Assembly (NCBI GenBank): GCA_027296625.1
Contig: JAPUIX010000028.1
Location: 1-51,915, forward strand
Origin: Gammaproteobacteria bacterium
Lineage (GTDB): Bacteria; Pseudomonadota; Gammaproteobacteria; JAKEHO01
Length of the DNA stretch: 51,915 nucleotides
Direction: 5' to 3'
The translations under genes were made by a program, and so were the position numbers. This document shows positions 1 to 51,915 of the stretch, piece after piece; position 1 is the first letter of the stretch, and the number at the start of each line of letters is the position of its first letter. The notes below the pieces were generated by a model. It searched no databases. It was not told the origin of the DNA and saw only the letters and a program-made list of their open reading frames with translations.

Positions 1-105
1 GTACAAGACAAACACGACGACGAGCACGACTACGCCGCCCACGATCCCATAGCCGAGTGCCCTTATCGTATGTTTCACTGCGCCGAATGCGAAGCGCTTC
101 ATCAT
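1..105 (-). CDS. Partial small membrane protein (N-terminus only)
   Basis: A reading frame runs from an ATG-ATG pair at 105 to the window edge, so only 35 residues are visible. They begin MMKRFAFG, followed by a short basic stretch and then a run of Val, Leu and Gly that looks like a membrane segment. It lies 22 bases after the stop of the DUF2798-like gene on the same strand, so the two may be cotranscribed. The family cannot be named from this fragment. An ordinary membrane protein start is likely, but a short spurious frame is not excluded. Confidence 0.4.
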   Translation of the reverse strand, partial: MMKRFAFGAVKHTIRALGYGIVGGVVVLVVVFVLY

Positions 106-127
106 TGCCTACTCAAGGCAGTGACTG

Positions 128-373
128 TCATCCAACTGAGATGATAATGACATCGACTAAACGCTGCACCAAGGGGCCAACGATCAAAATAAAGGGAACA
201 ACGATGATGTACGCCAGGAGAAAGCTCAGCCCCCAGATCCTAAAAAAGCCGGGACCAAAGCCCAGGTTATATGCAATGACGACACCAGTAACCAAAGACG
301 TGGTAACGAGTGCCATGATGATGGCGAACAGTATACGGTTTGCTAAGCTCGTCTGCATCGGCAACCCCCACAT
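128..373 (-). CDS. DUF2798-like small membrane protein
   Basis: The 81-residue protein has two hydrophobic segments (about residues 12-34 and 47-70) separated by a short Gly/Phe-rich loop. This is the layout of DUF2798 proteins, small inner-membrane proteins of unknown function in proteobacteria. The start MWGLPMQTSLANR gives an amphipathic N-terminus before the first membrane segment. The next gene on the same strand (start 105) also appears to be a membrane protein. The family assignment is from memory of its size and pattern. No catalytic residues are evident. Confidence 0.6.
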   Translation of the reverse strand: MWGLPMQTSLANRILFAIIMALVTTSLVTGVVIAYNLGFGPGFFRIWGLSFLLAYIIVVPFILIVGPLVQRLVDVIIISVG

Positions 374-589
374 GGTGGACGATCATGGGTTTCTCCCGGC
401 GGTAAATCGCAACCAGGCCACAGGGAGAGAAATTCATTAAGCGGGTTGCGGTTGACTCGGCGCAGCCGAATTGGGATAAGCGTGATACCACAATCGCGCT
501 TGTTTGCCTACCGGCAGACGTGCACTCCTCTCCAATGTATCATTCACCGCCTAGTCTATCGACAACGCCCTGCAGCCTCGTTCCAGATC

Positions 590-1126
590 ATGGCTAGTAT
601 CTCGAAAAATGCACGTACTCTGTTGGTGACTGGTGTGCCCGGCATCGGCAAAACGACGCTCGTCAAAAAGGTCGCCTGTGCCCTTATCGGGCGTAGGATC
701 CAGGGTTTTTTCACCGAGGAGATCCGGTCACAAGGGCGTCGACAAGGATTCCATCTCGAGGCCTTCGATGGGCAGCGGATCATTCTTGCCCATACCAACG
801 TTCAGTCGACCTACAGGCTCGGTCGCTACGGCGTCGATGTGGTGGCACTCGATAGCATCGTCAACGATGCATTACAACCAAACCCCAGTGTGGATCTCTA
901 TCTCATCGATGAGATCGGAAAGATGGAGTGCTTCTCACAGAGATTTCAACTCGCCATAACCCATCTGCTTGAGTCCAACGCGCCAATTATCGCGACCATT
1001 GCACTAAAAGGCAGTGGATTCATACAAAAAATCAAAGAGCGACCGAATGTGGCGTTACTTCAGCTCACCCGGGATAACCGAGAGGATATTCTCGATGCCG
1101 TCCTCGCTTGGACTGCTGGAAAATGA
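590..1126 (+). CDS. THEP1-family nucleoside-triphosphatase (DUF265)
   Basis: This is a 178-residue P-loop NTPase. Walker A is at residues 15-22 (GVPGIGKT) and a Walker B-like strand at about 102-108 (DLYLIDEIG), followed by the GKME segment typical of THEP1 proteins. THEP1 enzymes hydrolyse nucleoside triphosphates to diphosphates in vitro; their cellular role is unsettled. The frame is open from 446, but the first 48 codons upstream of ATG 590 are not family-like, and the protein from 590 has the expected length. It is followed on the same strand by the radical SAM gene after about 210 bases, so cotranscription is possible but unproven. Confidence 0.8.
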   Translation: MASISKNARTLLVTGVPGIGKTTLVKKVACALIGRRIQGFFTEEIRSQGRRQGFHLEAFDGQRIILAHTNVQSTYRLGRYGVDVVALDSIVNDALQPNPSVDLYLIDEIGKMECFSQRFQLAITHLLESNAPIIATIALKGSGFIQKIKERPNVALLQLTRDNREDILDAVLAWTAGK

Positions 1127-1337
1127 ACCCTCCACCACCCATCCAGCGGCCCGCGAGCCTCATTCCAACGCCAAATGAATTACCTTCCAAATCTCCTTGA
1201 CGAAGAGCATCCAATTGCCGACCATGGAATCTGCACCTCGCGTCAACAACCATCCAAGTTGCCAAAAATGCGAGGCTGTTCGGAACATCATGCGCGCCCC
1301 ATAAAATCATCCAAGATAGGAGAAGGAAAACAATCTT

Positions 1338-2882
1338 ATGAAGTTTCTCGCCGTTCATCCAAGTGCGCTCATGTACACGAAAATCTTCCTTCGGCTTGAG
1401 CCGTTGGGATTGGAAATCGTGGCTCAGGTTGTTCGAAGTGCCGGGCACGACGTGCGGCTCATCGATCTCCAGGCGGAAACCTACAAGGATTACTTTAAAA
1501 TTGTGGATAACTGGCGGCCGGATATCATCGCTTTCTCCTGCAACTACCTCGCCAACGTTCCGGAAATTGTCGATCTCGCGAAGGCAACTAAAAAGAAACG
1601 CCCCAATAGTTTTGTCTTCGTAGGTGGGCACAGTGCATCCTTTATTGCTGAAGAGTTCATCGAACATGGCGGCGGTGCCATCGATTGCGTTTTAAAGGGT
1701 GAAGGTGAAGCGTCGGTCGTTAAGCTTGTGGACGCCATACGCTACGACCGTTCTGCAATCGGCCAGATTCCGGGGGTTGTTTCCGAGCACGGGAATGGCC
1801 CGCCTCCTCTGTTCGTCCAAAGTCTTGATGACGTTCAACCGGCGCGTGACCTGTTGCGCAACCGGCGAAAATACTTTATTGGTTTGCTCGATCCAGCAGC
1901 CTCTATTGAGTTCACTCGAGGTTGCCCCTGGGACTGCTCGTTTTGCAGTGCATGGACCTTCTACGGCCGAAGCTACCGAATGGTCACTCCGGAAAAGGCC
2001 ATCGAAGACCTCGCCCATATAAAAGAACCCGGCATTTTTATTGTTGACGACGTAGCGTTCATTCAAGCCAAGCACGGTTTTGCAATCGGCGAAGCCATCG
2101 CACGGAAAGGCATCAAGAAAAAATTCTATCTGGAAACCCGGACGGATGTGTTACTGCGCAACAAGGATGTTTTCAAATTCTGGAAAGAACTTGGCCTTGA
2201 ATACATGTTCCTGGGACTGGAGGCAATCGATTCCGAAGGACTCAAAAAGTATCGCAAACGCGCCACGTTGGACGACAATTTTGCTGCGTTAGAATATGCT
2301 CGCTCTTTAGGGATCACGGTCGCCATCAATCTCATCGCCGATCCAGACTGGGACCGCGAACGTTTCGATGTAGTACGCCGATGGTGTTTAGAGATCCCGG
2401 AGATTGTAAACATCTCGGTAAATACGCCATACCCAGGCACGGAAACCTGGCACACGGAATCGCGCAGAGTAACAAGCCGGGATTACCGCTTGTATGACAT
2501 TCAACACTGCGTCCTTCCGACCAAACTATCGCTCCCGGAGTTCTATGAGGAGCTCGTCAAGACTCAGGATGTATTAAATAAGAAACACCTAGGCTGGCAA
2601 GCGCTGAAATCCACCGCCGCGCTTGCAATGGGGCATGTGCTGCGTGGTCAAACCAACTTCGTCAAAATGCTCTGGAAATTTAACAGCATCTACAATCCCA
2701 AGCTTCAGCTGGCTGACCACGAGATGGCGGTCGAATATGAAATGAGACTTCCACCGCCAGCGAAAGAAAAAGTCGATCCGAAACTGCTCTATGTTCACGC
2801 TGCACGGGATCGCGCGGGTCGGTCGATTGATGAAGCAACTGAAGATTTCGTCAATCAGACTCGAATGGGAACAAGTATCTAA
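1338..2882 (+). CDS. hpnR: B12-binding radical SAM protein, probable hopanoid C-3 methylase HpnR
   Basis: The 514-residue protein has an N-terminal cobalamin-binding-like Rossmann region (about 1-135, with HPSALMYTKIFLRLEPLGLE near the start). A radical SAM core begins at the CxxxCxxC cluster motif, Cys196, Cys200 and Cys203, and a C-terminal region follows. Length and N-terminal sequence fit HpnR, the S-adenosylmethionine and cobalamin-dependent enzyme that methylates bacteriohopanepolyols at C-3, known from aerobic methanotrophs and some other bacteria. A Shine-Dalgarno-like AGGAGAAGG lies about 11 bases before the ATG. No other hopanoid gene is in the window, so the substrate is inferred from recognition of the protein. 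A related B12-radical SAM methylase is the main alternative. Confidence 0.8.
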   Translation: MKFLAVHPSALMYTKIFLRLEPLGLEIVAQVVRSAGHDVRLIDLQAETYKDYFKIVDNWRPDIIAFSCNYLANVPEIVDLAKATKKKRPNSFVFVGGHSASFIAEEFIEHGGGAIDCVLKGEGEASVVKLVDAIRYDRSAIGQIPGVVSEHGNGPPPLFVQSLDDVQPARDLLRNRRKYFIGLLDPAASIEFTRGCPWDCSFCSAWTFYGRSYRMVTPEKAIEDLAHIKEPGIFIVDDVAFIQAKHGFAIGEAIARKGIKKKFYLETRTDVLLRNKDVFKFWKELGLEYMFLGLEAIDSEGLKKYRKRATLDDNFAALEYARSLGITVAINLIADPDWDRERFDVVRRWCLEIPEIVNISVNTPYPGTETWHTESRRVTSRDYRLYDIQHCVLPTKLSLPEFYEELVKTQDVLNKKHLGWQALKSTAALAMGHVLRGQTNFVKMLWKFNSIYNPKLQLADHEMAVEYEMRLPPPAKEKVDPKLLYVHAARDRAGRSIDEATEDFVNQTRMGTSI

Positions 2883-2978
2883 TTCAGCAAGCCAAAGCTG
2901 GCAGTCACGCAATACAACAGAATACCCCTTAGTTGATCAGCGTCCTAAAAACGCCTGGGCTAACGCCTATAGAAGCTA

Positions 2979-3626
2979 TTACGCCGCATTGCCCCACAGT
3001 TCCTCAAGCCGTTGATCCCGGCCACAATGGTATCGGTAGAACTTGTAACGAAGGGGATTCTTTTTATAGTAATCCTGATGATATTCCTGTGCGGCGTAGA
3101 ACTCAGTCGCAGGAGTAATCTCAGTGACAACAGGTTGCTGAAACGGCTTGGTTTGCTCTATACGGTCTTTTGACTGCTCGGCGAGACGCTTCTGTTCTGC
3201 GTCGTGATAGAAGATCTCGGTGCGGTACTGCCTCCCTGTATCGCAAAATTGCCTATCCGGGGTCGTAGGATCGACATTACGCCAGAACACTTCCAGCAAC
3301 TTCTCATAGCTGATCTTTTCCGGATCGTAAACAATCTCAACCGCCTCCGCGTGCCCGGTGCCACCCGCCGAAACCTCCTTATACGTTACATTCTTAGTAT
3401 GACCTCCCGTGTAACCTGAGGTCGTCGAGATAACGCCGTCGAGCGTGTCAAAGGGCGGCTCCATGCACCAGAAACACCCTCCGGCGAATGTGGCCTTAGC
3501 AAGGTTTGCACTATCGAGGGGCTTAACCGGATCGCCTTCAGCCATTCCGGACAAACTCACCACAAGGAGCGCAGCCACCGCGAGCACCCCAAAAATACCC
3601 AGCTTCTTCATCATCCCATTCTCCAC
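2979..3626 (-). CDS. msrA: Exported peptide-methionine (S)-S-oxide reductase
   Basis: MsrA reduces methionine-S-sulfoxide in damaged proteins. The GCFWC active-site motif is present with Cys51 and Cys54 (numbered from 3626), followed by family segments such as GYTGGHTKN and the C-terminal QEYHQDYY. Residues 5-30 form a signal peptide (MMKK, then a hydrophobic run ending SLSG), so the enzyme is probably exported to the periplasm, unlike the cytosolic E. coli MsrA. The start may be ATG 3626 or the ATG-ATG pair at 3614; both have purine-rich ribosome sites (AGAGGTGG, GGAG). No lipobox Cys is seen. No msrB is adjacent. Confidence 0.93.
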   Translation of the reverse strand: MENGMMKKLGIFGVLAVAALLVVSLSGMAEGDPVKPLDSANLAKATFAGGCFWCMEPPFDTLDGVISTTSGYTGGHTKNVTYKEVSAGGTGHAEAVEIVYDPEKISYEKLLEVFWRNVDPTTPDRQFCDTGRQYRTEIFYHDAEQKRLAEQSKDRIEQTKPFQQPVVTEITPATEFYAAQEYHQDYYKKNPLRYKFYRYHCGRDQRLEELWGNAA

Positions 3627-3706
3627 CTCTTCATCATGCCAGATTAGACTGCATCCGACCCTTTTAGTTTTTCACCACCAGAAATGCGTTCATCGGCCCA
3701 CGAACG

Positions 3707-4405
3707 TTACCAGTTTTCTCGAAAAGGCCTGAGATCCAGCTCAAACGTCCAGGCTGATGTTGGTTGTTTGGTAAGAAAGTAAACCGACTCCGCAATGTCC
3801 TCGGGACTCATAAAAAATTCGTCAGGCTTATCAGGCATTGAGGTTCGTGTCTTTTCAAGGTCTATCACCCCATCGATAATCACATAGGAGACGTGGATCT
3901 TGTCGGAGCCTAAAAGACGTGCCATCGATTGGGCCAGGCTTCGTTGTGCGGCTTTCGCCGAGGCGAACGGTGTGAAATTCACACCACCTCTTAATGAGGC
4001 TGTCGCCCCAATGATGACGATATTGCCACCTCCGCCAGCGCGCATATCCGGCACGACCTGCTGCGACGCAACTAGACACCCCAATGCGTTTATACGCCAC
4101 GCCTTTTCGAAACCAGCGGCTGTCGTGTTATCAAAATCGGTGAAATCACCTGCGCCCGCGTTGTAGATGAGCGCATCAACCGACCCGAGCTCTGATCTGA
4201 TCCGGCCGAAAACATCTTGAATGTTATTCAAATCCGTGACATCGCATCTGTACGCCCTGGAACCGTCTATCTCTCTTTCAAGTCCCGCGAGAAAATCTTT
4301 ATTCCTTGCTAGAAGTGCTACGTTGTGTCCTTCCGCGGCAAACTTTCGTGCGAATGCAGCCCCGTTCCCGGGCCCAACGCCCACCACCGCGCAGACCGGT
4401 CTCAT
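3707..4405 (-). CDS. Short-chain dehydrogenase/reductase family protein with Phe for catalytic Tyr
   Basis: The 232-residue SDR fold has a glycine-rich nucleotide-binding segment GVGPGNGAAF (residues 9-18), a NAG motif (82-84) and a Ser in the IIGATAS strand. The usual YxxxK reads F147-A-S-A-K151, so the catalytic tyrosine is phenylalanine. SDR subgroups with FASAK or FAAAK are known to me, so this may be a family trait rather than decay. The substrate is unknown. ATG 4405 has GAGG upstream and is preferred over the longer frame from 4453, whose extra 16 residues are not SDR-like. The L7/L12-like gene lies just upstream on the same strand and may share a transcript. Confidence 0.8.
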   Translation of the reverse strand: MRPVCAVVGVGPGNGAAFARKFAAEGHNVALLARNKDFLAGLEREIDGSRAYRCDVTDLNNIQDVFGRIRSELGSVDALIYNAGAGDFTDFDNTTAAGFEKAWRINALGCLVASQQVVPDMRAGGGGNIVIIGATASLRGGVNFTPFASAKAAQRSLAQSMARLLGSDKIHVSYVIIDGVIDLEKTRTSMPDKPDEFFMSPEDIAESVYFLTKQPTSAWTFELDLRPFRENW

Positions 4406-4465
4406 TATTATGAGTTCCTCGTATTCATTCTCACTTGCTAATCGATGTCCCAAAAAATGTTTACG

Positions 4466-4732
4466 TTAGCTGAAATGGCTGTAGGCTGCCACAATCAACC
4501 CAATGATGATGACAAGGAATAACAAGCCTCTGGGCGATCCGCTCGAGCGCCTTTTTAATCGATAAACATGCGGATTCTCATTAATAAAGGCATCGACAGT
4601 CTCTTTGGCATCTTTTAGACCAATGCCTCGTGCCATTCTTAATCGCTTTATTGCTTGAATCTTGTGCCCAGCATGGAGTAAATCAATGACTTCAGCAGGG
4701 AGCTCCGAGTTTGTGGATTGTTCGCTGCTCAC
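4466..4732 (-). CDS. Membrane-anchored ribosomal protein L7/L12 C-terminal-like protein
   Basis: This 88-residue protein has two parts. Residues about 12-55 (LPAEVIDLLHAGHKIQAIKR, then GIGLKDAKETVDAF) resemble the C-terminal domain of ribosomal protein L7/L12, including its typical LKEAK/VE-like helix. Residues about 68-86 form one transmembrane helix (GLLFLVIIIGLIVAAY). Such stand-alone domains on a membrane tail are seen in bacteria and have no known function. The stop is about 60 bases before the SDR start on the same strand. It is unlikely to be a true ribosomal protein because the N-terminal dimerisation domain and hinge are absent. Confidence 0.7.
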   Translation of the reverse strand: MSSEQSTNSELPAEVIDLLHAGHKIQAIKRLRMARGIGLKDAKETVDAFINENPHVYRLKRRSSGSPRGLLFLVIIIGLIVAAYSHFS

Positions 4733-4904
4733 AACCCTTTCCCAAAATCACATTATATCATCCACATTGTCCGACTATCGCGTACGCTGCCTGTACTCAC
4801 ATTGAGCCCGACAAAGATGTTTCAACACGATCTGCCAATCGGGTCTCGAAGCCAGAATCTCACCACACCTGTCTTGGGAACAGGAAATAATCGTAGCCAG
4901 AAGA

Positions 4905-4935
4905 ATAAAAAACGCCGGCACACTTGTGCCGGCGT
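4905..4935 (-). terminator. Rho-independent terminator after the SnoaL-like gene
   Basis: The arms ACGCCGGCAC (4912-4921) and GTGCCGGCGT (4926-4935) pair perfectly around a four-base loop. Reading on the minus strand, the stem is followed by TTTTTTATT (4911 to about 4903). It lies about 50 bases downstream of the stop of the minus-strand gene at 4983-5426. Confidence 0.88.
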
Positions 4936-4982
4936 CCTGCCCTTAATGCAGCGTAGGGCTACGAAGCCATCAACATCGCTTA

Positions 4983-5426
4983 TTAGTTCCAGTTCTGCAG
5001 TCGCGTCTTCCAGGTCCCGTCTTCCTGACGCTCCAGAACGTTGACAAGATTCCCTTCATAATAATAGCTGCGGCCGTCTCTCGGCGTACGGAACGCCGAC
5101 CATGTCGCGGCGACGTAAATCAAGTCGCCATCTCCGTAAATTTCAACGATTTCGACACTGTGATTGCCCCATCCGATATTAATCAGGGCCTCCCAGAAGC
5201 CGCGGATGTCCTGAGCACCAAGACGTGCGGAACCCGACGACGTTAACAGGATCGCATCCTGAGCATACAGCGCTGTTAAAGCCGAGGCGTCGCCACGGTT
5301 AAAGGCGCTATTCCACTTGACGATATTAGCCTCAGCGACTTTGCGGATATCCTCAGATTCATCGACATAGCCTTCAGCAACGGCCGCAAACGTGAGTAAG
5401 AACATGACACTTAGCAGTCGTTTCAT
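4983..5426 (-). CDS. Exported SnoaL-like / DUF4440 (NTF2-fold) protein
   Basis: The 147-residue protein starts with a signal peptide (MKRLLSVMFLLTFAAVAEG), followed by one NTF2-like alpha+beta domain. The segments FNRGDASALTALYAQDAILL and GAQDIRGFW are characteristic of the SnoaL/DUF4440 group, and the domain ends with DGTWKTRLQNWN. These domains bind small ligands or act as ketosteroid-isomerase-like enzymes; the ligand here cannot be read. The gene is divergent from the LysR regulator at 5664, with a 237-base shared upstream region, which often means the regulator controls the neighbour. A strong terminator lies just after the stop. Confidence 0.75.
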   Translation of the reverse strand: MKRLLSVMFLLTFAAVAEGYVDESEDIRKVAEANIVKWNSAFNRGDASALTALYAQDAILLTSSGSARLGAQDIRGFWEALINIGWGNHSVEIVEIYGDGDLIYVAATWSAFRTPRDGRSYYYEGNLVNVLERQEDGTWKTRLQNWN

Positions 5427-5663
5427 AATCTCTCTCCAAGATTTGCCTATCGGAATCTGCCCTTCGGAAGGACCCTACAGCCACCTTCCAAGCTTTCGCT
5501 TCATCAGGGCTGATGTTAGAATTGTTGCAATGCACCATTCACACTGCTACAAGGCACAAAGCATAGGGTCTGGCCAAGCACCGAACAACACCATGTTGGT
5601 TAATAGATTGTTTCTTATTGGGAAGGGAACTAACGCTGAAAGGTGCACACATAAGGTGGACAC

Positions 5664-6569
5664 ATGGATAAGCTGACAAGCATGAAGGTCTTCACCCAGA
5701 TCGCCAAGGCGAAAACCTTCGCTGGGGCAGCGGAGCAACTTGGCATGTCGCGAGCCATGGTATCGAAGCATGTGCTTCGGTTAGAAAATAGTCTCGGTGT
5801 GAGGCTACTAAACCGCACGACACGGCGGCTCAGCCTCACGGAGGTTGGAACCGCCTATCACGAGCGATGTGTTCAGATCCTTGCTGAGGTCGAAGAGACC
5901 GAGCTTGCTGTGACCCAGCTGAACTCGGAACCGAGGGGCACACTTAATATCGATTCGCCAACGTCGTTTGGCACATTCCACCTGGCACCTGCGATCGCGG
6001 AGTTCATACACCTCTATCCAGACATGAAAGTTAATTTAACCCTCACTGACCGCGCCGTTGACTTGGCCGAAGAAGGGCTCGATGTCGCCATCCGAGTCGG
6101 AAAGCTACCCGATTCCAGTTTAATCGCACGGAAGCTTGCGCCCGCCCACATGATCGTCTGTGGTTCCCCTGAATACCTAAAGCGCCGCGGTGTGCCTCAA
6201 CATCCGGATGACCTCAAAAATCACAACTGTCTCCTTTACTCATTGCGAACGCCGCAAAATGAGTGGCAATTCAATGTCTCCGGGCATGAGTGTTCGGTCC
6301 GCGTATCGGGCAATCTAAAGTCACACGTCGGTGATTCCCTACGCCTTGCAGCCATTCACGGACTTGGCTTGATCCTTCAGCCAACGTATATGGTTGGAAA
6401 AGATCTACGCTCGGGAAAACTGCAGGCTGTACTGGCTGACTATGAGCCCACAGCAAAGGATATAAATGCCGTCTATCTACACCGGAGGCACCTATCTGCA
6501 AAGGTGCGCACGTTCGTGGATTTCTTGCAAGCGCGCTTTCAGCCAACCCCGTACTGGGACGAATGGTAA
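5664..6569 (+). CDS. LysR-family transcriptional regulator
   Basis: At 301 residues it has the standard LysR size. The N-terminal winged helix-turn-helix covers about residues 1-60 (MDKLTSMKVFTQIAKAKTFA, then AAEQLGMSRAMVSKHVLRLE and LLNRTTRRLSLTEVG). The effector-binding domain starts at about 90 with GTLNIDSPTSFG, in the subgroup that includes many AaeR/DmlR-like proteins. It is divergent from the exported SnoaL-like gene and followed by a solute-binding protein gene, either of which could be its target. No effector can be assigned. Confidence 0.9.
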   Translation: MDKLTSMKVFTQIAKAKTFAGAAEQLGMSRAMVSKHVLRLENSLGVRLLNRTTRRLSLTEVGTAYHERCVQILAEVEETELAVTQLNSEPRGTLNIDSPTSFGTFHLAPAIAEFIHLYPDMKVNLTLTDRAVDLAEEGLDVAIRVGKLPDSSLIARKLAPAHMIVCGSPEYLKRRGVPQHPDDLKNHNCLLYSLRTPQNEWQFNVSGHECSVRVSGNLKSHVGDSLRLAAIHGLGLILQPTYMVGKDLRSGKLQAVLADYEPTAKDINAVYLHRRHLSAKVRTFVDFLQARFQPTPYWDEW

Positions 6570-6752
6570 ATCTAACTTTATTGGCGCTTGCAATTTTTCG
6601 AACCCATTCGTTGAACCGCCGTCCGAATGGAGACTACGCTATATCTTTGGTCGTTCTCCTTCTCGGCGGTGGGATTTTTTGCGTATTGATCGTACGTTCA
6701 AATAATCTCAACAAGCAGACAAAGATGCTACAGCGGTCAGGAGCAATGCAGA

Positions 6753-7490
6753 ATGAAAGAAATTATTGCGATCCTCGTCATATTCCTCGTTCTCTCAAGC
6801 GCGAGCGTTACGTCTGCCAGCGAATTGAAGGTAACTGCGAGCACTTGGCCGCCATACGTCGACCCACAGCTCCCTGAGAGTGGCCTGGTAATCAATATTG
6901 TAAACGTAGCCCTAACAAGAGCTGGGTATACGACTACTGTCACGTTTGACACTTGGCCGCGAGCTTTAGAAGGAACAAAAATAGGTATCTATGATTTCAT
7001 CGCAGGGGCCTGGTACAGCGATGAGCGATCCGAGTATCTCGCCTTTAGTCAACCCTTTATCATCAACGAAGTGAAATTTATCAAGAGAAAAGGTCGCCCT
7101 ATTGTTTACAACACCCTGGAGGACTTGCGCGGCTTGGTGATTGGGATCGTGCGGGATTATGCCTATGGGGCCGAATTCGACAACGCGACCTATTTAATCA
7201 AAGTGCCACAAAACCACGTTATTCAAAACCTGAACAATCTTTTTTTAGGCCGAATCGATCTAACCTTAGCTGACAAACGTGTCGCGCGGTATGAATTAAG
7301 GCAATACATGAGTGGGGATATGAGTGAATTAGCATTTCTGCCGAAGCCACTGAGCGCAAAGGGTTTACACATCGCTGTAAGTAAGCGACGTCCTGATCAT
7401 GCAAAGATCGTTTCTGATTTTGATTCAGCGATCACCGCCATGAAGAAAGACGGCACCTACATGGAAATTATGAAAAAGCACGGATTCTGA
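6753..7490 (+). CDS. Extracellular solute-binding protein, family 3 (SBP_bac_3-like)
   Basis: The 245-residue protein has a signal peptide (about 1-22, MKEIIAILVIFLVLSSASVTS) and a family 3 periplasmic-binding fold: WPPYVDPQLPESGLVINIVN near the N-terminus, ERSEYLAFSQPF in the middle and DGTYMEIMKKHGF at the end. Family 3 proteins bind polar amino acids or related solutes. No ABC permease or ATPase gene is adjacent, so it may be an orphan receptor or serve a distant transporter. It is convergent with the AI-2E-family gene, leaving only 13 bases between stops. Confidence 0.82.
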   Translation: MKEIIAILVIFLVLSSASVTSASELKVTASTWPPYVDPQLPESGLVINIVNVALTRAGYTTTVTFDTWPRALEGTKIGIYDFIAGAWYSDERSEYLAFSQPFIINEVKFIKRKGRPIVYNTLEDLRGLVIGIVRDYAYGAEFDNATYLIKVPQNHVIQNLNNLFLGRIDLTLADKRVARYELRQYMSGDMSELAFLPKPLSAKGLHIAVSKRRPDHAKIVSDFDSAITAMKKDGTYMEIMKKHGF

Positions 7491-7503
7491 TGATAAGGCC
7501 GAA

Positions 7504-8625
7504 TTACTGAACATCCCCAGGCGATGGCGTGGCTACATCAGCCTCACTCCCATCTGGAAGTGGGCCTTCAGCTGGCGTGGCTGAGGCTGCGTCCCCATAG
7601 GTCTCCGATCCAAGCAAGATTGCCACCCACCGCGTATGTTCACTGCTATCCAGCGCAATCTTAACAGCCATCGTCAGCGGCACGGATAGGAACATACCGA
7701 CCGGTCCCAATACCCATCCCCAGAACACGAGTGAGAAGAACACAACCAGCGTTGATAAACCGAGGCTGCGTCCAAGTACCCGCGGTTCGATCACGATACC
7801 GATTACTACGTTGACCACAACATACCCGAGACCACTCCACAGCGCCGCACCAACCCCAAGCTGAAGGAATGCCAAAAGTACGGCTGGCACGGCAGCAATA
7901 ATGGAACCGATGTTGGGTACGAAGTTGAGCAAAAATGCCAACAATCCCCACACCACAGCAAAATCAACCCCAAGGATCGCAAGCCAAATGGCAACGGCGA
8001 TTCCCGTCGCGAGACCGGTCCACGTCTTGATCCACATGTAATGTTTGATATTCGTGATGACCTTGCCGAATTGCGCAATCGACGCTTGTGAACCACGCAA
8101 CACGGCATCCAACTTCGCGGGAAAGCTTGACGCCTCGAATAGAATAAAAATCACCGCAATCAGGATAAGGAATATATTGGTCAAAACACTACGCAAGGCA
8201 TTCAACATACCGGCAAACCAGCCTATCGCTTTCGCCGGGTCCAGGGAATCCAGGAACGCCTGCGCGGGTAGGGTGACACCCTTTGCCTGAAACCACGCAA
8301 TCAATGCCGCCATATCCTCTTGGAGACGAGCCTGGTAAACAGGAAGCGACTTAGAAAAATCATCCATTGAAGTGCCGACCATTGCGCCCATGCCAAATGC
8401 AATCCCAAGAATCCCTGCAATCACAACGATCATGGCCAGCCAGTTGGGGAAGCCTTTCCGCCGCAACCAGAATAAGGGCGGGGCGCTGATGATTGCGATA
8501 AAAAGTGACAAAAGGAGCGGCACGAGAATGACACTGGAAGCACGCATCCCCGCAACGACGATCACAAACGCTGCTGCGATAATCAGAATACGTACGCCTA
8601 CTGATTGTGTGCTGTCAAGGATCAC
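7504..8625 (-). CDS. AI-2E family transporter (PerM/YdiK-like)
   Basis: The 373-residue polytopic membrane protein follows the AI-2E exporter family plan: two N-terminal helices (ILIIAAAFVIVVAGM, then VILVPLLLSLFIAIISAPP), a soluble segment at about 90-140, and a C-terminal bundle containing GLLAFLLNFVPNIGSIIAAV, the hallmark segment of the family, and GPVGMFLSVPL. Members include TqsA, proposed to export autoinducer-2, and many proteins of unknown cargo. A soluble tail rich in Pro, Asp and Ala (about 345-373) ends the protein. No luxS or lsr gene is near, so autoinducer export is not supported. Confidence 0.88.
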   Translation of the reverse strand: MILDSTQSVGVRILIIAAAFVIVVAGMRASSVILVPLLLSLFIAIISAPPLFWLRRKGFPNWLAMIVVIAGILGIAFGMGAMVGTSMDDFSKSLPVYQARLQEDMAALIAWFQAKGVTLPAQAFLDSLDPAKAIGWFAGMLNALRSVLTNIFLILIAVIFILFEASSFPAKLDAVLRGSQASIAQFGKVITNIKHYMWIKTWTGLATGIAVAIWLAILGVDFAVVWGLLAFLLNFVPNIGSIIAAVPAVLLAFLQLGVGAALWSGLGYVVVNVVIGIVIEPRVLGRSLGLSTLVVFFSLVFWGWVLGPVGMFLSVPLTMAVKIALDSSEHTRWVAILLGSETYGDAASATPAEGPLPDGSEADVATPSPGDVQ

Positions 8626-8724
8626 GCTAGTGGTTTAACAAATATCCTTGCCTATCTGCCCAGCAAAGATGACCTAAAAAACTCCTGGAGTTTTAATCTT
8701 GTAAAGAATGTCGATTACAGTAAA

Positions 8725-10491
8725 TTATTGTGTGTTCAGCTGTTCTTTAAGCGGGCCAAGAAACGCGTCATAGTTCTTCCATCGGCCTATGGGAGTTGAG
8801 TAGATTGGTTGCCGTACCTGCCAATTGCTAGCCGTCAATATTGGCCGGTCCGTTTTATAAAATGATAGGCAGTGATCATCCCATTCTAATCCCAAAAATT
8901 CGATGATCTGATGACTCACCCGCTCCTGATCTTTTACAACTTCCTCATAGCTTATATCTAAAATCGGCAACTCCAACGTCTCCCGCCAATGGGCCATAAG
9001 TCGTTCATACTGACGATAATAACTCACAATATCAGATAATTCATACGCAAAGGAAATGTTACTCCTAAAACATTGCGTATAAATCGACAAGCAAGTATCT
9101 AATGGTTGACGCTGGCAATTAATAATATGGGCCTTCGGAAAAAGCAGTGAAATCAAGCCAAAGTGTAAGAAATTACTCGGCAACTTATCTATGATTCGAA
9201 GCGCTGTATTGCAATACGTACTAAGAACGTATAAGTATCCTTCCGCCATCAATTGGCAAGTCGCTTGATCAATCAGTGTCATACATTCAGGATAGGCCAA
9301 GGACGTTTGCAGTTGCTTCGGAATCATCCGGCCAGATCCCTCAAAATAGATCAACTCGCCAGCACCATAGGCCTGAGGATGACTGGCAATAATTTGCTCA
9401 ATCAAAGTGGTACCGGAGCGTGGCATTCCAACGATAAATACGGGGATCTCGGAAGGATTCTGGAATCCCGCACGCTCTTTAAAAAATCCCCGAGTGAACG
9501 TGCGTATATGATTAGTAACGAAATCTTCCAAGACCGTTGCGTCAAACTTGACCGTCTTACGCTTGAGCTCGTTTCCCTGTTGATAGTGCGCAAACGCTTT
9601 ATCATACGCTCCACAGTCGTCATACATCTTGCCTAACGCAAAGTGCAAATACGTCGAATCGTTGTCCTTGAGGCCGTTGCGCTCAAGAAGCGACTCAATC
9701 CGTTGAATATCCTCGTGGTTAACAGAATCATACTTTTTGATCAATGCAAGATTGTGATGGGCAGGTGCATAGTCAGGTTTATAAACCAACGCCTTTTCAT
9801 AAGAACTGATTGCGGCGTCGCGCTTACCCAGCGATCCAAGCACATTACCCAGGTTATTATGCGCCTCAGAAAAATCAGGTTTGTGGCACAAAGATTCTTC
9901 ATAGCAAGACACGGCTTCCTCGATTCTCCCTCGCATCTCTAGGATAACCCCGAGGTTATAATGAGCCTGTGCATAATTGGGGTTACATTGCAACGCTGCT
10001 TGGTATGCAGTTACTGCTGGATCAATCTTGCCCTGCTCCTTTAATGCGTTGCCTAAATTGTTGTGAGCCTCGGCATAGTTAGGTTTGATTTGCAGCACCT
10101 TCTCATAGCACGATGCGGCTGCGTCGAAATGCCCCTGGCTGTTGAAGGCATTACCCAGGTTAAAATGGGCATCAACATGATCAGCTTTAAGCTGCAGCGC
10201 CTTCTGGTAAGAATCAATCGCGGCCTCTACCCGACCTAGCCCCTCAAGCACCTTTCCGAGATTGTTGTGATAATCCGTAGAAACCGGGTTTAGCTCAATC
10301 GCCCGGTTGATGAGATCAAGCGCCTCACTGTACTGCCCCGTTTGGCCCGCGATCACGCCAAGTAGATTTACGACATCCGGGTGGTTCGGATAGACTCGCA
10401 GAATTTCCGCGTAAATCGCCTTTGCCTGCTGCAATTGGCCTGCCTGATGGTGCTGAACTGCGAGCTGCAACGACTGAGCTAGATCACGCAT
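8725..10491 (-). CDS. TPR-repeat sulfotransferase-domain protein
   Basis: The 588-residue protein has at least seven tetratricopeptide repeats (about residues 10-270; repeated A-HNNLG and Y-KAL-I-P units such as HFNLGNAFNSQGHFDAAASC). A sulfotransferase domain follows, with the PAPS-binding loop VGMPRSGTTLIEQIIASHP at about 345-360 and a later LDTCLSIYTQCF segment. The fusion resembles bacterial TPR-sulfotransferases and tyrosylprotein-sulfotransferase-like enzymes; the acceptor is unknown. ATG 10491 starts the natural helix (MRDLAQSLQ); a TTG at 10527 would add 12 residues. No glycosyltransferase or surface-polysaccharide genes flank it. Confidence 0.88.
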   Translation of the reverse strand: MRDLAQSLQLAVQHHQAGQLQQAKAIYAEILRVYPNHPDVVNLLGVIAGQTGQYSEALDLINRAIELNPVSTDYHNNLGKVLEGLGRVEAAIDSYQKALQLKADHVDAHFNLGNAFNSQGHFDAAASCYEKVLQIKPNYAEAHNNLGNALKEQGKIDPAVTAYQAALQCNPNYAQAHYNLGVILEMRGRIEEAVSCYEESLCHKPDFSEAHNNLGNVLGSLGKRDAAISSYEKALVYKPDYAPAHHNLALIKKYDSVNHEDIQRIESLLERNGLKDNDSTYLHFALGKMYDDCGAYDKAFAHYQQGNELKRKTVKFDATVLEDFVTNHIRTFTRGFFKERAGFQNPSEIPVFIVGMPRSGTTLIEQIIASHPQAYGAGELIYFEGSGRMIPKQLQTSLAYPECMTLIDQATCQLMAEGYLYVLSTYCNTALRIIDKLPSNFLHFGLISLLFPKAHIINCQRQPLDTCLSIYTQCFRSNISFAYELSDIVSYYRQYERLMAHWRETLELPILDISYEEVVKDQERVSHQIIEFLGLEWDDHCLSFYKTDRPILTASNWQVRQPIYSTPIGRWKNYDAFLGPLKEQLNTQ

Positions 10492-10861
10492 ACACGCCGA
10501 CCATTGCCGAAATTCCTTCGATTCCAAACCTAAATTTCCAACAAATTATACCGCGCCACACCCGCCTCGAGTTAATCCAAATCCAACGCAAATGACTATC
10601 CTCCCGATTTTGGGGTGGAAAAATCCACAAATAAGTCGTACATTCCATGCTGTTTCGGCAGGCGAACAACGAAAACGAATAATAGACGATGGCATTTCCC
10701 ATGGGGGTCATTGCTTCCCGCCGGTAAAAACAGATATACGTCTTTCAGTAAAAAAACTGAGAAACTTTAGCATTGGGTTATATGACTGGGTAATGCTGTG
10801 GTTTGCTGTATTGCATCACCTCGGCATTGAAAGGTGATAACTTCCACTAGGCACAATTGAC
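10492..10861. other. Divergent intergenic region between the TPR-sulfotransferase and CBS genes
   Basis: No credible gene is seen in these 370 bases. The region should hold the promoters of both divergent genes, but I find no convincing -35/-10 pair. An inverted repeat, ATCACCT (10815-10821) and AGGTGAT (10832-10838) with a 10-base spacer, lies 24 bases before the CBS start and could be an operator or a small hairpin. Confidence 0.5.
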
Positions 10862-11272
10862 ATGAGAGATGATGTAGTTAAGGATTGGATGACCGCAGAC
10901 GTTTTAACTGCCTCGTCCGACATGAGTGTGATAGAGGCGGACGAATTTATGGCAGAACGGCAGATTCGACGTCTCCTGGTTGTTGAGAACGACAAACTAG
11001 TGGGCATCGTCAGTCTCGGCGATGTGAGAGAAGGCAAGTCATCAAAAAATACTTTTTCGGGTTCTGGAACAGTTAAATTAAAAAAAATTATGACCCGCGA
11101 CCCCATTACGATTTCCGAGGATGCAACAATCGCCCTGGCAGCTCAGACGATGTTATCAACCAAAGTGAGTGGGCTCCCGGTAGTTGACGCGGACGGCAAG
11201 TTGGCTGGGATTATTACGGAATCTGATATATTCAGGATGGTAGTGCAGGAATGGGGTAGAACAGCAGAATAA
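10862..11272 (+). CDS. CBS-domain pair protein
   Basis: The 136-residue protein is essentially two CBS motifs. The first covers about residues 6-62 (VKDWMTADVLTASSDMSV, then IRRLLVVENDKLVGIVSLGD) and the second about 75-130 (MTRDPITISEDATI, then VSGLPVVDADGKLAGIITESDI). Paired CBS motifs fold into one Bateman module that usually binds adenosyl nucleotides. No effector domain is attached, so it probably acts as a nucleotide-sensing partner or storage-type stress protein; this is inference. The ribosome site before ATG 10862 is weak. The next gene on the strand is a phosphatase 354 bases on, not an obvious operon partner. Confidence 0.9.
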   Translation: MRDDVVKDWMTADVLTASSDMSVIEADEFMAERQIRRLLVVENDKLVGIVSLGDVREGKSSKNTFSGSGTVKLKKIMTRDPITISEDATIALAAQTMLSTKVSGLPVVDADGKLAGIITESDIFRMVVQEWGRTAE

Positions 11273-11626
11273 TTTTCTTGTCACATTGGCTGCGCCCTTA
11301 TGAAAGGCAGCATGAGATCGGCTCTACCCCCGCGTACCGCCGATACTGGCCCCGCCTTATGTGTGGCAACATCCCAATCTGATTCGCATAGGCCCCCGGG
11401 ATTAATGGATGTTTACTATCACACTTCCCTGTCGTATTTGGATGGGATCCTGAATATTGGTCTGCATTAGCTCATTCATCTCCCCTTTACGCCAAATTCA
11501 TCCGAGCCACACGTATGATCAGGACAGATACGATTGAAAATAACATGGGAGAGTACGGCCTGCATGGCCCAATCCATGCTTCCATTTTACCATGCAGAGC
11601 TTACAAGTAAGCGTTAGTCAGTAAGC
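11273..11626. other. Intergenic region before the SpoIIE-type phosphatase gene
   Basis: No gene is supported in these 354 bases. The last 28 bases carry a perfect palindrome GCTTACAAGTAAGC (11599-11612) and a further copy of its right arm, AGTAAGC (11620-11626), directly abutting the ATG at 11627. These elements replace a normal Shine-Dalgarno, so they may affect translation or bind a regulator. Confidence 0.45.
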
Positions 11627-12844
11627 ATGTTTCAAACCGGGGATTTACTCACCAGCATAATGGTACTTATCGGTGCAGTGGTAATCTTTCTGTCCATATT
11701 GAGCACCCGACGCCTATTGCGACGACTGAACGAACGCAGTCACATCCAGCTTTGCCAGTCATTGATCTATTTAATGGTTATTATCTTATTGGCATACACT
11801 GCGATCATTGGGTTAATGGCGATGGGCAATAAACCATTATCCCCAGCGCTAATAGGCTTCGTCTTAGTCCTGGCGGCTTTTTCCATCTACATAGCGGTTC
11901 GTTTAGGACATCTCGCAGCTATAGGTCCAAGCGAAGACCCACCGGATGATCTGATGACAGCCAACGGGCTCGCCCAGCAATTACACGATAAACACGGTAA
12001 ACGGCGTGAAGATGTCACGGTGAGGACGGCTGTCGTTGCTAACGAAAAACTCGAAAAGGAGATCACGGAGCGCAAGCGGATTGAAAGCATGCTATTAATG
12101 AGCAATGAGCAAATGCAGGAAGATTTGAAGCTTGCTGCAGAATTTCAGCATGCCGTCCTACCGAAGTTCCACGATGTCCCTTACCTTAAGATGGCATTGC
12201 GCTACTTGCCTTATGCTAGATGTTCGGGAGATGTTTATGATTTTCTACTCAACCGCGAGGGCGAAATGAGTGTCTTCGTCGGTGATGCGACAGGCCATGG
12301 GGTAGCCGCCGCATTCATGACAATGATGGTCCATTTAGGGTTAGACAGCATCAGGCGTGACTTACCAACCGACGAGGTTATACGCAGGCTAAATGCCCTG
12401 TTAGCATCGCGCGAAACCGGAAAATCAATTACCGGTGTCTATTTCCGCGTCACACCGGCAGGATTGCTCACCGTGACGCACGCCGGTCACCCTTCATTGA
12501 TACTTCTTCCAGTCTCCCGCAAAAAAGGGATCATTTTCCGAGAAGGGGGTTGTCCACTCGGCATGTTCTCAGAGGAGCCCCTGGCTTATACTGAAGAGTC
12601 ATACCAGCTCGCACACGGTGACAAGATCTTCGCTTATACCGATGCCGTGATTGAATGGCAGAACCCTGATCAGGCGCAGTTCGGAATAGATCGTTTGATA
12701 GCATTCCTAGAAGAACACAAGAAGATGGATCTAGATGAGATCCTAGAGAAGCTATTAGCCCATCTAAAGGGCTTTTCACAGGGGCGAGAGTGCGGAGATG
12801 ATCTAACAATGCTGTGTCTTGAGTTTCAGGAATACACACATTAA
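11627..12844 (+). CDS. Membrane-bound SpoIIE/RsbU-type PP2C serine phosphatase
   Basis: The 405-residue protein has three N-terminal hydrophobic segments (about residues 8-26, 44-65 and 72-95), then a charged, probably coiled-coil linker (about 130-180, ending in EKEITERKRIESML). A SpoIIE-type PP2C phosphatase domain follows at about 185-400. Metal-binding motifs are visible as SGDVYDF (about 200), VGDATGHGVAAAF (about 218) and the C-terminal CGDDLTMLCLEF. Such phosphatases usually dephosphorylate STAS anti-anti-sigma proteins in partner-switching pathways. No STAS, anti-sigma kinase or receiver gene is in the window, so its partner must be elsewhere. The start context is unusual (repeats instead of a clear ribosome site). 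Confidence 0.87.
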   Translation: MFQTGDLLTSIMVLIGAVVIFLSILSTRRLLRRLNERSHIQLCQSLIYLMVIILLAYTAIIGLMAMGNKPLSPALIGFVLVLAAFSIYIAVRLGHLAAIGPSEDPPDDLMTANGLAQQLHDKHGKRREDVTVRTAVVANEKLEKEITERKRIESMLLMSNEQMQEDLKLAAEFQHAVLPKFHDVPYLKMALRYLPYARCSGDVYDFLLNREGEMSVFVGDATGHGVAAAFMTMMVHLGLDSIRRDLPTDEVIRRLNALLASRETGKSITGVYFRVTPAGLLTVTHAGHPSLILLPVSRKKGIIFREGGCPLGMFSEEPLAYTEESYQLAHGDKIFAYTDAVIEWQNPDQAQFGIDRLIAFLEEHKKMDLDEILEKLLAHLKGFSQGRECGDDLTMLCLEFQEYTH

Positions 12845-13148
12845 GACGGTCTATGAAACGGAACTCGCCTGATTCGACATTTAATCAGATTCCGCAAATA
12901 CCCGCTTTTTTGTCCCCATAACCCCAAAGGCGTCTTGGCAATTCCGGACCGGCCAACCAAGGCGAAACACCCGTTCATTTCTCGGTCAGGAATTCCACGG
13001 CTTGCCACACAACAGGCTGGTTTACGGGTGATCCAGCAAAACGACATGCCGCTTACAGATCCCTTACAAATGGCTTACAGCAATACAAATAGGCCGAGGA
13101 AGGGCTAGAATTAGCCATAAGGGATATCGGCAGGAGGAACGGGCCCCT
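12845..13148. promoter_or_regulatory. Upstream region of the BTAD regulator with three phased CTTACA repeats
   Basis: No gene is seen. Exact CTTACA hexamers occur at 13052-13057, 13063-13068 and 13074-13079, each start 11 bases after the last, so all lie on one face of the helix. An A/T-rich TACAAAT (13084-13090) follows and could be a -10 element. SARP/BTAD regulators with OmpR-type winged helices are known to bind tandem repeats in 11-bp phase close to a -10 element. The arrangement therefore suggests autoregulation of the BTAD gene downstream, which is inference. Confidence 0.55.
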
Positions 13149-13262
13149 ATGTCATCGGGCTGGCGGACCTTGACTGAGAGCCCTCACCAACGGTGGCTCA
13201 ATAAAGCGGTGAACTGGCTGAACGGCCCGACAGGTAAAACATGTGCCTGGCGGGCCAAATGA
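13149..13262 (+). CDS. Possible 37-residue leader ORF before the BTAD regulator
   Basis: An ATG at 13149 has a strong Shine-Dalgarno (AGGAGGAAC, 13132-13140) and opens a 37-codon frame (MSSGWRTLTESPHQ, ending CAWRAK) that stops at TGA 13260-13262. It is in the same frame as the large regulator, whose ATG at 13275 is only 12 bases beyond the stop and lacks a good ribosome site. It could be a leader peptide that couples translation to the regulator, or the TGA could interrupt a longer N-terminus. The peptide is not recognised: it is Trp-rich (four Trp) and basic, with no signal sequence. Confidence 0.45.
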   Translation: MSSGWRTLTESPHQRWLNKAVNWLNGPTGKTCAWRAK

Positions 13263-13274
13263 CGAAGACCCGAA

Positions 13275-16200
13275 ATGAAGCACATAACGGCTTCTCTAGC
13301 TAAGACGACGCGACCGACCCTTGCCAGGGTCTTACCCAGAAAACGGCTTTTTTCCATCCTAGACCGGGGGCGCCAGCGCCCGGTTATCTGGGTGACAGGG
13401 CCGCCCGGCTCAGGCAAGACCACACTGATTGCAAGTTATATCGACAGCAAAAACCTCCGGTGCACGTGGTATCAAATTGATCACGGCGACTCAGATGTAG
13501 CCACATTCTTCTATTACATGGGCCTAGCAACAGCTGACCAGATTGACGCAAAAACGAAACGACTACCCCTTTTCACCCCGGAATACCAGCGGGACTTGAC
13601 AACCTTCACGCGTCGATACTTTCAGACCGTCTACGAGCAGATCGAGTCTCCCTTTGCCCTCGTATTCGATGGCTACCACGATATTCCGTCTCAATCGGCG
13701 CTTCATGACGTAATGCGCGATGCGTTATCAGAGGTGCCTCCCCAAACATGCGTGATCGTCATCAGCCGCAGTGATCCGCCACCGGCGATGGCTCGCCTAA
13801 GAGCCAATAGTGAGATGGAGGTATTAGGATGGCAGGATCTGCGCCTCACGCAAAGCGAGTCAAACGCGATCGTTAAATTAAAGGGCCTTGACCTGTCTGA
13901 ACAGGCGCTCACTGATCTGTATGCCAAGACCCAGGGCTGGGCCGCAGGGCTTGTCCTGATGCTAGAACAAGCAAAAACGGAGGGTGCGATTGCCCAATCC
14001 CTAAATGTATCCACACCGCAACTTGTCTTTGACTACTTAGCAGGCGAGATCTTTCAAAAATCCGACAAGAGAACCCAAGAATTTCTTCTTAAAACGGCCC
14101 TCCTTTCTCAAATGACACCGCGAATGGCCAAAGAACTGACAGCGCAAAACGACGCAGGAACTATCCTGGCTGAGCTAAGCCGCAACAACTACTTCACAAG
14201 CGTCAGACCGAGTGACCCAGAACCCATCTATGAATATCACCCATTATTCAAGGAATTTCTGTTATCACACATTACGGAAGTTTTCAATGAGAACCAACGC
14301 ACCGAGCTACAGCGCGAAGCCGCAGCATTATTGGAGGATGCCGGACGCGTAGAGGATGCGGTCGCCCTTCTGTGCGAGGTTGGTGACTGGCAGCAAATGA
14401 CCCGCATCGTTAACACACATGCCGTTGCAATGTTGGACCATGGAAGAGGAGAAACGCTTGCACAGTGGCTAGAGGACCTTCCAAAGGAAGAGCTGCAAAA
14501 ACACCCTTGGACATTGTATTGGCTGGGCGCTAGTCGTCTTCCATTTGCCCCACGTGAAAGCCGGAACCTTTTTGTACGGGCCTTCGAGTTATTCAGTCAG
14601 CAAGAAGACCCAGACCCTAAGGGACTACTTCTTGCTTGCTCCGGCGCTATGGATGCCATCCTCCATGAATTGGATGACCTCGCACTGCTTGACCGCTGGA
14701 TTACAGAGCTTGATGCACTATTAAAGACCTATCCTGACTTTCCGTCCGAAGGCGTTGAAGCAAGAGTGACCTGCAGCATGTTTTGGTCGCTCATCCTAAG
14801 GCAACCCGATCATCCCGACATCGGATATTGGCTTGATCGAGCGTTTACAGTATCCCGGGCCCAGGGCGACCCGAACCTGCGAATGTCTGTGGAATTATAT
14901 GTTGCGGTGAGCTACATGTGGGTAGGCGCATTTGCGGATGCATCGGAGGTCATTGATTCCATGCGAAAACTGGCTGAATCGCCCGAGGTGTCTCCCCTAT
15001 CGTTAACGACGCTTAAATACGTTGAATCGATGTATTACATGCTAAACGCCGAAGGTGAACGCTGCCTAAAAGCTGTCAAGCATGGATTAGAAATTGCTGA
15101 CGCGACCGGCGTTCATGTGTGGCGATATCAATTTTTGGTCACTGGTGCAGGTGGCGCACTGGGTGCGGGTGATCTTGATACAGCTGAGCAGCTATTGAGC
15201 CAAGTTGAATCCCACCATGAAGGCGCAAGCCGCTTGGACATGTGTCTTTATCACTATTATTCGGCGTGGTACGCGATGCTCCGCCGGGATACGCTAAAAG
15301 CATTTGAACATCAAAAGGTGGCGCTTAAGCTGGCCATCGACCTCGGCTCTCCATACTTCGAGGTGCTCTGTCGCCTGGCATCTGCTCAAGTGCTAGTCGA
15401 GTTTGGAGAGGAACGCAAGGTTATTGCGCACCTTCGGCAAGTACACAGCATTGCGCGCAACATCAAGAGCCATTTATTGGAATTTATGTGTCTATTGAGT
15501 TACGCCCAAATGGCGTTAGAGCACGGGCGACAACGTTCAGGGCTGAATTCATTGCGCTATGCGTTGGAGCTGGGCAGGCAATACGGGTACCGACATTTTC
15601 TTTGGTGGCGGCCATCTGTGATGGCACAACTCTGTGCCTACGCGCTGGATGCCGACATTGAAGTGAGCTACGTTCAAAGCCTTATTCAAAAACGTGGACT
15701 TGTGCCGGAGAACCTGCCTGTCACTGCCGATGGCTGGCCATGGCAATTCAAGATTTTTACGCTTGGACGTTTCCAAGTATTGAAGGATGAACGACCATTG
15801 GGCTTCTTTGCAAAGCTCCAGCGCAAGCCTATCGAGTTGCTCAAGGCCTTGATCGCCTTTGGTGGCCAAGAGGTTCATGAGGATCATCTTTCAGAGGCAT
15901 TATGGCCTCGAATTGATGCAGACTATGCCCATCGCTCATTGACCACCACGCTTCATCGCCTACGCAAGCTATTAGGCGAAGATAAGGCAATCGTGCTGCA
16001 GGATGGACGACTTAGCCTCAATCCATCTTATTTTTGGATCGACACGTGGGCATTTGAGCAAGTGCTAGAGAAAATTGATGACGTCTTTAAGAAACCGCAG
16101 AAAAATATCTCACCCGAGACGATAACAAGTCTCACCGAGAGGGTGTTCACTCTATATAAGGACCCATTTATGGCGAGTGAGAGAGAACAACCCTGGTACG

Positions 16201-16499
16201 TTACCCTACGCGAGCGCTTGCGCAATAAGTTTCTACGCTACATGGGTGAGCTCGCGCGATATTGGGAAGAAAATGGTTATTTGGACAGGGCGGTTGAAGT
16301 GTACCAAAGGAGTCTGGAAGCCGATGATCTGGCTGAAGGATTTTATCAGCGACTTATGCTTTGTTATCGAGAACTTGGGCGCGGGGCCGACGCAGTCGAC
16401 GTCTACAACCGCTGCAGAAAGACATTTTTAGCCGTCTTGAAGATTGAACCATCCCCCAAAACGAAGGCCATTTATGAGAAATTGTTGCATAAAATATAA
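13275..16499 (+). CDS. Large ATPase/TPR/BTAD transcriptional regulator (MalT- and SARP-like)
   Basis: The 1074-residue protein begins with a MalT/STAND-type P-loop ATPase (Walker A GPPGSGKT, residues 42-49; VFDGYHDI as Walker B-like strand). A long helical-repeat region follows (about 330-810). From about residue 822 (FKIFTLGRFQVLKDERPLGF) there is an OmpR-like winged helix with an HRSLTTTLHRLRKLLG recognition segment, then a bacterial transcriptional activator domain (BTAD) to the end. This is a large signal-integrating regulator: ligand or partner sensing by the repeats, nucleotide switching, DNA binding at the C-terminus. A hydrolase gene lies 194 bases downstream and phased repeats lie upstream; both may be targets. 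The inducer is unknown. Confidence 0.88.
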   Translation: MKHITASLAKTTRPTLARVLPRKRLFSILDRGRQRPVIWVTGPPGSGKTTLIASYIDSKNLRCTWYQIDHGDSDVATFFYYMGLATADQIDAKTKRLPLFTPEYQRDLTTFTRRYFQTVYEQIESPFALVFDGYHDIPSQSALHDVMRDALSEVPPQTCVIVISRSDPPPAMARLRANSEMEVLGWQDLRLTQSESNAIVKLKGLDLSEQALTDLYAKTQGWAAGLVLMLEQAKTEGAIAQSLNVSTPQLVFDYLAGEIFQKSDKRTQEFLLKTALLSQMTPRMAKELTAQNDAGTILAELSRNNYFTSVRPSDPEPIYEYHPLFKEFLLSHITEVFNENQRTELQREAAALLEDAGRVEDAVALLCEVGDWQQMTRIVNTHAVAMLDHGRGETLAQWLEDLPKEELQKHPWTLYWLGASRLPFAPRESRNLFVRAFELFSQQEDPDPKGLLLACSGAMDAILHELDDLALLDRWITELDALLKTYPDFPSEGVEARVTCSMFWSLILRQPDHPDIGYWLDRAFTVSRAQGDPNLRMSVELYVAVSYMWVGAFADASEVIDSMRKLAESPEVSPLSLTTLKYVESMYYMLNAEGERCLKAVKHGLEIADATGVHVWRYQFLVTGAGGALGAGDLDTAEQLLSQVESHHEGASRLDMCLYHYYSAWYAMLRRDTLKAFEHQKVALKLAIDLGSPYFEVLCRLASAQVLVEFGEERKVIAHLRQVHSIARNIKSHLLEFMCLLSYAQMALEHGRQRSGLNSLRYALELGRQYGYRHFLWWRPSVMAQLCAYALDADIEVSYVQSLIQKRGLVPENLPVTADGWPWQFKIFTLGRFQVLKDERPLGFFAKLQRKPIELLKALIAFGGQEVHEDHLSEALWPRIDADYAHRSLTTTLHRLRKLLGEDKAIVLQDGRLSLNPSYFWIDTWAFEQVLEKIDDVFKKPQKNISPETITSLTERVFTLYKDPFMASEREQPWYVTLRERLRNKFLRYMGELARYWEENGYLDRAVEVYQRSLEADDLAEGFYQRLMLCYRELGRGADAVDVYNRCRKTFLAVLKIEPSPKTKAIYEKLLHKI

Positions 16500-16579
16500 C
16501 TTGGCCTCAGAGAGCACCGTGGTATCGACACCACTTCTCTAGAAAACAACGCCTTCCCTTATCATTAACAACATCAATC

Positions 16580-16601
16580 AGGGAAAAGCTTTATTTTCCC
16601 T
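16580..16601. terminator. Hairpin after the BTAD regulator gene
   Basis: AGGGAAAA (16580-16587) and TTTTCCCT (16594-16601) form a perfect 8-bp stem with a six-base loop. A smaller hairpin, GTGGT/ACCAC around ATCGAC, lies upstream near 16520. There is no downstream T run, so factor-independent termination would be weak. It may be a bidirectional or RNA-stability element. Confidence 0.35.
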
Positions 16602-16693
16602 ATCGACGCATGCGCCTTTATAAGTCAACATGACAACTAATAATGGCCTGCAATCCCAGGATATTCCCCCGACACAGATCGCTGAAAGTATTA

Positions 16694-17671
16694 ATGGCAG
16701 ATTCAGTTCAAAGACGTAATGTGGAAGGCAGAGCGACGGGCCGCCGCTGGTTTGAGCCGGCGCTCGCGGTGTGTTTGCTCAGCATTACGGTTGACCCAGT
16801 GGCCGAACCCAACCTTCCACCCTTAGAGGTCACAGAAGTGGCTTCGGGCATATATGTGCACCAGGGGCTCCATGAAGACGCCACCCCAATCAACCACTAC
16901 GACATCGCCAATATCGGATTCATCATCGGGGAAAACTGCGTCGCCATCATTGATACGGGCGGTAGTGTTGAAGTCGGGCACGCGCTAAGGGAGACCATCC
17001 GCAACACGACGAACCGCCCTATCTGCTATGTCATCAACACACATGTCCATCCGGACCATATTTTCGGCAATCTGGCATTTAAGGAAAACGACCCTATATA
17101 TATTGCTCACGTAAACTTTCCAGACGCATTGGCCGAGCGTGCCCCTTACTATATTAGGAGCCTTTCACGCCTTAGTGACAGTGTGTATACCGAGGCCTTA
17201 GTCGTTCCACCCGACCGCACCGTTGCTGACGTTCTCGAACTTGACCTCGGTGGAAGACAATTGTTGATCGCTGCACACCCCACAGCACATACAAACAACG
17301 ATCTCACGATCTACGACGTCCAAACTAAAACCTTGTGGCTGTCCGATTTGCTCTTTATCGAACGTATTCCCGCAATCGATGGCAGCATTAGAGGCTGGCT
17401 TGTGGTCACAGACAAACTAAAATCCGTCGACGCCGAGCGCGTGGTTCCCGGCCACGGCCCGGTGAGCGCCGAGTGGCCAGAATCACTTTCGGCCCAAGAA
17501 CGCTACCTTCGAACACTGCTTAGGGAAATCAGGGAATTCATTCAAGACGGCGGGCTGCTAGAGCAGGCGGTTGAACAGGTGGGCTATAGCGAGGGTGACG
17601 AGTGGCTGTTGTTCGATCACTATCACCGACGCAACGTGACCTCATCCTTCGCTGAATTGGAGTGGGAATAG
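16694..17671 (+). CDS. Exported metallo-beta-lactamase-fold hydrolase, quinoprotein relay zinc metallohydrolase-like
   Basis: From ATG 16694 the protein is 325 residues. An arginine-rich N-terminus and short hydrophobic stretch (about 18-35) may be an export signal. The core shows HVHPDH at residues 117-122, a later AHTNNDLTIYD and VVPGHGP, together the metal-ligand set of the metallo-beta-lactamase superfamily. The opening IYVHQGLHEDATP and IANIGFIIGENCVAIIDTGG resembles the quinoprotein relay system zinc metallohydrolase 2 / SoxH-like group, recalled from memory. No quinoprotein dehydrogenase or PQQ gene is in the window, so substrate and pathway are open. The frame extends upstream to 16643, but the added 17 residues look non-native. 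The BTAD regulator upstream may control it. Confidence 0.75.
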   Translation: MADSVQRRNVEGRATGRRWFEPALAVCLLSITVDPVAEPNLPPLEVTEVASGIYVHQGLHEDATPINHYDIANIGFIIGENCVAIIDTGGSVEVGHALRETIRNTTNRPICYVINTHVHPDHIFGNLAFKENDPIYIAHVNFPDALAERAPYYIRSLSRLSDSVYTEALVVPPDRTVADVLELDLGGRQLLIAAHPTAHTNNDLTIYDVQTKTLWLSDLLFIERIPAIDGSIRGWLVVTDKLKSVDAERVVPGHGPVSAEWPESLSAQERYLRTLLREIREFIQDGGLLEQAVEQVGYSEGDEWLLFDHYHRRNVTSSFAELEWE

Positions 17672-17814
17672 CAAGCACTGTTTTGGAAGGCATGCTTGCA
17701 CTGTTCGCTGATTTGGAATTATTCTAAATAGATGCGGCCAGCCGCCTATGCTCGATGCCAGCGCTTAGATAGTACTCTCGCGATTTTTAATTTAAAGATA
17801 AGGATCAGTACTCC

Positions 17815-18201
17815 ATGACATTGACAAAACGCTATTTCTATCTATTAACGTTGGTACTACCACACATCCTTTTGGCAGACGCTATGGCGAGCGATCCCCC
17901 AGCCACGGCGAGCACTCAAGCGGCGGATGAAGCCACGGGAGATCCTGCGGACTACCTGAAATTCGAATCAAGATTCGACGCCACCTGTCAGTTGTGGCAG
18001 GCAGACGTACGATTAATGTCGAACACCCACCCATCGAAAACGATCAAATACCGAATGGTGCGCTATCTCGCTGACAAGAGACAACCGAGCTTCACCGTCG
18101 GCACGATTGAACCCGGTGGCGAACCTGAACGACTTGGGTGCACGATGATCGACGGCCTGGAACAACGATGGGAGGTAAAACAGGCACTGTTCACGGATTG
18201 A
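17815..18201 (+). CDS. Small secreted protein of unknown function
   Basis: The 128-residue protein starts with a signal peptide (MTLTKRYFYLLTLVLPHILLADAMA). A low-complexity Ala/Thr/Asp linker follows (about 26-47), then a compact domain of about 80 residues with two cysteines (CQLW and LGCTMIDGLEQRW) that could form a disulfide in the periplasm. I do not recognise the domain. It lies 143 bases after the metallohydrolase gene on the same strand and is convergent with rppH. The arrangement makes a shared exported function with the hydrolase plausible but unproven. Confidence 0.6.
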   Translation: MTLTKRYFYLLTLVLPHILLADAMASDPPATASTQAADEATGDPADYLKFESRFDATCQLWQADVRLMSNTHPSKTIKYRMVRYLADKRQPSFTVGTIEPGGEPERLGCTMIDGLEQRWEVKQALFTD

Positions 18202-18225
18202 CGATCAACGCCAGGGCAACTGGCA

Positions 18226-18738
18226 TCACGGCATGAAGTCGTCCCGTTCGACGCTACCTTCCGGCAGGATCAACGGGGCAAACTCCTGCAGAGCGCGCCG
18301 ATACACGCCGCGTTTGAAAGCAACGACTTCTTGAATGGGATCCCAGTAACTGATCCAGCGCCAGCTATCGAATTCGGGGAATTGCGACTGGTCCAGCTGA
18401 ACGTTGCTGTCATCCCCTATCAGGCGTAGTAGGTACCAGATTTGTTTCTGGCCTATACACAACGGTCGGGAGTTGTAACGGATATAGCGTCTGGGCAAGC
18501 GGTAGCGCAACCAGCCACGTGTAGTACCGATGATTTCCACATGTTCGGTTGAGAGCCCAATTTCTTCCTGCAGCTCCCGGTACATCGCCGTCTCTGGTGT
18601 CTCGTTGGGCCTGATGCCGCCTTGCGGAAATTGCCAGGCATTCATGCCCGCACGTCGCGCCCAGAAGACCTGACCATCCCGATTGCTCAGTACAATCCCG
18701 ACATTGGCCCTGTAACCCTTTGAATCAATCACTGCCAT
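18226..18738 (-). CDS. rppH: RNA pyrophosphohydrolase
   Basis: RppH removes pyrophosphate from the 5' triphosphate end of mRNA and so starts 5'-end-dependent decay. The protein shows the characteristic N-terminal [20 protein letters not shown] and [17 protein letters not shown] segments. The Nudix box is intact: [20 protein letters not shown] followed by IGL (GX5EX7REUXEEXGU). The typical C-terminal [10 protein letters not shown] is also present. Start choice is uncertain: the frame opens at 18756, ATG 18738 fits better, and a GTG at 18732 would match the usual (M)IDSxGYRxNVG start. No ptsP or related gene is adjacent. Confidence 0.92.
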
Positions 18739-18874
18739 CGCCACCCAAAGATCCACATAGATTTTTTCATAAAGGGGCCGGTATCGGCAAATTCCACATC
18801 ACGTCGATTTTACGCGCGGCCTACAACACCATACACTTAGCCATTTTTCTCAAATCCAAAAGGAATTCAATCTC

Positions 18875-19528
18875 TTGAGCCTCGCCATATTTGACCTGGA
18901 CAACACCCTCATAAACGGCGACAGCGACGTGCTATGGGGCCAATTTCTCGCAGAGCACGGCTATGTAGACGCCCCTTCGCACGAGCGTGAACACGCCCGT
19001 TTCTACGAAGAGTACCTTGCTGGTACCGTTGACATTCACGCCTTCCTACGCTTTCAACTGCGGGAACTAGCAGAGCATCCTATTGAAACCGTAGATCGCT
19101 GGCGGACCGATTACCTCCGGGAAAAGATAGAGCCCATCGTATTACCAAAAGCCCAGGAGCTTTTAGAACAACACCGAACTCAGGGGAACATTCTGCTGAT
19201 CATCACGGCAACCAACCGTTTCATAACGGAACCTATCGCCAAGGTATTCGGTATTGAGCATCTCATCGCCTCGGAACCGGAAATTATTGATGGTCGGTAC
19301 ACTGGACGGGTTTCTGGCACACCGTCTTTCGCGGAAGGAAAGGTCACACGCCTTAACCAATGGCTTCAAGATCAGAGTCTCGATCTCGTGGATAGCTGGT
19401 TTTACAGTGACTCACATAACGATCTGCCTTTGCTTGAGCACATCGCGCACCCAGTGGCCGTTGATCCAGACGAAAAGCTGGCTATTGAGGCCTCAAAGCG
19501 GAATTGGCCCACGATCAGTTTGCGTTAA
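18875..19528 (+). CDS. HAD-superfamily phosphatase, subfamily IB (SerB/CicA-like)
   Basis: The 217-residue haloacid-dehalogenase-type hydrolase has motif I FDLDNTLING (nucleophile Asp7, acid Asp9), motif II in IITATNRF, the Lys of FAEGKVTRL and motif III/IV in YSDSHNDLPLLE. The helical cap between motifs I and II (FYEEYLAG, then FLRFQLREL) and the closing AVDPDEKLAIEASKRNWPTI match subfamily IB proteins, which include phosphoserine phosphatase-like enzymes. The substrate cannot be assigned. The start is TTG 18875 with AGGAA nine bases upstream; the DxD motif follows directly, so no later start works. It is convergent with mdh. Confidence 0.85.
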   Translation: MSLAIFDLDNTLINGDSDVLWGQFLAEHGYVDAPSHEREHARFYEEYLAGTVDIHAFLRFQLRELAEHPIETVDRWRTDYLREKIEPIVLPKAQELLEQHRTQGNILLIITATNRFITEPIAKVFGIEHLIASEPEIIDGRYTGRVSGTPSFAEGKVTRLNQWLQDQSLDLVDSWFYSDSHNDLPLLEHIAHPVAVDPDEKLAIEASKRNWPTISLR

Positions 19529-19617
19529 CGAGGTGTCACAAGAGACGAGAAATCATTGTGCAGTGACGAGCAAAACACAAGCATTCCTGATGCGCTCATG
19601 CGCAGGGTGAATGAAAA

Positions 19618-20598
19618 CTAATTTAGCATGTGAGCGACGGCATCGCGTTCTTCCTCAAGCTCCGTCTGCGTCGCTTGCATCCGTGCATGACTAAAGTCAT
19701 CAATCTCTAAGCCCTGCACGATCTCGTATTTGCCGGAACGGGTTATCACCGGAAATGAATAGACGAGCCCTTCGGGGATCCCATAACTTCCATCGCTTGG
19801 AACCGCCATGCTCGTCCAGTCATCCGCGGACGTGGCCATGTTCCAGTCACGCATGTGGTCTATCGCAGCATTGGCCGCCGACGCGGCGCTAGAGGCCCCG
19901 CGGGCGTCAATGATCGCTGCGCCACGTTTCGCCACTGTTGGAATAAATTCGTTTTCAATCCAGTCCTGTTCTATGAGGCTTTTGGCTGACTGACCGCTTA
20001 TGGTAGCGTGCGTGATATCGGGATACTGTGTACTGGAGTGATTGCCCCAGATGATCAGTCTTTTGATGCCCGATACAGTCTCCCCGGTCTTGGCTGCGAG
20101 CTGAGCTAACGCGCGATTGTGATCCAGTCGTGTCATCGCCGTGATCCGCCAAGACTCCAAATCTGGGCAATTCCGCATGGTAATCAACGCGTTCGTATTG
20201 GCGGGATTTCCAACCACGACGACTCTAACATCACGGCTGGCGTGCTCGTTTAGCGCCCTGCCCTGCACCTGAAAGATCGCGGCGTTGCTCTCCAATAGAT
20301 CACTACGCTCCATGCCGGGACCACGCGGTTTGGCACCGACGAGCAATACACACTCCGCGTCTCTAAAGGCAACGTCCGGAACATCGCTCGTTACGATATC
20401 TTTTAGCAGGGGAAACGCACCGTCTTGGAGTTCCATCTCGACACCGTCCAGCGCCTTCAGTGCTGGTGTGATCTCCAATAACTGCAAAATGATGGGCTGT
20501 TCACGCCCTAACATCTCGCCCGCGGCGATTCGAAACACTAACGCGTATCCGATCTGGCCGGCGGCGCCCGTGACTGCGACCCGGATTGGCGATTTCAC
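19618..20598 (-). CDS. mdh: Malate dehydrogenase
   Basis: This NAD-dependent TCA enzyme oxidises malate to oxaloacetate. The 326-residue protein belongs to the longer cytosolic-type MDH group found in many beta- and gammaproteobacteria: [20 protein letters not shown] (nucleotide-binding loop), [16 protein letters not shown] (mobile loop with substrate Arg residues), [21 protein letters not shown] and the active-site His in [12 protein letters not shown]. It starts 13 bases after the gltA stop on the same strand, so the two form one transcription unit making and using oxaloacetate. Confidence 0.95.
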
Positions 20599-20611
20599 AC
20601 CCAGCTCCCCC

Positions 20612-21949
20612 TTAATCTATTCCCCGGATTTTTCTCAATCTTGGGGTTGCATCACCTCGCTGTTCGACGGGAACGTAGTCCCGCTGTTCGGGCCCTATAT
20701 AAAGCTGCCGCGGCCTTCCGATTCGATGGTCTGGTCCCGACACCATCTCCATCCACTGGGATATCCAGCCAACTGATCTTGCTACAGCAAACATCACTGT
20801 ATACATCGGCAAAGGGATCCCCAGTGCATTCAAAATAATACCGGAATAAAAATCCACATTAGGATAGAGCTTGCGTTCAATGAAGTAATCGTCCTCTAAT
20901 GCAATCCGCTCGAGCTCCATAGCAATTTCGAACAACGGCTGATCAACAGTGTCCATTTCCTGAAGCAAGTCGTGACATACCTGTCGAATAATTTTCGCCC
21001 GCGGATCATAGTTTTTATACACGCGGTGGCCGAAGCCCATGAGACGAAATGGATCGGATTTGTCCTTCGCTCGCTTAACGAAATTCACGATATTTTTTCG
21101 TTCCCCGATCTCATTAAGCATACGAATAACTGCTTCATTTGCGCCACCGTGCGCCCGTCCCCAGAGCGTGACGAGCCCCGCAGCAACACAAGCAAACGGA
21201 TTCGCCTCAGCACTACCTGCGAGCCGGACCGTGGAGGTGCCCGCATTTTGTTCGTGATCGGCGTGCAGAATTAGCAGCAAATCAAGTGCACGAACGGCCT
21301 TGGGGTGCAACTCGTAAGGTCGAACGGGAACAGAGAACATCATGTTCATAAAGTTTTCCACATACCCCAATGAGTTATCTGGATAGACAAAAGGATGCCC
21401 CAAGGAGTGCTTGTGGCATTGGGCGGCAATTGTCGGCATCTTGGCGATGATGCGTTTGGCAGTGAGATCACGGTCATCGGGGTCATGGATATCGAGTGCC
21501 TCGTGGTAGTAAGAGGATAACGCCCCGGTGATGCCGACCATGATCGACATCGGATGGGCATCATATCGATAACCGGTGTAAAATTGGGTCAGGTGTTCGT
21601 GCACAAGTTGGCGACCCTTAATAGCTTCCTCAAATACGAGCATCTGGTCGGCCGTCGGCAATTCACCATACAAAAGCAGATAGCACACCTCCAAGTAGGT
21701 GCTCTGCTCAGCGAGCTGTTCAATAGGATACCCGCGATACAGAAGGATCCCCTCCTCTCCGTCAAGATAGGTGATGGCGCTTCGGCAACTGGCCGTCGTG
21801 ACGAAACCCGGGTCGAGCGTAAACATGCCGAGTTCTTGATATAAGGCCTGGGTATCGATAACCAGGGGCCCATAGGTACCCTGATACAGCGGGCATTCAA
21901 TCTTTTTGCCCGTGATATTATCAATGATGGTCACCGTTTTTTTCATCAT
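20612..21949 (-). CDS. gltA: Citrate synthase
   Basis: This enzyme condenses acetyl-CoA with oxaloacetate. The 445-residue protein has the type II citrate synthase plan with an N-terminal beta domain ([20 protein letters not shown]). Catalytic segments are visible: [32 protein letters not shown] and [12 protein letters not shown], supplying the two His and the Asp. A strong ribosome site (GGAGGGG) precedes the ATG-ATG start. It is the first gene of gltA-mdh and is divergent from sucA-sucB. It supplies the drain on acetyl-CoA that competes with PHA synthesis encoded 5 kb away. Confidence 0.96.
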
Positions 21950-22277
21950 TGCCCCTCCACAGTGGGATTCAAAAGTTCCTAGGTCCCCTAGGTCGGCTAT
22001 TATAATGATTTGATTTTTTTTCTAGCATAAGGCCCCGCATTGTATCGCAACAACGTTGGTGGATGTAAAAACGGCCAAACTCGCGTTTTTTTATCAGCAA
22101 AAGTGTCTTATCGTCTAAACTTGTAAGAGGATTTGGTAAAATTACATAAAGTAACGTCGACACCCTGTTGACGATACTGAATTATTCGGCGATTCAACGC
22201 TAAAAAGCCAATATGAACAGCCACATACAAACAGTATTTCGCCGCGACCCATATAAGGCCTGCGAGAGGAAATTGAG
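21950..22277. promoter_or_regulatory. Divergent gltA / sucA control region
   Basis: These 328 bases hold no gene and must carry the promoters of both TCA operons. On the minus strand a perfect TATAAT is read at 22004-21999, a candidate gltA -10 about 55 bases before the gene; its -35 is poor. Just downstream of that box are two tandem 9-base units, CCTAGGTCC and CCTAGGTCG (21978-21995 with reversed polarity on the minus strand), a possible operator near the start of transcription. For sucA a weak TTGACG near 22167 is the only -35-like element. AT-rich tracts (22011-22021, 22085-22093) may aid DNA bending. Confidence 0.5.
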
Positions 22278-25115
22278 ATGACCGGTCGCACCTACACCTG
22301 GCTCTACAGCGGGAACGCCTCCTTTATAGACAGCCTGTATGAAGCCTACTTAGAAGACCCGCTGACCGTCTCGGCCGAATGGAGGTCGTATTTCGACCAA
22401 CTTCAGGAAATGGATCAAGCGTCAGGGAAAGATGTTGACCATTCTGCCATACGAGCGGCCTTCATTGCTGCAGCAAAGAAACGGCGGGGCAGCCTGTCAT
22501 TGGCGAGTGAGGCAGAGCGTTCCTCCACTGAGAAACAGCAGGTAGCCGTCCTACAACTGATCAACGCGTACCGTTTTCGAGGCCACAGACAAGCAGACCT
22601 CGACCCATTGCGGCAATACGAACGGCCCGAGGTGCTGGATCTGGATCCGGCATTCCATGGACTATCCGAATCCGACATGGATGCGATATTCAACACTGGG
22701 TCTTTGTACGGACCGCAAGAAGCAACATTACGGGAAATTCTCGATATCGTTCGGTCGACCTATTGCCAAACCATTGGTGCCGAATACATGCACATTAACG
22801 ACACGGAGCAAAAGCGTTGGATCCAGCAGCGCCTTGAGGAGAATCAATCACGTCCGCAGTTCTCGCCAGAAAAGAAACGGCATATTCTTGAACGGGTGAT
22901 CGCTGCAAATGCTCTCGAACAATACTTGCACGCAAAATATGTTGGTCAAAAGCGCTTTTCCTTGGAAGGTGCAGAAAGTCTGATTCCGCTCCTAGATGAG
23001 CTAATCCAGTCGGCAGGAGTGCAACAAACAAAAGAAGTTGTCATTGGCATGGCACACCGTGGCCGATTGAACGTGCTCGTTAATACGGTAGGGAAATCTC
23101 CGCAAGAGCTTTTTGACACATTTGAAGGCCGACACGGCGAAGATGATGGCTCCGGTGACGTCAAGCATCATCTTGGATATTCGTCCGACATTATGACGCC
23201 TGGTGGAGCGGTGCACGTGGCGCTAGCATTTAATCCATCACACTTAGAGATTATCGATCCGGTTGTTGAAGGTTCTGTGCGCGCCCGGCAGGAAAGGCGC
23301 GGGGATCGCCGACGCAATCAAGTACTCCCGGTTCTTATCCACGGTGACGCCGCATTTGCGGGTCAAGGCGTTGTCATGGAGACTTTTAACTTGTCCCAGA
23401 CGCGGGGCTGTAGCACCGGCGGCACGATACACATAATCGTTAACAATCAAATCGGCTTTACCACTAGCGATCCATTAGACTCACGCTCAACTCTGTACTG
23501 TACAGATGTTGCCAAGATGGTCCAGGCGCCGATTCTCCACATCAACGGGGATGATCCGGAAGCGGTCGTGTTCATCTCCCAGTTAGCGCTGGACTTTCGA
23601 ATGGAGTTCAATAAGGACATTGTCATTGACATGGTTTGCTATCGTAGACATGGCCATAGCGAGGCTGATGAACCCGCGGTGACGCAGCCGATTATGTACA
23701 AACAAGTTCGGAAGAACTCAGGTGTACGGAAAATTTATACGGAAAGACTGATCGCCGAAAGAGTGATCACGCCCGAAGATGTTGAGGCAATCGCCAAGGC
23801 CTACGTCAACTCCTTGGAAGACAACCGTTCCGTCTCGTCAACACTGGCGCTGGACCATAAGAGCGAGTATCTCATTAACTACGAACCGTACCGCAACACC
23901 GACTGGACTACGCCGGCGTCAACTGCGGTATCGCCCGGCACAGTAAAGCGCTTGACTAAACGAATCACGACGATACCAGAAAGTTTCAAACTCCATCCAA
24001 GTGTCGAGAGAATCATTGAAGCCCGGCACCAGATGGGCCAAGGAACGATCCCGATAGACTGGGGCTTCGCAGAAACCCTAGCGTATGCCAGCATCATCGA
24101 AAATGGCTACCCTGTGCGGCTATCCGGGCAGGATAGTGCCCGCGGTACATTTTTTCACCGGCATGCCGTATTGCACGACCAGGAAACGGGCGATACCTAC
24201 TTACCCCTTCAACACATAAAGGAAAACCAGGTTAATTTCCTAGTCATTAATACGATCCTGTCCGAAGAAGCCGTGCTGGGATTCGAGTACGGCTATAGCA
24301 GCGCAGAACCAAATTCACTTGTGATCTGGGAAGCCCAGTTTGGCGATTTTGCCAACAATGCCCAGGTCGTTATCGACCAGTTCATCAGCTCCTCCGAGGC
24401 AAAATGGGGGCGTTATTGTGGTCTGGTGATGTTGTTGCCGCATGGTTATGACGGACAGGGCCCGGAACACTCTTCTGCCCGCCTAGAGCGCTACCTGCAA
24501 CTGTGCGCGGATGACAATATGCAAGTATGCGTTCCCAGCACGCCGGCTCAGATGTTCCATATGCTGAGACGCCAGGCTTTGCGTCCTTACCGCAAGCCAC
24601 TCATCGTTATGACCCCCAAAAGCCTACTACGACACAAATTATCGAGCTCGACTCTAGACGAGTTAACAAGTAGCGAATTTAAGACCGTGATCGATGAGAT
24701 AGATCCCATCGATCCGAATGCGGTTAATCGCCTCTTATTTTGTAGTGGTAAGGTTTACTATGACCTTCTCGTAGCACGACGAGAACATGAAATCGAGAAC
24801 ATTGCCATTGCTCGAATCGAGCAGCTGTATCCTTTCCCTAACGAGGACATAGAAGCGGTATTGAATCGATATCCGGGCACAAAAGAAGTAGTCTGGGTAC
24901 AAGAAGAGCCTCAGAACCAGGGGGCCTGGTACTACATGCCGCGGCGCACGGTGCTGGGTCACCTCGACAGACAGGTTTTAACGTACGCAGGACGACCCCA
25001 TTCTGCCTCTCCTGCCGTCGGTTACATGGCGAAACACTTGGAACAACAGAAGGCGCTGGTTGCAGATGCACTGCAACTTGATAAGCTGCAAGACTCACGC
25101 AAGAAGAGTGCGTGA
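22278..25115 (+). CDS. sucA: 2-oxoglutarate dehydrogenase E1 component
   Basis: E1 is the thiamine-diphosphate-dependent subunit of the 2-oxoglutarate dehydrogenase complex; it decarboxylates 2-oxoglutarate and passes the succinyl group to the E2 lipoyl arm. At 945 residues it is full length. It has the N-terminal YLEDPLTVSAEWRSYFD segment, the EQYLHAKYVGQKRFSLEGAE region, GMAHRGRLNVLVNT, the ThDP/Mg-binding GDAAFAGQGVVMET and VNNQIGFTT, and the C-terminal VVWVQEEPQNQGAWYY. Its ribosome site is GAGAGGAAA before the ATG. sucB follows after 117 bases. Confidence 0.97.
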   Translation: MTGRTYTWLYSGNASFIDSLYEAYLEDPLTVSAEWRSYFDQLQEMDQASGKDVDHSAIRAAFIAAAKKRRGSLSLASEAERSSTEKQQVAVLQLINAYRFRGHRQADLDPLRQYERPEVLDLDPAFHGLSESDMDAIFNTGSLYGPQEATLREILDIVRSTYCQTIGAEYMHINDTEQKRWIQQRLEENQSRPQFSPEKKRHILERVIAANALEQYLHAKYVGQKRFSLEGAESLIPLLDELIQSAGVQQTKEVVIGMAHRGRLNVLVNTVGKSPQELFDTFEGRHGEDDGSGDVKHHLGYSSDIMTPGGAVHVALAFNPSHLEIIDPVVEGSVRARQERRGDRRRNQVLPVLIHGDAAFAGQGVVMETFNLSQTRGCSTGGTIHIIVNNQIGFTTSDPLDSRSTLYCTDVAKMVQAPILHINGDDPEAVVFISQLALDFRMEFNKDIVIDMVCYRRHGHSEADEPAVTQPIMYKQVRKNSGVRKIYTERLIAERVITPEDVEAIAKAYVNSLEDNRSVSSTLALDHKSEYLINYEPYRNTDWTTPASTAVSPGTVKRLTKRITTIPESFKLHPSVERIIEARHQMGQGTIPIDWGFAETLAYASIIENGYPVRLSGQDSARGTFFHRHAVLHDQETGDTYLPLQHIKENQVNFLVINTILSEEAVLGFEYGYSSAEPNSLVIWEAQFGDFANNAQVVIDQFISSSEAKWGRYCGLVMLLPHGYDGQGPEHSSARLERYLQLCADDNMQVCVPSTPAQMFHMLRRQALRPYRKPLIVMTPKSLLRHKLSSSTLDELTSSEFKTVIDEIDPIDPNAVNRLLFCSGKVYYDLLVARREHEIENIAIARIEQLYPFPNEDIEAVLNRYPGTKEVVWVQEEPQNQGAWYYMPRRTVLGHLDRQVLTYAGRPHSASPAVGYMAKHLEQQKALVADALQLDKLQDSRKKSA

Positions 25116-25232
25116 CTATCCGGTTTTGAGTGAGGTCTCCGGCGAGAAACGATGCGCCATTTCAATCGAGCTTCAATGCATTTCCTCTCAGAGTCACGCT
25201 GAGTAATAGCTGTTTGTACTAGGGAGAATGCC

Positions 25233-26435
25233 GTGCTGGTGGAAGTTAAAGTTCCCATCCTAGCCGAATCTGTGGTCGAAGCGACTCTAATGAATTGGCA
25301 TAAGAAAGCCGGTGATGCGATCAGACGAGGCGATAATCTCATCGACATCGAGACCGACAAGGTAACTCTTGAGATCCCAGCACCGAACGATGGTGTCTTG
25401 CAAAAGATTGTGAAGAGTGATGGCCAGACAGTGTTAAGTGACGAGGTTATTGCGCTCATTGACACAGATGCGGCGCCCGCCACGAAGACAGCCCTAAAAT
25501 CATCTACTGCTGAACCTGCTCCGACCGGCAAGCAAGCACCCAGATTGAGTCCGGCGGTACGTAAGCTGGTTGCAGAACACGAGCTCGATGCCAATGCTAT
25601 TCTCGCAAGCGGCAAGGGTGGCCGTTTAACCAAAGAAGATGTACTGAACTACGTCGAGGATCGTAAGTCGGCCCCGGCACCAGGTAGTAAACGAAAGCAT
25701 GGTGTGGAGTCGACAGAGCTGGTGCTCTCTGGAGAACGGCCTGAGAAGCGCGTGCCGATGACGAGGCTCCGTCGTCGTGTGGCCGAACGGCTACTGGCGG
25801 CCCAGCATGAAAACGCCATTTTGACAACCTTCAACGAAGTCAACATGCAGCCGGTGATGGACCTGCGCAAGCGCTACCGTGAGGCATTTGAAGAAGCCTA
25901 TGGGGTCAGACTGGGACTCATGTCGTTCTTCGCCAAGGCCACAGTGCAAGCGTTAAAAAAATTCCCAATCGTCAACGCATCCGTCGATGACAATGACATC
26001 ATCTACCACGGCTACTACGACCTCGGCATTGCCATCAGCTCTCCGCGCGGTCTGGTCGTGCCCATCATCCACGACGTGGATGTGCTTTCGTTCGCCGAGA
26101 TTGAGGCAAGAATTATTGAGTTCAGCGAGAAGGCCCGTGAGTCCAAACTCAACATCGAGGAATTGACCGGTGGTACGTTTACCATAACCAACGGTGGCAT
26201 ATTCGGCTCGATGTTGTCCACACCCATTCTCAATCCGCCACAAAGTGCCATCCTGGGTATGCACAAGATCCAACAACGCCCCGTTGCCGAAGAGGATCAA
26301 GTGGTTGTCCGGCCGGTCATGTTCCTAGCACTCTCTTACGATCACCGCATCATCGATGGCAGCGAGGCCGTCCAGTTCCTCGTCACGATCAAGGAACAGA
26401 TCGAGGATCCGGCGCGGCTTCCTCTGGGGATCTGA
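25233..26435 (+). CDS. sucB: Dihydrolipoyllysine-residue succinyltransferase (E2 of 2-oxoglutarate dehydrogenase)
   Basis: E2 is the core acyltransferase of the complex. The 400-residue protein has one lipoyl domain (residues 2-77, lipoylated Lys43 in ETDKVTL). It also has a peripheral-subunit-binding domain (about 107-145, [20 protein letters not shown]) and a catalytic domain with [20 protein letters not shown] and the active-site [16 protein letters not shown]. It starts at GTG 25233 with AGGGAGA five bases upstream; the nearby ATG is out of frame. No E3 (lpd) gene follows, so the third subunit is encoded elsewhere. Confidence 0.96.
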
Positions 26436-26472
26436 CCAAGCCCTCCTGGAGACAACCCCCCTAGTCAACGGT

Positions 26473-26494
26473 GGGACCCGCCGATCGCGGGCCC
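26473..26494 (+). terminator. Candidate hairpin after sucB
   Basis: GGGACCCGC (26473-26481 with a bulged A) pairs with GCGGGCCC (26487-26494) around CGATC, giving an eight-pair GC stem about 40 bases after the sucB stop. No T run follows, so it may only slow polymerase or protect the mRNA end. It separates the TCA operon from phaA. Confidence 0.35.
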
Positions 26495-26590
26495 GTGTGC
26501 TGAACCCCGGTCTCCCGGATCAATTTTCGCCTCGCCTCAAAGGCGCCAATTACGTGGCTGGAACAATCCGGTAAAGTCTGTTAGCCTTTT

Positions 26591-26601
26591 GTGCGCTGCA
26601 G
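26591..26601. promoter_or_regulatory. Putative PhaR operator upstream of phaA
   Basis: GTGCGCTGCAG contains the inverted repeat TGC-GCT-GCA, the same TGC-N3-GCA core found twice at the phaP promoter and once before phaE. It lies 84 bases before the phaA start. PhaR proteins are known to bind TGC-rich inverted repeats, so autoregulation of this operon, which contains phaR, is the likely role. A single six-base core is weak evidence alone; the repetition at three PHA loci supports it. Confidence 0.5.
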
Positions 26602-26684
26602 CGTAATCGCACCATTTAGCCGCAGCCATAAGAAATCGATCAGGCCAGTATGATCAGCAACCCACGCCGGGCGAGGAGCAGGAT

Positions 26685-27866
26685 ATGTCTGAAAACATCG
26701 TCATCGTCGCAGCGGGCCGAACAGCTGTCGGTGCCTTCGGCGGCGCGTTGTCAAACCTGCCCGCGAGCACCCTGGGCGCCAAGGTAATCACAGCCCTTCT
26801 AAACCGAACGAGCATCAAACCGGAGCAGGTCGATGAAGTCATCCTGGGACAGGTTTTGACTGCGGGTGTAGGGCAAAACCCCGCTCGCCAGGCCGCCATA
26901 GAAGCTGGGTTGCCAGTGACCACCCCGTGTATGACCATCAACAAAGTCTGTGGGAGCGGCCTTAAGGCCGTCCACCTAGCGGCACAGGCTCTCCGCTGTG
27001 GTGATGCAGAGATCATTGTGGCAGGCGGACAGGAAAACATGAACCAGGCGCCCCACTTTTTGCCATCCTCGCGCGACGGCACCAAATTGGGAGACTGGAC
27101 GCTCAAAGACAGCATGATCGTGGACGGTCTGTGGGATGCGTTTAACGACTACCACATGGGCATCACCGCCGAGAATATTGTCAAAAAGTATGATATTCGC
27201 CGCGAAGAGCAGGACGCCTTCGCCGCAAGCTCCCAGCAGAAGGCTGAGGCCGCTCAGAAGGCAGAACGTTTCAAAGACGAAATTATCGCTGTCGAAATTC
27301 CTCAGAGGAAGAGCGATCCGATCATCTTTGACACTGATGAGTTTCCCCGTCACGGTACAACGGCAGAGAAGTTAGCCAAACTGCGTCCTGCGTTTGATAA
27401 GGCAGGAACCATCACTGCAGGCAATGCCTCCGGGATCAACGACGGTGCAGCAGCGGTTATCGTCACGACTGAAAAGAAGGCCAAAGAACTCGGTCTTAAG
27501 CCGCTTGCCCACATCACGGCCTACGCCAGCGCAGGCGTCGATCCAGCTATCATGGGCACGGGCCCCATCCCCGCGTCGAGGAAGTGCCTCGATAAGGCAG
27601 GTTGGAAGGTAGATGAGGTAGATCTCATCGAGGCCAACGAGGCCTTCGCTGCCCAAGCCATCTCGGTAAACAGAGAAATCGGCTGGGATACCAACAAAGT
27701 AAATGTCAACGGCGGTGCTATCGCCCTGGGACACCCCATCGGCGCGTCCGGTGCCCGGATTCTAGTCAGTTTGATCTATGAAATGGCTCGGCGAGATGCA
27801 CGCAAAGGCTTGGCGACCTTGTGCATTGGGGGTGGCCAGGGCATAGCAATAGCGCTGGAGCGGTAG
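26685..27866 (+). CDS. phaA: Acetyl-CoA acetyltransferase (beta-ketothiolase)
   Basis: PhaA condenses two acetyl-CoA to acetoacetyl-CoA, the first step of poly(3-hydroxybutyrate) synthesis. The 393-residue thiolase has the acyl-accepting Cys89 in [12 protein letters not shown], the CoA-loop [34 protein letters not shown] and the second active-site Cys in [15 protein letters not shown]. The ribosome site GAGGAGCAGG precedes the ATG. It is the first gene of phaA-phaB-phaR-phaB2; phaB starts five bases after its stop. Gene order identifies it as the PHA thiolase rather than a degradative one. Confidence 0.95.
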
Positions 27867-27871
27867 TCAGA

Positions 27872-28621
27872 ATGGAAACCAAACTGGATGGCAAAGTGGC
27901 GTTAGTAACGGGCGGCACTGGCGGGATCGGCTTTGCCATCTGCAAGCAGTTGGCCGCTTCCGGCGCACGTGTTGCGACCAACTATCGTAATGAAGGGAAG
28001 GCCCACACCGTGCAACGGGCCTTGAAAGCGGAAAGTTACGAGCTTGCTATCTTTAAAGGTGACGTTACCGATTTTGACGAATGCGGAAATATGGTCGCGG
28101 AGATTGAACAAGCCCTCGGTCCCATTGACATCCTGGTGAACTGCGCTGGTATCACTATGGACACCACGCTGCGCAAGATGACCAAGGAACAATGGCGCGG
28201 AGTACTGAACACCAATCTGGACAGCGTATTCAATGTCACCCGCCATTTAGTGCAGGGGATGACCGAGCGGGGATTTGGTCGGATCATCAATATCTCATCC
28301 ATCAACGCACAGAAAGGGCAGATTGGACAGACAAATTACTCTGCGGCCAAGGCCGGGATGCACGGATTCTCAATGGCGCTGGCCCAGGAGGTTGCGCGCA
28401 AGGGCGTCACTGTCAACACTGTATCGCCTGGCTACATTGCAACAGACATGGTGATGGCGGTTGCCGATGAAATCAGAGACAAGATCGTTGCACAGATCCC
28501 TGTGGGCCGCCTCGGTAAGCCCGAAGAGGTCGCTGCTGTCGTTGACTTTTTGGCATCGGACACGGCAGCCTTCATCACCGGCGCAGATATCTCAGTCAAC
28601 GGCGGTCACCACATGATGTGA
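27872..28621 (+). CDS. phaB: Acetoacetyl-CoA reductase, first copy
   Basis: This NADPH-dependent SDR reduces acetoacetyl-CoA to (R)-3-hydroxybutyryl-CoA, the PHB monomer. From ATG 27872 it has 249 residues, the usual PhaB length. It keeps the canonical nucleotide loop TGGTGGIG, NCAGIT, the Ser of NISSINAQKGQ, the catalytic YSAAK and the C-terminal GADISVNGGHHMM typical of PhaB. The frame is open from 27821 inside phaA, but ATG 27872 follows the phaA stop by five bases with GGAG upstream. A second paralogue lies downstream of phaR. Confidence 0.95.
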   Translation: METKLDGKVALVTGGTGGIGFAICKQLAASGARVATNYRNEGKAHTVQRALKAESYELAIFKGDVTDFDECGNMVAEIEQALGPIDILVNCAGITMDTTLRKMTKEQWRGVLNTNLDSVFNVTRHLVQGMTERGFGRIINISSINAQKGQIGQTNYSAAKAGMHGFSMALAQEVARKGVTVNTVSPGYIATDMVMAVADEIRDKIVAQIPVGRLGKPEEVAAVVDFLASDTAAFITGADISVNGGHHMM

Positions 28622-28654
28622 GGCCCCATACACGATTAAACAGAAGGCCAGATC

Positions 28655-29170
28655 ATGAGCGACAAACGCGTTATAAAGAAATACCCAAATCGGCGTCTCT
28701 ACGACACCGAAATCAGCAAGTACATCACGCTAGCCGATATTAGACGGCTAGTACTTGATCAAGTCGACTTCACAGTAAGAGATGCGAAGACTGATGAGGA
28801 TATCACTCGGAATACCCTGCTACAGGTCATTATGGAGGAAGAAGAAGACGGAGAGCCCATCTTCACGACTGACATCCTTACAAAGATCATCCGTTTCTAT
28901 GGCGACGCCGTGCAGGGGCTTGCCACGGATTTCCTGCAACGAAGCCTTACAATGTTCGTTGAACAGCAACAACGCTACCAGGAGCAGCTGCGCGACGCCG
29001 TGACCAGCAATCCAATTGCGGCGATGACGGAACTGACGGAGCGAAACCTTGCGCTCTGGAAACAAATGCAAAAATCCTTCTTTGAAGCCGCTGGCATGTC
29101 CACAGACCTGACACAAAGTACTCCTGCTGAAGAAAGCATAGATTCGCCTGCCCACAATGACACCAAATAA
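28655..29170 (+). CDS. phaR: Polyhydroxyalkanoate synthesis repressor PhaR
   Basis: PhaR binds PHA granules and DNA: as polymer accumulates it leaves its operators, and phasin and synthesis genes are expressed. The 171-residue protein has the diagnostic N-terminal DNA-binding domain (RVIKKYPNRRLYDTEISKYI, residues 5-24, and ITLADIRRLVLDQVDF). The PHB accumulation regulatory domain follows (about 75-115, FTTDILTKIIRFYGDAVQG) and then a Gln-rich helix. It is in an operon with phaA and phaB, 33 bases after phaB. Matching TGC-N3-GCA elements lie before phaA, phaP and phaE. Confidence 0.95.
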   Translation: MSDKRVIKKYPNRRLYDTEISKYITLADIRRLVLDQVDFTVRDAKTDEDITRNTLLQVIMEEEEDGEPIFTTDILTKIIRFYGDAVQGLATDFLQRSLTMFVEQQQRYQEQLRDAVTSNPIAAMTELTERNLALWKQMQKSFFEAAGMSTDLTQSTPAEESIDSPAHNDTK

Positions 29171-29242
29171 CGCGCTGACAGCGGCGCGTTGCGCGATAGC
29201 GACTATCTATTCTATTTCCCTATTTTAACGAGGATACAACCT

Positions 29243-30043
29243 ATGCTGGAACGCAGCACTCGGGAAAACGGCCATGAACCGGCGGCTGGAGTTAGGCGCT
29301 CTACGGTAAGGGTTGCGCTCGTAACCGGGGGCACCGGTAGGATCGGTACGGAAATCTGCAAAAATCTGGCAGAGCTCGGAAACCAAGTGATTGCGACCTA
29401 CTTGGGGTCAGAAGAAACGCAAGCGACGGATTGGCAACGCGCACGCCGATCGGCAGGGTGCGATATTCACTTGGTTGAATGCGATGTGAGCAATTTCGAT
29501 GCCTGTGCCAGGATGGCCGAGACCGTTGAATCACGCTATGAATCGGTAGACATACTCATTAACTGTGCAGGGATCACCCGAGACAAGACCTTGGGAAAAA
29601 TGGAAAAGGATCACTGGCATGCTGTGCTGGATACGAACCTTGACAGTGTGTTTAACGTCACGAGGAATGTGATAGACGGAATGATACGTCGAGGCTACGG
29701 TCGGATCGTAAACATCTCGTCCGTCAACGGCCAAAAGGGCCAGTTCGGTCAAACCAACTATGCCGCGGCCAAAGCGGGAATGCACGGCTTTACCAAGTCG
29801 CTGGCCAGGGAGGTCGCCAGCTGCGGTATCACCGTAAACACTGTGTCCCCAGGCTACGTGGACACGCACCTGCTTAAGGCCATTCCTGACCCGATCCGCC
29901 AAGATATCGTCAGCAAGATCCCCATGGGCCGCCTCGCGAAGCCGGAAGAGATTGCCTGGGTGGTGGCTTTTCTGGCGTCCGAGGAGAGCACCTACATTAC
30001 AGGCGCAAACATCGCTGTAAATGGCGGCCTCTTTATGGTCTGA
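29243..30043 (+). CDS. phaB: Acetoacetyl-CoA reductase, second copy with altered nucleotide loop
   Basis: The 266-residue SDR paralogue is clearly PhaB-like: NCAGITRDKTLGKMEKDHWH, NISSVNGQKGQFGQTNYAAA then K, and the C-terminal GANIAVNGGLFMV. It differs from the first copy in a charged N-terminal extension of about 20 residues and in the nucleotide loop, which reads TGGTGRIG, with Arg where the TGxxxGIG motif has Gly. The catalytic Asn, Ser, Tyr and Lys remain. ATG 29243 has GAGGAT upstream and is preferred over a TTG at 29189. It lies 72 bases after phaR in the same direction, and phaP follows. Confidence 0.9.
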   Translation: MLERSTRENGHEPAAGVRRSTVRVALVTGGTGRIGTEICKNLAELGNQVIATYLGSEETQATDWQRARRSAGCDIHLVECDVSNFDACARMAETVESRYESVDILINCAGITRDKTLGKMEKDHWHAVLDTNLDSVFNVTRNVIDGMIRRGYGRIVNISSVNGQKGQFGQTNYAAAKAGMHGFTKSLAREVASCGITVNTVSPGYVDTHLLKAIPDPIRQDIVSKIPMGRLAKPEEIAWVVAFLASEESTYITGANIAVNGGLFMV

Positions 30044-30082
30044 GCAGGTCCCTCGCCCTATTAATCTCAAGCAAAAAAAGCG

Positions 30083-30136
30083 TTGACATTGCCATTTGAG
30101 TGGGCTATTGTGCATTGCAGCAATGGTGCATTGCAC
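30083..30136 (+). promoter_or_regulatory. phaP promoter with two PhaR-type operators
   Basis: A sigma-70-like promoter reads TTGACA (30083-30088), a 17-base spacer and TATTGT (30106-30111). Overlapping the -10 box and the start region are two direct copies of GTGCATTGCA (30110-30119 and 30126-30135), 16 bases apart, each an inverted repeat TGC-ATT-GCA. A repressor bound here would block initiation. With phaR two genes upstream and the phasin gene 54 bases downstream, these are the best candidate PhaR sites in the window. Confidence 0.75.
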
Positions 30137-30189
30137 AAACATGTTAGAGAAATAATACCTTTATTATCAATAACTTAGGAGTTTACACC

Positions 30190-30564
30190 ATGCAAACCGA
30201 ACTATTTGACCAGTGGACCAAGTTCAGCAAGACCTCATTTGGCGCCCTTAAAGAACTGGGTGAAATCAACGCCAAGGCCATCGAAAAACTCACCGAGCAG
30301 CAGCTCGCCCTGGTGACTACCTGGGCGGAAGGCAGCGTTAAGCAGCTCACGCTTTTGGGTGAGGCCAAGGGCTACAATGACGTGTTTGCCGGCCAGTCCG
30401 AGCTTGCCGCCGAGTACAGCAATAAACTATTGGGCGTTGCCCGCAAGACTGCAGACGCCCTGACTGAATCCAAGGATGAATTCACCACTTGGGTCGAAAA
30501 AGGTGTGGAGAGCGCGACGGTTAATCCATTCACCAAGCCTTCTACCTCCAAGAAGGCTGCTTAA
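30190..30564 (+). CDS. phaP: Phasin (PHA granule surface protein)
   Basis: Phasins coat PHA granules and control their number and size. The 124-residue protein is almost wholly amphipathic helix, with typical segments FDQWTKFSKTSFGALKELGE, AIEKLTEQQLALVTTW and VARKTADALTESKDEF, and a Lys/Ser-rich tail (PSTSKKAA). It has a strong AGGAG ribosome site, its own promoter with PhaR-type operators and a strong terminator, consistent with a highly expressed single-gene unit. It belongs to the phasin_2/TIGR01841-like group from memory. There are no cysteines or signal peptide. Confidence 0.93.
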   Translation: MQTELFDQWTKFSKTSFGALKELGEINAKAIEKLTEQQLALVTTWAEGSVKQLTLLGEAKGYNDVFAGQSELAAEYSNKLLGVARKTADALTESKDEFTTWVEKGVESATVNPFTKPSTSKKAA

Positions 30565-30589
30565 GTCAACCACCTGACCTCCGTGTGGG

Positions 30590-30621
30590 CCCGTATCCTT
30601 CCTCAGGATACGGGTTTTTTT
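30590..30621 (+). terminator. Rho-independent terminator of phaP
   Basis: CCCGTATCC (30590-30598) pairs perfectly with GGATACGGG (30606-30614) around a seven-base loop, and seven T residues follow (30615-30621). It begins 26 bases after the phaP stop. Confidence 0.95.
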
Positions 30622-30709
30622 AAGGCGAGACTAGCCGCGGGCGATACGAACCCTATTCGAGCCTGATCGGGTTGAGCTGGATTTGGAGGTGATGGCCTAG
30701 GATACTGGA

Positions 30710-33118
30710 TCAGTTTAGTGTTTCGTCGTCACTTAACCGATCCATGATGTTGGTCACGGCTCTGTCAAATAAGGAGTTGGAAGGCGCCTCTATGATCGTG
30801 ACGCTCCCACGACGAAACTCGATTGCAAGTCCATACAGTGTCTTGGTGGCCACTTTCATACCTTGCCGATCGGTGAACAGGTATTCACCCGTGTCGGGGC
30901 TGACATAGGTGAGCCGCGCTCGTTTACTCGTACCGTCTTCCGCGAAGAACGCAAGCCACGTGCCGACCTGCAGTCCCGTAACCATGTCAATATAATGTTC
31001 CTCGATGGCGCCGGTTGCATCATCCCGTGTATCGTAACCAAGCACAATCTCTTCGACTTCGACCTGCCCTTCTTTCAGAAGCTCGGTCATCTCGGGTGGC
31101 AATCCGGATAAGTCAAACTCACTTCCTTTAACAGCCTTTTCTTCCGCTTGGTGGGCTGCCATGTCTTGCGCCTGCTTTTTCTCTCGATCTTCAACTTTAT
31201 CCGTGTGTGCTGCTGACATCTCGTCGAGTGCAGACTCAACCTGTCCCCTCGCCGTATTAGCTTGACTCCTGCCTAATCCAGAAGTGTTTGATATGAGCCT
31301 AACCGCCGCAATATGGCGCCTTGCCAGTCTCCCAAAGAACCGCTTGCGATCTGTTGGATCGATGGACGTTAGATTCAGCCCGGAATTCAAGAGCTTAAGT
31401 AAGCGCGGCAGCAGCTTGACCAGCTTATTTCGATCCTCTGCTGTGCGTTTGGGTGAAATACTCCAGATAAGCTCATCCATGGTCTCAATAGCTGCTTTCC
31501 ACGCAGGGCTGTCTTCACCTTTCTTGACGCACGTTACAAATAAAGCCTGCTTCCAGTGATTCGCTAAGAATTGTCTTTCGAATTCACCGACATCCTTTTC
31601 ACTGATTCTTCGTTTTAGCTCATCGCGCACCAAAGCTTTTGCGAGGTTAAGCTGCTCCTTTGCGTGAATAGCTATTGCCGATTGCTCAGCTCTCTCTCTT
31701 GCTTTCTTCTCCTCGTCGGCAACAAATTCATCCAACTCGTCTGCAAGCTCAGCAAATATATTGACGTTGTCATCAAACTCATCAAGGATACGGTGGACGA
31801 CACTGTGGACCTTCTTATAGAGACTGTCATCCTGATCATGGTCCTCGCTCCACCCGATGGCCGCATCGGCGAGCGTATTGAGCAGCCGGCGTGCGGGATG
31901 GGATTTCTTTGAGAATAACGCCTTGTCGAGCAAAGCTACCTTTAAAACAGGTATCTGCAATCTACCAATCAAGGCTTTCATCGTATCCGGGACGCTTTCA
32001 TCGTCAAGGATGTAATCAAACAGCATAGCCACGATATCGATGGTCATATCATCTGCATGGCTTATGCTGTTTGCTGCGCTGATCGCTTTGAGATCCCTCA
32101 GAATATTGACTGAACCATTCTCAAGTGCTGACAGATCAAATGCATCATTCTCACCGATTACGGATTCAGCATTCCCATGCTGTAGCTTCGTTAGGACATC
32201 AACTATGGGCACACCTTGACCATGCGTCTGGCCTCCATGCTGAGATGCCTCGCCCCTTGCGATATTGGCTGACATCAACTGTTGCAAAGTACTCAATATA
32301 TCGTGTTCACTCGGTCCCGACCTACCCGCCTGCCCACCACTGGCAGAAGAATGATCCTGCGTTTTCGATTGCTCGGAACCGCGCTTTTTCGAACGGCTGC
32401 TAAGCCGCGGGCGAATCGAAGGAAGGACTTCCTTTTTCACAAGGTGATCGTTAATTTGTTGGTAAACCCCATCCACCTCGTTCGCAATGTATTTACTAAA
32501 CAGCCTGAGGATAACAATCCGCACGTCGGTCCTTGATTCAATCTCTTTACAGGCTTCTTTCAACGCAAAACATATAACCTCCGGGCTCATTGGATGATCG
32601 GCCTTTTCAAGCCCCGGATCATTTAGCAGAAGCCCCATCCTTCTATTCAGACCAAATAATTCCTGTTTGCAGCTCGTCTTAATCGACGCGATCATGTTCT
32701 CTATTGCAAGAGCCTCTTCGAGGTCATCGTCCTCGAGTAAGCTCAGTTCCAATTCATCATCATCTGAGCTGGCCTCATCAGATCCTTCTTCGCCGTTTCT
32801 GTTGCGCTTGGCCTCTTTATTAAATCCATCGAGGTAGTGTTGCCTAAACTCCTCCTCTATGGCATTCCGTTTTGCTCGCAGCTCCTGCATTGCATCGTAA
32901 TACACCCTTCGCAACGCGTCATCTTGCGTCTTATCACCGAGATCGCAGAGAGCATCCTGTACCTTATCCAGTATGCTTCTGATGGACTGCGGAAGGCGTT
33001 CCACTGCCATGTCCCGACAGTCGTGCAACAGGCTAATCGATTCTGTTGGGCTCAGTCGGCGGACCGAGTCCTTGTAGTCATCCATACGGATGACATTCTC
33101 TTGCGCTCTAGCTGCCAT
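30710..33118 (-). CDS. DUF1631 family protein
   Basis: The 802-residue, highly charged, mostly helical cytoplasmic protein fits DUF1631 proteins of gammaproteobacteria: N-terminal LLHDCRDMAVERLPQSIRSI, a DDELELSLLEDDDLEE acidic stretch near 130, DILSTLQQLM, and VDIVAMLFDYILDDESVPD-type segments in the middle. The last 130 residues (QVGTWLAFFAEDGTSKRARL, then YVSPDTGEYLFTDRQGMKVA) resemble a PilZ-like beta domain, so cyclic-di-GMP binding is conceivable; I do not see a clear RxxxR motif at its start. The function is unknown. It is divergent from the SPOR lipoprotein, with a long control region between. Confidence 0.82.
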   Translation of the reverse strand: MAARAQENVIRMDDYKDSVRRLSPTESISLLHDCRDMAVERLPQSIRSILDKVQDALCDLGDKTQDDALRRVYYDAMQELRAKRNAIEEEFRQHYLDGFNKEAKRNRNGEEGSDEASSDDDELELSLLEDDDLEEALAIENMIASIKTSCKQELFGLNRRMGLLLNDPGLEKADHPMSPEVICFALKEACKEIESRTDVRIVILRLFSKYIANEVDGVYQQINDHLVKKEVLPSIRPRLSSRSKKRGSEQSKTQDHSSASGGQAGRSGPSEHDILSTLQQLMSANIARGEASQHGGQTHGQGVPIVDVLTKLQHGNAESVIGENDAFDLSALENGSVNILRDLKAISAANSISHADDMTIDIVAMLFDYILDDESVPDTMKALIGRLQIPVLKVALLDKALFSKKSHPARRLLNTLADAAIGWSEDHDQDDSLYKKVHSVVHRILDEFDDNVNIFAELADELDEFVADEEKKARERAEQSAIAIHAKEQLNLAKALVRDELKRRISEKDVGEFERQFLANHWKQALFVTCVKKGEDSPAWKAAIETMDELIWSISPKRTAEDRNKLVKLLPRLLKLLNSGLNLTSIDPTDRKRFFGRLARRHIAAVRLISNTSGLGRSQANTARGQVESALDEMSAAHTDKVEDREKKQAQDMAAHQAEEKAVKGSEFDLSGLPPEMTELLKEGQVEVEEIVLGYDTRDDATGAIEEHYIDMVTGLQVGTWLAFFAEDGTSKRARLTYVSPDTGEYLFTDRQGMKVATKTLYGLAIEFRRGSVTIIEAPSNSLFDRAVTNIMDRLSDDETLN

Positions 33119-33228
33119 GGTCAGTTATCCATAGAGAAGACAGAGTTATCCGAAGCTAAGTATAGGAAAATGTTGAATAATTCATGAATCTGATTGTGCG
33201 ACCCTGATCACAATAATGGTTTTTCGAC

Positions 33229-33244
33229 TGTGATCGAGTTCACA
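33229..33244. promoter_or_regulatory. CRP/Vfr-type palindrome, distal site
   Basis: TGTGATCGAGTTCACA is an exact match to the TGTGA-N6-TCACA core recognised by CRP and Vfr. It lies 110 bases upstream of the DUF1631 start and about 240 bases upstream of the lipoprotein start, so it could serve either divergent gene. No crp gene is in the window. Confidence 0.6.
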
Positions 33245-33387
33245 AAACGCCAAAAGGTCGACAGGCCTTCAACATTCAAACAACGTTATAAATGGCACAA
33301 GCTGAGCGGGTAGTCTGTCTGTCGATCCTTGCCAACCACGCCGTCACGCCACCGCTCTCCCGGGCTGAAGCCCTCGCCGGGCCCAAC

Positions 33388-33403
33388 TGTGATCAACATC
33401 ACA
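33388..33403. promoter_or_regulatory. CRP/Vfr-type palindrome, proximal site
   Basis: TGTGATCAACATCACA again matches TGTGA-N6-TCACA exactly. Its centre is about 90 bases before the lipoprotein start, a usual distance for an activator site. Its centre is 159 bases from that of the distal site, so looping or independent regulation of the divergent genes is possible. Confidence 0.6.
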
Positions 33404-33484
33404 ATTTTACGACTCAAATCAGCGAGCGACCTGCCCGTAGGTTACGTTTATTACTGGTAGAAAGCTCTAACCCGGTGGGTACTC

Positions 33485-34279
33485 ATGATGGCGAATCTAA
33501 AGGCAAGCATCGCTATTGTCGCAATCTGCTTTAGTCTCGGCGGCTGCGCAGCGCCCCTTATCGTCCAGTTGGCGTCCACCGTGGGTAGCAGCATTTCCTA
33601 CAGCAAGACTGGCAAAGGCCCAATCGATCACGTGATCTCCCATATAGCGGAACAAGATTGCAAACTATTCCGCATCTTGGACGGAGAAACCATATGCGTG
33701 CCATATGAGGAGGACGAGGAGGAACTCGCGGAAGAAGGTACGGTGCTCGCCGAGAATGACCCGTTAAGCGAAGACACAACAGCCGTAGCGACAACAGAAA
33801 ATGACACTGCGCTGGGCGACACTGAGGAGCCAGTTGAAGATGCTACAGCCGTGGCAATAGCGGATCATGCCGCTGCGCCTGTCGAAAGCGAACAGTCAAT
33901 GGAAGCAACGACGCCGGTGGTGATGCCCCCTCAGCCCAATAACATACCCATGGAGAAGCCACCTACCGATAACAGGGTTGTCGAAGTGCACATGCCTTCA
34001 CAAAATCCGTCAAAAGCGGCTAAACCAAAGCTTTATCTTGTCATCGGCAGTTTTCGTCAACTTGACATCGCAGCGGATCAACATGATCGCTATGCGAACT
34101 TCAATCCAATTATCACGACCGCAGAAGTAAATGGGAAACGTCATTATCGGGTAGTCGTTGGTCCACACGACGCCAAACAACTTCGCCAGGTCCGAAAGCA
34201 ACTCGCTGCGGCCGGGGTGACCGACAGCTGGCCCACCAAGATTTCGCTATCCTCAATGCGGGTAGCGCTTGCGCTCTAG
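33485..34279 (+). CDS. SPOR-domain-like lipoprotein
   Basis: The 264-residue protein has a lipoprotein signal ending in the lipobox LGGC (Cys21). Residues about 22-75 form a small conserved segment (APLIVQLASTVGSSISYSKT, DCKLFRILDGETIC). A long acidic, Thr/Val/Ala-rich linker follows (about 76-170), then a SPOR-like peptidoglycan-binding domain (about 178-255, KLYLVIGSFRQLDIAADQHD and HYRVVVGPHDAKQLRQVRKQ). It is probably outer-membrane-anchored and reaches denuded septal glycan. ATG-ATG at 33485 has a poor ribosome site. Two CRP-type sites precede it, which is unusual for such a protein. Confidence 0.8.
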   Translation: MMANLKASIAIVAICFSLGGCAAPLIVQLASTVGSSISYSKTGKGPIDHVISHIAEQDCKLFRILDGETICVPYEEDEEELAEEGTVLAENDPLSEDTTAVATTENDTALGDTEEPVEDATAVAIADHAAAPVESEQSMEATTPVVMPPQPNNIPMEKPPTDNRVVEVHMPSQNPSKAAKPKLYLVIGSFRQLDIAADQHDRYANFNPIITTAEVNGKRHYRVVVGPHDAKQLRQVRKQLAAAGVTDSWPTKISLSSMRVALAL

Positions 34280-34338
34280 TACAAGGTCATTAGGCTCATG
34301 GTGAAGGCGGGCCTGATGCAAACCCAACTAGACTTTAT

Positions 34339-35406
34339 TTAAGTCCGTTCGTCCAACCACTCCCCAATGGCGGGTGGTACCATTCCCTGGGCTTTGCCAC
34401 TCACATAGATCCCGATGTGTCCCCCCGGGAACTCCAGCACTGTATAGTCCTTCGTACCGACATACTCCTTAAGCGCAATGGAAGAGGCGGGTGGCACCAA
34501 GTGGTCAGCAGCGGCATAGATATTAAGCACCGGCACGGTGATGTCCTTAAGATCCACATTGCGATCACCTATCTTGACGGTGCCTTTAATGAGGCCATTC
34601 TGTTGATAGAAATCTTTGGTGAACTGCCGAAAGGCTTCGCCCGCCTGGTCAGGACTATCTAATATCCACTTCTCCATACGCATAAAATTCTTGGCCTTCT
34701 CTGGATCATCCAACATATTAACCAGGTCAATGTATTTCTGCCCCATTAGTCTGAAAGGTTTCAGGGACACGAACGTCCAGTTAAGCAATTCCCCGGGGAT
34801 ATTCCCCATGGTGTCCACCATAAGATCGACATCCACTTTTCGGACCCAATGACTCAATAGATCCATGGGCGTGTGAAAATCGACAGGCGTCACCATCGTG
34901 ATGAGGTTGCGGACCTTCTGCATGTGCAGGGCGGTGTAGCATAAGCTGAAGGTGCCACCCTGACAGATGCCGAGCAGATTGATCGCCTCCAGGCTATGAC
35001 GTTTGCGGATAACATCTACGCAACGGTCAATATAGCCATCAATGTAGTCGGTTAGTGTGAGGAACTTGTCTGCCCCGTCCGGGTAACCCCAGTCGATCAG
35101 ATAAACATCAAGACCCGCATCGAGTAGTCCTTGGACCATGGAGCGGCCTTCCTGCAGGTCGGCGATGTAGGGGCGATTGACGAGCGCATAGACAATTAAA
35201 ACGGGTATCGGGTTACACACGCGTTCGGCGCGCGGCTTGAACCGGTAAAGGGCGAGCTTGTCCTCGAAATACACTCCCTCTTTGGGGGTGACGCCGACAT
35301 CGATCTCCCCAATCTCGCTAAGCGTCTTCAGACCATGAGCGAGCTTGGTGTTAAATTCTTGGATCTCCTGGAGCGCCTGGTCCGGTCTTATTTGAAACGG
35401 CATCAT
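34339..35406 (-). CDS. phaC: Class III polyhydroxyalkanoate synthase subunit PhaC
   Basis: PhaC polymerises (R)-3-hydroxyacyl-CoA into PHA. At 355 residues it has the short class III length, as in Allochromatium. The lipase-like box GICQGG holds the nucleophile Cys148. The other catalytic residues are Asp301 in AADHLVPP and His330 in GGHIGIYVSG, one residue offset from the A. vinosum triad as I recall it. The ATG-ATG start overlaps the phaE stop by four bases, so the two subunits are translationally coupled. It is convergent with the SPOR lipoprotein. Confidence 0.96.
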   Translation of the reverse strand: MMPFQIRPDQALQEIQEFNTKLAHGLKTLSEIGEIDVGVTPKEGVYFEDKLALYRFKPRAERVCNPIPVLIVYALVNRPYIADLQEGRSMVQGLLDAGLDVYLIDWGYPDGADKFLTLTDYIDGYIDRCVDVIRKRHSLEAINLLGICQGGTFSLCYTALHMQKVRNLITMVTPVDFHTPMDLLSHWVRKVDVDLMVDTMGNIPGELLNWTFVSLKPFRLMGQKYIDLVNMLDDPEKAKNFMRMEKWILDSPDQAGEAFRQFTKDFYQQNGLIKGTVKIGDRNVDLKDITVPVLNIYAAADHLVPPASSIALKEYVGTKDYTVLEFPGGHIGIYVSGKAQGMVPPAIGEWLDERT

Positions 35407-36521
35407 GATGTGCGCCCCGTGCTTTTGGTCACCCGTCTTTTTCTCTTGACCGTCGCTTTCTTCCTGCCCGACCTGCTTCGCGTTACCGGCTCGGTTCGCG
35501 TTGGGGTCCGGCGTTTGGGAGTGATTCCGGCGCTGCCTTGAAGCTCGGCCTTCAGGGCGTTCAGTTCGGCCCGCACGGCCTTAAGTTCCCGACGCAGTTC
35601 CTGCTGTCGAGATTGGACGGTGTCAAAGTCGGTCCGGCTTGGCATATTCATTCCGCCAAGCGCCTCATCCACCATAGAGCGGCCCCGGTGCTTCAGTACC
35701 ATCAGTGCATTAACCAGCCGACCGTAAAGCTCGGCGTATTCTTCAGTAAGTACAAACTCAGCATACGCCGCTTCGCTGCAGTCCACCCAGAGGTCATAGA
35801 CCTCGCGGAGACTCTTTAGATCCTTGCCCTCCTCCGCGATGTCCACAATCTTTTGCTTAAGGTGCTCTAGGGCATCGATTCCGACCTTGCCAAACGCATT
35901 GACATATTCGTACATCGCCGTTTGATACTCACCGCCTAGCCGCAACCATTCCTGCACCTGCTCTTGCGACTCGCGCGTGTAGCCGACACCGGGCACCGAT
36001 AGAAATCGGTCCGCAGCGCTTCTCACGCCCTCGGGCTTTAGCCCTTTCAAGATGTCGCCCGGTAACACGGACATGGACGATACCGTCCGTCGCCAGGTAT
36101 CCAATGGCAGTGTCCAGAATCCGTCCATTCCGCGCATGGCATCACTCACACCCGCGTGGGACTTCTCGATGGACGCTGTCATCTGGGCAAATCTGGAATC
36201 CAATTGCTCTACCCAATACTCAGATGACCCTGTGGTTTCAGCCATATCATGCAAGAACTTGGTGAACTCGTCTGAGATCGCAAAGAACGCCTTGGCCTGA
36301 TCAATCACGTGAGTGAAAAAATCATACGACTCGCCAGGTGCCGCCGGGGCAACGGCCTTCCACCAGTGATCGAGGGCCTCAGCCCAGGCGGCGCCCGCCA
36401 TGCCGCCCGGCACCTGTTCCTCACGGGCCTTTTGGCTTAGCGAAGCCCACGCGTCCCAGTACTGGCGCTGCGCTTCCAGCCATTCGGGGTTCCAAAACGG
36501 CAAGGTCGTCTTTTCGTCCAT
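35403..36521 (-). CDS. phaE: Class III polyhydroxyalkanoate synthase subunit PhaE
   Basis: PhaE is the non-catalytic partner that activates class III PhaC. The 372-residue, Trp-rich helical protein has typical PhaE segments: FWNPEWLEAQRQYWDAWASL at the N-terminus and VPGVGYTRESQEQVQEWLRL in the middle. Further on come AEYAELYGRLVNALMVLKHR and a basic C-terminal tail of Arg, Lys and Thr (about 335-372). ATG 36521 is preferred to the GTG at 36536. The gene precedes phaC with a four-base overlap and follows acs on the same strand; a TGC-N3-GCA element lies in the acs-phaE gap. Confidence 0.94.
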   Translation of the reverse strand: MDEKTTLPFWNPEWLEAQRQYWDAWASLSQKAREEQVPGGMAGAAWAEALDHWWKAVAPAAPGESYDFFTHVIDQAKAFFAISDEFTKFLHDMAETTGSSEYWVEQLDSRFAQMTASIEKSHAGVSDAMRGMDGFWTLPLDTWRRTVSSMSVLPGDILKGLKPEGVRSAADRFLSVPGVGYTRESQEQVQEWLRLGGEYQTAMYEYVNAFGKVGIDALEHLKQKIVDIAEEGKDLKSLREVYDLWVDCSEAAYAEFVLTEEYAELYGRLVNALMVLKHRGRSMVDEALGGMNMPSRTDFDTVQSRQQELRRELKAVRAELNALKAELQGSAGITPKRRTPTRTEPVTRSRSGRKKATVKRKRRVTKSTGRTS

Positions 36522-36594
36522 TTTCGAAGAAACCACAATCGCGCTTCAGGCAACGAAGCCCATCGGCGGCGGTATTATTTAGCTAACACGTCAA

Positions 36595-36628
36595 ATTTCA
36601 TCCTACCACGGCTTATATTGCAGTGCAA
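36595..36628 (-). promoter_or_regulatory. Putative phaE promoter with PhaR-type operator
   Basis: TTGCAGTGCAA (36618-36628) is a perfect 11-base inverted repeat with the TGC-N3-GCA core. Read on the minus strand, TTGCAC (36628-36623) could be a -35 element with a 17-base spacer to TAGGAT, placing the operator over the -35. The promoter match is modest; the operator is supported by similar elements before phaA and phaP. Confidence 0.5.
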
Positions 36629-36654
36629 CATAAGGTCCCGGCCCCCCGCCCTGC

Positions 36655-38595
36655 TCACGAGGTATTTGCCCGATTTTCAACGAGTTGCTCGACTACCGAC
36701 GGATCGGAGAGGGTGCTGGTATCACCCAGCTGGTCCAGTTCATTGGCCGCCACTCTGCGCAGGATCCGGCGCATGATTTTACCGGAACGTGTCTTGGGCA
36801 GGCCCGGCGCCCACTGGATGACATCGGGCGTTGCGATTGGGCCGATCTCCTTTCGCACGTGTTTGACCAGCTCGGAGCGCAAGGCAGCCGACGGCTCAAA
36901 TCCTGACATCAGCGTGACATAGGCATAGATCCCTTGCCCCTTGATGTCATGGGGATATCCGACGACGGCGGCTTCAGCCACCGCTTCATGAAGTACCAAA
37001 GCACTTTCAACCTCGGCTGTCCCCATGCGGTGACCCGCGACGTTGATGACATCATCGACACGCCCGGTTATCCAGTAATACCCATCTACATCGCGGCGGG
37101 CCCCATCCCCAGTGAAATAGTTACCCGGAAACATCTTAAAGTAGGTATCAATGAAGCGCTGGTGGTCGCCGTAGAGAGTCCGCATCTGACCAGGCCACGG
37201 CCTCGTAATGACCAACGTGCCTTCGGCAGGGCCCTCCAAAATATTACCGTCGCCGTCGACGATGGCCGGCACGACGCCGAAAAAGGGCCGTGCGACAGAG
37301 CCTGGTTTCAAAGGAGTAGCACCAGGCAGCGGCGTTATCAAAATACCACCCGTTTCCGTCTGCCACCACGTATCAACCACGGGAGAGCGTCCTTCACCAA
37401 CCACCTGGTGATACCACTCCCAGGCCTCCGGGTTGATTGGCTCGCCGACCGTACCAAGGATCCGGAGGCTTTTACGGCTCGTGCGCTCGACATATTCATC
37501 GCCCTGAGCCATCAAGGCACGGATCGCAGTCGGCGCAGTATAAAAGGTCTCGACCTTGTGCTTGTCCACCACCTCCCAGAAGCGGCTAGCGCTGGGATAG
37601 GTTGGTATACCCTCAAACATAAGTGTCGTAGCCCCGTTGCACAACGGTCCATACACGATATAGGAATGTCCCGTCACCCAGCCCACATCAGCAGTACACC
37701 AATAAATATCTGCATCGTGATAGTCGAAGATGTATTTGTGAGTTATCGCGGCAAAAAGAAGATAACCGCCCGTGGTGTGCAAAACGCCCTTCGGTTTCCC
37801 AGTCGAGCCCGAGGTGTAAAGAATAAACAGCGGGTCTTCAGCATTCATTTCTTCCGGTGGACAGTCTTTTGACACGCTTGCCATCTCATCGTGGTACCAA
37901 ACATCCCGGCCCGTTTTCCACTCGATTTCCCCACCACTTCGTTGCAGTACAACAACCGTGCGAACATTCGGGCATGATTCCAACGCCTTATCGGCATTCG
38001 ACTTCAATGGAACAATTCGGCCACCACGAATTCCTTCATCTGCAGTAATCACAGTACGACAATCTGAATCCAGAATGCGGTTCTTTAAAGACTCCGGTGA
38101 AAAACCGCCGAATACAACGGAATGAATTGCACCAATTCGGGCGCAGGCGAGCATGGCGATGGCTGCCTCTGGGACCATGGGCAGGTAGATACACACGGGA
38201 TCGCCCTTCTTAACTCCATGGGCCTTTAGCACGTTGGCGAACCGGCAAACCTGCTCATGCAGCTCTCGGTAGGTAAGCTTTTTATCGACAGCCGGATCAT
38301 CGCTTTCCCAGATGATAGCCACCTGATCGCCACGGATATCGAGATGCCGATCGAGACAATTGTATGATGCATTTAGCTTGGCACCTTCAAACCATCTGAT
38401 CTTACCCTTAGCAAAGTCCCAATCCTGAACCCGATCCCATCGCTCGAACCAGCTGACAAACTGCTCTGCCTGTTCCGCCCAAAACCCGTCCGTGTCGGTA
38501 ATGGAACGCTCATACATCGCTTCATATTGTTTGGCATTGATGTGTGCGCTTTTCGTGATTGACTCAGGCACCTCATAAACTTTGTTGGCCAACAT
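36655..38595 (-). CDS. acs: Acetyl-CoA synthetase
   Basis: Acs activates acetate to acetyl-CoA through acetyl-AMP. The 646-residue protein is full length with all ANL-superfamily motifs: the P-loop [43 protein letters not shown] with the hinge Asp, and the acetylation-controlled Lys606 in TRSGKIMRR. The ribosome site GGAGGGAG lies before ATG 38595. It is followed on the same strand by phaE and phaC, linking acetate uptake to polymer synthesis; the phaE promoter candidate suggests that phaEC can also be transcribed alone. Confidence 0.96.
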
Positions 38596-38750
38596 GATCT
38601 CCCTCCTCTAGAGCTCAATATTCTTCATCTAATGTGTGCTCAAGTTTGCTGATGAATATCCTGCCGCCGAACGATTGGAATTTAAGCATGAAGCCGCACA
38701 CATGAACAGTGACCCACCTTGGAAAGAGCTGGTGCGAGTTGGCTTTCCGG

Positions 38751-41700
38751 CTATTGAGCTCGCCACTCCCGCCAACCGCACAAGAGAGGAAAATAGAGAC
38801 CCAGACGAATCGGCTGCGGTTCGAACTGAGCCATCAGCTCAGCGTAGCGCTCGAGCTGATCACGGTAACGTTCCTGTTCCCGGTCTAGGAACTCATCAAG
38901 ATCTCTACCCTCATGGTGACCGGTCTTGTAATCGATGATCCAACGTACGCCATCCTCATCTACAAAGCTGCGGTCTAGGACGACATTGACCACCGCGCCA
39001 CGGTAGACGCCCGTCAACGCGTATTCACTACGCCCCTCATGGTGCCGGTTCAGTATCCAGCGACCACGGGAATCATTCAGCGTGTTAATGAGCGCTTGTC
39101 GCACACGCACTGATGCTTGGTCCAGCCCAGCTTCCGATACGCCCAACCTGGCGAGCATCGCTCTGGATTGCGGTTGCAGGGCGTTGAGGCGCACTTCATT
39201 CCACTGCTCAACCCCATCGGCTGCGATCCACTGTAGGATCTTATGGACGACGTTGCCGACATGGCGGAGGGTTTCATGTGCCCACCAAAACTCAACCGCT
39301 TCATGCCAAGCATTCACCTCGTGCGGCAGTGACCAGCCCCGATTCCAAGCAACCGGCGCAGGTGGCTCTGGCAACTTCCAGTTCAGTTTGAGCCGTTGAA
39401 GTTTAGGCCGCGTCACTTGAGGATTTACTGCCTCAGTCCCCTTCGTTTCATCGAACCCTTCGAATCCGGATGCACCCGGAGCGCTGGTCACATCGTGTGA
39501 GACAGCAGCCCAGAGCACTGCCAGTAAAGAGCCCTTTGCAGGCTTTAATCCGTTCTCCGCCCTGATTGTGCAATGCCCTAACAGATACAGGCGCTTCTTG
39601 GCGCGCGTTGCGGCCACATAGAGCAGCCGGCCCGCCTCCCAGCGCGCCTTCTCGTTATCCAACGATCGCAGATATTGATAGATAGGGTCTTCCGCTGCGC
39701 CGCTCTCCTTGATCGGCGCAAGGAGCAGGTCCTCTTCAGCTGAGGTGCGGGGACGTTCCATCGAGTTCAGCAGACGAGCCTCTTCTGCAGGAGGAACGTT
39801 ACCAAGCCCCGGCACAATGACCGTATCAAACTCAAGTCCCTTTGCCTTGTGGATGGTCATGATCTGCAGGCGTTCATCCGCCGCCACGTCGGGCGCCGCA
39901 TAGAGCGCTCCTGCTTCCGCTTCCAAGGTATCAAGGTCCGAGAGGTTGCCGCCGTCGTCCAGTTCGTCTAACAGCAAAAAGTAGGCGCGAGCATTTGCCA
40001 GATCGGTTTCACTGTCAACACAGGCAGGCCCCCCCAGTGCTAACCATGTTCCTTCCACGAAGCGGCTGAGTGAGCGTCGATGCCGCTCCCTCATGCTTGA
40101 ACTTAAGACCTTTCGCGCGCGCAATAAGCGTCGCTGGCCGTCTCGGCTTAAGCGCACCGTCCGGGACTCATCCTGAATGAGTTCCCATAGGACGCGCTCG
40201 TGTTCGTCGCCAGCCAGCGCGAAGAGATCCGCCAGCGTCAAACCGCACCAGGGGGCTCGCAGGATAGAGAGCCAGGCAGTGCGATCAGCGACATGAACTA
40301 AGGCCCGGGTAAGGGCCAACAGATCCTGGACGACGGGTCGATCTGAAAGTGGTTCGATCTCGATCGCACGAAATCGAAGGCCCCCCTCTCTCAGGCGGGG
40401 CACAATCGCCGCAAGATGAGAGCGGCTTCGTACAAGGATCGCCACAGAACCCTGCATATCCTTCCGTCGCGCCGCTTCGACGAGTGCCACGACCCGATCG
40501 GCCTCCACTTGCAGGTCCTTCCCTGGCACGGGATAGACGTCAACAGCCGTGCCGCCCATATCCGGCTTCACGGCATCGGACCTTGAATAGGGCACGGCCC
40601 CAGTGGCAATCGACTCTGAGGCCGGCAGAATCTTCGCAAAGACCGCATTGACCCAGTCGACAATCCCTCCCTGCGAGCGGAAATTTACGCTTAAGCTAAG
40701 CGGTCGAAGCGGCACAGTCCCTAGGTAGCCGAGGCGCTGCGTACGCAGAAAAAGACCGACTTCCGCCTGGCGGAATCGATAGATTGACTGCATGGGATCG
40801 CCGACCAAAAACAGGGTGCGCCCATCGCCCTGCTCCCAACCCGCCGTGAGTCGGGTTAATAACTCAAATTGAGTAACCGAGGTGTCCTGAAACTCGTCGA
40901 CCAGTAAATGGCGAATGCGATAATCAAGTGCCAGTGCCAAATCGGTCGGCGCGTCGGCCGCACCCAGTGCCGTGATCGCGGCCTCGGCCACCTCAACAAA
41001 ATCCACCTGATTTCGCATTGCGAATACCAGGCGCAACTGCCCAACCGCCATCGGCAGCAACTCGAACAGCGCCTCCATCACTTCCCACTGTGCGTCGGCG
41101 TAGCCCGTGAGCGGAAGTAACTGCGAGCCTTGAAGCGCATGCCGAAAGGCCTCCGAGTCCCGAAGCCTCTTCACCAAGGAATGGAAGCGGTCCTTCATCC
41201 GTTCACGTGCTTCCCTAGCAGCGGGATCGCTAACATCGCTCGGTGCAGGAAAACCGATTTCACTGTTTGCACTCTTTCGCCAGGCGCCCTCTTTAGTCAA
41301 AAACAACCGGCCCAGGCCTCGCCAAGCGTCGAGGGCACCGATACCTGCGTCCGGAAAGCGCTCCCGCGCAAACCACACTCGTATTGGTGAATCGCGCCCT
41401 TCCCGCTCGAGGTGTGCTGCCGCATAGCCGGCAAGCGCCAGAATCTCAGCGGCGCATTCCTCGGGTACGCTATCACGAAGCGCCTGTAAGGCATCGCAGA
41501 CTGCATTTTGCAGCGCTCTCTCAAGAGTGCCCCGCTCAATGCGGGGATTATCCCGATCCGCGACATGGCGCAACCACTGATCGCGCCGGGCCAGCATCCG
41601 CACCAACAGGTCCTCAACCTTTTGAAGATCATTATCCTGATGCATCAGCAAGCATTCGATGGCGCCCGACCAAATCTGGTCATTTTCAAGCTCAGCCACT

Positions 41701-42182
41701 GTGTTGCGCGCGGCTTGACGATAGAGTTCCTCTGGACCTTCAATCACGGCCGGTTGCACACCAAAGCGTGACAGCACTGGCATCTGTCGGGTCAACGAAG
41801 CACACAGGGAGTCAATCGTCTGAATGCGAAGCCGACCGGGGTTGTCCTCGATGTGCCAATTTCGTTGACTCTCCCATTGCAGCACCGTGCGCGCCAAGTC
41901 CCAAGTCATGCGCTCGTATCCCGCTGGCGGTGCTGGCTTAGCACGTGCGAATCGCAGTGCGGAAACAATCCGGTCTCGCATCTCCGCGACCGCCTTGCGC
42001 GTAAAGGTGATGGCGATGATCTCTTCGGGATTTTCGACCCGTGCGAGCAGTGTCAGGTAGCGCTGGACGAGCAGCTCAGTCTTACCTGAGCCGGCCGGCG
42101 CGCGAACGATAAAAGAGTCAGCCGGATTGAGCGCCCATTTGCGCACCTGTTCATCGGCGACCTGCACCGTATCAGCCGCCAC
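38751..42182 (-). CDS. addA: AddA-type UvrD/RecB helicase-nuclease
   Basis: The 1143-residue protein is one subunit of a RecBCD-equivalent that processes DNA double-strand ends for recombination. It has Walker A APAGSGKTEL (residues 28-37), motif Ia AITFTRKAVAEMRDRI, Walker B VDEFQDTSVTQ, QSIYRFRQAEVG, helicase motif V TIHKAKGLEFDTVIVPGLG and motif VI LYVAATRAKKRLYL. A C-terminal RecB-like nuclease is indicated by VRWIIDYKTGHHEGRD (about 1078-1093). The start overlaps the AddB-like gene end by 11 bases, so the two are coupled. It belongs to the AddA-like group with partner TIGR03623, from memory. Confidence 0.92.
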   Translation of the reverse strand: MAADTVQVADEQVRKWALNPADSFIVRAPAGSGKTELLVQRYLTLLARVENPEEIIAITFTRKAVAEMRDRIVSALRFARAKPAPPAGYERMTWDLARTVLQWESQRNWHIEDNPGRLRIQTIDSLCASLTRQMPVLSRFGVQPAVIEGPEELYRQAARNTVAELENDQIWSGAIECLLMHQDNDLQKVEDLLVRMLARRDQWLRHVADRDNPRIERGTLERALQNAVCDALQALRDSVPEECAAEILALAGYAAAHLEREGRDSPIRVWFARERFPDAGIGALDAWRGLGRLFLTKEGAWRKSANSEIGFPAPSDVSDPAAREARERMKDRFHSLVKRLRDSEAFRHALQGSQLLPLTGYADAQWEVMEALFELLPMAVGQLRLVFAMRNQVDFVEVAEAAITALGAADAPTDLALALDYRIRHLLVDEFQDTSVTQFELLTRLTAGWEQGDGRTLFLVGDPMQSIYRFRQAEVGLFLRTQRLGYLGTVPLRPLSLSVNFRSQGGIVDWVNAVFAKILPASESIATGAVPYSRSDAVKPDMGGTAVDVYPVPGKDLQVEADRVVALVEAARRKDMQGSVAILVRSRSHLAAIVPRLREGGLRFRAIEIEPLSDRPVVQDLLALTRALVHVADRTAWLSILRAPWCGLTLADLFALAGDEHERVLWELIQDESRTVRLSRDGQRRLLRARKVLSSSMRERHRRSLSRFVEGTWLALGGPACVDSETDLANARAYFLLLDELDDGGNLSDLDTLEAEAGALYAAPDVAADERLQIMTIHKAKGLEFDTVIVPGLGNVPPAEEARLLNSMERPRTSAEEDLLLAPIKESGAAEDPIYQYLRSLDNEKARWEAGRLLYVAATRAKKRLYLLGHCTIRAENGLKPAKGSLLAVLWAAVSHDVTSAPGASGFEGFDETKGTEAVNPQVTRPKLQRLKLNWKLPEPPAPVAWNRGWSLPHEVNAWHEAVEFWWAHETLRHVGNVVHKILQWIAADGVEQWNEVRLNALQPQSRAMLARLGVSEAGLDQASVRVRQALINTLNDSRGRWILNRHHEGRSEYALTGVYRGAVVNVVLDRSFVDEDGVRWIIDYKTGHHEGRDLDEFLDREQERYRDQLERYAELMAQFEPQPIRLGLYFPLLCGWREWRAQ

Positions 42183-44895
42183 CGACCGCCTCCCTTACTT
42201 TTACGTTGCGCTGCTCGCGTAACTCGTTGACCCGACAAAACGTCCCCAGCCAGCAATGGCGGCACGTGGCCGGGTAGGCCCTGGGGTCAACCTGCGCGTC
42301 GCCGCTTTGAAAGGCCTCACCGAGTCTTTCCAATACGTCCCGCCACGCCTCGAACAGCGCCTCCCATGAAGTATATTTTTGGGAGTATCGGGTCTGTGAG
42401 AATGACTGAACGCCCGGAACGATGTCGGCTTCCCGGGAGAAACCCACAAAACGCATCTCGCCGGTACTTAGCTTGGCAAACAGAACAGCCGAAATATCTT
42501 CCCCCGCCTCGGTGGCATAGAGCGGAAGTTGTGGGTCCGCAGGCCGCTCACCAACCCAATCATCGGGGCTCGCTTTACCTGTCTTATAGTCGATCACAAT
42601 CGTGCGTCCATCGGATAAGCGATCGATGCGATCGACCTGTGTCCTGATCTCAAGGCCTCCCATTGAAATTCTGTGTTGGAGTTCACGCTCGACTACCGTA
42701 AAGGGCACGCGCTCACGCTCGACGCACAACCATTTACGACTCAATCTCGCCAGCCGCCGTATTTCCAGCGCCGCAAAGCGATCGGTGATGACGTGGGGGT
42801 ATTCCGCCTGAAAGGCTGCAACGGCCCTCGCTGCTGCATGAGTAACCAACCGCTCGAGCGTCCGGCCGGAAGTCTTAGCCAACTGGTCCTGACTCTTGAG
42901 CTCTGCCCAGAGGTACTCCAATGCGCGGTGGACAAGCTTCCCCCGCGTGGCCGCGTCCAAACCCACTTGGCTGGTAGGAAGTGCATTCGCCCTCAGCCGA
43001 TGTACGGCAAAGGCACGAAATGGACAGGCGGCTTGGTCTTTGAAGAGGCTCGCGCCGCCACTTACGCGCTCGCCTTTGGGCACGGGCGGCGCCTTGAAAT
43101 CCTCGAGCGATTCAAGCCAACGGGATCCGTAGATGCGCGCGCAATAGTTCGGTGCGCCTGCGCTGGAGTGTGGCGGTTTGTCGAGCTCACTAACATGCCC
43201 GATCAATGCGCTTGCGCGCAATGGACGCTCACCGTCGCTTTGCGGGTAACTCAAGATCACGCGCTCAGCAGACGTTATCAGCCGGCTTATCAGATTCTGT
43301 GCGTACTCGGCCTCCCGCTCCGGTGTCGCGTGCGGCAGACCGTGCTGGCGCTGAAGATCTATGGGAATGAAGGGGCTCGGCCGCCCCATGGTTGAAAAGG
43401 TATCGTCGCTCAGGCCCATGACCCACAAGTGATCAAAGGACAGCCCCGCAGCCTCCAACGTGCCCAGTACCTGCACCGGGACATCAGGACTCTTTGGCTG
43501 AAATACTTGCCCGGAAACCAAGCCTCTGAAGCGTGTATAGGCTTCGACAAGATCAAACGAAGGGACTACAGCATCCAGCGTGGCAAAGTCTTCGAGTAGC
43601 TCACGCCATGCCGCGACCGTTTGGTACTCATGACTGTTCAAGGGGCGCTGACCTGGCCAACCGAGAGCCTTCAGAAGGCGAGTAAAAGACGCCGACCAAA
43701 TGCTTGGTGCCTGGCGGGTTAGCAAGGTGCCCAACGCATCGCGCCAGTGGGTGAGACGTTCGGCGAGTACCGGACAGGCAAAAGGTTGCAGCTTGCCGGC
43801 CGTATCGAGGGCGCCGACAAAGCGGCCGAGAACGTCGATCGGGACCCGCAATCCACCCAGCTTTCTCAAACGCTCATCGAGGAGCGCCCGCCTAGCCACC
43901 TCTTCTTCCGCGCCCGCCAGATGGGGCGAGCGCAACAACACACTCAGTTTCTCAAGAGGCAGGGAACCCCGGACCAGCTCCAGGATCAGCAGCGCCGTAT
44001 GGATAATGGGATATCGTGAGAGTGGGAGACCCAGTGTGATGTTATAGGGTCGATCGAAAACGGGAGTTCTTGGGAGCACTGTCTCCGGTAACAGAATATC
44101 ATCGAAAATCGCTTCAATGCGAGGGCGCAAGGCGGCAAGGTTTGGGACGACAACTCCGATGCGGGTCATCTTCCCCTGCTCAAATAGAGCGCGCGCCCAA
44201 AGTGCGGCTGCATTGATCTCTGCGGTAACGTCCGCCAGTCCCGTCCGCACAGCACGCCCTGCAGACTGAGCTGACTCGACCTCGCAAACTTCTGTGCCGC
44301 AGCGTTTCAGCGCATCGAGCAGCTCAAGCTGCTGGGGCGTGAACTCATCGAAACCCGTAAGCAACACGTGCGTTGCTATGAGATTCTTTTCTTGGGTTAA
44401 GCGCTCGGCGAGAATAGGCGAGAGCTGTGCGGTATCCAGCCAACCGTGAACAGCACACCGGTCCACATAAAGGCGCGCCCATCGAGTAAAGGCGCGCGTA
44501 TCCTCATTCATCAAGGAGTCAGGGAAAGGCCATTGTATTTGCCATTCATTCAAGAGCTTCCAAGCTTCGCGCGCAGCCTTGGCTGTGGCTGGAACCTGCA
44601 AAAGCAACTCGGCTTCAGAGGATTCGCTAATGATCCTTTCCCAGAGCGCTTGCTCCTGAAATGAATTCAGCAGCGTCTGGACCCGAGAAGCATCCTGTTC
44701 CCCGGCCGGCAGAATCTGGGACCAGCATCGCACAAGCCACGTCGACCAAGGAAGAATGTCCGGCGTCTCCCACACGACGTGCCCCCTGGCGAGCATCGCG
44801 GTAATAAAGCGGGAGTGAAAATGACGCGCCAAGCGCCGATTCACGGTGACCAGAGTCGCGCCATCTTCCAATGCATGCATCAGCTCCGATCGCAT
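42172..44895 (-). CDS. addB: AddB-like PD-(D/E)XK nuclease, TIGR03623-type DNA repair protein
   Basis: From ATG 44895 the protein is 907 residues, the AddB-like partner of the downstream AddA. It has an inactive helicase-like N-terminal half (ATLVTVNRRLARHFHSRFI, DEFTPQQLELLDALKRCG) and a C-terminal RecB-type nuclease (TIVIDYKTGKASPDDW). Cysteines placed as in AddB iron-sulfur clusters are present: ACPFRAFA before the nuclease and TCRHCWLGTFC after it. No intact Walker A is seen. ATG 44895 (MRSELMHALEDG) is preferred; the frame extends to 45033 but reads through the hairpin region, so a longer start is unlikely. Confidence 0.9.
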   Translation of the reverse strand: MRSELMHALEDGATLVTVNRRLARHFHSRFITAMLARGHVVWETPDILPWSTWLVRCWSQILPAGEQDASRVQTLLNSFQEQALWERIISESSEAELLLQVPATAKAAREAWKLLNEWQIQWPFPDSLMNEDTRAFTRWARLYVDRCAVHGWLDTAQLSPILAERLTQEKNLIATHVLLTGFDEFTPQQLELLDALKRCGTEVCEVESAQSAGRAVRTGLADVTAEINAAALWARALFEQGKMTRIGVVVPNLAALRPRIEAIFDDILLPETVLPRTPVFDRPYNITLGLPLSRYPIIHTALLILELVRGSLPLEKLSVLLRSPHLAGAEEEVARRALLDERLRKLGGLRVPIDVLGRFVGALDTAGKLQPFACPVLAERLTHWRDALGTLLTRQAPSIWSASFTRLLKALGWPGQRPLNSHEYQTVAAWRELLEDFATLDAVVPSFDLVEAYTRFRGLVSGQVFQPKSPDVPVQVLGTLEAAGLSFDHLWVMGLSDDTFSTMGRPSPFIPIDLQRQHGLPHATPEREAEYAQNLISRLITSAERVILSYPQSDGERPLRASALIGHVSELDKPPHSSAGAPNYCARIYGSRWLESLEDFKAPPVPKGERVSGGASLFKDQAACPFRAFAVHRLRANALPTSQVGLDAATRGKLVHRALEYLWAELKSQDQLAKTSGRTLERLVTHAAARAVAAFQAEYPHVITDRFAALEIRRLARLSRKWLCVERERVPFTVVERELQHRISMGGLEIRTQVDRIDRLSDGRTIVIDYKTGKASPDDWVGERPADPQLPLYATEAGEDISAVLFAKLSTGEMRFVGFSREADIVPGVQSFSQTRYSQKYTSWEALFEAWRDVLERLGEAFQSGDAQVDPRAYPATCRHCWLGTFCRVNELREQRNVKVREAVGGG

Positions 44896-45000
44896 GCGAC
44901 GATTATCCCTCATCGGCGACGCTGCTGTAATACGACTGAGGACTGAGGACTGATCCCAGCGACCCGTATTACGGTCACCAAAGGACCTCCCAAACGCAAG

Positions 45001-45061
45001 GCGTCGTGCTACGACGCGTAGACGGGCCCGCAACCGGTCCCGTCTACGGGACCGGTTGCGG
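45001..45061 (-). terminator. Strong hairpin cluster between the small heat-shock gene and addB
   Basis: CCGCAACCGGTCCCG (45028-45042) pairs perfectly with its complement (45047-45061) around TCTA, a 15-bp stem starting six bases after the heat-shock gene stop. A second hairpin GCGTCGT-GCT-ACGACGC lies at 45001-45017. TAGACGGG (45019-45026) can instead pair with CCCGTCTA (45039-45046), which would disrupt the long stem. No T run follows on the minus strand, so it may act with Rho or as an RNA-stability or switch element. Confidence 0.6.
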
Positions 45062-45066
45062 CTATT

Positions 45067-45513
45067 TTAGTGACTTACTGTAATCCGACGCGGTTGTGAT
45101 TCCTCCCGCTTCGGGATCACGACTTCCAAGACGCCATCCTTACCCTTCGCACTGATCTTCTCGGCATCGGCGCTCTCTGGCAAGGTGAAGCGACGATGGA
45201 ACATGCCATGGGCACGTTCAACGCGAGTGTAACCCTTCTCCTCATCCCGCGTTTCCTTGACGCGCTCCCCCTTGATGGTCAGCACACCATCTTTTGTCGT
45301 AACGTCGATCTCACGGGGGTCGACCCCCGGGATGTCCGCCACTACGACATATTGGGTTTCTTCTTCCTTGATATCCACAGCCGGGCTCCAGCTGCTGGTA
45401 ATTACGTTTCCGTTATCTTCCGGATACTTACCAAAGAGTCCCTCGAACAGTTTATCAAAGTCGCTGCTGGCATCATTCCACAGTGTCCAGGGCCGTTTAA
45501 CTAACAGATTCAT
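45067..45513 (-). CDS. hsp20: Small heat-shock protein, Hsp20/alpha-crystallin family
   Basis: Small heat-shock proteins hold unfolding proteins in a refoldable state. The 148-residue protein has an N-terminal arm (MNLLVKRPWTLWNDASSDFD), an alpha-crystallin domain (about 45-135, SPAVDIKEEETQYVVVADIP, VDPREIDVTTKDGVLTIKGE) and a C-terminal extension. The I-x-I/V-like element expected there is only loosely matched (RRITVSH). ATG 45513 has a perfect AGGAGG ribosome site; the frame open to 45549 has none. A near-consensus sigma-32 promoter lies just upstream, so heat-shock control is likely. Confidence 0.94.
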   Translation of the reverse strand: MNLLVKRPWTLWNDASSDFDKLFEGLFGKYPEDNGNVITSSWSPAVDIKEEETQYVVVADIPGVDPREIDVTTKDGVLTIKGERVKETRDEEKGYTRVERAHGMFHRRFTLPESADAEKISAKGKDGVLEVVIPKREESQPRRITVSH

Positions 45514-45561
45514 GGAAACTTTCCTCCTATCCAAGTTAAATTGAACCACTTTGTTTCCAAA

Positions 45562-45588
45562 ATGGGGCCACTGTTCGCCATTTTCAAG
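45562..45588 (-). promoter_or_regulatory. Sigma-32 (heat-shock) promoter of the hsp20 gene
   Basis: On the minus strand CTTGAA (45588-45583) is followed after 15 bases by CCCCAT (45567-45562) and then TTT. This matches the RpoH consensus CTTGAA-N13-17-CCCCAT at all listed positions. The predicted transcription start is about 40 bases before the hsp20 ATG. Confidence 0.9.
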
Positions 45589-45748
45589 TGCAAATTCGTG
45601 ATCACCTCACCGAGAGCAGGCCACGGGGCACATATCGTACGTCCATCTTCCGGTCCAGATTTGTGCACATGTTGACAAGATTAACCTGTTGAATTCCAAA
45701 GATTCCGCTACACTGAAATAGGCAGTATTGAACGACTAGGCACTAACG

Positions 45749-46462
45749 ATGCAACATTTGGATTTCGCTGTAACTGACCTCAGCCGACTTGGAGATCGGG
45801 ATCTCAAGTTCATCATCGAGAACTTCCCTGAACCAGGACGAAGTTATGAGGAGGTTGCCCGGGTGATGCACGAGCTTCCCACAACGTTTGAATCGCTCCT
45901 AAACAGCGAGTTTCTTTATCAGAAGGTCTGTGATAAAAGCGTGGTTCTTTTGGATATCTCACCATTCCTGTTATTTAATGTATTGTTGCGCCATACTTTG
46001 TCCGGCCATCGCACATCAAACGACAGAAAAATCGTTAATTACATTGCCAACCTACTGAGCATTTTTGTCCATGCAGACCGGGTCCATCGCATACGACCAC
46101 ACGACGAAGCCACGTATGAATACCTCGTTGATATGATCCAGGAGGCGCGATTATCGGAGTCACGGCGGCAGTTCTTGATCTATTCACATATCGGTAATTA
46201 TTCGCTGTTCATCTCAGGACTCTTTCCGGAATGGATTGAATACCGGCACCGTTATAAGAAGCGACCGATCAATTCGAAATACTATATCGATTTTGGTCGT
46301 ACCTACTACGGGCTTGCCGCCAAACACCCAATGGCACGCCAGTTCCACTTGGACGATGTTTTCTTGCGTCTTGCAATGATGTTCGAATCATACAAAGCGA
46401 CGCTAAACGATATTGCCAGGAACTACCTGTTTGCCCCGAAAGAGTCCTTGGTTCAAGCCTGA
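45749..46462 (+). CDS. Conserved-looking protein of unknown function
   Basis: I do not recognise this 237-residue protein. It has no signal peptide or clear membrane segment. It is rich in aromatic and basic residues and appears alpha-helical (FESLLNSEFLYQKVCDKSVV, YIANLLSIFVHADRVHRI, FLIYSHIGNYSLFISGLFPE). Such composition suggests a folded cytoplasmic protein. It is divergent from the heat-shock gene with 235 bases between and is followed by egtD after 233 bases. Start ATG 45749 is the first possible; TTGACA at 45672 could be a -35 element, but no matching -10 is convincing. Confidence 0.7.
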   Translation: MQHLDFAVTDLSRLGDRDLKFIIENFPEPGRSYEEVARVMHELPTTFESLLNSEFLYQKVCDKSVVLLDISPFLLFNVLLRHTLSGHRTSNDRKIVNYIANLLSIFVHADRVHRIRPHDEATYEYLVDMIQEARLSESRRQFLIYSHIGNYSLFISGLFPEWIEYRHRYKKRPINSKYYIDFGRTYYGLAAKHPMARQFHLDDVFLRLAMMFESYKATLNDIARNYLFAPKESLVQA

Positions 46463-46695
46463 AAAGGGAGCCGCAGGCGCAACGACTAAAAGGTGAGTAC
46501 TTACACCGGCGATAATCACGTCGGCCGCCCTCTGACACACTGTTCCATTTTTGCTGACTATCAAACAGGTAGGCGCACGGTAGTACGGCAGTCCCCTAGC
46601 CTCGCGATCAAAACGCATCTGATAATTGGCCGTTGGAATTCTGCGACGTCGATGTTAGCCTAACGAAAAAGCTGAAGCGGCCTACGAGGGAGGTT

Positions 46696-47715
46696 ATGCA
46701 AGTATCTCAGCACTACGCCGGGGATGTCGGCTATCCTGGTTGCGTCGTTGTTCCACCCACTCGAGAGGTGCCGGAGCTAGCCGAGGATGTTCTTTGTGGC
46801 ATTCTGACACCTCCCAGATCACTTCCACCTAAGTATTTCTATGATGGCTACGGATCGCTATTGTTTGAACGCATCTGCGGCACGTCTGAATATTACCTGA
46901 CGCGCACGGAAGAAGAGCTCTTGGTCCGCTTCGCGGAACCAATAGTCTCCATGATAAAGGGCGACGAGATTCTCGAGCTGGGAAGTGGTAACTGCCGGAA
47001 AACCCGGCATTTGTTTGACGCCTGCGAAAAGCAACAGCACATTTGTTCATATGCGCCATTTGACGTCTGTGAGGAAGTATTGCTTCAGGCGGCCGATGCT
47101 TTGCGGTCAGAATACAGTTGGCTCGAAGTCACACCACTATTGGGCGACTACCACGCAGGCCTTGCAAACCTACCTCGAGCTATCGGGACACGGATCTTCA
47201 CATTCTTGGGAAGTACAATCGGCAACTTTGAGGGAGATGCTGCAATTCAATTCCTTACGGAAATTCGCGAGTGCATGCGCCCCGGCGACTGGTTGCTGCT
47301 CGGTGCTGATCGAGTAAAGGACCCGCGCGTATTACATGCGGCCTATAACGACCAACAGGGAATTACAGCGGAATTCAACCTCAATGTATTAAGGGTGTTG
47401 AATCGTGAATTGAACGCAAACTTTGATCTGAAAGGCTTTTCGCATGACGCCGTCTACAATGATGTCCTTGAACAAGTGGAAATGTTCCTTGTTGCAAACA
47501 AGTCACAGTGCGTTCAGTTCAAGGATTTAGCCAAAGAAGTTACCTTTGAAAAAGGGGAAAAAATTCTGACTGAAATCAGTCGGAAGTTCACTTCCAAAGG
47601 TTTACACGAGATGATTGAAGCTGCCGGGCTCTGCGTTATCAAGCACTATGAACCTGAAAACCGCTACTTCTCGCTGATACTGGCACAACTTCTTCATGAC
47701 CCTGGGCCGAACTGA
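46696..47715 (+). CDS. egtD: L-histidine N-alpha-methyltransferase (EgtD-like)
   Basis: EgtD trimethylates histidine to hercynine, the first step to ergothioneine. From ATG 46696, behind a strong GAGGGAGG site, the protein has 339 residues. It shows family segments LPPKYFYDGYGSLLFERICG, SEYYLTRTEEELL, the SAM-binding ILELGSGNCRKT, FLGSTIGNFEGDAAIQFL and the C-terminal NRYFSLILAQLL. The frame extends to a TTG at 46633 without family similarity. No EgtB sulfoxide synthase is adjacent; the next gene is a broken oxidase. The product could be hercynine only, or EgtB may be elsewhere. Confidence 0.88.
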   Translation: MQVSQHYAGDVGYPGCVVVPPTREVPELAEDVLCGILTPPRSLPPKYFYDGYGSLLFERICGTSEYYLTRTEEELLVRFAEPIVSMIKGDEILELGSGNCRKTRHLFDACEKQQHICSYAPFDVCEEVLLQAADALRSEYSWLEVTPLLGDYHAGLANLPRAIGTRIFTFLGSTIGNFEGDAAIQFLTEIRECMRPGDWLLLGADRVKDPRVLHAAYNDQQGITAEFNLNVLRVLNRELNANFDLKGFSHDAVYNDVLEQVEMFLVANKSQCVQFKDLAKEVTFEKGEKILTEISRKFTSKGLHEMIEAAGLCVIKHYEPENRYFSLILAQLLHDPGPN

Positions 47716-48532
47716 TCGGCGCCCCCTCCAATTCTATCTGTCGATTTCAGCGCGACCTGCATTAGCTCCGCGGGATGTAGCGCGGATACGCCCGTCCCAT
47801 CGACAATCTGATGCCGGCAACTTGTCCCCGTTGCAACAATGAGAGTATCTGCTGCGGCCGCCCGAATTTCAGGGAAAAGCACCAACTCGCCGATCTGCCG
47901 GGAGATGTCATAGTGTTCAGCCTCATAACCGAAGGCCCCTGCCATCCCGCAGCAGCCTGACGGGATCACATTCGTGTTGGGGATCATCCTGAGCACGTCG
48001 ATGCTTGGTTGCATTCCGCCCAGCGCTTTTTGATGACAATGTCCATGTAGCAAGATCCGGCGTGGCATGTTGTCAAAAATGCTAACGTCTAGCGTTCCAG
48101 CCTTGGCTTGATCAAGCATGAATTCTTCAAATAACAGACTTTGCTTTGCAACCAACCTAGCTTTCGCATGCATTAAATCGTTATTTAGTAAATCAATCGC
48201 TTCACCTCGAAAGGTCAGGCTCTCTGACGGTTCTAGTCCAACAATGGACATACCTTCTTTGGCGTATGGATAAATCGCGACTACGGCATCTCGAATCATT
48301 GCCCTGCCAAACTGGTGCCAGCGCCCCGAGGAATGAGCGGCACCCGGTGTCTCGCAGCAAATTGCATGATGCGAACACAATCCTGCCGGTGAAAGGGTCG
48401 TACCACGCCAATTGGGAGTTGCTGATATGGTGAGGCGTCAGTGGCAAATAGGGCGCGGGACACAGAGTCAGTGAGTACTTCCCCATCAAGCTCTTTCTGA
48501 AGCGCCTCAAGCAGGCGGGACGAGATCTTCAT
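47694..48532 (-). pseudogene. Internally deleted FAD-linked oxidase / Fe-S protein
   Basis: Two pieces of one protein family meet here. From ATG 48532 (GAAGAGG upstream), residues MKISSRLLEALQKELDGEVL to PLIPRGAGTSLAGQ are the N-terminus of a GlcD/Dld-type FAD oxidase, ending in the FAD-binding PRGAGTSLAGQ before a stop at 48296. In another frame, after the junction at about 48300, the C-terminal Fe-S/CCG domain continues: HGHCHQKAL, SGCCGMAGAFGYEAEHYDIS and TGTSCRHQIVDGTG, ending at 47694. The intact relatives I recall are near 980 residues, so roughly 2 kb of FAD domain and ferredoxin-like region is missing and the frame is shifted. The 3' end overlaps egtD by 22 bases. Confidence 0.85.
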
Positions 48533-48814
48533 AGTGATTTCGAACCTCTTCGAACAGCGCCTCAGCGTGCGAATGTCCATCACGCTCACGTGATAATAAC
48601 CCCCAGACATTGACCGGTTCAGACCTGGGTGTCCGATCAACGCAAGGATAGGTCGGGCAACAGCCGCTGGCCACCGTCGCGGATGCCAAGGAAGGGAGTT
48701 ATCGACGCAACGTCCTTCCCAGACGCCCTCTCACGGGGCAGGTGATTTTGATGGGTGGGCGCTTCGGTGATCGAGGCGTCGGGCGGGGGGGCAGATCGGG
48801 CCCAACAGCACCCC

Positions 48815-48913
48815 TTAGAGCACGCTGAGTACCTGCATCAACCCGTACAGCGTTAACAGGATCCACACCATCCGTATGGCTATGTTCAGTTTTTCCATCC
48901 CATTCGAATCCAT
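48815..48913 (-). CDS. Possible 32-residue single-helix membrane protein
   Basis: A short frame starts at ATG 48913 and ends at TAA 48815. It encodes MDSNGMEKLNIAIRMVWILL followed by TLYGLMQVLSVL: a short charged N-terminus, then one hydrophobic helix. A GGGGG-containing stretch lies about 10-14 bases before the start; an internal ATG (Met6) is an alternative. The gene sits just downstream of an extremely AT-rich island with palindromes. Similar tiny membrane proteins exist in bacteria, but I cannot name this one; the frame is too short to be secure. Confidence 0.4.
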   Translation of the reverse strand: MDSNGMEKLNIAIRMVWILLTLYGLMQVLSVL

Positions 48914-49297
48914 GGTCGCGTACCCCCTGACACAGTGAATACTTATTTTAATAGATTAAAATTAATAGCTTAGGCTAGTTTCCTAATATAGTCTATCTAA
49001 TAGATATTATCAAGAAATCATCATATCTTATTGTTTTACAATCATTTTATACGCCTATCGGGCGGTGGTGAGGGGTGGGGCACCAAGGGCAGGGCACGGG
49101 CATCGAGGGAGCTCGTTTGGACCCGTTTCACCACTGCGTGATGAACGGTCGATTGAGCCATCACGCCAATCGGGGACCTGATGGTCGACGAGGTGTTCAG
49201 TGACGGGCTTGGGCCGTTCGCTAACGTCTTAGATGCGTGCGGCGAGGCGGGGTAATTTAGTTGTTTGGGTAGAGAGTGGTGGGGTGATGAGTGTGGG
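48914..49297. other. AT island and G-rich stretch, no gene seen
   Basis: By hand count 22 of the 110 bases at 48941-49050 are G or C (20%), against about half elsewhere. Two palindromes lie in this island: ATTTTAAT-AG-ATTAAAAT (48945-48962) and TATCTA-A-TAGATA (48994-49006). Directly after it, 49072-49100 holds five runs of three or more G with short loops, a quadruplex-type pattern. The rest of the region to 49297 shows no credible frame. Confidence 0.55.
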
Positions 49298-49879
49298 TTA
49301 TTTTATTGCGTAGTTCTTTAAGAGTTCTTGGGAGAGTTGTTCAGCTTCATGGCGTTGGGTGGGGGTCAGGTCTCTTGCGGCGATGTCTCGATCTTGTTGT
49401 GCCGCCTGGTTTCCGGCTTCTGCGGCGACATGGAACCATGCGTAAGCGTATACCGGGTTCTTCTCTACCCCGCGGCCTGCGCTGTACATATATCCCAGCG
49501 CCTGTTGGGCCTCGGGGACCCCTTGCACAGCCGCTTTTCGAAACCATTCGACGGCCATCGCGTAGTCCTGTAAGACGCCTTCACCAAAGGTATAGGCAAC
49601 GCCGAGATTGTATTGGGCCTCGGCATACCCCTGTTCAGCAGACTTCCAGTACCATCGACCTGCCTCGGCATGGTCCTGTGGGACACCCTCGCCGTAGGCA
49701 TAGGCAAGGCCAAGTATGCATTGGGCCCGTGGATCGCCTTCCTCGGCCAATCCCCTGAAGGTCTCAATGGCAGCAGCGTAGTCGCCTTTCTCATACGCGG
49801 CAATGGCGGTGTCATAGTTTGCCGACGAGCCGGCGGCTAGTACAAAGAGTAAAATCGTTGAAAGCAAAAGCTTGGTCAT
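49298..49879 (-). CDS. Exported Sel1-repeat (SLR) protein
   Basis: The 193-residue protein has a signal peptide (MTKLLLSTILLFVLAAGSSA) followed by three clear Sel1-like repeats: AQCILGLAYAYGEGVPQDHA, AQYNLGVAYTFGEGVLQDYA and AQQALGYMYSAGRGVEKNP, and an initial TPR-like unit (AIAAYEKGDYAAAIETFRGL). The helical solenoid probably mediates protein-protein contacts in the periplasm or cell envelope. The partner is unknown. A C-terminal charged helix (LTPTQRHEAEQLSQELLKN) resembles the common end of such proteins. No operon partners are evident. Confidence 0.9.
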   Translation of the reverse strand: MTKLLLSTILLFVLAAGSSANYDTAIAAYEKGDYAAAIETFRGLAEEGDPRAQCILGLAYAYGEGVPQDHAEAGRWYWKSAEQGYAEAQYNLGVAYTFGEGVLQDYAMAVEWFRKAAVQGVPEAQQALGYMYSAGRGVEKNPVYAYAWFHVAAEAGNQAAQQDRDIAARDLTPTQRHEAEQLSQELLKNYAIK

Positions 49880-50137
49880 TCTTGGCGTTCCATCAGCTCG
49901 GGTTTGTTCCCCCGAGGCTGAGCAGCGTATTTTAGCACAATTTTTTTATCCGAGGCCAGCTAAGGCGGCTGCATCGTCAGTGGGCTTGTACCAAAATTAT
50001 CACGCAAAAACAAATGCTTAGGATATCGCTGTCGGAAGATCCCCTGCCCCGCGGGGAAGAACAATGCAATGGGTCCCAAAGCCGTCAAGGAATCCCCAGT
50101 TCAGGGGCGGCTGGGGCAGCCGCCCGCACCCCGCGCC

Positions 50138-50791
50138 TCAGAGGCCCACAAAATGGTAGACAAGCTGCTGAAAGCCCAGGATGAGTGGCCACAGCCACTT
50201 GCCCAGCAGGCCGGAGATCAGCAGGACGAGCAGAATAATCAAGCCATACGGCTCAATACGGCTGAGCTGCCAGGCCATTGGGCCCGGTAGCATGGCCGAC
50301 AACACGCGAGAGCCATCGAGCGGCGGCAGGGGAAACAGATTCAGGATCAAGAGAATGCTGTTGATGAAAACGCCAGCCCGTCCCATATAGGCCAACGGCT
50401 GAGCTACCCAGTCCAGGGAACCTGCCAGGATGACTGCGAGTTTCACGAGTGCTGCCCAGAAAATGATCATCAAGAGATTCGCGGCAGGCCCAGCTATTGC
50501 CACCAACGCCATATCGCGCTTTGGGTTTTTGAGGTTTTCCCAGGTCACCGGGACCGGTTTTGCCCACCCAAAAATAAAACCGCCCGCTAGGAGCAGTACC
50601 GTCGGTACCAAAACCGTGCCAATGGGGTCCACGTGTTTAATCGGGTTCAACGTCAGGCGACCAAGCATCTCAGCCGTTGGGTCCCCGAGCCGACGGGCCA
50701 TCCAACCATGGGCCAATTCATGAAAAGTAATGGCAAATAGCACCGGGGGCGCCCAAACGAGGATCTTCTGAAGGAGGCTGAGCTCGTTCAC
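50138..50791 (-). CDS. Site-2 protease family (M50) membrane metalloprotease
   Basis: The 217-residue intramembrane protease-type protein has the zinc motif HELAH (residues 24-28) in the first membrane helix and the second conserved motif LFPLPPLDGSRVL in a later helix, supplying the Asp ligand. Four to five hydrophobic segments are visible (about 10-30, 55-75, 95-120, 135-155 and 185-205). It belongs to the short YwhC-like M50 group without PDZ or CBS domains, whose substrates are mostly unknown. ScpA/ScpB genes, often near such proteases, are not in the window. The start at ATG 50791 immediately precedes the first helix. Confidence 0.9.
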   Translation of the reverse strand: MNELSLLQKILVWAPPVLFAITFHELAHGWMARRLGDPTAEMLGRLTLNPIKHVDPIGTVLVPTVLLLAGGFIFGWAKPVPVTWENLKNPKRDMALVAIAGPAANLLMIIFWAALVKLAVILAGSLDWVAQPLAYMGRAGVFINSILLILNLFPLPPLDGSRVLSAMLPGPMAWQLSRIEPYGLIILLVLLISGLLGKWLWPLILGFQQLVYHFVGL

Positions 50792-51115
50792 AGAGTCATT
50801 ATACCGCCGCTCACCGCATAGACGATGTTAGTCGGACAGAGCGTTCTGCACCCAACACGAAAAAAGGAGACCGATCAATTCCCCCGCCGTCAATCGAAAC
50901 GTTCTTCAAATTCCGTTTGGTTCTTTCGCACGGCTGAGCGGCTACTTTCTCAGAAAACCTGGTAGGTACTGCTTATAATTCAGCAGCCGCACTATGGCTA
51001 ATCGCTGTTAAATCAACAGCATATCCAATGCCTTACAGGTGCCTAAAGCATCTGAAAGCACACAAAAGCATGCGCGGTTGTCTCACATGCGTCACAGGCA
51101 TCGCGAGGTGAACCC
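50792..51115. promoter_or_regulatory. Upstream region of the small membrane protein gene with repeats and a hairpin
   Basis: No gene is seen in these 324 bases. A perfect TATAAT (50974-50979) with TG four bases ahead is a candidate promoter for the gene at 51116. In the presumed leader lie GCTGTT-AAATC-AACAGC (51004-51020), a perfect hairpin, and three tandem 10-base units ending in AAAGCA (51041-51050, 51051-51060, 51061-51070). Confidence 0.45.
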
Positions 51116-51307
51116 GTGCAAGCCTACATAAAATTCATGGAATTCTGTATCGCTTGGATGTTGCGCTTGGTGGTCGTGGCGATATTGGTGAGTGCTCTTT
51201 ACGTTGTCTTCAAAACCTCGGACGCACCGGCACCACCGGATGAGATAGAAACGGACTACACCGAACCCTGGCGGCACCTCGGCAAAACCTACACTTGGTC
51301 CGCATAA
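51116..51307 (+). CDS. Small single-helix membrane protein
   Basis: The 63-residue protein has a short N-terminus, one transmembrane helix (about 9-31, FCIAWMLRLVVVAILVSALY) and a polar C-terminal tail rich in Pro, Asp and Glu (DAPAPPDEIETDYTEPWRHL). The start is GTG 51116 with GAGGTG five bases upstream; ATG at codon 8 is an alternative. The upstream region has a candidate promoter, a hairpin and tandem repeats. I do not recognise the family. A second small gene follows in the same direction after 36 bases. Confidence 0.55.
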   Translation: MQAYIKFMEFCIAWMLRLVVVAILVSALYVVFKTSDAPAPPDEIETDYTEPWRHLGKTYTWSA

Positions 51308-51343
51308 CCATTCACACACTTAATCACTAACGAGGACTCAACT

Positions 51344-51586
51344 ATGCACGACACAACAAAAGAAATCCCACAGCCCATTACCGAGAATGACCGCTGGCGA
51401 TGGTTGCATCAAAAGTTGACGGGGCTAATGAAGCGCGTCGGCGATATGGAAAATGATGTGCACTCCACGACCTGCGTCATGGCCGACCTGGAAGCGTCAC
51501 TGGCCCCGCGTCTCGACGTACTGGAAACAAAGCTGGATGAGCTACTTCATCGCACATCAAGACAGGACGTAAGCCCGAGCGAGTAA
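51344..51586 (+). CDS. Small charged helical protein of unknown function
   Basis: The 80-residue protein has no membrane segment or signal. Residues about 18-70 are a heptad-like amphipathic helix (WLHQKLTGLMKRVGDMENDV, then SLAPRLDVLETKLDELLHRT), likely a coiled coil. A good GAGG ribosome site lies nine bases before ATG 51344. It is 36 bases after the small membrane protein gene, so the two are probably one operon and might form a membrane-cytosol pair. It is unrecognised. Confidence 0.55.
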   Translation: MHDTTKEIPQPITENDRWRWLHQKLTGLMKRVGDMENDVHSTTCVMADLEASLAPRLDVLETKLDELLHRTSRQDVSPSE

Positions 51587-51681
51587 TCTTCCATCACATC
51601 AAGCGGGATAGTCAGAGATAACCCAGGCACCGCCCGCACCCAAAAATAAATCTGTCCCAATTTTTCGAATTAGGCAATAAC

Positions 51682-51882
51682 TTGCCTGGTGCCACGACAT
51701 TTAGGAAAAGTAGAGCAGCCCCAGAATTGATTAAAACGAAGGGTTGGTGTGAGAGGATGATTCCCATGCTGTACCTAGTGCGGCATGGGCTGGGGATTAG
51801 TTTGGACGAGGTTATAGATAAGTCGGAGTGGCGATTGGCAAATCGGCATTTAAGAAAACTAGAGTTATTAAAAAATTGGTAG
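51682..51882 (+). CDS. Doubtful 66-residue ORF
   Basis: An ATG at 51682 opens 66 codons (MPGATTFRKSRAAPELIKTK, ending LRKLELLKNW). It has no clear ribosome site, no signal or membrane segment and no family I know. The surrounding bases are more AT- and G/T-rich than the neighbours and may be a fragment of transferred or decayed DNA. The C-terminal part (ISLDEVIDKSEWRLANRHLR) could be a short helical remnant. It is kept only as a weak possibility. Confidence 0.2.
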   Translation: MPGATTFRKSRAAPELIKTKGWCERMIPMLYLVRHGLGISLDEVIDKSEWRLANRHLRKLELLKNW

Positions 51883-51915
51883 ATTAGGCCGTGCGCTTTT
51901 ATGGTAGGGCCGTAC

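What the first reader, a model, noticed from the sequence alone, without database searches (positions are those of the whole stretch)
13052..13090. Three CTTACA repeats in exact 11-bp phase before a BTAD regulator
CTTACA occurs at 13052, 13063 and 13074, so all copies face the same side of the helix, just ahead of an A/T-rich -10-like stretch. SARP/BTAD proteins with OmpR-like winged helices are known to bind such phased repeats. The gene 200 bases downstream encodes a large ATPase/BTAD regulator, suggesting an autoregulatory operator in a gammaproteobacterium, where such regulators are little studied.
Basis: partly seen in the sequence, partly recalled or inferred. Interest (0 to 1): 0.6.

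Follow-up and report, generated by a model that had tools for sequence, protein, structure and literature searches.

The report
Operator array of a BTAD-type regulator
Three or four evenly spaced copies of a short DNA word in front of a large, uncharacterised bacterial regulator gene are, on genomic evidence, the landing strip for that regulator; the same strip marks the promoters it most likely controls in this and many other gammaproteobacteria.

Summary
In detail: CTTACA lies at 13052, 13063 and 13074, with a weak fourth unit at 13041. It is far beyond chance and is the most conserved stretch of the intergenic region in the only congener held. It is not unique to this gene. The 11-bp-phased repeat recurs at three other promoters of the same genome. 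In 369 gammaproteobacterial genomes it sits within 500 bp of a homologue of this ATPase/BTAD gene 18 times (expected 0.09). In genomes with the gene, but barely in those without, it is followed at a fixed 10-11 bp by a -10 hexamer: the published geometry of SARP activators such as AfsR. The protein's C-terminal 250 residues are modelled confidently and match AfsR and EmbR. So the repeat is very probably this regulator family's operator, activating most targets by replacing the -35 box.

The A/T stretch at 13082-13090 is not conserved; TAGAAT at 13106-13111 is the better -10. At this gene the array points opposite to activated promoters, so autoregulation is likely but its sign is open. No binding or expression was tested. 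It is a first operator code for a widespread regulator family: useful and testable, not a new principle.

The parts
13041..13051 (+). weak fourth repeat unit (ACGACATGCCG) in 11-bp phase
   Evidence: not conserved in the congener
13052..13062 (+). repeat unit CTTACAGATCC (TGTAAG on the - strand)
   Evidence: conserved in congener
13063..13073 (+). repeat unit CTTACAAATGG
   Evidence: core conserved in congener
13074..13084 (+). repeat unit CTTACAGCAAT
   Evidence: TTACAGC conserved in congener
13053..13113 (+). conserved promoter block: array plus downstream 30 bp, 52 of 61 bases identical in the congener
   Evidence: flanks 33-37%
13106..13111 (+). candidate -10 hexamer TAGAAT for the BTAD gene (inferred)
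   Evidence: invariant in congener; no sigma-70 -35 partner found
13275..16499 (+). regulator gene, 1074 aa: MalT-like NACHT/AAA ATPase, TPR region, winged helix, BTAD
   Evidence: single copy in genome
15813..15986 (+). winged-helix DNA-binding domain (residues 847-904, Pfam Trans_reg_C match just below its cut-off)
   Evidence: structure model, AfsR/EmbR matches
15918..15974 (+). putative recognition helix (residues 882-900, HRSLTTTLHRLRKLLG)
   Evidence: two arginines invariant in 36 homologues
16110..16487 (+). BTAD domain (residues 946-1071)
   Evidence: E 4e-18
11627..12844 (+). SpoIIE-type phosphatase gene upstream of the array; a relative is a predicted target at C160 (link to the system inferred only)

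Best explanation
The phased repeats are the operator of the regulator encoded just downstream. Its C-terminal winged-helix/BTAD module works like a SARP domain: monomers bind side by side, one per 11-bp unit (core CTGTAAG on the - strand). At regulated promoters the array lies in place of the -35 box, with the last TGTAAG 10-11 bp before an often poor -10, so the bound protein would recruit RNA polymerase. The family thereby activates a small regulon and, in many genomes, its own gene or the next gene. At the window's own gene the array is inverted and sits 21 bp upstream of the likely -10, so it most likely gives autoregulation from an upstream or repressing position. Shown: the repeats, their conservation, adjacency to BTAD genes, the fixed -10 distance, and the SARP-like predicted fold. 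Inferred: binding, activation, the sign of autoregulation, and the signal.
For: Array conserved in the congener inside an otherwise unalignable region and at orthologues of 42-51% identity. Same arrays at three further promoters of this genome, all matched in the congener. In 369 genomes, 18 of 48 exact pairs in homologue-bearing genomes lie within 500 bp of the homologue, 0.09 expected; genomes with the gene have pairs more often (23/55 against 28/314, P 1e-8). A -10 follows at 10-11 bp next to BTAD genes (z 7.3) and elsewhere in those genomes (z 6.6), but barely without the gene (z 2.1). Only the N5 spacing is enriched, 48 against a mean of 6 for other spacings. C-terminal module: pLDDT 94, best PDB matches AfsR and EmbR. 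AfsR and PimR are known to act through 11-bp direct repeats.
Against: No binding, footprint or expression data. At the window's own gene the array is inverted and lacks the usual -10 distance. Many homologues of 30-35% identity show no recognisable array next to the gene, so the code changes or is lost with distance. OmpR-type response regulators use the same repeat geometry.
Confidence: 0.82

Rival explanations
1. The array is the site of another OmpR-family regulator, such as PhoB or another response regulator that binds 11-bp direct repeats, and the BTAD gene is merely one of its targets.
For: PhoB binds direct repeats in tandem through the same kind of winged helix (PMC3348028). The promoter geometry alone cannot tell them apart. 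Some sites in genomes without the BTAD gene (for example five in G346) also look like promoters.
Against: PhoB-like regulators occur in most of these genomes (general knowledge), yet the arrays concentrate in genomes with the BTAD gene and beside that gene in at least ten families. No phosphate gene was noticed among the targets inspected.
Confidence: 0.12
2. The array is a divergent or antisense promoter element: bound protein drives a leftward transcript, and its place before the BTAD gene is incidental.
For: The array points leftward when compared with activated promoters, and pyrimidine-rich DNA precedes it on that strand as at some other targets.
Against: No -10 at 10-11 bp on the left in the window or the congener, no leftward gene, and conservation lies on the right side of the array.
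Confidence: 0.05
3. Chance or a slippage-made short tandem repeat without function.
For: Short direct repeats do arise by slippage; many exact pairs in genomes without the gene look random (class C).
Against: Spacers between the copies differ while the hexamers do not. Conservation, adjacency, spacing and -10 statistics all speak against it.
Confidence: 0.01

Closest known systems
AfsR of Streptomyces coelicolor (large SARP) and its afs box
   Same: Winged helix plus BTAD module (profile match E 2e-18, top Foldseek hits), ATPase and TPR parts, 11-bp direct repeats, repeat end about 8 bp from a poor -10.
   Different: SARP module at the C terminus instead of the N terminus; MalT-like ATPase; different repeat word (TGTAAG); up to four units; gammaproteobacterial host.
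PimR-type SARP-LAL regulators and their operators
   Same: Three heptamers in 11-bp phase as main operator; large ATP-binding part.
   Different: Consensus CGGCAAG; SARP part N-terminal; antibiotic cluster targets in Streptomyces.
PhoB and the Pho box
   Same: OmpR-type winged helix on direct repeats, tandem binding.
   Different: Response regulator without BTAD or ATPase; motif distribution here follows the BTAD gene.
EmbR of Mycobacterium tuberculosis
   Same: Same wHTH-BTAD fold.
   Different: FHA domain instead of ATPase/TPR; only fold compared here.
HilA of Salmonella
   Same: OmpR/ToxR-family activator in a gammaproteobacterium (PMC7232297); its hexamer-N5-hexamer box is recalled from memory, not checked here.
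   Different: No N-terminal ATPase; different motif and targets.

Membership tests
SARP / AfsR-type regulator (protein) | OmpR-type winged helix followed by BTAD as one module | tested here: met
   Pfam, profile match to AfsR over the whole domain, predicted structure and Foldseek
SARP / AfsR-type regulator (protein) | SARP module at the N terminus (as in AfsR and PimR) | tested here: not met
   Module is at residues 820-1074, the C terminus; NCBIfam AfsR model far below its cut-off
SARP-type operator (DNA) | Direct repeats at 11- or 22-bp spacing | tested here: met
   only N5 spacing enriched
SARP-type operator (DNA) | 3' repeat about 8 bp from the -10, overlapping the -35 region | tested here: met
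   Met at regulon promoters; not met at the window's own gene, where the array is inverted
SARP-type operator (DNA) | Bound by the SARP domain, with activation | not testable with these tools
   Needs purified protein
PhoB / Pho box | Distribution independent of BTAD genes; phosphate-starvation targets | tested here: not met
   Array enriched in genomes with, and beside, BTAD genes; no phosphate gene noticed among targets inspected
MalT / LAL regulators | MalT-like ATPase with C-terminal LuxR-type HTH | tested here: not met
   ATPase part matches the MalT model but below its cut-off; C terminus is wHTH-BTAD, not LuxR

The most novel reading that the evidence does not exclude
A widespread gammaproteobacterial family of ATPase-TPR-SARP regulators, with the SARP module at the C terminus, shares one operator code (up to four TGTAAG units in 11-bp phase replacing the -35). 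It controls itself and lineage-specific neighbours: a conserved 70-aa small protein, secreted proteins, a SpoIIE phosphatase and, in one genus, a small RNA. At the window's own gene the flipped array makes the same protein a repressor instead of an activator.
Probability: 0.3. Interest if true: 0.7.

Novelty: new variant of a known kind. Interest (0 to 1): 0.55.

Why it matters
Large ATPase/BTAD regulators are common in gammaproteobacteria (55 of 369 sampled genomes have a close homologue), yet my searches of the open literature found no operator or regulon for them. A shared, recognisable operator lets anyone read off candidate targets in hundreds of genomes. It also suggests that the SARP mechanism, studied so far mainly in Streptomyces, operates in Proteobacteria with rearranged domains.

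Tried and rejected
Chance or slippage: rejected. Pho box: same repeat geometry, but distribution and targets argue against it. The A/T stretch 13082-13090 as -10: not conserved. A leftward promoter from the inverted array: no -10 at the proper distance in the window or the congener. Sigma-70 promoter and terminator scan of the intergenic region: nothing. Other classes of the phylum: three genomes with a homologue, only G537 shows arrays upstream. Rfam over the candidate small-RNA loci: no hit. NCBIfam and Pfam for the 70-aa target protein: none; the same for the 108-aa one. Literature searches for proteobacterial BTAD operators: nothing relevant. Locus L002 is stored unoriented, which made the first upstream comparison fail; L031 was used instead.

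Full report
Observation. The window carries CTTACA at 13052, 13063 and 13074. A weak fourth unit in phase precedes them at 13041. The arrangement is not expected by chance in 52 kb. In the whole genome the exact pattern CTTACAN5CTTACA has five hits against none for the reversed control. The gene at 13275-16499 is the genome's only member of its kind. It has an N-terminal NACHT/AAA ATPase most like MalT, a TPR region, a winged helix (847-904) and BTAD (946-1071).

Conservation. The single congener held (G001, whose contig matches JAKEHO010000006.1 in length; locus L031; protein 81% identical) has TTACAGATCCCTTACAGATCAGTTACAG at the same place. 52 of 61 bases from 13053 on match without a gap, while the flanks do not align. 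This block holds TAGAAT (13106-13111), the best -10 candidate. CTTACA-form triple arrays about 200 bp upstream of the start also occur at orthologues of 47% (L032) and 44% (G341) identity. Direct, activator-oriented pairs stand before the gene in L032 and G006 and in G021, G168 and G276.

A regulon, not one site. The same genome has 3-4-unit arrays at C134:23434 (before a 108-aa unknown gene), C134:23944 (before a secreted DUF992 gene) and C160:39209 (before a SpoIIE phosphatase related to the one upstream of the BTAD gene). All three are matched in the congener. Read in the TGTAAG direction, each array ends 11 bp before a hexamer kept in both species: CAGTAT, GATGAT/CATGAT, CAAACT. I noticed this offset in the own genus first.

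Across the class. In 369 gammaproteobacterial genomes, 55 have a homologue at E <= 1e-40 and 51 have an exact pair. Of 48 pairs in homologue-bearing genomes, 18 lie within 500 bp of the homologue, with 0.09 expected. The probability is 4e-37, and still 2e-19 after allowing a tenfold preference for intergenic DNA. The genomes are not all independent (G021/G168/G276 and G043/G183/G290 are congeners), but about ten families are involved. The -10 test gives z = 7.3 for sites next to the gene, 6.6 for other sites in the same genomes and 2.1 for genomes without the gene. Only the 11-bp phase is enriched: 48 pairs at N5 against 1-10 at each other spacing from N2 to N10.

The protein. The C-terminal 252 residues are predicted with pLDDT 94. 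Foldseek puts the AfsR-RNA polymerase complexes and EmbR first, and a profile of 36 homologues matches AfsR over the whole domain at 2e-18. The putative recognition helix reads TTLHRLRK with the two arginines invariant. AfsR contacts its repeats through T88 and R92 of the same module (PMC10936776). The equivalence to T and R here is my reading of the spacing, not a computed superposition.

Mechanism. Published SARPs bind 11-bp direct repeats side by side over the -35, with the 3' repeat 8 bp from the -10. PimR needs three repeats for full function. Counting the unit as ATCTGTAAGnn, the arrays here end 8-9 bp before the -10. The simplest mechanism is therefore the SARP one. The ATPase and TPR parts presumably gate the DNA-binding module in response to an unknown signal, as reported for AfsR; for this protein it is inference. 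A SpoIIE phosphatase beside the gene and another in the regulon hint at control by phosphorylation. That is speculation.

The window's own copy. Here the array is flipped relative to the layout of activated promoters, and no leftward -10 exists at the right distance. It occupies roughly -77 to -34 if transcription starts near 13118, just upstream of the -35 region of the TAGAAT promoter. Autoregulation is therefore likely, but activation from upstream and repression are both open.

Targets elsewhere. A 70-residue protein (consensus start M-x-S/N-YIVRIYRR) without a family in Pfam or NCBIfam follows the BTAD gene in at least seven genomes, with an array or a variant of it (CTCACAGAT, TTACGGAT) before it. 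In the genus of G043, G183 and G290 the array after the BTAD gene faces a stretch of about 150 nt ending in a terminator-like hairpin, without a convincing shared ORF: a candidate small RNA, unknown to Rfam. In G052 two BTAD copies are each followed by an array and a related secreted protein.

Verdict. A real operator array, correctly spotted. Its link to the BTAD gene is strongly supported. The -10 assignment is wrong, the sign of autoregulation is undetermined, and the element belongs to a family-wide regulon. Binding is untested.

Noticed in passing
L246 (G082), L248 (G080), L250 (G148), L249 (G101), L251 (G317), L252 (G099), G088:C153:8995: A conserved small protein of about 70 aa (YIVRIYRR start, no Pfam or NCBIfam family) lies just downstream of the BTAD gene, preceded by an 11-bp-phased array or a variant.
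   Followed up: partly
L084:8378-8560 (G043), L165:3630-3790 (G290), L166 about 4770-4600, - strand (G183): Between the BTAD gene and its converging neighbour, an array promoter faces about 150 nt of conserved DNA ending in a GGGGCC-GGCCCC hairpin and a T run: a candidate small RNA, no Rfam match.
   Followed up: partly
window 11627-12844 and G000:C160 (L050:5594-6532): Two related SpoIIE-type phosphatases: one directly upstream of the BTAD gene, one behind a four-unit array elsewhere, perhaps part of the same control circuit.
   Followed up: partly
G346 contigs C25, C101, C111, C145, C187 (L192-L196): A genome without a close BTAD homologue has five exact pairs, some with a -10 at the usual distance (CATAAT, TATAAG); which regulator would use them is unknown.
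   Followed up: no
G028 and G173 (same family f28): L104-L106, L181: Pairs of the kind TGTAAGcactaTGTAAGcag recur without a -10 at the usual distance; they look like a dispersed repeat of another kind.
   Followed up: no
G537:C332 (L239, L242): A genome of another class of the phylum (8% contamination) has two near-identical BTAD genes in tandem, with CTTACA-type arrays about 250 and 740 bp upstream of one.
   Followed up: no
G043:C45:6453-6514: A tandem array of 14-bp units (CTTACAACTTATGA), out of the 11-bp phase, unrelated in layout.
   Followed up: no
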